A stretch of DNA of 64,000 nucleotides, taken from assembly GCA_013423385.1 (NCBI GenBank), contig BLZA01000023.1:251782-315781 (forward strand). Reading direction: 5' to 3'. Below, piece by piece: positions 1-64,000 of the stretch. How positions within the stretch are numbered: position 1 is the first letter of the stretch; every line of letters begins with the position of its first letter. The notes under the pieces are model-generated. The model did no database searches, had not been told where the DNA came from, and saw only the letters and a list, made by a program, of their open reading frames with translations. The DNA comes from Naganishia liquefaciens (taxonomy: Eukaryota > Basidiomycota > Tremellomycetes > Filobasidiales > Filobasidiaceae). A program made the translations under genes and the position numbers.

Positions 1-107
1 GAAATGGATGCTTGACCGCTCGACCGGAATACATCATTTCTATGGATCTCGCCATGATCGCACGGATCCCGTTCTCTACGCTGCATTGCTAATCCTATTC
101 TCGATAG

Positions 108-644
108 TACGGTCTCGTCGTCGCCGTCTTGATCTCCGGTGATCGTAAGCCTTCTCTCCCCGTTTCCCACTGAACCCCACGCTAAAGTCCCACGATCCGC
201 CCAGTGCAATCGCCCATGCCCCTCTACACTGGATTCATCCAGCTCGGTGCCGGTCTGTCGGTCGGTCTCGCCGGTCTCGCCGCTGGATTCGCCATCGGAA
301 TCGTCGGTGACGCCGGTGTCCGTGGTACCGCGCAGCAGCCTAGGTTGTTCGTTGGTATGGTATGTCTGCTTTGTTGCTCTAAAGTGTTGCGATCTGTGCT
401 CATATGACGCCCGGGCAGATCTTGATCTTGATTTTCGCCGAAGTTTTGGGTAGGCAACGATCATGACGGCAGCTTTGTGGCCGGAATTTTCTGACGTTCT
501 GCTTTGCTCGTCGGCCCTCAGGTTTGTACGGTTTGATCGTTGCCCTCATCATGAACACGAAAGCAGGATCAACACCCGCTGTAAGTAGCCTGCAGCAGGA
601 CTATTCAAGATACAGCGCTAACTTGCTCTTTGTAGTGCAAGTAA
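108..644 (+). CDS. VMA3: V-type H+-ATPase proteolipid subunit c (5' end outside window)
   Basis: This is the membrane-rotor proteolipid of the vacuolar proton pump. Five exons are visible: 108-144, 205-359, 419-449, 522-580 and 636-644. They encode the C-terminal half, about 96 residues. The readable segments are [12 protein letters not shown] (end of TM2), [15 protein letters not shown] with [18 protein letters not shown] (TM3), and [17 protein letters not shown] (TM4). The Glu in FAEVLG is the proton-carrying carboxylate of the family. The last exon adds only Cys-Lys-stop. Positions 1-107 look like the end of an intron, with a GCTAAT branch and a TAG acceptor at 105-107. VMA3 is chosen over the paralogue VMA11 on overall similarity only, because the N-terminus is missing. 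Confidence 0.9.
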
Positions 645-1157
645 ACTCGGACAAGCTTTTATGCCGCCACCTTAACGAGGGCCGCGAAAATAGAATTCTC
701 ATCCCACACTCAGAGCGGCAAGGACCCAGTCGCGCCGTATTCGCCGTGCTTCGGGAAGTATCAGGGATGAGCCGCAAATGTTCCGCATTGTATCCCTTTG
801 CTATAAAACCTCCATGTGTCTTGTCACCTTTCGATTGCACCTATATCCAATGTCTGAAGCTCGCGCTCATTGTCGTCACATAGCTGGTTGTCTGCCAGCC
901 AGTATGCTGCCATTCAAGCTTGGGCTACCGAACCCACTTCTTGAGTGACTCGCCTGTGGGGCGAACCGCGGTACAGGGATGACACGTGAAGCGACTGACA
1001 ACGAAAGGCTCCCTGTCGGATAGCGCAGATGACGTAAGCGACTCCTTTGTGCTCCACGCTGCGGGGCATGTCTGGTATACATACCCCCAAGTCAGTCCTC
1101 ATCCCCGCCTCGCCTTGGCTCGCGTCCTGGGTCTCTACAAAACACACATCACTCGCC
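645..1157. other. Intergenic spacer
   Basis: This spacer holds the 3' end of the V-ATPase gene and the promoter of the next plus-strand gene. The reading frames here are short and show no recognisable protein. Confidence 0.5.
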
Positions 1158-2157
1158 ATGGACAACTTTATCAATCTCGCAAAGCAGGGCATGCAGGCCT
1201 ACCAGAACTCTAACAACAACGAGGGTCAACAGCACCAGGGCCAGGGCCAGGGTGGATTCGGCGGTCAACAGGGCGGATTCGGTGGTGGTAACCAGCAATT
1301 CGGAGTCGGTGGTGGTGAGCAATTCAACGCTCCTCACGGAAGTGGTGGTGGCCAGAGCGGTGGATTCGGTGGATTCGGTCGTAAGTGATCCCGCCATCTC
1401 ATGTCCTTTCAAGGTCTCTCAAAACGTCCGCCTCAGTCGACTCTGGAGCCGCTCTCGGCACAGCTCAGCAGTACCTCGGTGGACAATCTGGCGGCCAAGA
1501 CACCCACGACTCTGGTCTCTCGGGTCTCTTTGCGCAAGGTCTCGCCATGGCTCAATCCTACGGCGTCAACAAGAACCCGCAAGATGTCGACCTTGATGGC
1601 GATGGAATCATTGATGCACACGAGCGGGCGTACGGACAGCAGCAAGGACAGGGCGGGCAGATGGACGCGCAGTCGATGGGTGCTGCGGCGGCGATGCAGG
1701 CCATGAAGAGCTTTATGGGACAGGGTGGTGCTCAGGCTCAGCAGAGCCAGGGCGGAAACATGCAGTCCAAGGTGGGTTTGCTGGCGTTTGCATACTAGCC
1801 GTAACCTGACGCCTTGATATCAGATCATCGGCATGGCAATGGCCGAAGCCGTCAAGGTACGTTTCAACCACGCACATAACCCCTGACAGGCACGCTGACA
1901 ACATGCTCCAGCTGTTCAACAAGAACGGCGGCGCTGCAAACGGCAGTCAGCAAGACGTCGTTTCCTCGGCCTCGACGACCATCATGAAGTTGATGCTCAA
2001 GAGCCAGATGAGCGGCGCGATGGGCACTGGCGGCGGTGCTGCGGGTGCTGGTGGTTCTGGAGGCCTGGGAGGTTTGCTCAACATGGTGAGTGTTATTGTC
2101 TGTTCCTATAATGGTGTCTGACGTTTGAGACAATGCCAGGCCTCCAAGTTTATGTAG
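1158..2157 (+). CDS. Gly/Gln-rich protein with an EF-hand-like loop, function unknown
   Basis: Five exons (1158-1380, 1437-1771, 1824-1856, 1912-2085, 2140-2157) give 260 residues. The start MDNFINLAKQGMQAYQ is followed by a low-complexity stretch of Gln, Gly and Phe (repeats like GGFGGQQGGFGG). Next comes a helical segment, then DVDLDGDGIIDAHERAYGQ, which has the D-x-D-G-D-G spacing of a calcium-binding EF-hand loop near residue 135. A Gln/Ala/Met-rich second half ends with LLNMASKFM. There is no signal peptide or membrane segment. It resembles conserved uncharacterised basidiomycete proteins of the DUF7721 type; that assignment is from memory. A single EF-hand-like loop does not prove calcium binding. 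The phases of all exons agree. Confidence 0.75.
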
Positions 2158-2509
2158 ATTGCGCAAAGTAGAATCGGTTGGCGAAATAAAGGCAAGGAGC
2201 AGTAGCCCTCCAATACACGTGTCAAGCAGGCCATGAATGGTGCAACGAATATATGATCATGACAATGTGACTCTGGCTATCCCAAGCCGACTGGCCGTGC
2301 AGCCGTAACCAAAGGCATTGAAGGATCTATCATGGCCCGGCATCGACCTTGTGAGATCTCCTCTGGCGATGTGACGTCATTGTCGCCCGAGTGGAGGTCG
2401 TCGACGCGTCTCGTATGGTCGTCTCATCCAAAAAGTTGAAGTGCAGGGTGTGCAAGTGGTCCTCGTTCTCGCAGTCCGCGTCACCCACTAGTAGGCCACA
2501 CCGTATACC

Positions 2510-3637
2510 ATGGCTCCCAGCATTCACAACACGGGTGTACCCCTGCCCAAACCCCCGCCAAACGCCCACGCCGTTCGCGCAAAACCCGACATCTCGGGCA
2601 TCATCTTTCATGTCGTTTCAGCCGCGGTCATGGCGAATGGGTTCCTGGCGCTGCTGCAGCTTGGAATGACAGAGTGGATCAACAAACAGGTGAGCTGGGG
2701 AATGCCTCGCTGATGGATGCGGCGCTGACAGCTTTCGCGCTGGACTTGACAGGTCGGAGGTGAGATTCCAAACCGCAGGACAATAGTGCATCCTTTGATT
2801 TCACACTCTTTGCAGGGCACTTTCAATTCCTGACTATAGATGGGCTCTGGCTCACCATCGTCACATGTCTATTAGGAGGAATGGGAGAAATGTTACCTGG
2901 AGTCAAGAGCAAGTTCATGTGGACCTCGACCGATCTGCAGCTGATACACAGTCCAGTCCTGCGTACCGTGAAGCGCGCCTTCCTCTTGATCGCCCTTCCA
3001 GTCGAGCTCACAGTCTCTACAATCTACGTACGTATCTTCTTCTACGGCATCAGCAGAGTCGAAACGCTCATCATCTCTCATAGTGGGGACTGATCCTCCT
3101 CGCTCCGGGACTAATCGTTCCCGACATGGCAAGCGTCGCCCCTGAGAGCTCGGGACCCGTCACCTCCTCCTCCGAGGCGCCGCAGCTTTTGAGAATCCCG
3201 ACCTGGATCGACGTCTCGATCCACGGAGTCCCCGCTATTGTACTCATCATCGGTACGGTACCGTCTGGGGCAACGGTCTATCCCGTTTCCGGATCCTGAC
3301 TAAACGTTTTTCCCGCCCAATGATTTTGCCTAGACTTCTTTTTCCGGGAGAAAAAGTACCGACCGCCGGTCTCGACCTGGGGAGCTATCGTGCTCAGCAT
3401 GGTCGCCGGAACAGCGTATAGTGTATGGGTAGAATACTGCGCAGCGTACAATAATCGATGTGAGCCGGTCTTTTCCTGGATGTTGCACGTGACCCCCTGG
3501 CTGATTCACCGACACGACATCCAGTCCCATACCCGTTCTTGCCGCTGGATTCCTTTGAAATCAGGGTCGTCATCTACATTGGTGCGACCACGTTTGCCTA
3601 CGTGGCTTTCAAGGTGCTCAACAGCCTGCACAAGTAG
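2510..3637 (+). CDS. FAR-17a/AIG1-like multi-pass membrane protein
   Basis: The AIG1/ADTRP family comprises multi-pass membrane proteins; mammalian members hydrolyse fatty-acid esters of hydroxy fatty acids. Six exons (2510-2689, 2753-2759, 2816-3027, 3084-3252, 3334-3459, 3525-3637) encode 268 residues. Hydrophobic segments are visible around IIFHVVSAAVMANGFLALL, LWLTIVTCLLGG, FLLIALPVELTVSTIYWGL, VPAIVLIIDFFF, WGAIVLSMVAGTAYSVWV and IRVVIYIGATTFAYVAF. The segment VGGHFQFLT matches the family hallmark GG..xFLT. It is only produced if a 7-nt exon is spliced in at 2753-2759. The ester substrate in this fungus is not known. The gene is tail-to-tail with the complex I subunit gene. Confidence 0.8.
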
Positions 3638-3692
3638 GCGGATGAGGAAGACCCGAGGCGAACGCGGGAAATTTGAGGCAGGCAACGATACC

Positions 3693-3714
3693 GCATATAG
3701 ACTGCATATAGACT
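3693..3714. repeat. Two tandem copies of an 11-nt unit
   Basis: The unit GCATATAGACT occurs twice back to back in the 3' region just after the AIG1-like stop codon. It looks like a simple duplication with no visible function. Confidence 0.6.
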
Positions 3715-3875
3715 GCATGACAAAGGCGTGTCTGGGGTGATCAGAGAGGCAGCATGAACATAAAATCACTCCAAGGATGCATGTATCTCGAATATCCGAT
3801 GCATTCCATGCTCATATTGGTACAACGCCTTCCGCTCGCCCTTCTCCCCCCCCCCTTTCGGCCAACACCCCTACT

Positions 3876-5419
3876 CTACTTGTACATGACCATGGGCCAG
3901 TACGCATCCGGCGCATGCGGAACCTCTCCTCCGGGCTTTGGATGCCACCTTGTTGTCGGAGGTCTGGGCGGCAGACCCGTCACGCCAGTCGACGTCGATG
4001 ACTTTGGCGAGATCCCTCCCGAGGTGAATGACGCCGGGACGGCGGCGAGAACGGTTGTGAGCGATGGCGCGGCAGGTTGTTGCGTCGTAGTGATATCTGT
4101 CGATTGGGTGGCCGGCGCGGGAAGGCTGAAAGCGGGCGGCACGAGGTTAAGCGGTTAGGGTGGGTGGGGGGGGGGGTTGCAGGCAGACAAACATACGCTT
4201 TTTGTCCCTCCGGCGAGGCAAGGAGCAAGCCTGCGAGCTTTTCCTGCGTGATCACACTGGTAGCCGGGAATTGACGACGGGTCTAATGCACAAACAGACA
4301 AGATCAGGTTGGCGCAACGCATACCGCGTGTTCGGGAACGGGGACGTACATCTCGCTTGAAGTACTGAATAGGAGAATGATAACGTTCAGTCAGCCCACC
4401 GTGAGGTTCCCCCGGAGAAGAGCAGGAAAAGACGCACAGGGTTAAACGCGACGTCGCTCGCCTGCGTTGCGGGCGTGGCGTATCGTTCCTCCCGCGAGCC
4501 CGGCTGCGGGTACCGGTTCATGTCGGGAATGGGCAGACCCGAGGAGATTTCGGGGTTGACTGCGGGAACGAAGGGAGTGAGCATGGGACGGTCGGCATAG
4601 GAGGGAAGGAGGGGGATGCGGTACATACCAACGAGGGCGTCACCTGTTTGGGTGTCGAGAATGTCGAGATGGGTATGGATTTAGGTATTTGGGGCAAGCG
4701 ATGTGAAGGGAATGTCGGGTCGGCCGTTGAGGAAAATACAAGTGTTGGGAAGACAAAGTGTTAGTCGATCGTCGCCCTCCTCTCACACGGGTGGAAACCT
4801 GTGACGTACGGAACTTTTTCCAGAAACCCTATATGATCGGCAAGAGAGGAAACGCAAGGTCAGCATGGAATCGATGGTACTTTTCTTCCGTTTGAGCCTC
4901 GAGTGATTGGCGCACGTCCTTGCGGTCCAAAAGATCACAGCCGCAATAGGCTGACAAATGTACGAGACCCTAGCCTTGTTTCGTGCATTCGAGCTGCTGC
5001 GCTCGCCATGCCAAAGCTTGCCATGACGAATACGTCCCGCTGCCCCTATTCCCCGCCAACCCAATCCCTTCGACGAGTATCCACCACTCGACCGAGATCC
5101 AGCTGTCGTGAACAACATGCGGAGTTTCACGCGGGACCATCCCGAATACTACTGCTCCTCACACCAGTCCGTTGATCCCCGCGTGTTCACTCATCCTCAC
5201 ACTCTATCCCTGCATCCCAACTCTCTCCAAATCCCTTCCCCATTCCCCAAGAGTATCTTCCCCTGTCCCACAACCCGTCTTGTGTACATCTCCCACAGTG
5301 CGCGCGCGTGTCCATTCCCTCGTCGTGTGCTTTCCCCGCTAATGACTTACCTTGGGATGGGCGTGGTAGAGCGTATGGTCGGCGGACTTGCCGGCCAATC
5401 GGATCGAGGTAGCGAGCAT
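3876..5419 (-). CDS. Mitochondrial complex I accessory subunit (fungal 21.3 kDa type)
   Basis: Six exons on the minus strand (5351-5419, 4810-4828, 4438-4643, 4350-4364, 4197-4282, 3876-4125) give 214 residues with consistent phase. The reading is MLATSIRLAGKSADHTLYH, then GFWKKFRDALVGMYR, then SSGLPIPDMNRYPQPGSRE, AFNPYFKRDTRRQFPATS, VITQEKLAGLLLASPEG and a Pro/Thr-rich tail. YPQPGSREERYATPAT and the YxKRDxRRxxPxxxVxTQ block recall the Neurospora 21.3 kDa NADH:ubiquinone oxidoreductase subunit. The start was chosen because it is the only ATG before the first donor; no ATG lies upstream on this strand until the next gene. Two exons are very short (19 and 15 nt). The family name is from memory. 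Confidence 0.65.
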
Positions 5420-5762
5420 GGCGTCGGGGAACTTGTCTTTCTTCTCTGAACGACGACGCGGGGGTGGATCAATATCCCCCGGAGGAGGAAGCGTGTGATA
5501 TGTCGGTCGGCGATGAATCCACCAACACCTCCCTTGCGATTCGCTCGTGGGCGCGAAGGAGACAGCGGGTTGGGGGGCCGGGAAGGGGGCGCGCTTCTTC
5601 TGCTTGGGGGTCGCTTAGGTAATCCGCCCCGCCTCCCGTCCCCCGCGGGCCACGCGGTCCGGGATGACACCGAGGATCCCAATGATTATATCTCGCTCGC
5701 AAGTCAAGTCGATTCTCTTCCTGTCACGTCGTGCACCCTCAACCCTCTTGGAACCGCACACC

Positions 5763-7255
5763 ATGTCCGCTCAACCCATTCGCACCACCGTCCTCGGCGC
5801 CGGTCTCTCTCTCTCGGCATTCCATTACCCGATCATCACCTCGTATCCGTCCCTCTTCACGCTTCATTCCGTGCTCGAGCGGTCCGCCGATCTCACGCCC
5901 GACGCGCAAACGGGCAAGTCGTACACAAAGTCGGCGGCAAAGGATCGGTGTGGGGAGGATGTCAAGGTAGTCAACACGTTGGATGAGGTTGTTGGCGATG
6001 AGCAGGTCGAGTTGGTCGTGATTGGTGTTCCCAACGGGTTGCATTTTGATTATGCAAAGCGGTGTATGGAGGCCGGCAAGCATGGTATGTATGGTCTTGG
6101 CGCAATCGGAGGAAAGTAGAGTTGACGTTTGGAGTGGGCTGATAGTCATGCTGGAGAAGCCCATCACAACGACGTATGAGGAATCTTTGCAGCTGATCGA
6201 GATTGCGAAAGAGAACAATGTCGTCTTGACGACTTATCAGAACCGACGATGGTAAGCCGCAGAGTCACCTTGAGACGACGGTGATCAAGGGTTTGACGCT
6301 TTCCCAGGGACGCCGACTTTTTGGCCGTTCAGGAATTGATCAAGGATGGCAAGGTGCGCATCCCACGCCACCCTTCGACCTCCCCGCTCTCCCTCTTACG
6401 TTTACCCCCCGGCCCCTTCCTTCCTTCCCCTAGCTCGGTCAACTCAACGACTTTACCTCGTCCTTTGACCGCTTCCGACCACAAGCAACCTCGTCCGGCT
6501 GGAAGGAACAGCCCGGAGCGCACAACGACGCGCTGTACAACCTCGGTTCGCACGTGATCGATCAGGCGTTGGTCCTCTTTGGCAAGCCGGAAAAGGTGAC
6601 GGGGTTCAGCTTTAGCTTGCGCAGCGGCGAGGGGCTGGATGATTCGGTACGTTGACGAGCACACAGACGCGGCGCGCGGGGAACAATCAGCTCTTACACC
6701 TTGCCCCCCCCTCCCGCGCATCCCAGTTTGTTCTCCACATGCACTACCCTACCAGCAACCCCGCCTCGACGCCTTACCCGCTCATGGTCACCTGTCGCGC
6801 CTCCATGATCCGCGCTCAGGACCCGCAACCGCGATTCAATATTACCGGCGACAAGGGCTCGTACATCAAGTTTGGCCTCGACCCGCAAGAGGGCGAGATG
6901 CGCGTGTGGAAGCCCGAGAGTGGGCGACGTGTTGGGGATGACAAGTGGGGGTATGAAGAAGAAGGGATGTGGGGAGAATTGCAGACCGTCAAGGAGGGAA
7001 AACTCGTCAAGGAAAAGTAGGCCCTTTCCGGACTGATGCGCTTCAGACACCGATTCGCTGATGCTTTGGCCCCGTTTCAGGTACCCTTCGCCCGCCGGAT
7101 CGTACCAAAACATTTATCAAAATCTCTACACCGCCATCCGAGAAGACAAGGAAAAGCTCATCGTCAAGCCAGAACAGGCCGCATTGACGATGAAGATTAT
7201 CGAATTGGCGTTCCAGAGTTCGAGGGAAGGCCGGACGCTTAAGGTTGAGCTCTAG
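5763..7255 (+). CDS. Gfo/Idh/MocA-family NAD(P)-dependent oxidoreductase
   Basis: Six exons (5763-6084, 6146-6251, 6308-6353, 6434-6646, 6727-7016, 7081-7255) encode 383 residues. The N-terminal Rossmann fold starts TTVLGAGLSLSAFHYP, with VELVVIGVPNGLHFDYAKRC at the end of the nucleotide domain. The family signature EKP follows (HVMLEKPITTTYEESLQL), then the C-terminal alpha/beta domain with NLGSHVIDQALVLFGKPEKV. These enzymes oxidise or reduce sugars, inositols and related compounds. The exact substrate cannot be read from the sequence. There is no targeting peptide, so it is probably cytosolic. It is divergent from the complex I subunit gene with about 340 bp between start codons. Confidence 0.85.
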
Positions 7256-8718
7256 AAACGGTGGCAAAAACGGGGGACACGGAATAGATGGGTAAATATA
7301 GATACTATTGTGAGCAGTCGTTACAAAAGGGGACGACCGCAGCATGATCAAAACGCGCCGATGAAACGCGACGGACACTACGCGATTTCTTTACTGCTGT
7401 GCAAGTCGGGCCACTTGATTCGATGCGCCTTCACACCTTGTCTGAAACAAGATTCAACTATACGACTCAACAGTACCCTGGCCGAAAGGAACGATATCCC
7501 TCCGTCTCACTCGGACTCGACAGTGACTCGGTCATGTCCAGTCAGCAAACGTTATTCCCCCGGCCAGGATGGGGCGAGATCTTTTACTCTTTGTTCGTCA
7601 AGCAGGTGGAACCGAATTGACATGCCAGGTGGGCGGTGTTCACCTGCAGTATCACATGGTGCATATGCTTGGACCAGTATCACCTGTTTTGAGCCACTCC
7701 AGGCGACTTTGCATGTTTGACAACCGATCTGCCGATGGAAGTCCAGGCTGGGTTCAACCTCGCGCTGCGCAAAGCCCCACGCGATCTGCTACCTGATCCT
7801 CACGAAACCTTCTTGTCGGTTCCGCCGTTCTTGCGCTTTGCTTCCATTGTCGGGAATCTCGACGGGGTATCAGAATGGCTTTTTTTTGGTCCGATTGGAG
7901 AAGAAGGTGGGAGAGCGCATTCTAGATTATCGCTTCAAATAGCTTGTGCAACCCTTTGAATCCCATGGCATTGTTCGGAAGAAAGTCTGAATCAGGGGTC
8001 ATGGGAGCATACGATTTGATGAATACGCCGGTGGTTGCCTCTCCTGATAACTGCAACATCAGATCTTACAAGATGTATGTGTTCCTGCTCAGCTATTCAG
8101 AGGCTCCATGATACTTTTGAGAGTCGGTTTGTCGCTCCAAGCAAGTCGGGCAAAGTCGAGGTAAGCAAACATGTCGTTTACACCTCTGATCTAGACCTTC
8201 AACGTAGTCAAGTGGGTACTCACAATGCTGAATTTATCTCCCGTTTCTAGACTTGTCTTTGACATGAGTGATCATGAATCCCGAAAGTGGCCTCCGCAGC
8301 TTTCCTCTATGTCGATCTCAGCTAGAGAAGAGGCTCCTGCGTACCTGCTTCTAGATGCCGATCCGCACTGAGAGTCAGAGAAGATTGAAGCTTTGACCGC
8401 GCGACATGTGAGACGATCTCTGCCGGGCCAATGGGAATGACTCAACACGACGTCTACCGACCGATTCTGGGTATGCGATTGACGTCACGGGTATGAGTGG
8501 TAAGTAGCTTGCAAGATACCTACCCCTCCCCTATAAATGCCAATCATTCCTTGAACAGGTCATTTTTCTCCCCGTTCGCTCGGCGCAACTGCAATCCGCC
8601 TCAATTGGGTTGACCAATTGCCTACAAGTACGAGAAATCTTGGAGCTGGTAGCTGGTCTTCAGAATCCTTGCTTTCGAATTCGAGCGCAAACGATCAAGT
8701 CCTTCCAGGATATCGCAC
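7256..8718. other. Long intergenic region
   Basis: About 1.46 kb lie between the oxidoreductase stop and the DUF1996 start. Reading frames are short on both strands and I recognise nothing in them. The right part includes a TATA box for the next gene. Confidence 0.5.
8532..8537 (+). promoter_or_regulatory. TATA box upstream of the DUF1996-WSC gene
   Basis: TATAAA stands in a pyrimidine-rich setting about 180 bp before the signal-peptide ATG at 8719. The assignment is by motif and position only. Confidence 0.45.
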
Positions 8719-11600
8719 ATGATGAAATCCTTCTTGGTAGTCGGTCGCGTTTTGTTGCTGTTGGTGATCTCGGTGGATACTGTGATCAGTCAGCAAGGTG
8801 AGTTTCGACGAACAATCGGGATTGATTGATTTATATACGAGTACTCCAGATGCTTGGCATATGGACTTGTAAGTGCAAAAGTGATTCTTGTATCCACCGC
8901 CGCCTGACGTTTCCTTTACAGCATTCCTACATTGGTACGGGAACAGATTGACCCGGTTGTGAATCCCAATAAACGCAAGTTATTATGTCTTGTTATGGTC
9001 TAAAATGTTGATGTCCTTCTTCCTTGCAAACAGAATCTAGCCACATGCATCGAATAATCGTACGTGACATTGCGGAATCTGTCGAGGTATGCGACGGCAA
9101 GACCGATACTTGCCCATCAGGGAGGAAGCAATTTCGCCGCATCATACAATTACGATGATCTCAACGCTTCACCATGTTCTACTGTTGAGCTTCAGCCAGA
9201 TAAGTCTAACTATTGGATGGTAAGCTTATCGGGCGGACACCGACAAATGACTCACAGCGTCGCGGTTCAAGCCGCAACTTTATTGGATAGTCAAACCAGG
9301 TGATCCAAACACGACTTTTATATCGATGCGGACCAACAATCGTTTCTACTATTTCCTTGGTCGAAATGTAAGTGTTGTGTCTTAGAGGCTATGAAGCGCA
9401 TGCGCTATTCAACGCTGAGTGACACTCTGTAGGATTATAATACCCCTGTTCAACCCTTCCCGAAAGGACTGCGCATGCTTTCTGGAAATCCCATGGCGAA
9501 GGCCCCCTCGACACCACCATATCTAACTTTCCAATGCCAGAAGACGCCGGAAGATATATACGTAGGTATTCTGAGGGTTGTTACGACAAGCAGTTGACAT
9601 ACTTCTACGGCTGTAGTACGGACCAAACTGGAATTTCAACTCGAAATGCAATACTGGGATCAAGACGGAAGTCAAATTCCCCTCATGGTAACTAGCAGTC
9701 ATCAAGTCCGTCACATCGTCTTTTATTGATATCTCCCTTCAGCTGGGACGGAATCAACTTGTACAAGTCTGACCAATCGCATATGGCTGTCGGTTTCGCT
9801 TCCAAGCCCCACATCTCGTCGCGCTGACCGATGCACAGTACCCCAGCAATCCCCCGAATGCCGGACGATGCCCGCGAAGCCATCCCATACGGCTACCCAT
9901 GGTGCGGGAATATCGCTAATCGACCCGCATGACTCAAGGAAACTGATTCGGCATGACAATCACCAACAACAGATCTTGCTCGAGTATACGTGGATGATTC
10001 CGAAAGTCGGTCTGGATAAAATTATAAAGGGTCATCTCGCTTGGTCGAATGGGGACACTACCGGTAAGATCGTCTGCGAAACTTGGTCCCTTCCCATGCT
10101 AATTCCAAATGGACAATGCGGCTTAGGGTATGGCATGCATGCCGATTTCGTCAACGGGCAAGTTGACTTTTGAGTTCCGGTATTGCGCTATCAGGCTGAC
10201 ACCAAGAAACCTGACTCTTGCGCAGATGGGACATTTCGGTCCTCAAGAAAGCACTAAACGATCCCCGATGTGTGAATCTCAATTCGTCGCTGTCAGTAAA
10301 CCTGCTTCCGGAGCCGAAAGCTTCAGCTCGTCCCTCAGCTGATCTATCGCAGGCCATTCAAAAAATGTGCAGCATTCGAAGGGATGTTCAATGCGGAAAA
10401 GGCAAAGGCTTGCAAGCCCAGCAGAGGCATACTTGTGGAGCCTACAGGTAACGGTGACGACGTTGAGATTCCAAGATTACCTGGATGCAACCCCTTATGT
10501 GAGTTTGCATCTCGAACTCTGTAGCTTTCAGTGCTGAGCGGGCTGTTGGCAGGGTCTGACGGGCCGAAGCCCACGTGCAATCCTCCTGTTTCCCCCCTCG
10601 ATGTTAGCCATCTCACTGGCGAAGATGGTCCATACGTGGTGGATCGCGATGATCAATTCAACCCAAATTTGGCATCAGTCGGAAGTACCTGGGCCAAAGC
10701 CGGCTGCTTCGAAGATTCGAAAACGAGTCCCCCTTTCAACGGCGCGATGGACGGGTATTACGACGAAAAGAATCTGACTGTCACGCAATGCACTACGCTA
10801 TGCGGTAAAAGCAACAAGAAAGTGGCGGCCATGATGAAGAAAGGTACTGCTACTGGTTGGGTAAGTCTCAAACCGAAGAGAGTGGAAAGCTCAAAGCTCA
10901 AACGAATTTCAAAGCTATGCCAGTGTGCCGACACAATCGCTTCGACTGCCCTTGTAGCTCCGGATTCATGCTACTTAACTTGCCCAGGTAAGTTGCACAT
11001 CGTCGAGAACCCGTTGATAGCGGAGGCAGACTGCTTCACTCCTACAAGGCGACAAAAACCAGATATGCGGCGGGTCATATAATTGGGTCGTACATTACAC
11101 GAATCAGCCGAGTGTCGGAGGTGTAGGCTGTTACCGCCCACCCTCCGATGCGAATGCCGATAATCTTATAAAGGCTGCCAAGCACAGCTTCAAGTCGGAC
11201 AGCATGTCGAGGTCGATGTGCCTATCGGCCTGCGCCGCCATTGGAGCGAAATGGGCAGGACTGATGAACGGGAATACGTAAGTATTAGCGAGATGCCCGC
11301 CTGAAATCTTTCGCTCGCATCGTTCACACTCCTTCAATAGATGCTATTGCGGAGACGAGTATAAGCTCGGAAAGGGTGTATATGTTCCAGACTCACAGTG
11401 CGATAAGCCATGCCACGGTAAGATTGGTTTTATTGGCATATCGCAATTGCTGTCTGAAACTCGTCTCCGAAGGGAATAAACAAGAGACTTGCGGTGGCAG
11501 CAACGCGCCGAGGCTGCAAACCCTTCCCGTGTCCAATACCGCTGTCATAGCGCATAAGCGCATGCTGAAGAGAGCGGCTCTTCCTCGAGAAGCTCACTAG
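8719..11600 (+). CDS. Secreted DUF1996 protein with two WSC domains
   Basis: Nineteen small exons, all in phase, give 609 residues. Two adjacent ATGs open a signal peptide (MMKSFLVVGRVLLLLVISV...ISQQ). The DUF1996 domain follows, about residues 27-330: DAWHMDFIPTLVREQIDPVV, SSHMHRIIGGSNFAASYNYD, QPDKSNYWMPQLYW, PKGLRMLSGNP, PSCWDGINLYKSDQSHMA, LAWSNGDTTGYGMHADFVNGWD and PFKKCAAFEG. Two cysteine-rich WSC modules close the protein: WAKAGCFED...WLCQCADT...NQICGGSYNWVVHYT and VGGCGYRPP-like GCYRPPSD...TCYCGDEYKLGKG...QETCGG. WSC domains bind cell-wall carbohydrate, and DUF1996 proteins are secreted fungal proteins of unknown activity. Introns at 8975 and 10158 start with GCAAGT instead of GT. No GPI tail is visible. 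Confidence 0.88.
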
Positions 11601-11954
11601 GATGATCCAGCTGTCGGTAAAAGCAGCGGTGCAACCAATGACTCAGGCCTGCCGGACATGGCCTGACAGACAACGCAAAGAAAATCGAAAATGATATATC
11701 CGAAATCGACCAAAACAATGATGTTATTGTATAATGTGGAACGATGGCAGAGCCGACTGTCTGCCTGTGTAAAATCCATACATGTATCGGTAAATATGCC
11801 CATCCAGGCGGTGCGCTCTGCCGCATGTTGACTTGAATTAGCATAAAGTTCAAAAAAAGAAATTTTTACAAGTATCCGGGTGCCTACAACGGTCAGGCAT
11901 ATCTACACCTTGCATACAACGAAGAGTTCTCCCTTGAGATCTCCTGATCATTCT

Positions 11955-14900
11955 TTACCCGTCAAGCTTCTTGATTCGATAATGAAGCACTACGTCTGCT
12001 GCAGAGGGGAGATCCAGACCCGGTCCTCTTTTGCCATGTGTGCCAGGATTATTCCAGATGAAGTGCTTCACAGCGGCCAACGTCATGTCGAGCGGGACGA
12101 CGACGCCATCGCACAAGATCTCCAGAGCTTCTGCAGGGTATGTCGCGTCTGGGATGGCCGATGAATCCTGACTCATGCGGTTGGCAGCGGCAAGAGCAGC
12201 CTGTTCGACAGCCATGAATTTACCGGGCGCTTTCGCGCTGATTGGGGTCACTGTCATGCCGTCTGCCTGCACCTCCATTTTGGCAGGCGCAGTTGCAGGT
12301 CGTATTCGTCCCGAAGACATGCTGGCGATAGAGCCACGCCGTGAGACGGCTGAGAGATCGATTCGGGAACACACCTGATCAGAATCGGTGTCAGTGCCTA
12401 CGTGCATCTACCATGGCGGAGCACATACATAAGCAATGATTTTGCCTACTCGGACAGTCTGGACAGCTGACAACCGGGAAGTGCTAGATGCAAGAAAGTC
12501 AGCTGTGTCGAAGACTGTTTTTCTTTGAACCCACGAAGCCGGCAAGGCAGGGAGTCTGTCTTGCTCTTCCGCGTCGGGCCAGGGTTCGAGAATAAAGGTC
12601 AATTTTTTCGGATCCGCCGGCTTGGTCCGACCCGTGAACAGGAAGTCGAGGAGCCAGATCGGTGCAGCCATCTCTACTGCTTCCATATCGCGCTCCACTC
12701 GTGATACCATACTGCGATAGGTGACAGCCCAGGCTCCAGCGTCCTGGTTGGTCTCTGAGATAATGACAGCGGTCTTTTCGGGGAAAGCGTATGGTGGAGC
12801 CTCTGTGTAGAAAGGAGGGTTGAAGGGGTGGGAGCGGATCTCCTCCAAGCAACGAAGCTGCTCTGCTTCCTTGCTATCTGACTTGGAGACCTGTCAATAA
12901 GGATCAGCACGTTATCGGGCTGCCCAAATTCTTTGCGGACATACCTCGGTAGCGTCTTCGCCATTATCTTTCAGGGACATCGGAGTGTCATTTCCCTGAC
13001 CCGAAGTCTCTGTTGCATCGTTCGTCTTCTTGCCCTTGCCCCCAAAGCCCTTGAACTTTCCCATGAAGCTAGCCTGAGAGCCTCCAGGAGTTTGCGGTAC
13101 AGTAGAGTCGGGGCGGCGTGTAGGTGACGGGTCTTTATGGCTATTTGGACCGGGAGTTGTCGCCTTGGACTTTTTGGAGGGGAATGAGAAGTAATCTTTG
13201 CCGTTGCTCGAGTCGCCTCGAGGTGATTTGGCAGCTGATAGGGCGGTCGATGCGGGAGTCGTAGTCTGTGATGCTCCACCCATACCAGGCGACTGGGGGA
13301 TAGTAGAAAGGGTGTGACCTGCATGATCTCCGTTGGTGCGACCTCGATTCGCCCAGGCGTGAAGCTTTGGTGCGGAACCTTGCGGCGAGCTTGCGGGTAG
13401 AATTGCAGGCGTGGCAGCCGGGGTGGCAAGACCGACCATCAAACCCCCGGGAGTCATCGGAACAGCGCTGTTTGTGGACTGGGCCCTTTGCCTAGTACCA
13501 CTAATGGCGTTGCCGATGGAGATATACGTAGGCGCCGCACCTCGTTGCAGACCGCGTCCGGCAGGAGTGGGAGCATCGCCCGCCTCCGATGCTTGCTGTT
13601 GGAATTTGGCAGCCTCGGCAGCCTCTGCCCGGATGAGACCGGTAAAGAGATTGGCCAATACCCATTTGCCGAGATTAACTGTGAGTAGAGTTGGTTAGTC
13701 AGAACAAAACAAGGTATGATCAAGAACCTCTATGCAGGTCAACGTACTTCTTTCTTCAGGCCTGAATGCGGGATCGTTTGCGTAACCGGCCTGGTCTGCA
13801 TATACCTCGGCATCCCAGCATGTCGCTTCTTCCAGATGTACGGTAATGTCGCCGTTCTTGGTATCGACCTGGCACCACTGTCGGACAAAGGATTGACCGT
13901 CGATTTGGACTGCGATGAGATCCAAGGCTTCCTTGGAGTCCACTTCGCCGTCGGCATTGTAAACGAGCCCGTGATTCGATTTATAAATTCGATCGATTTC
14001 CTCTTCTTTGAAGGTTCCGACGCAGACACCTTTAACAATATCAAAAATCGAAATTCTTCCGGCGGTATCCATGGCCAGGACATGTTGACGGTCATGTAGC
14101 ATCTTGGCCCGAATCAAGCCCGGCCGTCCTCGGATAATCGCTTGCGGTGCTTGACGCAGTGGAACAGCATCAGAGGCAACGTCGCGATTTTCGAATTGGT
14201 TTTTCGCAATTTCCGCTGGATCCCGAACTGACGTCGCGGCGCGCGCAGAGTGGAACATACTAGCCTGAGATGGGCCCCGTGCGTGTCCGGCAGCGAGCCG
14301 GGGATCTGTGTCTCGAGGCAGAGACACGGCCGACGCTGTGTAAAGGGATGCGCCACGGGACACAGAGCCGCGACTGAGAGATGGGTAGGGGCCCGACTTG
14401 TCGATGGCGCCGAGCGATATCATACTTCGGAAGGGAACGCCGGAGGGTGACAAAGTTGGACCAGCTTTTTGGTCAGATGTCGTGTTAGCGGTAGGTGAAG
14501 GCGCAAACGCAACGGCCCGCTCCTTTGGCGCAGGATCGAGGAATGGATTCTGCGAACCCAAAATACTCGCTGGTTCCGTCTCTCTCGGCCCCAATGTCGA
14601 AGTCTCCGCCGGCATTGCCGAGCCGAGGAGAACCACATCGTCCGGACGATTCATCCGTCCTCTAACGTCCTCCCACCGTGCAACATCCGCGCTAGCCGTT
14701 GCAGTCCACACCATTTCGTCTTCGAGGCACTCAATCCGCACAATTCCCTGCGTGCCTTCGCGTTCCCCGCGCCGTCGTTCACATCGCGCAAGAAGCGTGC
14801 ACTCGCCCTCGCCCCAGTCGGCAGTGATACCGCCGAGGTCGGTTACACAGAGATTTCCGGCTCGGTCGCCGGAGAAGAACCGCTCCAGGTTGGGATGCGA

Positions 14901-16400
14901 AGATGCAAGCGACCAGATTGGGGCTGAATGATGGGTGAACGTGTGAATGCATCGTTGCGCGGCAAGAGACCACAGCCTGCAGAAAAGCCTCAATCAGCTG
15001 ATACTCATCGACGATTGGCAGCCGAGACTCACTTGACGGTCGAATCCGAGCTGCCCGACAGCATCTAGAGCGCAAACTCGATAAGACGTCGCCATTGCTT
15101 GATGAACGAAAACTTACATAGCGTCCATCCTCACTCATCAACAAAGCCTTGACGTTATCCGTATGACCTACTAGCTGCCCAGCACCACTGCGCATGCCCG
15201 ATGCACCGGCACTCGGGACACGCGGATCCCAAAGACGGATGACCCGCTCTGGCGTTCCGGAGGCCAGAAGTGTTCCCTGGAAGTCTATCGTAACACAAAT
15301 TGCCTTCAGCGTTTCTTGCGTTCGAGCTGTGGCAGAAGCACTTACTGCTAACGAGCGCATATACGCTGCCCTTGTCTCCGCCATTCGCGAGACCGGAATC
15401 GGCGTCTCCGCCGACAGCGAGACTCGCGATCGGGGCATATGGTTTCGGGCTATGGATATCCCAGACATTGATCTGACGATCGAGTCCTCCTGAGAAGAGC
15501 AGTGATGGGTGCGGGCTATGCGCAAGTATGAATGAGCTGCCGATATAGGAGAAGCAAGGAAGACAGTACGTACGCGAATGCAAGACATTTGACGTAGTCC
15601 TTGTGAACACCGACCAATGCGGGCTGATCGTGTTTCTCCTGCGAGTGTGGCTGCCAAGCGCGAATAGAGCGGTCGGATGAGGCGGTTATCACTGCGAAGC
15701 AGATGTCAGTAGACTGTATATGGCTCCAGGAGAGAAGTACTTGCCAGTTTGATCTTGATTGACTAAAAGCAAGTCATTGACCCAATCCGTGTGGGTTTGC
15801 ACTGATTGTCGAAATTTCGGTTGCTGCTTTCAGGTGTAAGAATATATCAATGATTTCTCGCGCAAGGGAGTGACTGACACCCAGAGATCCACCCTGTATG
15901 GCCTCATGATCCACGATCCACTTCGCCGATCCATCGTCTCTCCCCTTCCTTGCAATGGCATCCCCTGTAGACCTGGTATTTCCACCAATGTATCCAAATT
16001 CGGAATCATCCTCTTCTGTTTCCTCTTCATCATCCACCACTCCGATTCTCTCCCACTTGACGTACTCCTCCTCGACGCCCTTCTCGGCGCGTTTCATCGG
16101 AACGCCTTGTTCCCAACTCGCAACCAATCCATCCCTTCCTCCTGTATACAGAATTCCGGCAGGTGCATCCTGTCCATGCAAGAGTGTCGTCTTATCGAGC
16201 GCCAATGCTGTGACTCCAAGACAATGCGCTGGATGCGTCGCCTCTGGAGCTACAGCTTGTCGAGGCGTCGTCGCCGGAAAGACTCGATACGAAGGCGCCG
16301 CACGGCCGATTTGGTCGTGCTGCGGCGGCGACAAGCCGAGCGCTGGAGGCGTCGCCGACGGAGTTGCAAGCGTGTAGGAGACTCGTTTACGTGTGACCAT
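11955..16400 (-). CDS. WDR48/UAF1-like WD40 protein (deubiquitinase cofactor)
   Basis: WDR48 (yeast Duf1, fission yeast Bun107) binds and activates ubiquitin-specific proteases. The first exon is 15879-16400, starting [13 protein letters not shown]; about ten exons follow. WD repeats are readable: [114 protein letters not shown]. The typical [37 protein letters not shown] and [17 protein letters not shown] come next. The WDR48 C-terminal region has a Ser/Pro/Thr-rich insert, then [36 protein letters not shown] and a ubiquitin-like end ([29 protein letters not shown]). The intron whose donor lies at 15739-15744 uses GCAAGT. One short intron near 15310-15365 has an ambiguous boundary. Divergent from alpha-SNAP. 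Confidence 0.85.
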
Positions 16401-16815
16401 CGTGCTTGGGTTCCTTGAAAGCCGGGCTCACGAGCACGAAGGGCGGGGGAGTCCAGACGGGGACGAGGTGTTTATACGTCCGAGCGTCGCATGTGGGGGG
16501 ATCGTCATTTGAGACATGGCGAAGCCCGGCAATGCAGCCACTGCAACCGCCGCAATCGGCATAGACCGGACCGTAAACGCGTCACAAAGCTTCCGATTAA
16601 GCCACGGCAAGCGGCTAAAGACGGAATTGTAGAGGCTTGTTCGAGGATTATCAGCCAAGAAGCAGAGACTTTTGCTATCGAATTTGCTGCCCATTATATA
16701 ACGTCAGACAGCTCTTCCGCGGTCGAGAACGTCATCGCGCAAAAGGAATCATCTTCAAACCGACTTGCCCGTTTCGAGATCTCCTGTATCATTGCGCACG
16801 GCAGATACGCACACC
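16401..16815. promoter_or_regulatory. Shared divergent promoter of the WDR48-like gene and alpha-SNAP
   Basis: About 415 bp separate the two start codons. A TATATAA motif at 16695-16701 lies about 120 bp upstream of the alpha-SNAP ATG and may serve it. No other motif is claimed. Confidence 0.4.
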
Positions 16816-18105
16816 ATGGCAACAGAAGGCGATAAACTATTCCAGCAGGCTACCAAGAAAGCCCAATCTTCCGGCGGCTGGTTCTCCTCGGCATCATCCA
16901 AACACGAAGCCGCGGCGGACCTCTTCCAGCAATCCGCCAACGCCTACAAGGCCGAACTCAATTTTTCCGCTGCGGGTCAAGCGTTTTCGAGAGAAGCCGA
17001 GCAGAGGATCAAGCAAGGAGATGCTCAGCATGAGGTCGTACAGGCGTGGGTGAATGCCGGAAGGTGTTTCAAGAAGACGGATCCGCCAAAGGCGGTCGAG
17101 GTTCTGGGCAGGGCCGTGACGGGGTTGGTCAAGCAGGGGCAGTTCAGGCAGGCCGCTGATAGAGAAAAGGAGGTGAGTTTATTGTGTTAGAGGGAAAGTG
17201 CATCGAGCACGGACCGTTTGACCGACAAGGGAGTCCAGCGAGAGTCCCTTGTGGCCGGAAATCATCTCATCGAAGATGTAATCAGCAAAAAGGCCATAAC
17301 GCTTGAATGACAAAGTCGATTCTAGGATGACCTCCTGAAGCTCCGGGCAGGCTGCAAAGCTATCGTCAGCAGGCTACAGATCACTCCGGCCCAACCATTC
17401 CGTTACTCCCTCACGTCGACAGACAGACAAACAGATGACTGATCTAACCCTTCATTCTCGTCTTTAGATCGCTCAGATTTGGGCGCAGGACGGTCAGAAC
17501 ATGACGAGCGCTCGTGATAGCTACGTCCGCGCAGGCGAATGGTACAAGCAGGAGGAAGCCAACGCGTAAGTTTCAATCCTGATCCATGACCTGGATGACG
17601 TGTCAAACGCCCTGACCTTTTCACATGCCGTAGTACGGCCAACCAATGCTACCAGCAAGCAGCCGAGTACTCGGCCGATCTCGGCGACTTTGGTCGTGCC
17701 ATCGAGCTCTACGAGCAAGTCGGGGACTGGAGTCTCGCGAGCCCGTTGACCAAGTATAGTGTCAAGGAATACTGGTTGCGGGCCTGTCTATGCGCTATGG
17801 CCATGGGTGTAAGTCTTCCTGTTGAAAGGTATCTATATACAAGCTCACAAAGTCGTTCATTACAGGATCTCGTCACTTGCAGCCGTCTGTTGACCACGTT
17901 TGCCCAAAAGGACGTTACCTTCCCGAGCACTCGGGAATATCAGCTCGCCGCAGCAGTTATGGACGCGTGCGAACAAGGCGACGTCGAAGCCTTCACGCAG
18001 TCCGTGTATGACTATGATCGTGTTACAAAGTTGGACAATTCAAAGACGGGAATTTTGTTGAGGATCAAGAAGGGTTTGGAGATGGAGCAAGATGGCCTGA
18101 CATAG
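16816..18105 (+). CDS. SEC17: Alpha-SNAP, SNARE-disassembly adaptor
   Basis: Alpha-SNAP recruits the ATPase NSF (Sec18) to SNARE complexes so that they can be taken apart after membrane fusion. Four exons (16816-17172, 17468-17565, 17634-17808, 17866-18105) give 289 residues, the usual family length. The TPR-like helices read GDKLFQQATKKAQSSGGWFS, EAAADLFQQSANAYKAE, AQIWAQDGQNMTSARDSYV, RAIELYEQVGDWSLASPLTK and YSVKEYWLRACLCAMA. The C-terminus has LDNSKTGILLRIKKGLE, matching the conserved end that stimulates NSF. Intron 1 is 295 nt, about five times the local norm; the other introns are 57-68 nt. Confidence 0.95.
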
Positions 18106-18440
18106 CCGGACTAGGAGCGAGTGCACATGAATGTTTGGAATTCCTTGTAATCGATAGTACATATACCAGGCTGCGTGGGATTGCCTGTTCATCAAATGTT
18201 TCATGTCTCTAAGGAAAGCGGGCGGCAATGTTAGGCTTAGAACTCCGATCATTTCTCGGTCAACCGACAAAACCATCTGCCCTCTCCCTGGATTCTGCTT
18301 TGAACAGTAATCAAAGCTGACATACCGGTGGCAAATTTCGGCCAGGGAAGTCCTTCTCTTACGCAGACCTTCAACAAGGCGTTGAATTTACGAGAGTATT
18401 AGTTTTCCGTCCAAACAAAAATTACGTGGTGGGAAAGACC

Positions 18441-20496
18441 TCACAGTAAAGCAATCAACGTGCTTTCAGACATCCTTCGACCGATAAAACATATGCCATG
18501 GGGGTTCCCTTTGTCGTCTGTGCCGAGGGGAGCCGTTGCGATCGGGCATCTGTATGAAAGCGAGGACTCTACCTTGTCAGGCCAGTGCTGTCCTCCTAAG
18601 AAAGTCGACTGACCCATCGAGTGCCGCCCAGCGAGTGATGGCGTAGTTCGCGGGCGCTACCAAGGCATGGAGTCCATGCTTTTCCAACATGACTTCCAGT
18701 CCAGGCTTTTCGAGAAGGTGTTCCACTATCTCCGAATGGTCAGCAGTCCGAAAGGCTATCCATGCGAACATAGCGCTTACCCAAGCCAGATAGAATTGTC
18801 CTCGAGTCGCAACGCCACTCGCAGCCATCTGCAGGCGTGTGCTCGAGATTGGGCTCTTTGTTAAGGAACTGCAGTACTCAAATCTCAGATCACCCGCGAT
18901 ACTGGCACCTGGCACCGAGAAGAGAAATCGCTGTATATACCTTGGCAATATCAGTATCCCCGATAGGCATCTCCCTGGTCTGCCCCTGGGATTAATGCGT
19001 CAAGATCTTCGCTTTTCACTGTTCAACGAGAAGCCAATCTCACCTTGTGTAGCTTTCTGAACCTGATTGCTCACCAGAGTAAAGCGATAATCAGAATCAA
19101 GAAAGTAATAGTGCAATCAAAGACCATTACCTGGTGAGCTTTACAAGTGTTTCAATCTTGCTCCCTCGATAGAGCGCGGGGTCGTTCTCGAAGCTATCTT
19201 CATAAGCTTGTGTTCAGTCCACCGTTCAAAATTCTCGGTGCCTTTCATAGTCGTCAAAGAGCTAGTGTCAATGATATCATGGATCTCTGCTCCTAGCTCT
19301 TTGATGCGAAGAATGGCTCGGTCGAAATCGTCGAAAACCCTTTCGACAGATCCATTAATGCTAGTATGAGATGTCAACTTAATGGAGAAGCTCATCGTAT
19401 GGCGGAAAGCTTCGACTTACATGAGATCTCCCCAGCTTTCGGCGGCAAAAATTCCCTTGGGGAGTATGCCTAATCTTTTCCCACCAAAGTTGGCAAACGG
19501 CGTCCCGGTGTATTTCGGATTCTCTGATATTTCCACTTTTTCCTTCCCGTTTGGAACAGGCTGTCCAACCATGGATGTCGGAGCCACAAAGTATCGATGC
19601 CAGGGATCTGTGGGGTCTGTCGGATCTGTCGCCGCAAGCGCTGTCAGTAGGATCGCCAAATCATGAGCGCTCTTTGCAACCGGGCCCGAATCACGCGTTT
19701 CGTGAAATGGGCCCAGACCTGGTGTTGGTCGGATGGCAAAGCATGCATTTCGGGCTGCTGGTATGATAACAGCTGCTGTAGAGTTTCCAGCAATTGCTGC
19801 AGCGGCAAACCCTACTGAAACCGCGACAGCGCCGCCGAAGGACGCCGAGTGATGTTCCCCGTACGCTGATTTGCAGGGTCTGCAACTGGAATCTTGCTGA
19901 TCGCCTCCATCGCTGCGGTATCCCGGAAGATAGGTCTTGCCCAGAATGATGGCTCCCCCGGCACGAAGCTTGTTGATCGTCTTTGCTTGCGGTCCTGCGC
20001 GAAGTAAATGGGAGTAGGTCAGTCTGACCTTTTCTTCATATGGCGCCTTTGTTGACGCTTCGAAGTACACCCACCCAATTCGGTTTCCGTACTCTTCGAG
20101 TCCTTGACCAAGAGGGGGACTCCGTGCAAGGGGCTGAGAACGATCTTATACCCAGCCATCTCGTTAATTTCGATTCAACAACTGTATGGTTCCCATAGGG
20201 ACGTACTCCATTTTCGCGCAATGAGTCGAAGTGTTGAGCTGTAGCCCTCAACTTTGCTCTTGACTCTAGTTCGACGACTGCATGAAGTTCAAGGCCCTTC
20301 TCGTTGTCGTCTTCGATTCTTTGCTAGGGAAGACCAGGGCTGTCAGCATGGCTGCATCGGGGAGAGAGCCTGAGCCTACCAAGTACTCATGGACAAGTCG
20401 TACGCTTGTCAGGCCTCCAGCGGAGAGATGCTCTTGTAGCTGTCCAATAGTTGTGGTCAAAAGATTTACTGAAGCTGGGAAACGATCTTGGCTCAT
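18441..20496 (-). CDS. Amidase-signature-like protein, catalytic motifs degenerate
   Basis: The order of motifs is that of fungal amidases: IGQLQEHLSAGGLTSVRLVH, QRIEDDNEKGLELHAVVELE, SPLHGVPLLVKDS, INKLRAGGAIILGKTYLPG, AVAVSVGFAAAAI, IIPAARNACFAIRPTPGL, SGPVAKSAHDLAILLTAL, LEKHGLHALVAPANY, and CPIATAPLGTDDKGNPHG. The catalytic Lys in LVKD is present. The usual SSGGSA (cis-Ser) reads SASFGGA, and the nucleophile block (TGGS type) reads NSTAAV. A segment after VKD that normally holds TTAGSYAL is missing. Exon 1 is 20380-20496 and exon 2 is 20207-20323. The part at 18600-19400 is hard to splice, and the frame changes near 19200. It may be a pseudoenzyme or a decaying gene. The last exon could extend beyond 18441. 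Confidence 0.55.
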
Positions 20497-20786
20497 GTCG
20501 TTTATGGTACAAGCAGGAATGAGCTAACAACGATCAAGATGATCTGCTTGCCTTTCCTCGAACAAGCAATGCTTTTATATTGCCATGACAACGGCTTGTA
20601 GGTTCAGGCCCTGTATGTCTCCCTTTCAAAGATGACACACCCAGAGCTTCTTCGGTAATGACGGATAAATGGAACGGATCGTCGTTCCTTCGAGTGTAAT
20701 AATCAAATGTGCCTGAACCCATGTACAAGTCAAGTGTCTATGCGCGATAACACCTTGAAGCAAACAAGTGACGATGCTCATGGTCC

Positions 20787-21597
20787 TCAGGGGAGAGTCA
20801 GCATTCCTGCTCCTACAGCTCCGCCCAAGACCGCAAGCACGGCGGTACGCATGCGGAACATTGAGCGTTGCTGGGCGGATGAAGCGAGGACAGGCATGTC
20901 CATAGTCCACGTCCTGCATCGTCAATTGAGTAAGGGTCAAATGAGCAGCAAATGCGGCATCATATGTTCTGGACATACGCTGTAGCATAGAAGCCTCCCG
21001 CTGTAGCTGTGTATGACGGATCGATGGGAATTGCTGTTTTGACGCCCTACGAAGATAGAACAACAGTGATCAGCGTACCGCCTTGAATAGAGCGATCAAA
21101 GGGTAGAAAGAAGCCAATACTTACTGCCTTTTTGCAGATGACGGCACCAAATTCTCGAGCATACTGCACATCCCACGAATTCGTGCACTGCGAGACAAGA
21201 CACATGCCCATAGCTTGCAAGTACTCCTAGATAAGATAGAACTCCGGGTCAATACGATGGGCTTTCATTATCGGAGCACGAGAACCTACAGGGTATTCAC
21301 AGTTTGCCTGAAGGTTTTGTGGACTATTGTGAAGGTCTGACATCCACGGAGCAGGTAAAGCCTGCGTCACGTACATGTGACAGTTGTACCAACATTCTGC
21401 CCATTGTAGTCGTGTCAGCGTTTTGCTGTAGATACGGAATCCAACGACATACCTGATACGTCTTTTCCGTTGACATTCAGATTAAACTGTTTTGCTACGG
21501 TCGACCCTCCCGCAGGACTCGCTGTCACCGGCGAAAGAAGGAGCAAAAAGCCAGAGAAAAGGCTCAATATCCATGCGCCTCGAGAACTTGTTGTCAT
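20787..21597 (-). CDS. Small secreted protein with Cys residues and a C-terminal hydrophobic tail
   Basis: Five exons (21453-21597, 21290-21396, 21125-21226, 20979-21046, 20787-20913) give 182 residues in phase. A signal peptide is clear: MTTSSRGAWILSLFSGFLLL then SPVTASPAGG. The mature part contains ECWYNCHMYVTQ, ANCEYPEYLQAMGMCLVSQC and FGAVICKKAGVKT. The end is a hydrophobic segment, AVLAVLGGAVGAGMLTLP, followed by the stop. The tail could be a GPI-attachment signal or a membrane anchor; basic residues just before it (FRMRT) make GPI less certain. An upstream in-frame ATG at 21639 would add 14 residues. I do not recognise the family. The gene lies head-to-tail 290 bp upstream of the amidase-like gene. 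Confidence 0.65.
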
Positions 21598-21639
21598 TGC
21601 GAAAGGGGTAGACGGTTGTTGATGGCGGATGGGGGACAT

Positions 21640-22266
21640 GATTGCCTTGAGAAATGGGTAGGCGTGATGATCGTGCTGGTGAAGGTTTGAAGCAGAAAAG
21701 CTGGTCAGAGGGCTGTGGGAGGAGCCATGGTGAATATATTAGATGTCCACGAGAAATGAAAAAGGCATTGTACGCATTGTCCAGCTGGCGGAGAGGGCGA
21801 ACAATGAAAGTTGACCACTGAACAATGCATCGAATAAACTGGCCGGTCATGTCTCAGACTCATTTCTCTGCTTTATGTCCCGAATCGCTTCCGGAAAGGA
21901 CCCCGCTCGCGCGCCTTGGTTTGGTGCGGGCATGAGCGCGTGTCTGTCACCGCTGGCGTTTGAGTTCTGCGCCGCGCAACCTTGAGCTGTCACCGAAGCC
22001 TATGCTGCGATTGACTCGGGAAAGATAGCTCTCCTGGTGACCGCAGTCACCAACCATCTCTACTGAAGAGCTTACACAACATATTGATTTGAGAGATTTA
22101 TCCAGCAAAGGATAATCAAACACTTTGAGCATGCTTTAATGGCTTTACGAAAGCTCACTCGCATTTTGATGCGTCATATGAACAGAATCTCGAGCCTACG
22201 ATGCGTTGCACTCTTCAAGTCCTATGTATCTAGTTTTCGTCGTTTTAACCAGCATCCTCTGATTAA
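21640..22266. other. Intergenic spacer
   Basis: This spacer holds the promoter of the small secreted protein (minus strand) and the 3' region of PDX1. I see no convincing gene in it. Confidence 0.4.
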
Positions 22267-23743
22267 TCAGTCCAGCTTGTTGGCCATTCGTCCACCGAGC
22301 ATGTTGTCGTCGATTCCGATACCGACCATCGCCTCTCCGATACCGCTGCTGACTTCGGCCAGAATCTGTTGTGGCAACCAGGTAGTCAGAAACCATTTAA
22401 AAAGAAGGAAATGGGCGACGCACCTTGGGGTTTTGGTAGTGAGTGACAGCCTGGACGATGGCCCTGGCCCTCAATGCGGGATCACCCGACTTGAACTAAA
22501 TACAACTGTCAGTCCATGTCACACAAAGACGATAATGCAGTGTGGTACGTACGATACCAGAACCAACAAAGACACCATCCATGCCCATCTGCATCATCAA
22601 CGCAGCATCTGCCGGTGTGGCGATACCGCCTGCGGCGAACAGGACGACCGGCAGACGCTTGAGTCGAGCAGTCTCCTTGAGAAGGTGGAAGGGTGCTCGA
22701 AGGTCCTTGGCGTAGGTGTATAGTTCCTGCAAGCCGCAGCGCGTCAGTTTGACAGTAGTAGTTACAGCAAAAGACAGCATACCTCTTCGCTCATGGTGGA
22801 TGCTCGGCGGATATCGGCGTTGATGGCTCGAGCGTGTCTCACAGCCCTATGACCCAAGATTGTATGAGCGTTGAGCTTTTCTCAAGTTCCATCTCACTCA
22901 CTCAACGACGTTACCACTTCCGGGTTCACCCTTACTCCTGACCATACTAGCTCCCTCCGAGATTCGTCGGAGAGCCTCTCCGAGGTCCTTGGCTCCACAA
23001 ACGAACGGCACCTTGAATGGGTGCTTGGAAATGTGGTGTTTATCATCCGCCATGGTAAGAACCTCACTCTCTGTCAGATGTGAACGCCTTTAGTTGTGTG
23101 CGTTTGAACGGCCGTATTGACATACCATCGATGTAATCGACACCAACAGCTTGCAGGATCTGCGCTTCGACCTGCAGATGAGATGGATTAGCTTTCAGAA
23201 TCTTGCATTCCAGAGTCGACGGACGATGTGACCAATTCGAGCCTTTGCCATAACAGGGATAGAGACGGCGTCGATGATCTCCTTGATCATTTGCGGGTCA
23301 GACTACATATGACAGCAGATCAGCGGGTGAGATTTGTTGGAGTCATGCGTGCCATACCATTCGAGCAACACCGCCGTGAGCACGGATATCAGCGGGAATT
23401 CGCTGCAAGAATACAACTGATCAGCAGGATTCATATCGGACCGTGCAACGCTGCTCACCTCCAAAGCCATGACGGCAACGGCGCCGGCCTCCTCGGCAAT
23501 CTTGGCCTGTTCGGCGTTCATGACGTCCATGATAACACCGCCCTTCAACATTTGGGCCAATCCAACCTTGACACCGAATGTGCCGGTACCGACAGAGGCG
23601 CCCTTGCCCGTGGCATCACCACGCGATGGCAATGGCACCGAGTTCTGAGCCTTGGCGACAGCAGGAGTGCTGGTTCCCGAGGCTGAGGAGCCGTTGGGCA
23701 GGTGAAGGTTTCCGTCCTTGTCGAGAATAGCGGGAGAGTCCAT
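22267..23743 (-). CDS. PDX1: Pyridoxal 5'-phosphate synthase, PdxS/Snz subunit
   Basis: The enzyme joins ribose 5-phosphate, glyceraldehyde 3-phosphate and ammonia to make vitamin B6; ammonia comes from the PDX2/SNO glutaminase, which is not in this window. Nine exons (23459-23743, 23358-23402, 23225-23302, 23126-23171, 22902-23070, 22783-22846, 22553-22726, 22424-22495, 22267-22365) give 343 residues. Motifs are [42 protein letters not shown] (catalytic Lys130), [47 protein letters not shown] and [14 protein letters not shown]. An N-terminal extension of about 45 residues rich in Ser, Thr, Gly and Pro precedes the barrel. A TATATA lies about 65 bp upstream (23808-23813). Confidence 0.95.
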
Positions 23744-24480
23744 TGTGAAGTGTGGTTTTGCTGTACTGCAACAAGCTAGAAGGACGCTACAATAATCAAC
23801 CCAAGCCTATATATTTTCACCCCAAATCCGACATCGAGTCAATTGCCGCCATCCGAATGCATGATCTCTTGGTATCCCCCATCAGCATCCGCAGCCGCGT
23901 GATGATCGAGCCGAGAGATTCGATATCCCGCGGGCGTCGCACGCGGAGTCTTTTTCATTCAGGAAAATGGAAATCGGGCGCACATTCCGAGATCTCGGAG
24001 GGCCTGGACGGCTGAGAGGGCTCGCGCGATGTTATCGTGTTCTCAGGTGATGAGATAGCCTGTCTCGCGCTGTGACCTCGTAGTCGGTTGTCGGAAGAGA
24101 CGGCCTAACCAGGTTCTGCGTGGTTTGTCTGGAGGGAGCATAACTTTCTCATGCCTTTGATTCATCGCTTGTGCGCGTAACCAGCTTCGTAACTGCTATG
24201 CGTACGCGAGAGCTGGCGCGACGAATAGCCTTGTAGACGAGCGGAGGCGTCTGCTTTGCGACAATGGAGCTGAGAGCGGTATGCGCGGTAATCGCCATGC
24301 AAGAAGAGTTGTAAGAAACGGCCATGCAACCAGCTAATCAAACAATCACCAGTCGGATCACGTCTCTCTTGATCCTCGTTCATTTTTCCTCCTGCCGTGA
24401 ACGCATACACAAGAAACTTGGATACTTCTCCGTTACAACTGAAATATAAGCTGATCTCGTTTATCGTACGCATATCGGGA
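23744..24480. other. Intergenic spacer upstream of PDX1
   Basis: About 740 bp hold the PDX1 promoter and the 3' end of the F-box gene. No gene is supported here. Confidence 0.4.
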
Positions 24481-27400
24481 CTAATCTTCCGGCACAAAAC
24501 TGAGCACTTCCAACACGGTCTTGCCCTGACGCTTGCACAGAATGGCACACTTGTCATCCCTGAAGGTGACCCGCCATACGGCTTCACAGGGCTTGCTCAA
24601 TTCGCGTATAAAGTTGCCCGTCTTGACGTCCCACAGCTTGACGCGTCCATCGTTGCCGCCGCTAACGATGAACCGGTCATCGAACTGCAGGCAAGTGACA
24701 GAGTTGTCGTGTGCGCAGATTCGCTGTAAACAGGTATAATTGACAAGATCGAAGATGATGACCCGTCCATCTGAGCCACCTGTAACGAGGGTGTCGTTGG
24801 ATAGCTGGAGTTGCCCCACTAGCGAAGTATGGCCCTGCAGCAGAGCGACGCATTCTCTGCGGGATAGTGTCGATTAAACATTGTTCCGGGGCACCGCCGT
24901 ATTAATGCTTACCCGGTGGCAGCCGACCAGATCCGCACAGTCGAGTCTAAACTGCCGGTCGCCACACGCTCTCCATCGAATGCGACTGCATAGATCTGGT
25001 GATAATGCCCGCGAAGAACCTGCAAGCATTCTCCCGTATCGAGGTCCCAGATCTACACATAGACTCGGTCAATACTCGAGAGCGATATTACCTGAGGCAG
25101 ACTTACACGACAGGTACAGTCATAGCTACCACTTGCCACTTGGTTACCCGCCACTTCGATACAACGGACGGAATGCTGATGACCAGCGAGCGTATGCATC
25201 AATTCACCTTTTTGCACATCCCAGACCTTGAGACTCGAGTCTCTCGATCCAGAGACAGCGACAGGACGGCCGTTGATCGTCTTCATGCATCTTATCGTCG
25301 ATGTGTGTCCAGGTAGCGTGTGCAAACATTGTCTGCACCAGAAATCGTGAGTGAGTACGGAGACAGGACCCACTCCGCAACATACCCTGTTGTCACGTTC
25401 CACACCTTCACATCGCGGTCGCACCCTCCACTAATGATGATTGCGTCCCTCTGACCCCAGCCTAGAGCGGCACCGCACACATCGCTCTGCTCCATTCTCC
25501 GTGCTCGAGGCAAGGCCTCGTGGTGCTCGTCGTCCATCATCGAGCTGTATACTTCGTCTGTATCGTCCTGAGACCCGGCACGAGCCGGTCGTGATGGAGA
25601 ATCGGACGCACTTCCAGTAAGCTTAGTGGCGTAGTGCGCAGAGGCATGCAGCCCTGACCGCCCAGATGCTATGCGGCGTTTTTTTACCTTGGAAGGTCCG
25701 CCGTGATCAATGTCGTTGTCGAGCACATCTACCATCAAGTTAGCCTCAGGCGAGACAGAGTCTTGCTCAACTTTCACGCCGTCTTCCTTGGCAGCCGAGA
25801 CTAGCGTGAGGCACCATACCCCGAGCTCGTGCCCGGTCAATGTACGCAGAAAGGTTCCGTTGTGAGCGTTGAAGATGTGGATCTTGCTGTTGGCCATTCC
25901 GATGACAATGTAATCTTCATCAACGGCAAGCGAGGTGACGACTCCGTCGTCCGACGACGTATGGGACGACAGCAATCTTCCGCCACGAAGCCAATTTGAC
26001 TCTGAAAATACCAGATTAGTGTGAGACCAGCAAACAGGCGTCTGTGATTGATTTACCTGTCAGATACGCTCGTTTGAAATGCGCCTTGTAGGAGAACTTG
26101 GCGGCGTCAAAGTCTTCGCTGTCGTAGCCCAGGCCGTATCCACCGGACCCAGAAGGCGGTCCTACCAGAGATCGAGCGGTACTGGCGACGACGCTGGGCA
26201 ATGGTGTTTGCTGCCGATGATGATTGTCGCTGTTTTGATTATCCCACACCGAGGGTATCGCATCAGGGGCGTCAGTGAGAGTAGTGTTATTGAAGGGATT
26301 GTATTCCGCTGCTAAAGCCGAAGCGCTCGATGCCGAAGGCGCATTTTGCGTTGGACTTGACGGCGCTTCATTCTCGATCTCACTGGGCACGATTTCTTGA
26401 AATACAGGTGCCCTTGGCGGTGCCGGTGGAGGCGGCAAGGGCAAGGCCGCAGCGTCCGCCCTGATTCTTGCGCCCAATCGCGATCCGTAGATCGCTGTGG
26501 CGCCCGGGACATTAGGCACAGCGTCGACCTCCATCAAGCCGCTGTCCCTTTCCACGCGACTGGCAGCGAACATTTGCGGATTTGTGATGCCAAAAACAGG
26601 GCGTAAGCTGTTTTCGCTGCCGGGAATGGTTTCCGGGTGTTCAGACTGTGTTTGTGAGGTGGCAGCACCAAAAGGACTTTCTTGCGCGTCGTGCAGATTC
26701 AGTGCCATTGCAGTGCGGCGTGGGAGGATCGCAACGTTTGGCGCGTTTCGGGGGGAGGGAGGTGGTGGTGTCGCAAAGGGTGAGGAAGCGCTTGCCGGTA
26801 GAGGTGAACGAGAGGATGGTCCTGCTTGGGACGATGACGCAGAGATTGCTGGGCGACGATGTTGCGCTGCATCTGTCTGGAAGCGATGTCGCTGACACAT
26901 TTCCTTCCATGTCTGTTCGTCTTCGAGAAGACGCCGCCAGTATCGCGAAACACATGACGCCCGAGCCAACGTGCGTGCGTCCTCGACCTGAATTTTCGTC
27001 AGTCTGGAGTTTCGCCCTGTAAACGACCTTACTCACAAAGCTGAGAATGTGCAGCGCCAGTTCCATCGGCAGCTCTCTCAAAAAATCCCTCTTCAGTCGC
27101 GGTCCGATATGGCTTGAAAGCATCAAGAGTTCCGGCACCGTCAAAATTGGAAGAAGGGCTTGTAACAATGCCAAGCGCGTCGGAGCAGGCAAGGACGGAA
27201 ATTGGGCAATGAAAGCCGCCGGATCTACAGGCAACGCCGTCAGTCTATGGCCAGCTGATCTGATGAGAGCAACGACGCACCGTGTGAGCCGGAAACGATA
27301 CCCTCCATCTCGTTGCCAGACCCTTCTTCGCCGTTCCTAGCCTTCCCCTTTCCCTTGACCCTCGTCCTCCTCTCGCCCTCGGCAGTTTCAGCATCTCCGC

Positions 27401-27572
27401 GTCCGACAGTGCCCCAGTACCCATGACGACCTGGCGTTGGACTCGGCGCAGGTGTCGGCGGCGACATCAGGCCCTTTTGAGTTTCCTGCAAGGAAGGCGT
27501 CTCGCTGGTTTCTGCGGCGGTCGCCGGAGTCACGCTACTCGGGGAGCCGCAGTCGACCTCTTCCTCTTGCAT
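24481..27572 (-). CDS. F-box/WD40 protein, Cdc4/FBXW7 type SCF substrate receptor
   Basis: Such proteins link the SCF ubiquitin ligase, through Skp1, to phosphorylated targets. Seven exons (27281-27572, 27037-27224, 26057-26987, 25386-26001, 25107-25332, 24913-25052, 24481-24856) give 922 residues. After an acidic and Pro-rich N-terminus, the F-box is [18 protein letters not shown] with [20 protein letters not shown] (about 146-190). A long Ser/Pro/Ala linker follows, then the WD40 propeller: [149 protein letters not shown] 100-residue insertion with KKRR sits between the first blades. The Cdc4 assignment is by architecture. Confidence 0.88.
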
Positions 27573-28160
27573 GTTATCGGGTGGTATAGGTTTGTACGGA
27601 TAGCAGAACGAGAGCCGTGACGACCACACAATGCTCGGTCCGGACACGGCGTTTGTAATAAAGCTCAACGCCCGGCCATGTGCGCCTCCCTTTGAGCTCC
27701 GAAAAGGGTTTTTTCCTCCTAAAAGCGGGACTTGTAGGCAGTTCTTTTTGCAATTTGAGCGGGGATAGCGTACGTGTTTCTGCCCGGGAATGGGGCTCTT
27801 TTACCACTTCAATCTCCCGTCGTCTTGGTCGCCCTGGTCAATCTCGCCAGCTTGAGCGGAACGAGCAGCCACAAAATGTGGCCCGAATGCTATTTGCGTG
27901 ACGTCTCCGTCCCCATGACTTCCCATGCCCTACAGTGGGAGATTTTGCACACCGATTCTCTACCCTTGGAACGGCCTGCGTGCGCAAGACCATCAAGGCC
28001 AACGCATCCATGCAAGCGCTACCACATATCGTTGCCGCGATTTTATGCTATTCATTTTTCGTTCATCTGCCGTCCGAGGTATACAAGACACACTCGACCG
28101 ACACGATCTATTCCTTCTCTTGTGCGCCCTCCAACCTGGCCTCCCGCGCCTGCTGCTCAT
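27573..28160. other. Intergenic spacer upstream of the F-box gene
   Basis: This spacer lies between the ATP4 stop and the start of the F-box/WD40 gene, both on the minus strand. No coding signal is convincing. Confidence 0.4.
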
Positions 28161-29410
28161 CTAGATCTGCTTGGCCTTTGCCAACGCTTCGACTCGGGCA
28201 ACAGCCTCCTCCAAGAGCTGCTTCTTGAACGCCGGCTTGGTGATCTCGGCGTCAACGGCGGCCTGAACGGACTGAACGAGTGCGGCCTGCTCGGATTCTC
28301 GGGCTTGCTGCTCGTATCGGACCCAGCTGTCGAGGACGGACTTGAGCTCGGCCTTGACGGCGTTTTCCTGGGAGAGCTGGAAGTTGGCGTGCTCAAGGGC
28401 GGCGGTTTCCTAGATGGCGTGAGGGGACAGAACGAACGCGGGACGAGAATAGCCGGTGATGGAATGGGGCGGAAGATTGCAATGATCAGTTACGACGTTT
28501 GTCCAATGTGTCACTCCACGCCCGACGTACCTTGGCAACGGCGTACAAGCTCTGGGTCAAGGGAACGACGTCCTTCAACTGACCGACCGAGTCGATTCGC
28601 TCGGTGATGGCCTTGGTGTGCTCGGCCCGAGCGCCGTTCAAGATACCCTTGATTCGCTATCAAGCAAAGGTAATCACGCAATCAGCACCTCCTTGCCTTT
28701 CCCTTGGGACGCCTTGCGTCCACACGCCGTGGGACGAACCTCGATGTGACCGTTGGCCCACGAGTTGTACGGGGCACCGATCGACGACGCAACGGCAGCG
28801 AGAATGACAAAGAATCCGACAGCCAAGACGGTCTCCTCGTTGGCGACGTAGAGTTCCGAGCTAATGGCGGCGGCGGTCAAACCGGTACCAAGGAGGACAC
28901 CGCCGGTCTTGGTGAAGAGCGAGGTGGACGGAACCGAGTTGATGATCGAGGTGGCCTTCTCGTCGGGGGTGGGCTCTAGCGGACCGGTCGGGGAGACTGA
29001 GGTGAGCGAATGCACTGTCAGTCGCTAGAGACTTGGAAACTCACGGGTAGCCAATCCTCGGACGCTGAGAGCAGTGCCGTATTTCAGTCAGTCTTTCCTT
29101 TCTCTTCCTGCCAAATTCTTGGTCTCACCTAGCGACGGAAGCGACTCGAGGAGCGACGAGTGCAGATCGGGCAAAGCCTATGAAATTGTAAGGTCAGTCT
29201 CGTTCATCGGTACTTGCTTTTAATCCTCCTGCGCAGCGCCATATTCCCTCCTCTCGACTCCTGCTCCTTGATGCCCCTTCTCAGCCAGCTTTTCTCCCAT
29301 CCATCGCTCTGCACCCCGCGTCTGCCCGACTTGTCCACCTCTGCCGAATTCCCCCCGCGGCGACACTCACCGACCGACTTGAGAGCGTTTCCAGTGAACC
29401 TAGCAGCCAT
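28161..29410 (-). CDS. ATP4: Mitochondrial F1Fo-ATP synthase subunit b
   Basis: Subunit b forms the peripheral stalk that holds F1 against rotation. Six exons (29371-29410, 29129-29177, 29045-29064, 28740-28996, 28531-28656, 28161-28409) give 246 residues. The N-terminus MAARFTGNALKSVGFARSAL is a basic, hydroxylated mitochondrial presequence ending near RGLAT. The mature part starts SPTGPLEPTPDEKATSIINS, as in fungal Atp4. Two membrane segments follow (VLLGTGLTAAAISSELYV and TVLAVGFFVILAAVASSIG). A long charged helix RIKGILNGARAEHTKAITER...QENAVKAELKSVLDSWVRYE ends with VARVEALAKAKQI. The gene is divergent from PET117 with 304 bp between start codons. Confidence 0.93.
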
Positions 29411-29714
29411 CGTGATGAAAGAGGTCTTTTGATCGGTGTGTCTGTGCCGGCTTCGGGAAGACTGTCGTGATGCGCACTTTGGACGTCGATAATCCGTTGG
29501 GCCCGTCTCACTCGCTGGACGGCGCGGAAGACGGGTGGGGCGCGCGGGACGGGGAATTTCTCACGGGGGCAGCGGGCGGGCGCACCTTGGGCTGCAGCAG
29601 GGAAGGGAAGCTCACCCGAGACAAGCGTGAATCAAGGGCAGGCAGGGTTTCCATCAAAGAAAGAAGAAGTGAAGTTTCAATTCATCACGGCGCGCAGAGG
29701 ACCGCCCATCAAGC
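29411..29714. promoter_or_regulatory. Bidirectional promoter between ATP4 and PET117
   Basis: Two nuclear genes for oxidative phosphorylation are transcribed away from each other from these 304 bp. No binding site is claimed from the sequence alone. Confidence 0.5.
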
Positions 29715-30165
29715 ATGTCCAGAGCGGCCAAGGCATTCCTGGCGTCGTCCATCCTCGTCACGGGACTCACCGTATGGGGCGTGCACTTTATTCAGGCACG
29801 TGAGGAAGAGGTACGCATCATTCCCACATTCACTCCCCAATCTCCCCTCATCCGACTCACCCCGCCTTCCAACCCATCAGGCAATGTACCAAGGCGTCAT
29901 CAAAGACGAAGCCCGCATGAAAGCCCGCGCCGCCAGAAAATCCGCCGAGACGACTCCGACTGCGCCACCGTCAACACAGGAAACATACCAAGGTCTCGCT
30001 CCGCCGTCCGCGACGACGGCACAGCGGGCGGCCGAGTATTCGCGGAATCTCGCGCTGCAGCAAGAGTTGGCGCGCGAGCAAGGGATGGAGAGGGCAAAGG
30101 TCGAGTTGCAGCGGTATGAGGCGGATCGGGAGGTGGTGCGGCGGCAGGAAGCAAGGGAGGTGTAG
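29715..30165 (+). CDS. PET117: Cytochrome c oxidase assembly protein of the Pet117 family
   Basis: Pet117 is a small inner-membrane protein needed to assemble cytochrome oxidase. Two exons (29715-29810 and 29881-30165) give 126 residues. The hallmark N-terminus is MSRAAKAFLASSILVTGLTV with WGVHFIQ, a single membrane helix. It is followed by AMYQGVIKDEARMKARAARK, which matches the family block (Q)GVI(K/R)Dxxx. The C-terminal part is a charged helix rich in Glu, Arg and Ala, somewhat longer than in yeast. Introns and phase agree. Confidence 0.85.
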
Positions 30166-30463
30166 AGGATGGGACAAGTACAAACCCTGTAAGGTTTCTT
30201 CTATTTGCATTGTCGTTCGGGATCTGACTTGAGCCGATAGAGTTGTATCCATATTGCATTGCATCACTGTACACTATCGACACTATTCTGGACATACAGC
30301 AGCGATCTGATCGATACTCTTTCGAGACCAAAAATCGCGCCAGATCATACACAAGATGGCGTTTCTACGCTTCTCCGACTGTACCTCTCTATCGGATCTC
30401 GTCTTGCTCAATAATCTTACGACCGCTGAGCGTCAACGCTACCGCTCGACTGCTCTTCGACTT

Positions 30464-30970
30464 TCAGCCATTCCAGTGCGATTGACGCGGGACAGGATGA
30501 CGTTTCGGTTTCAGCCTCGCCCACCTGGCTTCTGTCGGCAACGATGAACCAATTCGAGGTAATCGGGTCGTAAAATACAGGGACTCGCATCGAGGGTCGT
30601 CGAGCCGCGCATTCCTGGCACGATTCCTTCGGGCGAACGTGTATGCGGTGGTCGCGGCTTCCAAGGACTTGGACGCAGCGGTTACGTCGTCCCCCGCACC
30701 CGCTTCCAATCGGTTCAAGAACTCGTCAAACGTGGTAATGCCTTTCAGGCTCTCCAGCCTCTCGCTCTCTATCCCTTGCGAGACCACTTTCAAAGCCTTC
30801 TCGAGCTCGACGCCAGCCGCGTCTTTGTTTTGGTACCTTTCAAGGCTTTCCAAGCGATGAAGTTGGTAATTACCGATCCCCTTGAACCGGCGTTTGTCAT
30901 TGTTAAGATCGCACCACACTCTCGCGCATTCAAGCCACGTATCCTTGTCTCCTTGATTCCTTTGCACCAT
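30464..30970 (-). CDS. Hypothetical protein, 5' structure unresolved
   Basis: A 168-codon frame starts MVQRNQGDKDTWLECARVW and continues with charged, helix-forming sequence (YQLHRLESLERYQNKDAAG, FDEFLNRLEAGAGDD). The same frame is open upstream (SEADLLSFADA, then a stretch ending REHLL) but is cut by a TAG just before LFGMVQRNQ. A GTAAGG donor after FADA and the CTGTAG acceptor at that very stop would splice the two parts in phase. I found no ATG in frame before that, so the first exon is unknown. The family is not recognised. It could equally be a degenerate gene. Confidence 0.4.
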   Translation of the reverse strand: MVQRNQGDKDTWLECARVWCDLNNDKRRFKGIGNYQLHRLESLERYQNKDAAGVELEKALKVVSQGIESERLESLKGITTFDEFLNRLEAGAGDDVTAASKSLEAATTAYTFARRNRARNARLDDPRCESLYFTTRLPRIGSSLPTEARWARLKPKRHPVPRQSHWNG

Positions 30971-31468
30971 GCCGAAAAGCTACAGCAGATGTTCTCTGAG
31001 ATTTCCAACGTCGGATGCAGGAAATTGTACGATTCCAGCTTTTATCCGGATCCATTTATCGGTCTTTTCATCAGTCATCTTCCTTACGGCGTCGGCGAAT
31101 GACAAAAGATCCGCCTCGGAAGGCTCAACTTCGGATCGAGGCGTCTCCAAAGCGGCCCTGGATACTAGTGCTCATCTTGTTTCATGGGTGGTGGGCGTGT
31201 TGACCGCAGGGGATTTCGACTGAAGTGTATAGACTCGAAGGTGTGGGCGACGTCACGGAGGGCTCAGTACCGTTGTTACTATATACTTTCAACTTTGATC
31301 ACCTTTGTTTGTCAGTTTGCTTTGAAAAGAAGAAACAAAAGCAATCTCTGGCGTTCGTATCGCCTGACACCCTGCACTGCCTCTGATGAGAAACCCTCGA
31401 ACCATTGTCCATCAACATTTACTCGTCATACAACACCTCCCCTCCTTCACCCACCCACCGCCATCCCC

Positions 31469-31836
31469 TCAATACGTCTTTCCCCCTCCCCGCAGACCAT
31501 CCAATCCCTCCCTCATGGTATCCGCCCCCCCTGCGGCGACCTTATCCCCCGCCTCGGTCCTCCTCTCGACGCCACCCGACGTTGTGGTGGTAGCCCCCGT
31601 GGCGGCATTATGTTGGGCCTTGGGAGTCGAATCGACAGCCGAGTCGGCAAAGGAGTTGATGTTGCCTCGGATAGCATCGCCGAGGCCTAAAGAGTAGCAA
31701 CAGTTGAAATGTCAGTTAGAGTGGAAAGAGGGATCAGGTGGGGAGACTTGCCGCCGACGACTTTGGCAGAGTCCTTGACCATGTTGCCGAGTGATGATCC
31801 GGCGTTTGAGCCTGTGCTGGTGTGGGTGCTGGACAT
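31469..31836 (-). CDS. Small Ser/Gly/Ala-rich hypothetical protein
   Basis: Two exons (31752-31836 and 31469-31686) give 100 residues in phase. It reads MSSTHTSTGSNAGSSLGNMV, KDSAKVVGGLGDAIRGNIN, SFADSAVDS, then a Thr/Ala/Gly-rich stretch and REGLDGLRGGGKTY. It has no signal peptide, membrane helix or Cys. The composition resembles small hydrophilic stress-related proteins, but no family is recognised. The intron has a GCAAGT donor (31746-31751 on the minus strand). An in-frame region upstream (ATG-like start at 31989) is not needed. Confidence 0.55.
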
Positions 31837-32255
31837 TGCGGATGTAGAGTGTGCGTCTGTTGCACTGCTATGCGATATGTTGTCTCTCGACAGAGTATAT
31901 GCTGACTGTCTGCGAGGAGATGAGTGTCGTGTCGTCTTGCCTACGTGGCTGGCGGGGATCGACCAATGGTCCCGCCCTGAAGAGCGCAAGACGGTGTCAG
32001 AAGTGGACCCAGAATGACATCATCGCTTTTTGATGCAGAAAACACCAAGTCTGCGCGAGCCACAGAGGGGCATTTACGACCCGTTTGAAGATCAATTCTA
32101 GGTCTCCGCGGGCATTCAAGCTCTCCAATCCGCAAGCAATCGGGCGAGTCGAGGATGTCTGCTTCATTCATTCATTCATTCATTCCCAGTCAATTCGACT
32201 TTCTGCTTCGACTGTTTCCTATCCCAACCTCGTCTCCTTCCCTCTCCCCCCAGCC
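31837..32255. promoter_or_regulatory. Divergent region upstream of the tyrosyl-tRNA synthetase
   Basis: About 420 bp separate the small hypothetical gene and TYS1 start codons. The region contains a short ATTC microsatellite at 32163-32185 and a pyrimidine-rich stretch immediately before the TYS1 ATG. Confidence 0.4.
32163..32185. repeat. ATTC/TTCA tetranucleotide microsatellite
   Basis: Five to six uninterrupted TTCA units lie about 70-90 bp before the TYS1 start, probably in the 5' leader. The copy number may vary between strains. Confidence 0.7.
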
Positions 32256-34028
32256 ATGTCCGCCCAGCCGCCCAAGCCCGCTCCCATCGTCCTCTCTCCC
32301 GAGGCACAAGCCACATTCGACCTTATCACCCGTGACCTCGATGAAGTGCTCTTGCCCGAAATCATAAAGGAGAAGCTCGCGAACGGGGAAGTCGTCAAGT
32401 GTTACTGGGGCACGGCCCCGACAGGTCGTCGTATGTATCTCACCGCCGCGGCTGTGTGTATGCTGGCTGACAAAGTTGATGATGGAAAGCGCATTTGGGA
32501 TACTTTGTCCCGTTGACCAAGATTGCAGACTTCTTAAAAGCTGGTGTCGCTGTCAAGGTTCTTCTCGCAGGTAAGCCTCACTTTGTACATACATCTCTTC
32601 TCTCGCTAACGTTGACTCCTCAGACGTAAGCCTCAACCTCAACATCGCCGCGAAATCCCTCTTACACCCATTCTAGATCCACGCCTTCCTCGATAATGGG
32701 AAATCCACCTACGAAACCGTCGCCCATCGGGTCTCCTACTACTCGAAGCTCCTGCACGCCATCTTCACCTCGCTCGGCGTCCCCACGGATAAGCTCAGCT
32801 TTATTACCGGCAGTGATTACCAGCTGAGCAAGGAATACAGCTTGGACAACTTCCGGTGGGTGGGGTTCTCTTTCCTCGAAAACACGAGCTTTTTGCTGAC
32901 TGGTGGGTCCTCCGCGGTATTGCAGATTATGCGCCTTGACGACGCTGCATGACGCGACCAAGGCTGGTGCCGAGGTCGTCAAGCAGATTGAATCGCCATT
33001 CCTGAGTAGCTTGATGTACCCGGGCATGCAGGCGCTCGACGAGCAGTACCTCGACGTTGATTTCCAGTTTGGCGGGGTCGATCAGGCAAGTCAATGGACA
33101 CCGGACGTTATAGAATATGCGCGACTGATCATACAATCCAACCCTGACAGCGTAAAATCTTCACCATGGCCCAGGAATATCTTCCGAAACTCGGCTACAA
33201 GAAGCGCGCCCATCTCATGAACCCGATGGTTCCCGGTCTCGCCGGCGGCAAAATGTCCTCGTCCGATCCCAACTCGAAAATCGATTTTCTCGATTCCGCC
33301 GCCGACGTAAAGAAGAAGATCAAGGTCGCTTTTTGCGAGCCGACCAACATTACCGAAAACGGACTCTTGTCGTTCCACAAGGCCGTTCTCGTGCCGATTC
33401 AAATGATGCGACGCGGCCAGATGCTCGATCGTGGCGAGGATCCCGAAACGCCTGCCGCGAGGGCCGCGATGGGCATTCACCCGGATTCACCGGCGGGTAC
33501 CGTCATCAGCGTCATGCGCGACGAAAAGTGGGGCGGACCGATGTACTACCCCTCCTACGCCGCCATGGAATCCGCCTTTGCGGCTGACGAATTGAAGCCG
33601 GCTGATCTGAAGCTCGTCACCGTGGACATGATCAATGCGCTGTTAGATCCGATACGAAGGGCGTTTGAGGGTGACGACGAGTGGAAGCAAGCCGAGGCGT
33701 TGGCGTACCCAAAGGAAGTTCCGGCGCCGAAACAGCCGAAAAAGACCAAGGTGAGCTTATCAAGCTGGCGCGCATGACCAGGGAATGTGGCTGACCGGGG
33801 GGATCTTGCACGAACAGAAACCCAAGGAGAAGCAGGTCAGGCCGAACGCCGAAACATTTATCGAAAAGTCAAAGCAAGCTGCTACGGAGAACGTCGAGCC
33901 AACGATCGAGGGCGTTGCTGTGAGTTGACTCTTCGAACACCTCTGGATTTCGAATCACTTATACTACTTGTTAGCCCCCTCCAGCAGCAGCCATTGTTGG
34001 TGATGTCCAGCAGTTGTCCCTGTCATAG
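32256..34028 (+). CDS. TYS1: Cytosolic tyrosyl-tRNA synthetase
   Basis: The enzyme charges tRNA-Tyr. Eight exons (32256-32430, 32490-32570, 32624-32625, 32677-32855, 32926-33085, 33151-33750, 33818-33919, 33975-34028) give 450 residues. Class I motifs are present: [20 protein letters not shown] with the HIGH-type HLGY at residues 60-63, and [15 protein letters not shown] with KMSSS at 233-237. [40 protein letters not shown] and [18 protein letters not shown] are typical of eukaryotic cytosolic TyrRS. The Asp of LLADIHAF is encoded across a 2-nt exon (AC). The intron after VDQ starts with GCAAGT at 33086. The last intron was placed because it replaces a premature GTGAGTTGA end by [17 protein letters not shown]. 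There is no mitochondrial presequence. Confidence 0.95.
32624..32625 (+). other. TYS1: 2-nt micro-exon of TYS1
   Basis: The dinucleotide AC sits between a CTCAG acceptor and a GTAAGC donor. The flanking introns are 53 nt (32571-32623, with a GCTAAC branch) and 51 nt (32626-32676). Without these two bases the codon for Asp86 is lost and the frame shifts. Confidence 0.75.
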
Positions 34029-34101
34029 TTATATGAAACGTATAGTCATACAGCAGACATGTACTACTCCTTTCCGCCGGGTCGGCTTTTTGTTTGCGAC
34101 A

Positions 34102-36050
34102 CTAGTCATCGTCCAGTTCCATCTCGGATTCAGAATCCGACAACATGTCGCCCCTTCGCTGTTGCACAGGAGACGGCGATCGACGGGGCGCCGGCGGCGG
34201 TGTCGGTGACCGTCGAGCAGGAGCAGGGCTGGGCGACTTTCGCGTAGCCTTTTCGAATCGGACGGGTGACCGATCGGCCATACGTCCTTCCAGAGTCTGC
34301 TTCCTCCCGACCCGCCAGTCATCCGTGTCAACCCTGGCCCTGTCTCTTGACCGCGACCTCGCTCGTCGTTGCCCCTCATCTCGCCTCGGCGAGAGCTCTC
34401 GTCGCCAACGGTCGCCGCGACTTTGAGCGCGAGCATCATCCCGTCCTCCCTGCCTGTCTCCATACCTTGCTTGGCTGTCTCGTCCAGCATCGCCGCCGTG
34501 GTGTCGCGCATGGTAGGGCCTCTCGGGTCGGGGAACACCATCGTATGCCCGCGGTCGACCGAAATAACGGTCAGTGTCAGCAAACGAGCCGCGGTTCGAC
34601 TGAGTTTCGGGATCCCTGTATTTCATGGCGCCTCGACCTAAAAGGCACGTCAACTGGTGTTTCTTGATGGCCATTGGGGACAACCAACCTCGGTAAATCA
34701 CGCCGCCATCGGGTCGTTTCTCCTCTTCCAGCTGTTTCTTGAGCCTTTCCATCTTTTCCTTTTTGGCAGCAGCTATCCTCTCGTTTTCCTCTCTCTCGAG
34801 TCTGTGAGACACGTGGTGTATCAGGCACAGCTCAAAGCGGCTGGCGGCAGACATACCTGGCATCCAGCTCCTCCTCAGTCTCCTGATATCCACCAACCAG
34901 ACTCTTCAACTTATCCTTCTTTCCATCCCTGTCCCGCTTCTTGTCCTTTTTCTTAGACTTTTTCTCCTTCTTTCGCCGACGACGCTCATCCTCGGAATCC
35001 GATGCCGACGAATCACTGTCACTGCGCGTCGATCGCCTCTTGCGTCGAGGCGATCTGGAGTCGGTAGATGAGGGTGATACCGAGCGACGCGCTAAGAGTC
35101 GCGCAGGGTCAGGTTACGACAGCCAAGCAAGCTTTATCGAAACGTACACTCCGCCGCCTTTGCTGGTTGAGCCTTCTTCGCCAACACTAATTCTCCACAA
35201 TTGACAATGGTAACAGGAGACAGTGGTCGATCCCTATCATCAACTTGAAGTAATTCCCAAGCTTGTACGTGCTCGAAACCTGTCGCGGGAGGGGGCACGT
35301 ATCAATTAGCTGGCTCGATACAAGCACGAAACCAATCTGCACACCTCGGACGACCCGGCCGAAAACACTGAGTAGGAATAGAAGTAAGAGGCGTGTGTAA
35401 GCTGGAGTCTCTCCTAACTTACCAGTGCTTGCCATTGAGATGGGGAGAGGGTGCAAAGGTAATGAAAAACTGCGACCCATTTGTGTCTGGTCCCCGATTA
35501 GCCATGACTAGCAACCTGCGGTCATCCTCGTCAGATCAAGAAATAGCCTCGAGCGTTGGGACCTACCCTTCCTTGTCTACCGGCGTCGAAAGATCTTCAT
35601 CCGCGAACTGGCCACCATAAATCGATTCACCCCCTGTACCGTTTCGCTTCGTGAAGTCTTGCGGGAGAAACATATCAGGAAAGATATAATGAGCAGCGAA
35701 TGAGTGGCTTACCGCCTCCTTGTGCCATGAATCCGGCTATGTGTAGTCATCATCTCAGTAACTGCAGGAACTAACATGCGCGACAGCACTTACGAATCAA
35801 ACGATGTATGATGCTCCCCTTGTAATGCAATGCCTGTTGTGACAGCCTCGAGATTCCCTTTTCTCCAGTACACAACGCTCGGAAGCTGGGTAGATTTCGG
35901 CAAGTCAGGGGTAGCAATGCAGAGGCTTAGGCATGATGCTTACTTCTCCGCTGTCTTGGGTACCTTGTCGACAAAGAGCTCGAAGATGATCCGTTTGGGC
36001 GGGGCGTCCCCGACGGACACGTCCATGAAGGTTCGAACGGGTGGAGCCAT
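34102..36050 (-). CDS. Nuclear cyclophilin with Arg/Ser-rich tail (peptidyl-prolyl isomerase)
   Basis: The N-terminal cyclophilin domain starts [20 protein letters not shown] then [20 protein letters not shown]. Its blocks include [74 protein letters not shown] and [19 protein letters not shown], so the active-site residues (R, F, M, Q, F, H of the family) appear kept. The C-terminal half is very basic and acidic by turns: [38 protein letters not shown], a helix [19 protein letters not shown] and an RS/RD region with [19 protein letters not shown]. This layout is that of PPIG/SR-cyclophilins associated with splicing. At least eight exons; the junctions are not all fixed. Its end lies 73 bp from the TYS1 stop. 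Confidence 0.88.
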
Positions 36051-38224
36051 CGTGAATTGGACTCTGTGTGTCGACTTTTCTGTGAGGTTGACCACCAGGA
36101 TTCGGCGTAAAGGTTGCTGAAAGGCTCCGATGTCCTCTACTGCGTCTGTATACAGCAGTATGGCAGGAAGGGAGTGCGCGCCAAACAAGCAAGCTGGCGT
36201 TATTTGCATGGCTTCAAAGCTCAGAAACGATCGAGAAGTCGGTCGCAAATGGGAGTAGACGATTCAACGAAGCTCGCAAGGTAGATGAGCTGGTAGATAG
36301 TTCAGCGACGTAACAGTCAACTCAAGTCAGAGTCAGTTTCCGTTCAAATGCGGCCTGCAGAGCATCTAAATAAGACTGTCGTGGATCTTCAGTCGATATC
36401 GTATTGTCTTTTCAAACCTGAATGACGAGATGAGGGCTTCATACTCAGTAAATGATAAAGAAAAGGCCATTGGCTCTGCAACACACTGTCTGGAATGATG
36501 ATCTTGACCCTACTACCCTTGCCCTCAGCGTCATCGCTTCGCTACGGAGAGTGGGTTTAAAAAACACCTAAGAAATCAAGCAGTGTCAAAGAAGTAATCG
36601 ATGCAAGCCTTCAGAATTGCATTTCAGCTACAGATCGGACGGATGTGCTTCTAGACTCGGTCATAAGAGCGAGAATTTGATCTTCCATTCAGGGGTTGTC
36701 ATTATCGGTCAACTCAATGGACATGAAGCGAAGGTAAGGCATTGTCTCTCCGAAGTTGTTGCCGGGTAGGGCAGATTCGAGGGCAAGGAAGGACGTTATT
36801 AACTGAATGGCTAGGCGGCATCCCTTTCCGCTTTTATCTCCAAGGTCCCAGCGACTCGGTCACCGGTGATGGCTAGTCTACAATTAAACCTATCACTGCT
36901 GATAGAAGGTAGTCCGCATCCTTCGGTGAGCTCGGGAATGGATGTGCAAGTCAAGTGTCCCGTCTGCACAAATGTCGTCTTGGTATTGGTTGTCATGGAC
37001 ATGTTGGGCTAAGAAATTTCGGCGGCGAATGATTGAAGGCTCTAGGTGCACGTCTCGGTGCAGGATCCCCTGATTTGGCTGCTCGGCTAAATAGCTCCGA
37101 TCGCTATGTCGACGATCAACCTGAGGTTGAGACATTCCACCTTCTTCTGCTCGATATGACCTTGTCCTGCAGCGTTAAAAACATGAAAAGAGCGAAAGCA
37201 GAAAAGGTTCGTCAAGATATCTCTCCCTTCATCGTTGGAATGTTTGGGAAGGGGTCAATCGTGATTGATTCACAGCCTTTGTAAGCACATGTAAATACAT
37301 GTCAGAACAGACGATGCACCTTTTCGGGAAGGAGCCAGTCGACTTTGAGCATAGTCGTAAAACAGCCCTCGTAAGAATATAAAGGATGTGCTAGGGCAGA
37401 GCTCCCTTAGTGCCGTCACATCAAAGCTGCTGACACTTGTTCCTCCTCTGCGACCTTTCCCAAAGACATGAATGCTTCGGGGCCAACATTCGCTATAGCC
37501 TCGCGTTTCACAAAAGTACCATCGTCTGTGACTGGAACGCAGGCAGTTGCACGCAAGTCACGTGATGGCCGAACATACGCGATTCGCCGCTGCCTTCATT
37601 TCGGCCATCAGTTGGCACTCATCATTCAGCAACTGCACCAAGCGACATTTGCGGTAGAGATCTCGCGTAATGCTGATGCCCAGCTGGCAAACGATCGTCC
37701 AATGATCGGCATGGTGGTCGGAGGACCAGCTGGTGGACTGAAGGCATTATTTTATTGCTATAGCTCGCGTTTCATCCAATAGAGTGATCGCCTTCCATCA
37801 AGCGCGACGGATGTCATTCGGCCACTCATAACAGCTTTCACAACAAGCTGATGGAAAGGAGGATTCTGCGCTACGATCGGAGGAAAATCCTCTGCCTGTC
37901 TCCTAGATCTGCTATATATCCAAAGTCCTTTCTTCTGATGCGATGTTGCATGTTCCATGTACGACCTTTCCATCGTGTCACAATCTTGCTTTTCGCATGT
38001 CGTCTTGAAGACTTCAACATAGCCAGCTCGCAAGTCAGGAAAGGACGCTTGTAGGGTATCTACATTTCGATTCGAGGTCGGGGTGGAAAACGTAAGAGTC
38101 GAACAGACATTCTCGTGTCCGAGGGAAGCTTGCTGATCACTGCTACGACGTCCCAATATCTTGGCCGGCGCTATAGGGTCCACCACTGTGCTTCGTCCTC
38201 CACACCTCATCCAGCAATCACAAG
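36051..38224. other. 2.2-kb region without a convincing gene
   Basis: This is the longest gene-free stretch, between the cyclophilin start (minus) and the HSF-type gene (plus). The longest frames (37468-37782 plus, 37758-38237 minus) have no family features and conflict with each other. It may be a large divergent regulatory region or hold a non-coding RNA; nothing in the sequence decides this. Confidence 0.4.
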
Positions 38225-40751
38225 ATGACAGAAACATCGACTGCCGGAGTTTTTGCCTTTGACGTTCCTGCCCATCAACCTTCCATCGTTCGACATCCCA
38301 CGACCGATAATTCCTCCAACGAAAGATCGCAAGATCATGTCACATCCGTCAGACATCAAGCGAAAGACAATGTCATTGAGAACTCTCCAGCAATGCAGGA
38401 AATGAACAAGGCAAGTCTTGCGGCATTATAGCGTACGCAATCGTCTGATGCACTCTAAAGGCGGACATGCAGTTAGATCCAGAACTTCATTCGCAAGGCG
38501 CCCACGATGAACTGGAAAGATCGGCTTCACACAGAACTCATAGAACGCCACTCGGCTTGCAGCAACCCTCTTATCCCTATTTGATGAGCACGACAAACGT
38601 TGCGTATGTGGCGGACAACGATTTTGCGCCTTCGACACGGCCCGGTGATCACGACCATAGCAAGCTTCAGAAGTTTTACAGCTCCGGCCTCGCATGGCAA
38701 CAGCCACACAGAGTATCTGAGACGGCGAACGAGCAGCTGCATTCCGCTCCCATCTCGACCGCCAACACGCTTGAAACCCATCAGACGAGTTACCTGCATC
38801 TGCAGCAGCACTCAACGGTCCCCCCTGCAACGGCGCCTCTCACGGTTGGCAATACGACCAATGATGTCCAGCACTGTGCGCCGCAGTTCAGCACATACAA
38901 CAGCCAGTCAACCGGTCCTCTTCAATTCCAGCAATCCTCCTACTATTCTGCCCCAGCTACTCAAGCCGCCAGTCCAGCCTCCGGGCAAAGTCATTGGTAC
39001 TACCAAGCGCCATCTTCCGCTGCAGCGATTTCAGCAATCCGACCTAGTCTACAACATATGCATTCAGTTCCCAGCATTTCAACAACGGCAGCCTATTCTC
39101 CTATGCCGGCGCACGATGACGGTGGATCGCGATTCGGACATCCCGGACTGCGCAGCTTTGCAGACTTGCAGCAAGAAGCAAATAGCGTTCCGGTGACTGG
39201 ATACCAGTGGAGCTCGACCGCGCCAATGATGATTAGAGAGTCGGTCCAGCCGATCGGACACCCAGAGCCATACGATGCATCTGGCTCGCAAGCACATCAA
39301 GAGCATCTCGAGGCCACGGGGTTCTCCAGAGCTGGATCTTGTTCGCATGATCCACCCCGAGAACAGTCCACACGCCCAAGGGAGGAATGCGAGGAAGACG
39401 AAGACGCGCCGAACACGTCTAAGGAAGTAGCCACCTACAGTCGCGATTATGGCGATCGGAGGAGTCTGCGTCAACGAAAGTCTGTCGAGGAGTCTTCTCG
39501 AGCTCCACGCGAGGAAGACCGAGACTGGAAACAGCATCGCGAATCCAAAGCTCCCAGAGGCCGACCGAAGAAAAAGCAAAAGCGACAAGAGCAACCTTTG
39601 GAGGAGGACGAGGAAGTTGTGGCTGTAAAGGCGGGTAGCAAGGAAACCCAGTTTATTTTGACTTTATATGCGTCAGTAGCTTGTTTCTTCATCGTCTTTG
39701 CATAACCTGACAGCTGTCTTTGGTTTTGCTTCCAGGATGGTCGACGCTCCCAGTAGCTATCCCTTAATCGGATGGAATTTGCCGGGAACCGCTATCGTTA
39801 TTCCGGACTCGAAAGGAGTAAGCCGATTTGCCTCACGTTCAAGAGATCTCTAATGTTGAGCTCAAACCCATTCAGTTTGCCGCTGGATTGTTGAACAAGT
39901 ATTTCCGTCACAGTACCATCAGTTCATTCGCACGTCAGTTAGTGTCGTATGGTAAGCGTATTCCCGGAATGCTCCTGTGAATGTGACTCAAAGTCGGATT
40001 TGCCGCAGGTTTTCTGAAAACAGAATTGCCCGCTAGAGAAAAGGCGATGGTCACCCATGGCAGCCGCGTAGATTCGAAACAGTACGTCTTCGCCAAAGTC
40101 TTAGACGGTGGACTGACGCATCCGCAGCTGGACTTTCTCGCACGACTTTTTCTTGAGAGGCCGCGCAGACTTGCTGGACCAGGTTGCACCCCCCGTATCG
40201 CCTGGAAAAGTGATGTCTTGAGGCTCTTGACCCGTGTATGATACTAATGCGCTCCCTCCTGTGCAGCCTTCGAGAGTGCCCTATGCAAAAAAATCCCTGG
40301 CCGCGATCAAACGCGAAGAGGAGGCCTTTGTTGATGTGTTGAAGCGCGAAAATACTCATTGGCGAGAGCGTTGCCAACGGTTGGAGCAGTGTATGTTGGA
40401 CGAAAAAGCGCGAGCCAACCAGTACTTTGCAATTTTGGTGGAACGAGGTCTTATCCCTGGTGCTCGTGAGTTGCGAAACTAAGCTTTTAGCTTCTGCTGA
40501 TAGCCGGAATACCGTCAGAGCCATTCCCCCAGCCAATACTTCCTCTTCAAGCTCTTTCTCTTCCAGCAATTCCGACGACGCAATCCCCGCCCTCAGCCGA
40601 AGAAGCCGTCGAGAAAAGGGACAAGTTGGAAGAAAGCTCGCGTCACCCAGCTTGCGAAGAAGACGAAGGAGCGTTGAATGCGACCGAAGACTCGGGCAGG
40701 GAACAACTTGGACAGGTTGAAGAGGTGACCGAGGCACCGCCTTCTGCGTAG
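38225..40751 (+). CDS. HSF-type DNA-binding transcription factor, divergent
   Basis: Eight exons (38225-38410, 38461-39671, 39736-39817, 39876-39951, 40009-40081, 40128-40209, 40267-40465, 40504-40751) give 718 residues. The N-terminal 420 residues are rich in Gln, Ser, His and Tyr. An AT-hook-like/nuclear localisation element RGRPKKKQK is at 428-436. The HSF fold follows at about 457-560: FILTLYAMVDAPSSYPLIGW, GLLNKYFRHSTISSFARQLV, SYGFLKTE and HWTFSHDFFLRGRADLLDQV. A coiled coil (IKREEEAFVDVLKRENTHWR) comes next, then an acidic tail. The usual recognition-helix core RQLN is RQLV, and FKHxNF is FRHSTI, so this is not canonical Hsf1. Sfl1-like or other HSF-type factors are possible. The first intron has a GCAAGT donor at 38411. 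Confidence 0.8.
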
Positions 40752-41253
40752 ATGCTGCTGCTGTACAGCGGGTTGACGGACGGACACTGTGGAAGCGTAG
40801 ATTCTGTAGTCTCCGGCGGGTGATAGACTTCGTCACATCGTCCGGTAATGATGTCACATTCTGTTGTGTTGTCCGTGGGTTCGCGATTCTCAAGCAGCCC
40901 CACGAACTCAACGGACGACCAGCTGGATCTCCTCATTCAGCGATAGCAACACAGCGCTACAATGCGATCTGACGAAATTGGCATAGCCAGCTATCTTGTA
41001 CATAGCCCTCGGGGATCAGCGCGAGAATCCAGCGGAACCAAATGCTCATAAGCGAAAATGATGCGCTGAAACATGAAACACCGGTACCATCGATGGTGAT
41101 CGAACACAAACAACTGGCAATCTGGGTGCATACGCTTCGCCATCATCACCTCCGGAAGAATAGCATTCGACGACACTCTTTTGGCTCATCGCTCGTTCAA
41201 GATAAGCAGGTCGGAGAAGCCTCGTCCGCGAGCGCATTTTCCGTGTCATTTCG
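40752..41253. other. Intergenic spacer
   Basis: This spacer lies between the HSF-type stop and the start of the channel gene on the same strand. It holds only short frames. Confidence 0.4.
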
Positions 41254-44200
41254 ATGGCAGACATTCAGAGTCACCGCACGTACTCTGCGCAGTATTCTGG
41301 TCTTCTGAGCAGTCTCTGGATCACACTTGGCGTTGGGGGAGTATGCATCCTGGGCTTCGAGGTTCTGAGTCGGATTCCACGGAGAAGGGGTAAACTCGGC
41401 CCCCGCTTCCACCACGGAAAACGTACGTGGTTACGTGGATTGTTCAGCCCACGCGGGAACTGGCGACGTGGTAGAAGGCATCCACGGAATTACCGGAACC
41501 TATGGTCAAGAATCAGTATGGATCATGAGGCACACGAGCTACAGCCACGCAAACTAGGCGATACGAAGCCCCTGCCACCACTTCCGCCGTTGAAGATATC
41601 GGGCGAGCGCATGGATGACAGTCCCGTTATCAGGGCGGAGCGGGCGCGGGATACTCTAGGATCTCAGGAGGCATGGGAGTTTGCCTAGTAAGTTCGTTTT
41701 TTTTACAAACTATTCTAACTATGCCAACGTCACCATTCTGTAGCCTATACCAACCAAGAGCATGGAATGCTGTTCAGCCAAGTGAACCGTTACCGTAAGC
41801 AATCGTTTCAAATCGGACGCCCTTTGGCTGACCAGATTTTCCAGAAAATGGCCCCTACTCTGGATGTGGAAGACAATGAGCTTCCCAGAAAGCAAGATGC
41901 CGGATCGTGTGGGCATAGACTGTACCTCTCACATTCGGTTTCTCAGAGGATGTGGTGAGCAGCTTCTACTCTATCTCAAATCGCGAATCTCAATTCTCTA
42001 TCTGCTCAGTATTCTACGTCGTTCTGCATATGTGCACAACATTGGTGTAAGCCGAACCAGAGAATCATACGCACACACGCCTGATTTCCGTGTTGAAGTG
42101 TACTTTTACCATTGCACCTCGTATACGCACCAGACGACTTGGCAAAGTCGAGTATGCTTAGAGCCGGAATTAGTATCACGGGAAGTGAACAGGAAAAGAA
42201 ATGGCTCTGGGTACACGTCGTTCTGGTATGAAACAGTTTCTCAAATGACTCTGCGAAAGAGCCTTTCTCTGACTCTCGCCCGCCTGTTAGCTATATTGGC
42301 TATGTCTGACTTGGATCCTTACGCTCATCTGGGTCATTTGGGGCGTCCTCATGTACCGGAAACGCAACGTCGCAGAACAGAAATTCCAGCTTCAGCACGT
42401 TGCCAACAAGGCGAAGCGGCCAACTCGCCTGAACGTTATCAAGGAGAAAACGGAACCGAGTACTCTTCGTCAAACCTTCACTCGGGAAGATATCACGGAC
42501 GGCAAACCGCCCGTCAATCTGACGCGCTCCGATCTCGTGGACTCGACGCTGGAGGAGACGAGCGCGAACACTTCAAATCCAGCGGACAATGATCAACCCA
42601 CCGTCAGTACCGAGAGCTTGGGTCTTGATGCGCCTGGGTATAAGCGTTACCGCACGATTCTCGTCACAAATATCCCTCCGATAATGCGCTCAGAAGAGGC
42701 TTTGCAACAATACTTTATGGAGAATCTGAGCAAGAGCAAACCTTCCAACGAATGGAAAGATGTCATTCCGGATTTTGTCAAGAAACAACTGGACCGAACT
42801 CAAGAGCTTGTTGCATCACCACGGACATCATTCCAAGATCTGCCCAGAAGTCGCAACGGATCCATGCTGGACGGTATGACGGGAATCTCCCAGGCATTTG
42901 CTTTGCGCAACCTGGCATTTTACGGGGAGACAGATGTTTCCATTGTTGAGGAAGTCGTCCTGGTGCGCAAGTTGAGTGAATTGGGTGCTCTGCGGCAGAG
43001 ACGAGCAGAAGTCATTGCACGTCTCGAGGCGGTAAGCAGATTGCGATGTCATGTCGCTGAAATTATGACTAACTCATGGACCCTCGTGACAGGCGCACGT
43101 CCGGCTAGCCAAACGCATTATCAAGGATATGATGAAGCATCACAAGTCCTTAATCGAGAGAAATCCTGAAGAGGTTGATACGGAGAAGCGGGATCCGGAG
43201 GAAATCTTGCGTATGGCGGACAGGCTGAAAGTATACAAGACGATCAAGCCGTTCCTACCTTCTGAGGAATGCGAAGCTGATGCGGATGGAAGCAAGGAAA
43301 CATCGCCTTTCGCCACGGTCTGGGAGGTGAGCTCGATCATTGGTAGATGGCCCCATCTTGCTAATCGGATGGATCACAGGCTTTCTTGTCGCTGCCTCCA
43401 GAGGTCCTTGATCCTTATCAGCCGGTCACTCGCAAGCTTGGGACCACCAACACTGTCAATGTGCCCTTGATCGATTATCTGGGTTCTAAGCTCAAAATTA
43501 TAACTGAAAAGATGGAAAAGCTCAAGTCGCAACCGATAACTGAATTCACTCCTGCATCAAGCGCCTTCGTCACCTTTACGTCCGCGAAATTGGCTCGACG
43601 GGCACTCAAGGAGCTCTCGTCGCATCCGCTTTACGCTTTAGGTTGCCGCACACAGCCCGCTCCGGACTACAGCGATCTGATCTGGCCCAGACTGAACAAA
43701 AGTGTGTTTCGTGCCGACCAGGTCAGAAGCTGGGTCATCGCGATCGCTTTGTTTGTTGTGACCCTCTTATGGATGTAAGTCCGTCGTACTACAGATGTTG
43801 CCAAAACTCACATCTATGCCAAGATTTCCTGTGTCTGCATTGTGCGGTCTGGCGTCTATCACAACTATCTCGAGCGTCATCCCTGCTTTAGCCGATTACC
43901 TGAACAGACATCCATCAGCCGGTAGTTTCTTTGAGGACGTGGTTCCGATCATCTTGGTCGCAGGCTTAACCATCGCGGTCTGTCCTTTGCTTCTGCTCGT
44001 CGCCAATAAAGCAGAAACCCTCATCTGTGGATATCAAGTCCACAACTCCGTCCTTTGGAGAAACTGGGTCTTTCTCATGGTGAATGTTTTGATCTTCTTC
44101 TCCATCGGCAAGGCTGTCATCCAAAGCTACATCTTCTCGACATATTTCAGCGTGGACAGCGTTCTAAACAATGTCGCTTCTGCATTTCCCTCGGCCGCGC

Positions 44201-45973
44201 CATATTACGCATCCTATTTGCTGCTGCAGACCGTAATCCAAAGCTTTTTTGAGCTGTTCCGATTAGGGGTAAGTCTGCAGCGTCTTTTGATGATCTGTGC
44301 AGAGAGCTGACACTTATGTCGTCCCATAATAGTTACCGCTGCTTTTCTACGTTTTCTCCACCTGCCGAGCCATAACTCCTCGGAAGAGGGCTCAACGGTT
44401 GGCGCATTCGACAATCTCCTGGTTCTTCTCGATACCCAATTCGCTGCTGGCGATGGCAGTTGTCAATCTGTTCACGATTTACAATCCTCTGGTACTGCCT
44501 TTTGCCTTCGTATACTATTCATTCAGTTTCAGTAAGCAAGCTAGAGGGTTGGCATTCCATCATAGCGCTAATTCTATCCTGCTCCACTGCTGAACACAGT
44601 CAATTATAAGAGATCCATACGTAAGGAGAATCCTAGAAAGAAAACACCCGAACTATTTCCGACCTGCTGCGCTTGTCTTTCAGTCTATGTATACGGCAGA
44701 CGATATGAGAACAACGGCAGGCGAAATTGTGTGCGTTATTTGAGGTATTCATTAGATTCCCTGCTGGTCACACAGGTAAGTCCACGGCTCCTGTCAGAGT
44801 AGCAGTTGAGCTGACTCCACACTGTCCAGTTCTCCATGCTTGCTTTCATGATTATTCTTAAGCAGAAGGCCCTAGCAGCTTTGACGGGTATAATGCTGCC
44901 TATCACGGTCTTCGTAAAACTGGCTGGAACTCGTTTGGTGAAATATCGATTTGATCGGTGAGTGTTCATCCGAAAGTTGGCTCGTCATCGGGAACTGACC
45001 CCGGTTGTCCAGTCTGAGGCAAATAGAATCCGATCAAATCGACGCCGCACGCACAGGTAAAGATCGGGTCAGATCGCAGATAATCAAGTCGCCTGAAATG
45101 CTTTGGTTCCGGATACTCGCCTGGCCCTGGCGCATGTTTGACCGCTATTTCACTCTGCCGGTTGTTCACAAAGTGGCAAGTGAGCTTCCCGACGTACAAT
45201 GGCATCAGCCGGCCTTGCCCCCCACTACATCCCTGGAAATTCCGAACGCGGTTGTTGGCCATCCATACAGTCCTCAGTGGGATGATATTCCGTCCAGAGA
45301 CAGGATGCAGAGCTACAAGCACCAGCCGTGGTATTATGATTGCGTTCAAAAATGGCTTTGGTTGCCTCGTGATCCACTCAGCACACTGGATCTTGAAGAT
45401 ACGGTAGAAGGTAAGTCTCATGTGCATCCGTCAAAATAAGCTAAATGTCCTCGTGCAGTCTCCCTCTGCCTCGTAACATCTCAAGCCGCTGCCGAACTCC
45501 GTCGGCTGGCGCCAGCAGAAGCCTCAGCGCATGACTTGCAAGAGAAGCTAACCGTCAAGACGCCTGCGGAGCTTCCACGACTTGACAGTGGCCAGTCGCG
45601 AATTGGTACAGCTGTCGAGGATGAAGATGACGAGGAAGACGATCCTCGTACCAATCTTATCGGTCGAACATCACGTCGTGTTGTGCGGCTTCTCAGTCAC
45701 CGGAGAAGGCCTGAGGAGTCTGCCTCGCCTGGCGTCAAACGAAGTTTCACTCGAATCAACAGTCACCGATACCGATCAGCCAGTACCCGGCGGCGAAGCA
45801 TCAACATCGTCTCGAATGAAGCCACCATGGCGGCAGCGGCGAAAGAGGAATTAGAGGAATCCGAAAAACTGCGGATCCTGGAAGCGAAGCAAGCGGAAGC
45901 AGAGATGCGGGCGCAATACACAGACCCGAACCATCACTTGCCTTGGTACAAGGCTCCTTTCCGTCAAGCATAG
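41254..45973 (+). CDS. CSC1/OSCA-type calcium-permeable stress-gated cation channel
   Basis: Family members (DUF221; RSN1, CSC1, OSCA, TMEM63) are mechanically or osmotically gated channels of the plasma or internal membranes. The start MADIQSHRTYSAQYSGLLSS leads into the first membrane helix (LWITLGVGGVCILGFEVLS). Further N-terminal motifs are WEFAYLYQPRAWNAVQP, MSFPESKMPDRVGIDCT and FLRGC. The cytosolic domain contains YKRYRTILVTNIPPIMRSEE and AFVTFTSAKLARRALKELS. The 7TM core reads VRSWVIAIALFVVTLLWM, VVPIILVAGLTIAVCPLLLL, WRNWVFLMVNVLIFF, FELFRLGLPLLFYVF, FTIYNPLVLPFAFVYYSFS and QFSMLAFMIILKQKALAALT. A long cytosolic tail with a basic RRSINIVSN region ends at PWYKAPFRQA. More than fifteen exons. 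The gene is convergent with PGK1. Confidence 0.9.
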
Positions 45974-46704
45974 TTGTTGTATATCGTTGTATGTATTATT
46001 GATCTGCATGATGGCTCCAAGCGAGGAGAATTCAAGAAATCATGTTATTCGTCGGAGACCCCTCAACCACGTCGGCGGACAGATTGGGAGAATTTTGTAA
46101 GGTGAGCGGAAGGGCCGGGATCGGATCAACTGTTCCGCTTGATCTCTGTCCGTCAGCGCAACTCGGGTCGGAGAGTCGCAAAGAGTCAATGTCATCGTGC
46201 ATCTATAACTCAATAGCGGAACGCCGTTGCGACGCGATCGCCCCTTTTCTGTAACGAAATTCATCGAAGGCGTATCGCAGAACGTGTATCCCTCTTCACA
46301 CCGGACTTTGTCGCTCGTTTCTCCCTTTGTTCTCGCGCGCCATCTCTATATTTCTTCATTGCCAACTTAGCATTTCTCACAAGCAAGGCATCTGTAGAAA
46401 GCGGGAAGTGTAAGCGGGAAGTGTAAGCTAAGATCTGTAAGCGCACAAGTCTGTAAAGGATCATCCATCCGCGGCACCGGTAATGTGGAACGACGACCCT
46501 GATGGTCTGCAGGGTTTTACCCCTTTCGTCTTGCATATGACGCAATCCCCAGAATGGCATAAATTAGTGCCATTAGTGTCGAGCCCGAGGAAGCGTCTAT
46601 CAAGGGCTGAAGTGACTGATAGGACGGCAGTGATTCCCGAGACAACTCTATTTTGTATTCGATCATGTGGCCTAAAAACGATCTACATCATATACCTTGG
46701 GATT
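45974..46704. other. Convergent intergenic region between the channel gene and PGK1
   Basis: About 730 bp at the 3' ends of two converging genes. It contains a 13-nt unit (GCGGGAAGTGTAA) repeated twice at 46401-46426. No gene is supported. Confidence 0.45.
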
Positions 46705-48415
46705 CTACTTGGTGGAGATGGCGGAAACACCAGGAAGTTCCTTGCCCTCGAGCAATTCCAGACTGATACAAGCATGTCAGACGATGTTGAGAAGATGGGT
46801 GAGATATAAATTCGTACCTGGCACCACCACCGGTGGAAACGTGCGAGAGCTGGTCTTCCTTGCCTGCCTGGGCGACAAGGGTAGCGGTGTCTGGTGGAAG
46901 ATGAAATCAGCTCGAACGTCGCGATTGTCAAAAGCTTCGAACATACCACCACCACCAACAATGACCGTCGCGCCGTTCTTGGCAGCACCGATGCAGGCGT
47001 CCAACAAGGCCGTGGATCCCTTCTTGAAGGCCTCCATCTCGAAGACACCGGCCGGGCCGTTCCAGAGGATAGTTTTGGCCTCGGCAACGGTATCGGCGAA
47101 TGCCTTTTGGGATTCTTTGCCGGCGTCGAGACCCATCCACTTGTCGGGGATGCCGTCCTTGTCGGTAGCGTAGCCGGTCTAAGTAGAGACGTTAGCAGCT
47201 GAACCCGAAAAGAGTCAGGCTGAGAACTCACGTTCGCGTCGGGAGCAAACTTGTCGGCGGTGACGAAGTCGGAGGGAAGGACAACCTTGACGTTGTTCTT
47301 CTTGGCCTTTTCCATGAGAGCCTGGACCTGCTTCGATCCATCCTCGTCGAAGAGCGAGTCACCGATGCTCATGTTGTCCAGAACCTTCTTGAAGGTGAAG
47401 GCCATTCCACCACAAATGATCAATGAGTTGACCTACGTTAAGAGACATTAGTGGGGAACCTTTGTACGAAATATAGGAATTCCGCACCTTGTCCAACATG
47501 TTGTCAATCAACTGCAACTTGTCAGCAACCTTGGCTCCACCCAAGATGGCCAAGAACGGCCTCTCCGGGTTCTCCAAAGCCTTGGCGAAGTACTCAAGCT
47601 CCTTCTTCATCAAGAAACCGGCGGCTCGCTTCTCCAGCTCGACACCGACCATGGAAGAGTGTGCTCGGTGGGCGGTACCGAAGGCGTCATTGACGTAGAC
47701 TGTGCCGAGCTTGGTGAGCGACTGTCGGAACTTCTTGACGGATTCGGGGTCAGCTGTGAGGCGCAAACGTTGAATTAGCCACATGTTGCGGATATCGCGG
47801 GAGAGTCTACTCACCCTTTGTCTTCTTGCCCTCGGAATCCTTGCTGCTTCCCTCCTCTTCGGCGTGGAATCGCAAGTTCTCGAGCAAGAAGATCTCGCCT
47901 TCCTTGCTGTTGGCAACAGCCTGCTCGACTTCGGGGCCGACACAGTCCGGAAGGAAGGTGACGGGCTTGGAGAGAAGTTCTTCGAGCTTGGCGGCCTTTT
48001 GTTGAGATGGTTGATTCTAAGCTAGCCGGATCTCAAGTTGAAAGGAGAAATATGCTTACGACGGGTTTCAAGCTGAACTTCTCGACCTTGTGTCCATCGG
48101 GCCGGCCCAAATGGGACATGAGGACGATGGAGGAGGCGCCTAGAATGAATTCAGTACGTCAGCTTACTGAGAAGTACAGGCGAAGCATGCATACCTTGTT
48201 CAATGGCATACTTGATGGTAGGAAGGGCGGCGACGATTCGCTAGATTGGGAAGAGCTTAAGCGACATTGTCCTACTAAATGCATGCCTGACTCACAGCGG
48301 GGTTCGTAATCTCGTTGGTCTTTTTGTCCATAGGAACGTTGAAGTCAACACGGATCAAAACCTTCTCGCCCTTGAGCTTGAGGTCGGTGATAGCGAGCTT
48401 GTTTGCGAGAGACAT
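46705..48415 (-). CDS. PGK1: Phosphoglycerate kinase
   Basis: This glycolytic enzyme transfers a phosphate from 1,3-bisphosphoglycerate to ADP. The first exons are 48296-48415, 48195-48240 and 48060-48139. The sequence reads [159 protein letters not shown] and [20 protein letters not shown]. All substrate and nucleotide motifs are present, and the length is that of eukaryotic PGK. The MSLANKL start is preferred over upstream in-frame codons that are not ATG. Confidence 0.97.
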
Positions 48416-49198
48416 TGTTGCAGTGAGTGGATGTGCTGTACGTGACAAATGGAATGTTCGCGCGATGAAGACGACGGGAACGATGAAGACGAGCCACTTG
48501 TACCGGCGCAGGAACATGCTAGACGGACACCTGGGCTGACGTGGGGAGTCACTCGTCGCGATTCGTCACATATTGGTTCCGCGTTTCGTCTGGATCACGT
48601 GACGCATGGGGCTTGTCGTCTTTGGGTCTCATGAGGACTTCCCAGCTGACCGGTCTTCAGGGACTCGACCGGCCTGTCGCTGCCGCTTCCTGGTTCCTCC
48701 GCATTCACGGACCGTATCATTCGGAATCCGCTGAACTTTTTTCCACGCAGCGTGACAATGTAAAGGTCATCGCACATAGCGACAGCAGGACCGAATAAAG
48801 CCGGACGCAAGTCGGACAAGAAAACAAGCTCGAGAACGCGTCGGAGCGCGACGCGGGAGTCGAACCACCGTTTAGCCCGCAACCGCCAAGCCCGAATTGG
48901 TCTCGTTGTAAAATCAAGTACGCATGTATATCTACTGAATGCAGGACACCGCTGGCTACACTTTTACAAACAACTGCCACAAGCCCCTGGCTGTGAACGT
49001 CTCGCAAGTCAGATTTCTCCTTTTCGGCGTCCCAATCCCTTTTCAACAGCTCGCCATAAACGAAGATACAAGAAGATTTTTCCAGACTTCAAAGACGGGT
49101 ACTGAGTCGTAGCCCGTGTAAATGTCCATGTCGATGTCGTATATTGGTCGTATCGGTCATTAATCTGCTTCTCGAATTCTGCCTTCGCCATCTTGTCC
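48416..49198. other. Intergenic region with the PGK1 promoter
   Basis: About 780 bp between PGK1 (start) and the YDR124W-like gene (stop), both on the minus strand. The left part should carry the strong glycolytic promoter. A tRNA-like TCGAACC string near 48857 does not fold and is rejected. Confidence 0.4.
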
Positions 49199-52100
49199 CT
49201 ACATCGCATCATTCGTCCAAAAAGCATCCCGGTCGCTGCTATCCGAAAACTTGACAAATTCGCGCTCGGCTGTCTCCATCTCGGACAACTCACGCACGTG
49301 GTGAATTGGTTCCAGTACGATCGGCGCCGCGGGTGTCCGTTGATCGTCGTCGCCGTGGGCCATCGCCGTCGTGCTAGTCGATAATGTTGGTCCATTGATT
49401 CCTGTCGCTATACCTTCGTCATCCTCCAAAGCACCAACAAGTGTCATTTCGGCGCCCTTGCTGCGGTGCGAGGCGCGCGAGGAGGTTGCCCCCGTCGACC
49501 GAGACTCGTCAATCTCTGGTTCATCCAGTCCCGTCAAGCGGGCCTCGAATCCGGCCGCGGTTCTCAAGTTGGCTTTTGCAGAGGTGGAAAGCGGCATGCT
49601 CATTGTCATGCTCAACTGGCCAGCATAAGATGTTGTTGGCCGAGAACCCGTTGCCGAGGATGACTCGGTGGCGGTGCGACGCATGACGGAAGAGTGTTCG
49701 CTGAGTCCGAGGATGTGTGTCGCACCGGGGGCGTTCTCATCGTTCGTGGACGACAAGCCATTAGCGTATGGCATCATACGATCCGCTCCGGACTTGAAAG
49801 ACTGCGTCATATCAAGCACGGGCGTACCAGCGGACACGGTAGGTTCCATATGCTTGTATTGAAAAGGCAATTGCGGGAACTGCGAGGCCGGATAGGTGTA
49901 GGCTTGTTGAGGCAAGTGCGGTGCACCGGTTGGACGATGACTCTGATGACTGTCAACAGAAGCAACCGAGTGCGTCGAATTCGTTCGCAAAAACGGCGGA
50001 GGATGATCGTACACCATTAAGGAGCCTTGCTGCGGGGCGGCGGAGAAGGGGGACATGCCGTGTTGGACTTCATATAGATTGTACTGACTCCCTGGCATTG
50101 CGCTGGTGCCATGCGGAATCGACATTGCGTTTCGACCTCCACCATGAACGGGGATGGTGTTGGGAGGAAGTAACCGTGGTTGACCGTTGATGTCCGTGAC
50201 ATAGAAATCCATTCCCCCCATGGCGCTAAGGCCGGAAGTCGGTATACCGCTGCGATAATTCGAGTTCATTGCCGCGAAATCCGGTTGTGGAGGATATTGC
50301 GAGAATTTGCTCGGAATCGCCTGAGGTGCCGACACAGTCGAGTTTCTGGATCCCGAACGCGTGATTCCTCCCCCATCGATCTGCTGAAGTCTCTGTTGAC
50401 GCTGATTTGTCGGAGTATCTGCTATCCATGTGATATCGTTGTTGGGCAAAGTCCGTGTACCGGCCGCGGACCAGGGCCTGCTAGTGAAGGGATGATCCAC
50501 CGGGGATACTATCCCTGCTGCGCTCGGCACTCTGGCGTGCGGTATGCCATTCGCAATCATCAAGTCATTTTGAAGTGCTTTACCTGGTTGTTTGCCGTTG
50601 CGTAAGCCACCAGTAGATTGCGGTCGAGGCAATTTTTGTACTGATGTCGAGGCAGCCGCCATGGGTGTCTTTGCCGACTTCTGCCGTCTCGCGACTCTCG
50701 ATGATACCTCGCCGTCTGGACCGATGTTCTCCTTGTTGGCTTGCGTTAGCTCATCAAGTTTTCGCTTCTTGATCGCGCCGGCGCCCAAGAAAACGGATTC
50801 GCCAATGGAGCCAGCTTTTTGATGGCGGACGACATTGATTGTAGACAGCGTTGCCGATGGAATTATGTCAAACGGCGATGCCAAATCTTGACGCTTGCTG
50901 ATCTCCTCAACTTTCCTCTCTACTCGTTGGCCTGCCCCCTGACCAGTTTCTTCTTCCTTCATTCGTTGCGACATCTCGTCCAGAATTGTCATTCTCGCAA
51001 CGGTTGTCAGACGAGCTGGTGGGGATGCAGGGACGTTGACCACGAGATCGGATACTGCAAGAGCCATTCGTCAGTAGTTAAATTTTCCTGGCTCACTTGT
51101 GAGATCTTACCATCTCCGGCGACCCTCCGCCTTTCGTCTTCCTTGGCTACTTTATAGATATCGCGTAGCGTTCTCATCCTAGGTTGCGTGATATACGCCG
51201 TGGACTCTGCAGTCGATAGCTCCAGCTTGGATATGGGCACGAGGGAAGACCGAATTAGTGAAATAAGAATCTGGGTTCGTTCTACAAGTTTCTTCAGTGC
51301 TGAAATTCAAAAAATCGACAAGCTCACTAACCAGGTTTTTGCAGGTGATCGGGTTCGCGGTGACGAATGTTTTCAGGCCACCATCCTGGCCGGCAATCAT
51401 CGCCCCTGTTGTACGGAAACTTGCTTTGCTTCTTCGGTTCGACCACTTTGATCCAATTCTTGACGACTAATCGGCACGTCTCCTGCTGTAGCGACTCGAA
51501 TCGCTCAGCATACCAATCCACCAGATCGACTTCCCGAATTCTGATCGAGCGTGTTTGGACTGAGGGTGTTGTCGGCGTGCCAGGATGAGACTTGGCCAAT
51601 GCACTAGCATGTGAAGATGTGCGCATGTGGCCCGAAAGAGGTGGCATATTTGATTTGTCCGCACTCCTCGTCTTGCCGAGCATGATCTTCGACTGAATCC
51701 CGACTGAGCCTTCAAGCACGTTATTCATCAAGCCTGCTGTTCTACCGCTCGTAGGAGTGGGCGCAAGAATACCTGTGGTCTGGCCGTTGGCAGCTACCGA
51801 AGGAGTGATGAAGCCGTTGGTCACCAATGCGGTTGTCGGCCTCGAAGGCGTAGCTGATGCGAGCATGAAACGCTTCCCGGAATCGCCGGATTTCGGATTC
51901 GTTCGCATAGAGAGAGGGGATCCCGTCATCGTCACTTGTACTTGACGCGCATTATTTGTCGCCGCGACTGAAACGTCGTGCCGCGATGAGTCGCTGTTCG
52001 ATTGCGCTTTGTAGGTAGAGGCGCTTGGGATGCCGGATTTCGCCAAGAGTGCCGGAGTTTCCGCATCGACGAGCGTGATATCACCCTGCTCATCGACTTG

Positions 52101-52892
52101 ATCTTCCTTTTTGGGTTTGAAGATAGATTCGGCGATACATCGGGTAGGATCGATCTCAAGTGATACCGTGGGATCCATGGCGGTGTCTACTGAAGTCTCG
52201 GTTTTAAGCTGTTCCAGCGATTGGTTCTCGGCTTCGACTTCGACTTCGGCTTCTTCTTCGGAATCTTCATCTCCTTCGACTTCATCCTCATCTTCGTCCT
52301 CTTCCACATCATCCTCAGCTACCATTGTAGCATCACCCGCGGCATCCTGCGCCACAAATCGCAACGGCGTCAATGGAGGTCGCAACATATGTTGTTTCCC
52401 CTTCCCAACCGCACTAAGCGTTTGCGGAGTAACTCCATCCTCACCCAGCCGAGCCGCCTTTTCTGCTGCGAGCTTCCCCGCCTTGGCCGTCTTTGCACTT
52501 CTTAGCAAATGGCTCGCCTTCTCCGCCGGCTCCATATCCGCCCACTCATCCATGATTCGACCCTGCTCATCTAGTAACCCGCCTTCCTCTCTCCGTTTCC
52601 GCTGGATTTCCTCGAGTTGTTCTCGCTTTCGATCGGCGCCTTCCCGGACTTGCACCGCCAACTGTCGCAGCATGTCCAAATCAAGGACATCATCGACGTT
52701 GTTTTGCAATAGTTCCGATGCATACGTCTCGACTTCGCCTTTGGCTGATATCCAGGCAATGACGAATTGCGAGCCGTTGATATAGGAAGATTTACCGAGT
52801 GTGCGGAGAATGAGGTCTCGCTTGGACTTGAAGTGTCGATGTTGACGCGTGGAAGAGGTGTACGGTTCCGTACGAACGGGAATCCGCGGCAT
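49199..52892 (-). CDS. Large protein with a YDR124W-like helical bundle domain
   Basis: Three exons (51332-52892, 51111-51281, 49199-51054) give 1195 residues in phase. The N-terminus MPRIPVRTEPYTSSTRQHRH is followed by GKSSYINGSQFVIAWISAKG, a Lys/Arg/Glu helix, and a strongly acidic run around residues 190-220 (DDVEEDEDEDEVEGDEDSEE). The recognisable domain is DLVDWYAERFESLQQETCRL, VVKNWIKVVEPKKQSKFPYN and PGWWPENIRHREPDHLQKPE, which matches the fungal YDR124W-like helical bundle family (also named after the subtelomeric hrmA cluster). KKRKLDELTQANKENIG is a likely nuclear signal. The last 600 residues are Ser/Pro/Gln-rich and probably disordered. The function is unknown; a nuclear regulator is an inference from composition. 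Confidence 0.75.
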
Positions 52893-54575
52893 CGTTTTGG
52901 AGATAGCGGGATCTAGATGCTGATGATTCCAAGTGGTAGTGGACCACTTGACCGTAGAGCTTGTCTCCCAGTCAAATTCGAGGGCTTTATCACCGCATTC
53001 CCCCTACAACTGAGGTCAACCCTTCGTTCTTGAACAGGCCAGTACTTCAGAGTCTCATCAAACTGTGGTGACATGGCGAGATAGCAGATAGATGAGAATA
53101 CCATGCAATGAATCGGTCCCATCAGCACCTGGTGGGGCCAAGAGGTGTTTGTTTCAGATACGATGCTTACCGCCAATGACAGCTAAACAGCAGTATGTCC
53201 AACTCAGAGGCCTGTCTTGACGTTGGTGTCGCTTCCGCTGGTAGTGCAAACGTGCGGTGGCTCTGTGGACGAGTTATCTCAGCGTCATCGGAAAATAAGC
53301 TTTGGCCTGCTTCGTCGCTTCATGTTGGACGCTCCCTCGCACAACTGACGGGCCTGCGAGCGCGCTCAGCCGACGCGTTCAGCTGCACGTGACCTGGGAC
53401 CCTCGATCAGGACTCCTCTTTCTCCGTGCGGTCAAGAGCCTCTGGGGTGGCACAGCTTCACGCTACTTCACCCCGGATGTTGCGCAGCAAAGGGTTCTCC
53501 GGTCAACTCTATTGACAAGCGTCATCTGTCACGAGTTGAATAAGAGTTCCTCTCTGGACAGTCGTTTGTGATGGACATCGATTAGATGTGCGAAGATCCT
53601 CTCGTAGCGCATGACTATCAATTGCGACTTCCGCGGCCGCCCATTTCATTGAACCTGCTTGTCGTAAAGTTGATATCGCTCTGTCTCACCGCTTCGAGCT
53701 TCTCGGATAGAACTAATCGCAGAGACAGTTCTTAAATACCCGACCGAATGCGGTATCTTCTATCCACAAAGGCTGGATACTCGAATACCAAACAGCATTC
53801 CACGATCTACTATGATTCACCGACATGTCAAGGGAGAAGGCAAGAGCACGAGAGAAATTTCAGAAGTATCTATCGGATACCAGGTGCACTGCCTGATGTC
53901 AGGTCACAAAGAATACATCAAGGGCTCTACTAGTAGACGGTAGATGGTCAAGTCTACTCGTCCATTTACAGTTCACCAGCTATTTCACCTTACTCGCGGT
54001 CCCATCGTGTGTTCCCAGACTCGGCCATGGCGAGAAGGGATTCATCAACAGTGTCAGCCAACAGATATATTTGAAGTGGCGCAACATCAAGCAGCTCTTC
54101 GAGTCCTTGACATATTGGTGTTCAAGAATCGAAGGTCTCTATGGTTCAGGCTCCACAGCTGTTCCAGGCCTGCCAGCACAGCTAATTGGATCCAGCTTGA
54201 CGGGCCTGTTTCACTCGACTAGCCTGAACGGATATTTCCCGCTTTTCGTCTCGTGCGATTGGTGGTCTGATGACAAACCGCACTAGATGGATTCCAAACA
54301 GTGACAGTATAGTCAGGATATCAGTACTTGCAAGAAGAAGATACCTATGTATTGTTGCGAGCGATCTCCATCTTGTAAACCAAAAAAGCCCTGCCTCTCG
54401 TCACAGACTGATACTTATCAACCCGCGGCTGCCAGCTCCTCAATTGGGCCTAGATCGAGATCGAACGTCAGTCGCCCGCTTATTAGCTCCCTTCGATAAT
54501 TGACGGCCGTATTCATATTCATCTTTCGTGACGTTGATTCGTCGACCGGAATAGTCAATCGGATCCTCGTCCACC
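52893..54575. other. Divergent intergenic region
   Basis: About 1.7 kb separate the YDR124W-like gene (minus) from the ERT1 gene (plus). The frames are short and overlap without family features. It probably holds long 5' leaders and promoters of two regulators. Confidence 0.4.
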
Positions 54576-57500
54576 ATGCCGTATCGAAGATTTCTTCGTG
54601 AACAGAACATTTACGTTCCCGACAAGATTCTCCCCAGTAGACAATCGTCACCTCAAGCTCAAAGTCAAGCTCAGCTTTATCAGTCACCCTCGCCTCAGAT
54701 CCAGGCATTTCACCAATCCCCGACGCAACCTCCGGTGTACCAATCTTCCCCACAGGCTCAGCTCCAGTCACCTCATCAGCTCTATCTCTCTCCATCCCAG
54801 CCCATCTATCACTCTCCTCCGACACAGGTCCAATTATATCAATCACCACCGCAAGTGCCCTACTTCACCTCACCGCAGCAACTTTCTCCGCAACAGGTGC
54901 AAATCGCTCAACAGGGAGTTGACGTACCTGGCAGTCGGCCTCAGGCCGCTTCGGGAATGTTCAATTCCCATAATCTCTCGCAACCGCTACCGCCGGGCGT
55001 CATCGGACGTGCACCGAGAAACGGCACAATTGTTCAGCAGCACACGCATTATCCCTTCGCGCCGCAACAGCCAACGAATGCGCAGAATGTAACGCTGCAG
55101 CCTGTCGCTAACGGTGGCGTACAAGCCCACACGGTATCAAGCACGTTACAGCAGTCGACCCCGATCAAAAAGCGGAAATTGACGAGCGATAACGCGCTGC
55201 CGGGATCCAGCACGGTAACGCCGTCTGCAGGTCCAACACAACCCGCCCGACCATCGTTCAGCCACCAGCCATCGACCTCCTCTCTTCCATCGGACGACGC
55301 AGGCGGCGGTGCGAATGAGCAAGATCGTGATGATGATGCAGACAAGAAGGGTGGACAGAAAAGGGGGAAGAAGGCATGTACCATGACCGGAAAGGGTCCC
55401 AAGGAGAAGCACAAGGCCAAGGCGTGCATCTATTGCCGCCGAAGGTGAGTCTGCTCAGATAGTCCGTATTGCCGTTGCTGATAAAGGACAGCCACATGGT
55501 CTGTGATCATGAACGTCCTTGCGGTCGATGGTGAGTTGATTTCGGCATTATCTCTTATTTGCACCGACCTTTTTCCAGCATTAAGCGAGGAATCCAGAAC
55601 CTTTGCATAGAAGACGGAAAGCAGCAAGCAGGAATGAGCAACTCAAAATCGCAGGCTGAAGACCGTGAAGCAGATAATCTCAAGCGCTCACAGTCACCGG
55701 CGGACGGGTCTTTGATCAAACGTCAAAAATCGACATCTTCAGGCTCACATACAGCAGATCAATCCGCTTCAAAGCCTGGGTCAACTTCCCAGCAAGGCTC
55801 GATTGATTACTGGCCGCAACAGGTTCCGCGATCCGGCTCACAGTCCGAACAAGCCAAGGACGCGACCTCGCATCTCGCACATGGCATCTCACCATCACAA
55901 CTGAACTCACGCGTGAACATGTACAACTTGTCTGGTATTGAGGGAACGGGTGATACGACGCAGATTGGCGCTCTGCACTCAACCGGGATGTCACTACCGC
56001 CGGCCTGGCCGATGCTTCCAGGAGATGCTACCACGGCAGAGAAGATTGACATGCACACGGCTCACCTGACAGGCAATCCTACTCTTGCATCTGGCCCAAA
56101 CACCGAGATGGGCTGGGCGACAGGAGATGTCAGCGACGGGCGTCTGAATGGAAATGGGGACAATGGGTTGGACGGTGGGAATGACGCAACCACGGGTTCA
56201 TTCGCGACCGGAATACCTCTTGTCAATGAACCTCTCCACGGATCGAGCTCGGCTGAGCTCCCTCCACAGGCGACTGTCACCAATTACGGTACGACAGCGA
56301 CCGAAAGATTGTCTCGACAAGTGCAAGGCGGAGAATTCGGTGTACTTTCCGACTTTCTGGAGAGTCTCGGCATTCCATCACTTCCTGGCGGTCTTGGAGA
56401 TATTTTTGGAGACAATGGACTCGACCTTGCTGGTATCGGTGCAGATTCTGGAATGGGAGCCTTGCTGGGAGACGGGTTCGGTGCGATCACAGCCGGTGAG
56501 GGAGATGTTCTGGCAACTGAGGGGCAGGTCAGCGAAAGCGAAGCGAAGAAGACAGAGTCCGGAAATGTCAAAGTTGAAGAGGACGGGCCGATATTGCCAA
56601 AGGCTAGCAAAGCGTAAGTTCGATGGAGGTGTCTTCCCCATCCGCCATATTCCTGATCACCGGTCTTTCAGCGAGAAGTACTTCTTGGCAGCCGCGGATC
56701 AAGCTTCGGGAACACGGGACGAGCGACTTGCCAAGGTCATCAAGGCAAAATACGAAGCAGGACTTTTGAAGCCATATGATTACAGCCGCGGTTATGCCAA
56801 AATGTACAAATGGCTTGAGAAAAAGTGGGTCGGATGGGGTGAAAACAGGCTCTCTGCTGATCTCGGCCTTTAGCGTTCCGTCGCCCACAACACGGCAAGC
56901 CATTCTGCGGCCATTATCTGTCTTCCGACCTGCCTTTCGGGCTATCAGTCAAACGCTGAGCGATATCGACCTGGTGTTTGTAGAGGAAGCCTTCGAAAGA
57001 TTGATGCTTGATTACGACCGAGTTTTCTCCGGCAAGTCAACCTCCTTGAGTCATTAGTATCTGGATCCTTACATCCCTCACAGCCATACATACACCTGCC
57101 TGCCTCTGGCGACGGACAGGAGAGATCTATAAGGCCAACAAGGAGTTTTCCGTTCTGACCGGGATCCCGTCCGCCTTACTGCGCGGTGGCAAGATAGGCA
57201 TCTATGAGCTGATGACCGAGGAAAGTATGGTCCGGTATTATCAGGTAAGTTGGGGCGAGAACCTCGGTGCGAAGGCGCGGCTAACCCATGTCTTTATAGC
57301 TATTCGGCAGTATTGCTTTTGATTCGGGCAAGTTTCGCGAAACGCGTGGGCCGCTTTGTCGTTAATCCTGTCTCCTTTCAGGCCGCAAGAGTCTCGACAC
57401 CATCTGCACGCTGCGTATACCGGATCGCTTGACGAGAGTGAATGCATCAAGTACGACCCCTCTTCTGGGTCCCGCAGGTTATTCCACATCAAATACGCCA

Positions 57501-57779
57501 ATGTCTTCGCCCAGGGCTTCAAATTTTGCGCTGCCCGCCGGTTTGGCCATGACACGGACAGAGTCACACCAAGGATCGACGACACCGAATCAAGGTCGAC
57601 CGACACCTGTGCCAGGCGGAGAAGACAGTTTCAGATTGGTGAAATGCTGTTTCAGCTTTACCATAAGACGCGACTCGTATGTTCTGCTAGGCACACTTCG
57701 CACTCACTTCGCTAATCCGTCGCCGTCTTTCAGATATGGATTTCCGACAGCGATTGTGGGCAATTTCATTCCGTCATAG
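54576..57779 (+). CDS. ERT1: ERT1/AcuK-type transcription activator of gluconeogenesis
   Basis: ERT1 and its kin switch on gluconeogenic and non-fermentable carbon genes. Nine exons (54576-55444, 55492-55530, 55579-56613, 56672-56824, 56874-57031, 57084-57244, 57300-57327, 57382-57676, 57734-57779) give 927 residues. After a long Gln/Pro/Ser-rich region with QSP repeats and a KKRK signal comes the Zn2Cys6 cluster ACIYCRRSHMVCDHERPCGR with C at 284, 287, 294, 300, 303 and 312. The spacing and the SHMxCDxxRPCxRC core are those of ERT1. The PAS-like C-terminal part includes FRAISQTLSDIDLVFVEEAF, CLWRRTGEIYKANKEFSVLT, YYQLFGSIAFDSGRKS and CCFSFTIRRDSYGFPTAIVG. Two introns have GCAAGT donors (57032 and 57328). 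The last intron (57 nt) is open in frame if retained. Confidence 0.93.
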
Positions 57780-58015
57780 GCAACTCTACATGTGAAGTAG
57801 ACAGATACAGCTACGGAATGAGTTTTACCGCGCATCCGCATCGCTGCGAAAGGCCTCATTCTCCACGTGCCCGAAAGAGTCGAGCGCGATCCATGTCACA
57901 CCGCCAGTTCCCAGATCAGTGTGGCGGTTAGTTAGGAGAGGTTCAGCCAAATCTTCTGGGTGTCAATCCTGCCATGTCGAATTGGGATGAGCAAGGTGTG
58001 CCAGGATATTCGGCC

Positions 58016-58784
58016 CTAACAAGATCTTTGAGCTTCTGAAGATGCGACGAATGGATTGTCCTCGCTGTTCTTAAAGGCGTAGGCACTCCAGATACTTCTC
58101 TTCAAAAAAGAAGTCGAGATGAGATCTAGTCCCTGCAGTTGCGTCGACTCCCTTTCAGTTGTACCCGGCGTCAATTCTCCGCTTGACGTCGTCTCCACAG
58201 CATTTGAGCATGTTTCCGAGGGCTCGTCAAGAAGACTATGCCCATCGACAAAACTTTCGGATACCATATAGCCGATATCTATTCCAGCTGATTCACTCAA
58301 GTCGATCCTCATGAATTTTTCCATCGCCGTGTCGTAGAGCTTGATATCGCCACGCGATAAGATACCGTGACAGGCTTTTGCAAAAGCAAAAGGCCACAAC
58401 CTCGAGTGCCAGGGGGCTCTTGTTGAGAGCTATGAAACCTTGCAACTCGCTTTCGCGTGCTAGGTGGTCCAGTTTTCCTAGTCTCCGCAGAGCAAGGTAT
58501 TCATACGAAGGGACCAAGATCGTTGTCCGTTGAAGATCCTCTAGTGTGCCGACCAACTCTTCCTTAAAGCGTATGTCTGCGCGCTCTCGGAAAGGTCGCC
58601 TGATGATATTGTAGTAAAGCTGGGCTTCTTCATAGCACTGGTCTTCGACCTTGTTGTCGTGCAACAGCCTCTTTGAGCGACAGAAATCTGTGAAGTTTAT
58701 CTCGCCAAAGAGCTGACAGCGGGCTTTCAGATCTTCTGGAATCGTTTCGAGTTCGCTAGGCTGCTTGCTTCGAGAGCGTGGCAT
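58016..58784 (-). CDS. Hypothetical charged protein
   Basis: A first exon 58401-58784 starts MPRSRSKQPSELETIPEDLK and encodes charged, helix-rich sequence (ARCQLFGEINFTDFCRSKRL, RRPFRERADIRFKEELVGTL). A second frame lies at 58016-58339 (LYDTAMEKFMRIDLSESAG ... SEAQRSC). A 61-nt intron from GTTGTG to ATCAAG joins them in phase 0 and gives 235 residues. The donor is weak, so the join is uncertain. No signal peptide, membrane segment or known family is seen. The gene is divergent from the rhodopsin gene with about 870 bp between start codons. Confidence 0.45.
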
Positions 58785-59657
58785 GGCGAAGCGACTTGAC
58801 TGCGTAGAGCGAATGAGTTCCAAACTCGAAAAGTGGCTTTTCACGCCCCCTTGGTGGATTACCTCCTCACTGTGAATCCGTCGCACGAGCTTAGAAAGCT
58901 GCTTATATCCAAGAATTGCGTCTGCGGAGGATGAATAGGCGAATCTCGCTAGTCTTGCTCATGTGGAAGATCCCCTTGCGTATCTTTCTTTCTCAACCTC
59001 TTTTGCAGTAAAGGATGGCTATTCCTTTGATACCTGGACGGGCTCTTACCTTTTTACTTGTCAGGGGTAGTGGCAGTGCCTTGTGAGGAGGATGCCAATC
59101 GGACATCGCCTTGGTGATCTTGGGCCTGAGACATCGCTAGACGGCGATTCGCAGAGCAATTTCGCGTTACAGACGCTTTCTAAAGTAGACCTCAGGAAAT
59201 GGTTTTCATACCGAACTCTCATCCTGAGCTCTCTCAAGGCGACTGACGATCAACGCAGGAATGGTGTACACTGCCTGAATCCGCTTCCTCGCCGAAAAGG
59301 ACGAGCCCCAACATGAAACGCGATTGAGTCGCCCATCCGTCGGCCGATCAGCTGACCATGCCGCCATTTATTGTTCAATCCTCCTTTGGTCCTTTGGCAC
59401 ACTCTCATGACATCATGAGCTAGCTTCCATCAACCTTTCCAACACAGTATCTCGAGTTTGTTTACATTTTTTCCTGTGCTGAACTTGACAAGCCGGCCGT
59501 CCCACGGTAATATATACACAGCCCCTCGTTGAAAGGGCAAAGTTTACTTTGCCTTTTGCACTAGAGCCCCATTCTTGCAATTTCTTGCCATTGCTGTAAT
59601 CCTATCCATCTCCACTACCATCTTCCACTCGAAACAGCCAAATCACAATCTTTCATC
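58785..59657. promoter_or_regulatory. Divergent upstream region of the rhodopsin gene
   Basis: About 870 bp between the hypothetical gene and the rhodopsin. A TATATA at 59511-59516 is about 145 bp before the rhodopsin ATG, and the leader after it is pyrimidine-rich. No light-response element is claimed. Confidence 0.45.
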
Positions 59658-61039
59658 ATGGCGTACGGGCCCCTCGATGCTAATCCCATCAGCTCCACCA
59701 TTCACTTGACGAAAGGTACTTCCATATGGTTGTACGTAGCGTGTGCTTTCATGGGCTTGTCTACCGCCGTGAGTGTTGCGATTGCGTAGGAGGGGGAGAT
59801 CTAACGGCTAAGCGCCTTTGGGGCAGATCATGGCCTTCCTGACTAGGAAGCGCGTTCGAGGAACTCGAATCTTTCACCAGCTTGCTACCGTCATCCTTGG
59901 TATGTCGATTGGCGAATGCGGGCTATTGCTCAGCTTACTTCCCCACGTGTATTTGTCCCTTCAGCCGTCTCTACCGTGAACTACTTCAGTTTGGCGTCGA
60001 ACTTGGGTTCTGTGCCTGTCCTCACTACGATGCGACGAGAAGGCACCCGAGCGATTTGGTACTCTCGTTACATCGACTGGATCATCACTACCCCTATGCT
60101 CTTGTTGGTTCTGTTGCTCGCAACCGGGTTGCCTTTGGGTGATATTACCACCATCCTCGCTTGTGAGCTCTCGCGGTTCTCTGTCATCATTATCCCTCCG
60201 GTTCATTCCTGTTGATTACGTTGCAGTCAACATCGTGATGTTCGCTTGCTTGTTGATCGGCGCACTGATTTCAAGCGACTACAAATGGGGCTTTTTCTCC
60301 TTCGCCATTGCCGCTATGTTGTACGTGGCCTACCACATTCTGTCGTCGGCGCGAGGCTCGGCACGCCTGATGGGCCTTGACTGGGGCCGGACCTTCACCC
60401 GATCGTCCGGTTTGCTGGTCTTTACATGGGCACTTTACGTGGGTGCATTCGCACGAACATTTAGAAAGGCGCTAACTCTTTTCGCCATGCAGCCCATCTG
60501 CTGGGCTCTGAGTGAGGGCGGAAACGTCATGGGCGCCTCGGGCGAGATGATCTTCTACAGTACGTGGTCAACACCTCTCTCATGCCGCCCACTGAGCTGA
60601 ACTGACCTGCCCTGATTCCACACAGGCATTCTCGACATCTTGTCCAAGCCCGTGTTCCTGTAAGTTTTGCCTCTCAGCTCCCCGTTTCCAATCTGATCGA
60701 TGCTTCGCGCCCAGCTTCATGCACGTCATGGCGATTTCGAAGCTCCCTTATGCCGATCTCGGACTCACGAGCGGCAAGTACTCGGACCCCGTCAACAGCG
60801 GAGTCGGGCACCACCATCCGCTCGGTAACACCACCTCGCACGCCCGTTCCAGCGTGACCGCTCACGGGGCTGGTGCTGATGTCGCTCACGAGCACAAGAA
60901 GTCGCCCTTCGGCTTCCTCAACCGAAAGGTTGAACACGACAACCAAACTCCTATGCAACACTCCAACGTGGCTGTCGGCAGCCAAGCTCCAGTTCTCAAT
61001 CAGCCCACCACCACCACCAACACAGCCGCCGCTGTCTGA
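59658..61039 (+). CDS. Microbial (type I) rhodopsin, fungal opsin
   Basis: Seven exons (59658-59768, 59827-59899, 59965-60162, 60227-60438, 60493-60559, 60626-60659, 60715-61039) give 339 residues with seven membrane helices. Helix C has YSRYIDWIITTPMLLLVLLL: Arg96 and Asp99 correspond to bacteriorhodopsin Arg82 and the counter-ion Asp85. Helix G has EMIFYSILDILSKPVFLFMH with Asp224 and the retinal Schiff-base Lys228. WALYPICWALSEGG is the conserved helix F retinal pocket. The residue at the Asp96 proton-donor position is Val110, and Asn129 stands where bacteriorhodopsin has Asp115. The C-terminal 100 residues are a His/Ser/Thr-rich cytosolic tail (HHHPLGNTTSHARSSVTAH). Because Lys is kept, this is a real photoreceptor candidate rather than an opsin-related Hsp30-type protein. 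Confidence 0.93.
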
Positions 61040-61531
61040 ACACCTCGTACAGGCTAAAGCTTCTCGGTAATTGGGTCTGGATGGGACTGTGTTTGTGTTT
61101 TATCTAGATGGCAGCATTGCGTTTCTGTGCATGCGGACGATGAATACTCTCTGCTTCTGCGTTGTTACTATGATACAGCCTATGCGATCAAGTACTGCAT
61201 GCGTGCCTGTAATCGTCTACAGCTTTTCTGTTGAAGCACCGCCAACTCTCGGCCCTAGCCTCTAATATCGCTCGGCAAGACAATTGTTTCCGGTTATCTG
61301 CACGCGGGGCAAACGAGAGATTATTGAGCAACGAATATTGGAGACGTAGATCTCCGGTCTGTGCCTGTCTACTATTGGGTTGTCTCCCCTCGTCACTCGT
61401 ACATCGAGGTATCGTGCCCCAGAGGATGCCCTATTGTCTGTGAACGCGCTTTCATTGCAGACAACTTGACGCGAATCAGGCGGAGCGACGAACAGGCTCA
61501 GGCAGGGACAAGATCGACATACTTCAAGCTC
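61040..61531. other. Spacer between the rhodopsin and the Zn2Cys6 gene
   Basis: About 490 bp between two plus-strand genes. It contains 3' sequence of the rhodopsin and the upstream region of the factor. No separate gene is seen. Confidence 0.4.
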
Positions 61532-64000
61532 ATGGAAGATACCACTCACGACTCGGGCACATCGATGCCAGAAGCCAGCTCTTCGCGAATGCCAACGTCT
61601 TCAATACAATCTTACTCAGCTCCACGGGATCCTGGACACGCGAACGATAGTGCTTCAGCTAGTCCAGTAGACACGACCGCCAATCAGCCTGCGCCGCAGG
61701 CATTAACGGCGACTGTCGCCAGCTCTGCAGTCCCTACCGGAAATGGGACGCCAATACCGAGGATAGTAACCGACAAGGGCACGACTTCAGGAAGAACGAG
61801 TTACAGTTGCGCAGAATGCAAGAGATTGAAACTGAAATGTTCTAGGTGAGTCTTCCCATTAGCCCGATTGTAGGTAGGAGATTGATCCATGTCGACAGGT
61901 CTTGGCCATGTACATCGTGCGTTCGACGCGGAGTCGAGCAGATCTGTCCAAGCGGTGCGATGACAGGGGGAAAGGGTCGTCGGTAGGTCAAAGGCGCCCC
62001 GGCCACAAAATTCCTCAGGACGACTGTGACTCACATACACCGGAACCAGGCTAATCCTTGCGGATACGAAAGAACTTCACGAGCGTATTGCCGACCTCGA
62101 GAAGGCCCTTGCCGTCGCTCACGCCAAGACAACAGCAGAACCGCATAATTTACTCACCAATACCTACCTGTATTCTCCTCGTGATCCGAATACCGGCAAA
62201 GGTTCCATAGGCAGAAAGGGCAAGCTACCAAGCCGTCTAGCGGGATCCAGCAAGATAGGTCGAAGAGGACGGGGAGAAGACGAAGACGACGAAGATTCGG
62301 GCATGACGGACGACGAATCGGGGGAAATATCGCTGGGGACTTTGACAATCGGGGCAAACGGGGAAGCGCAATTCGTGGGGGCATCCGCAGGGAGCTCTTT
62401 GCTGCACGTACGTGTCGGGCAGTCCTTGCTTGCGCAATGCTCATCAATCACGATCAGGCCGAAGGTCCATCACCTTCCGGGAACGCGACAGACTATACAT
62501 CTCGAAACGGCCCTCCTACTATCCTGCATCATCCGAGACTGTCACGCGGAACCCAATACATCACGGGTTCAGCTCTAGGAATATCGAGTCCCGCGGAGGA
62601 GAATCTCCTAGACGATTTCCCCTTCATCGGCGTCAATGGCAACAATCTTTCCCTTCTGGAATTGTGGGGCCTGCTACCTGCATGGGAAGCCGAGTCCCCT
62701 GTCGAAAACTCTGGCAGAGTCGCGGATGAAGGCAATAGAATGGTCCAGGCGTATTGGGAAAACGTCGGGTGGATGTACGATTGTATACCGAGGGTGATCT
62801 TCGACAATGACTATCTGCCGAGTGTATATTCCCCAACACTTCCGCCGAATCCGCACAAGCTTGCAGTCGTGTATCTGGTGATGGCGCTGGGTGTCATGTT
62901 CGATTTGGAGAGGAGAGAGCCATGTATGTTCTAAGGAGCGAGACCGTATCGGTACTGATCGAAGCTTCCTACAGTTGATCCCCTCGCAGCCGAGCTGTTT
63001 CGTCTTGGCTCCGCTTGTCTCACAGTGAACGGCGCCCTGTCCAGGCCTTCGGTTGCCACGGTCCAAGCGTTGAACCTTATCGGTAACTTCATGCTCAATC
63101 AGCGTGAAGCCAACGGCGCCAATGCATACTGGCCGATTCTCGGGGTCGGAGGTTACACAGTGACAGCTCTTGGGCTTCATCGCGATGGAACAGCATTTAG
63201 TGGCTTGTCTCCTTACGAAACAGAGGAGAGAAGAAAGGTCTTTTGGGAAATGATGACGCTGGATCGCCTGCAAGCCATGTGTTTCGCCCGACCTTGTGCA
63301 CTCAGCAATAGATCGGTCGACACCAAGTTCCCAGGCGAAGACGCTCTGATTGGAGAAGAAGGATTGCCGGATCAAGACCATTTCCACGACGCCAAGTATA
63401 GGCTGGTCTACATAATGGACAAGGTCATTGACGAGCAGACCAAGACCAGTCGAACTTCTTACAAGGATATTCTGGCAATCGACGACGAGATCCAGAAGTT
63501 TGCTAGGGAACTGCCACGGGAAATGCAACCGGGAGTCAAGGCCAGCTCCTTGGAACTAGGTCCCGAAATAAATCCACATACAATCCTGCACAGGTTCAGT
63601 ATACGGCTCTTGATACAGGAAACAGTCATCTACCTGCACCGGGCCTACTTTGTCAAGGCGCTGGAAGAAGTATGTCATTGCACCTTAAATTGTGACATGC
63701 TGACTTTCGTATTTAGAATCCGCTGGATCCCTCGAAGTCCGATGGAAGATATTCCCGTTCATTTCTCAGCGTGTTTGAAGCTTGCGTCGAATTGATCAGT
63801 ATTGTCAGGCAGAGCGTTATTTATCATCCTGCTCTAATCGGAAGGTGAGTGACTGTGTCATTTGCCCGAGCTATTATCTGACATGTCTCACGTCATGAAT
63901 AGGTGGTGGTTTTATTGGTGTAAGTGACACATCTCTCTAGTAAAGCATGGATTATGATGTGTTTCATGTTCTCCAGTCCACGCATTTTCCGCCGCTGTAT
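61532..64000 (+). CDS. Zn2Cys6 fungal-specific transcription factor (3' end outside window)
   Basis: Visible exons are 61532-61845, 61899-61982, 62050-62407, 62458-62923, 62975-63669, 63717-63844, 63903-63919 and 63977 onward. The start is MEDTTHDSGTSMPEASSSRM. The binuclear zinc cluster is YSCAECKRLKLKCSRSWPCT with Cys at 93, 96, 103, 109, 112 and 121, followed by a short coiled coil (LHERIADLEKALAVAH) and an acidic linker. The fungal-specific middle region reads YWENVGWMYDCIPRVIFDND, LAVVYLVMALGVMFDLE, AYWPILGVGGYTVTALGLHR and EERRKVFWEMMTLDRLQAMC, where FWE..xLDR is the family signature. The regulated genes are unknown. Exon 7 is only 17 nt. Confidence 0.9.

Follow-up and report, generated by a model that had tools for sequence, protein, structure and literature searches.

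A predicted two-nucleotide exon completes a conserved aspartate codon in the tyrosyl-tRNA synthetase gene of Naganishia liquefaciens

The window, i.e. the whole stretch of 64,000 nucleotides (64 kb) that was analysed, has a GC content of 53.1% and carries a gene for a cytosolic-type tyrosyl-tRNA synthetase (TyrRS) on its plus strand, which we rebuilt from the letters of positions 31600-34600. The encoded protein matches the Pfam family PF00579 (E 4.7e-57), and its closest solved structures are those of yeast (2dlc) and human (1n3l). When it was compared with its own genome (19,446,910 bases in 28 contigs), all six matching pieces were located at the TyrRS locus. Further pieces of PF00579 were identified on contigs C6 and C17. 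Among their loci only L006 resembles TyrRS, and this weakly (38% over 55 residues). An Rfam scan of the window at gathering scores and a tRNA scan of the window gave no match. Five tandem ATTC units are located at 32166-32185, about 70-90 bases 5' of the TyrRS start codon.

Coding exon 1 starts with the ATG and spans 32256-32430, as indicated by the gene model and by homologues. It is followed by a GT-AG intron of 59 nt (32431-32489) and by coding exon 2 (32490-32570), the last codon of which is incomplete (GCA G, phase 1). The large exon that follows at 32677-32855 begins in phase 0 with ATC CAC GCC (ATCCACGCC from 32677). Downstream of it, the gene model consists of a GT-AG intron of 70 nt (32856-32925), a coding exon (32926-33085), a GC-AG intron of 65 nt (33086-33150) with the donor GCAAGT after CAG and the end GACAG, a coding exon (33151-33750), a GT-AG intron of 67 nt (33751-33817), a coding exon (33818-33919), a GT-AG intron of 55 nt (33920-33974) and the final coding exon with the TAG stop (33975-34028). 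In order, the intron lengths across the gene are 59, 53, 51, 70, 65, 67 and 55 nt.

The second and third of these introns result from a phase problem. The phase-1 donor after GCA G faces the phase-0 acceptor before ATC CAC GCC, so that the codon of Asp86 is short by two bases. Within the 106-nt gap between exon 2 and the next large exon, the sequence CAG-AC-GTAAGC supplies the bases AC at 32624-32625. They complete GAC and are coding bases between an acceptor AG and a donor GT, required for the reading frame. The intron 5' of AC (32571-32623, 53 nt) starts with GTAAGC, ends with CTCAG and contains a branch-like CTAAC at 32606-32610, the A of which is 14 nt from the 3' end. The intron 3' of AC (32626-32676, 51 nt) starts with GTAAGC as well, ends with TTCTAG and contains a branch-like CTTAC at 32661-32665, with the A 12 nt from the 3' end. 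Each of the two thus has a donor, a branch-like motif, an acceptor and a length resembling the other introns of the gene. AG ends occur at four places in the interval (32575, 32623, 32630 and 32676), and AG-A[CT]-G[TC] at a single place, 32622, which is also the only one within 32560-32690. AC at 32624-32625 is therefore the only in-frame exon of two nucleotides with canonical sites that makes Asp86. With AC the coding sequence comprises 1353 nt, i.e. 451 codons including the stop. The letters that the first-pass annotation had given for the donor, the CTCAG end, AC itself and the TTCTAG end were confirmed, as was its span 32571-32676, and its two intron lengths and its codon count agree with the rebuilt gene.

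For comparison, we listed all single introns of the type GT-...AG or GC-...AG with a length of at least 31 nt, a donor at 32500-32699 and an acceptor up to 32759 that keep the frame open. The existence of 18 such joins, one of them equal to the join in the public model of N. adeliensis, speaks for one intron with another donor or acceptor and a protein slightly unlike its family. None of the 18 restores LLADIHAF, which upholds the earlier statement that only AC restores GAC and this block. In all 18, at least part of VKVLLADIHAF is deleted or replaced, which damages a block that is free of indels in 155 of 160 fetched homologues. Their donors (GTCAAG, GTTCTT, GTCGCT, GTCCCG, GTACAT and GC types) are also poor compared with GTAAGC. 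If exon 2 is joined straight to the ATC exon, the reading frame gives LLADPRLPR and ends at codon 92, and this direct skip of AC would be an intron of 106 nt versus 51-70 nt for the seven modelled introns of the gene. By arithmetic, the frame would also be kept by a middle exon lengthened by 21 or 24 nt and ending before the GC at 32647 or 32650, but this leaves introns of only 30 or 27 nt. A single intron is thus very unlikely. An error of the sequence or the assembly, with bases missing or extra and one plain intron in truth, appears less likely still. Against it stand the donor, branch-like motif and acceptor present in each of the two introns, and the models of both relatives that reach the spot, which are gapped as the same phase mismatch predicts.

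For an estimate of chance, the 106-nt interval was shuffled 20,000 times with dinucleotides kept and the first six and last three bases fixed, and matches were allowed to start between positions 25 and 75. In addition, an intron grammar (GTRNGY, CTNAY, YAG, 45-90 nt) was applied to both strands of the 64-kb window. As the patterns and the grammar were written knowing the site, the figures are guides rather than clean tests: YAG-A[CT]-GTRAGY was found in none of the 20,000 shuffles, YAG-A[CT]-GTRNG in two and the bare AG-A[CT]-GT in 196, and among the 151 candidate introns of the window (75 on the plus and 76 on the minus strand) only one pair lies 1-12 nt apart, namely the pair flanking AC.

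The conservation of the spot was analysed in an alignment of 160 fetched proteins, which comprise the best 120 of 5597 and the best 120 of 524 and are neither a full nor a random sample. Asp is present at residue 86 in 157 of these 160 homologues, and the TyrRS of yeast (2dlc) and human (1n3l) carry the same Asp. The remaining three are gapped, and these are the three Naganishia models. Indels in residues 78-96 were found in five of the 160 proteins (P0001, P0002, P0008, P0116 from Termitomyces and P0154 from Rhizoctonia solani), which is above the usual number for stretches of 19 residues within residues 45-287 (median 1/160), yet not the highest (8/160, at residue 45). P0003, with 62% identity, is intact at the spot, like 155 of the 160 homologues overall. 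P0154 has 19 extra residues near the block and P0116 (Termitomyces sp.) has 18. In both cases the extra residues look like translated, i.e. retained, introns.

The genus Naganishia belongs to the Filobasidiales within the Tremellomycetes. Among the nearest proteins are those of N. adeliensis (P0001, 84% identity in the search and 90% in the alignment) and N. onofrii (P0002, 80% and 81%). The protein of N. cerealis (P0008, 301 aa) shows 81% and 82%. The best 120 of 524 proteins from the second search (residues 14-160) include no further one from Naganishia. The three Naganishia proteins are models, of which P0001 and P0002 have a gap at the spot and P0008 is cut short there. In P0001, KAGVA is joined to IHAFLD and VKVLLAD is absent, which is identical to the single-intron alternative 32552-32676 of the window. 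Here, a gene finder with a phase-0 acceptor before ATC and without an in-frame donor may have fallen back on GTCAAG. In P0002, VLLA is joined to DNGK and DIHAFL is absent. If canonical sites are assumed, the simplest reading would be that a phase-1 donor behind GCAG was paired with a late acceptor which ends in the G of a GAT codon. Such a join would imply Leu TTA or CTA before GAT, where the window has CTC. P0001 thus points to the phase-0 acceptor and P0002 to the phase-1 donor, i.e. the same mismatch as in the window. P0008 begins with MTTLHDA, downstream of the spot. The gapped and truncated models appear to give good but indirect support for the micro-exon. A gap alone does not prove it, since P0001 is also gapped over an ordinary exon stretch: an exonic GT...AG stretch of 48 nt (33622-33669) is absent from the N. 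adeliensis model, probably due to a false intron call. The tags of the three models are alike (QFC19, QFC20 and QFC24), and the models may come from one pipeline.

The proposal of a two-nucleotide micro-exon is backed by the phase, the sole canonical site, the failure of all 18 alternatives and the three Naganishia models. It is very probable that the TyrRS gene contains a real, constitutively included exon AC which completes a conserved Asp codon and whose flanking introns are removed sequentially by intron definition. AC is probably constitutive and common to the genus Naganishia. That annotation software misses such an exon was borne out by the models of N. adeliensis, N. onofrii and N. cerealis, and the public TyrRS models of the first two are without residues of the conserved block. 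Models of sister species that break at one conserved residue may be a route to more such exons.

Short introns, like those of 51-70 nt in the TyrRS gene, tend to be spliced by intron definition, with the intron recognised as a unit. Both short introns flanking AC would be recognised in this way and leave in succession, as a two-base exon could hardly accommodate the complexes of a 3' and a 5' splice site together. Either order of removal would lead to the same mRNA. The second donor is preceded by GAC with the first intron present or gone, and the first acceptor is always followed by AC, so that the adjoining letters impose no order. An RNA hairpin joining the splice sites was considered and rejected: the fold of 32561-32690 is ordinary (z -0.28), and 73 of 200 shuffles fold at least as well. 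From the features of the locus we infer the splicing of the micro-exon itself as well as its order, constitutive use and origin.

Four mis-spliced products were modelled. Skipping of AC leads to a stop at codon 92, and retention of the first, the second or both introns to stops at codons 154, 103 and 105, respectively. As all four stop early, these products give no second full-length TyrRS isoform. The first-pass annotation had suggested that two-step splicing or skipping could make an essential enzyme tunable, but this found no support beyond the early stops of the modelled products. At most, mis-splicing at AC could have an on-off effect via RNA decay or unproductive splicing, and nothing speaks for it. 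A valve in which the inclusion of AC is switched to set the TyrRS level via unproductive splicing would be compatible with the two-nucleotide exon and would make use of the four early stops. Frame-shifting mis-splicing, however, commonly yields early stops, the RNA structure is no better than chance (z -0.28) and both introns have the donor GTAAGC, so that regulation of this kind appears quite unlikely.

A hint on the age of the two introns comes from P0116 of Termitomyces, in which the 18 extra residues stand before DVHAF, with GKP at their start and K at their end. We deduce from this one protein that the insert may be a retained phase-1 intron of 54 nt, starting with GTAAGCC inside the same Asp codon. 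If this reading is right, the intron before AC is old and common with an agaricomycete, and the intron after AC is a later gain. The older intron would then probably be the one in front of AC, and the one behind it would have been added alongside, possibly by local duplication. Both donors begin with the 10-mer GTAAGCCTCA (32571-32580 and 32626-32635), 55 bp apart. In the 19.4-Mb genome it occurs in 30 copies (15 per strand) versus 19 for the pattern read backwards, and, as extrapolated from 30 GTAAGC in the window, CTCA follows about 0.3% of GTAAGC. If the duplication reading is true, this rare shared 10-mer would be its trace. The overall likeness of the two introns is reached by 1138 of 2000 shuffles that keep the 6-nt donor. 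Local duplication is thus possible and only a suggestion, as the likeness outside the ten shared bases is no greater than in shuffles. The further-reaching view that a duplicated phase-1 intron was fixed in the Naganishia ancestor and that its two-step removal limits and sets the TyrRS output via unproductive splicing is unlikely.

Several known systems resemble this site. In recursive splicing with a zero-length exon, an acceptor is directly followed by a donor and nothing is retained in the mRNA. At the TyrRS site, AC lies between acceptor and donor, which sets it apart from a zero-length exon. Stepwise removal and a donor adjoining an acceptor are common to the TyrRS site and to recursive splicing as far as it is described in the accessible parts of PMC4674806, whereas at the TyrRS site the mRNA is predicted to retain the AC bases, and the flanking introns measure only about 50 nt. 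In the stwintrons of fungi, one of the splice signals of an outer intron is interrupted by a second intron inside it (PMC9024468, PMC12403724, PMC5639578, each in part). Two consecutive splicing reactions at one site are shared with them, and two neighbouring introns removed in sequence, as in the described stwintrons, would fit such an arrangement. However, there is no split signal at the TyrRS site, where two exonic bases stand between complete GTAAGC donors and YAG acceptors, and a stwintron is exceedingly unlikely. Our search of the full-text literature found no work that treats stwintrons together with microexons.

Exons of one nucleotide have been described in the plant genes APC11 and VPS55 (PMC8831610, PMC4674806), and, like AC, these ultra-small exons were overlooked by annotation. 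According to the accessible parts of these papers, they comprise one base and have support from RNA-seq, RT-PCR or reporter constructs, whereas AC is predicted from sequence, and VPS55 also has forms without its 1-nt exon. For Arabidopsis, intron definition was regarded as more plausible, and removal of one intron after another was suggested as a possibility (PMC4674806). Known exons of Arabidopsis, Drosophila and humans include some of 2-5 bp, as mentioned in the introduction of PMC12940212, so that the size of AC alone is no record. The notion that such exons are at the limit of what spliceosomes can define is weakened by the 1-nt exons already documented in Arabidopsis, other plants and Fusarium. 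A full-text literature search, which covered few subscription journals, found neither a fungal 2-nt exon described before nor, in basidiomycetes, any nuclear exon of 1 or 2 nt, and the accessible parts of PMC13149111 and PMC8042270 contain nothing on 2-nt exons.

The setting of AC is that of yeasts with short introns. If confirmed by RNA, the exon would be a natural test of the removal of introns two bases apart in an essential, highly conserved enzyme. By sequence criteria, it seems to be a further case of the rare, already described ultra-small exons and ordinary in function. A similar case is CYP621A of Fusarium, for which 20 orthologues are described to have a 1-nt exon that the authors called the first for a fungal gene, and two species contributed 18 reads (PMC12940212, in part). 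Both are nuclear genes of fungi with a phase mismatch in a conserved motif and wrong gene models, and in both the exon lies inside an apparent single long intron and was found by comparing relatives. In Fusarium, the exon is a single base in the middle of a Gly codon of a P450, observed in 18 SRA reads, whereas the TyrRS exon, predicted here from genomic letters, comprises two bases of an Asp codon in a tRNA synthetase of a basidiomycete.
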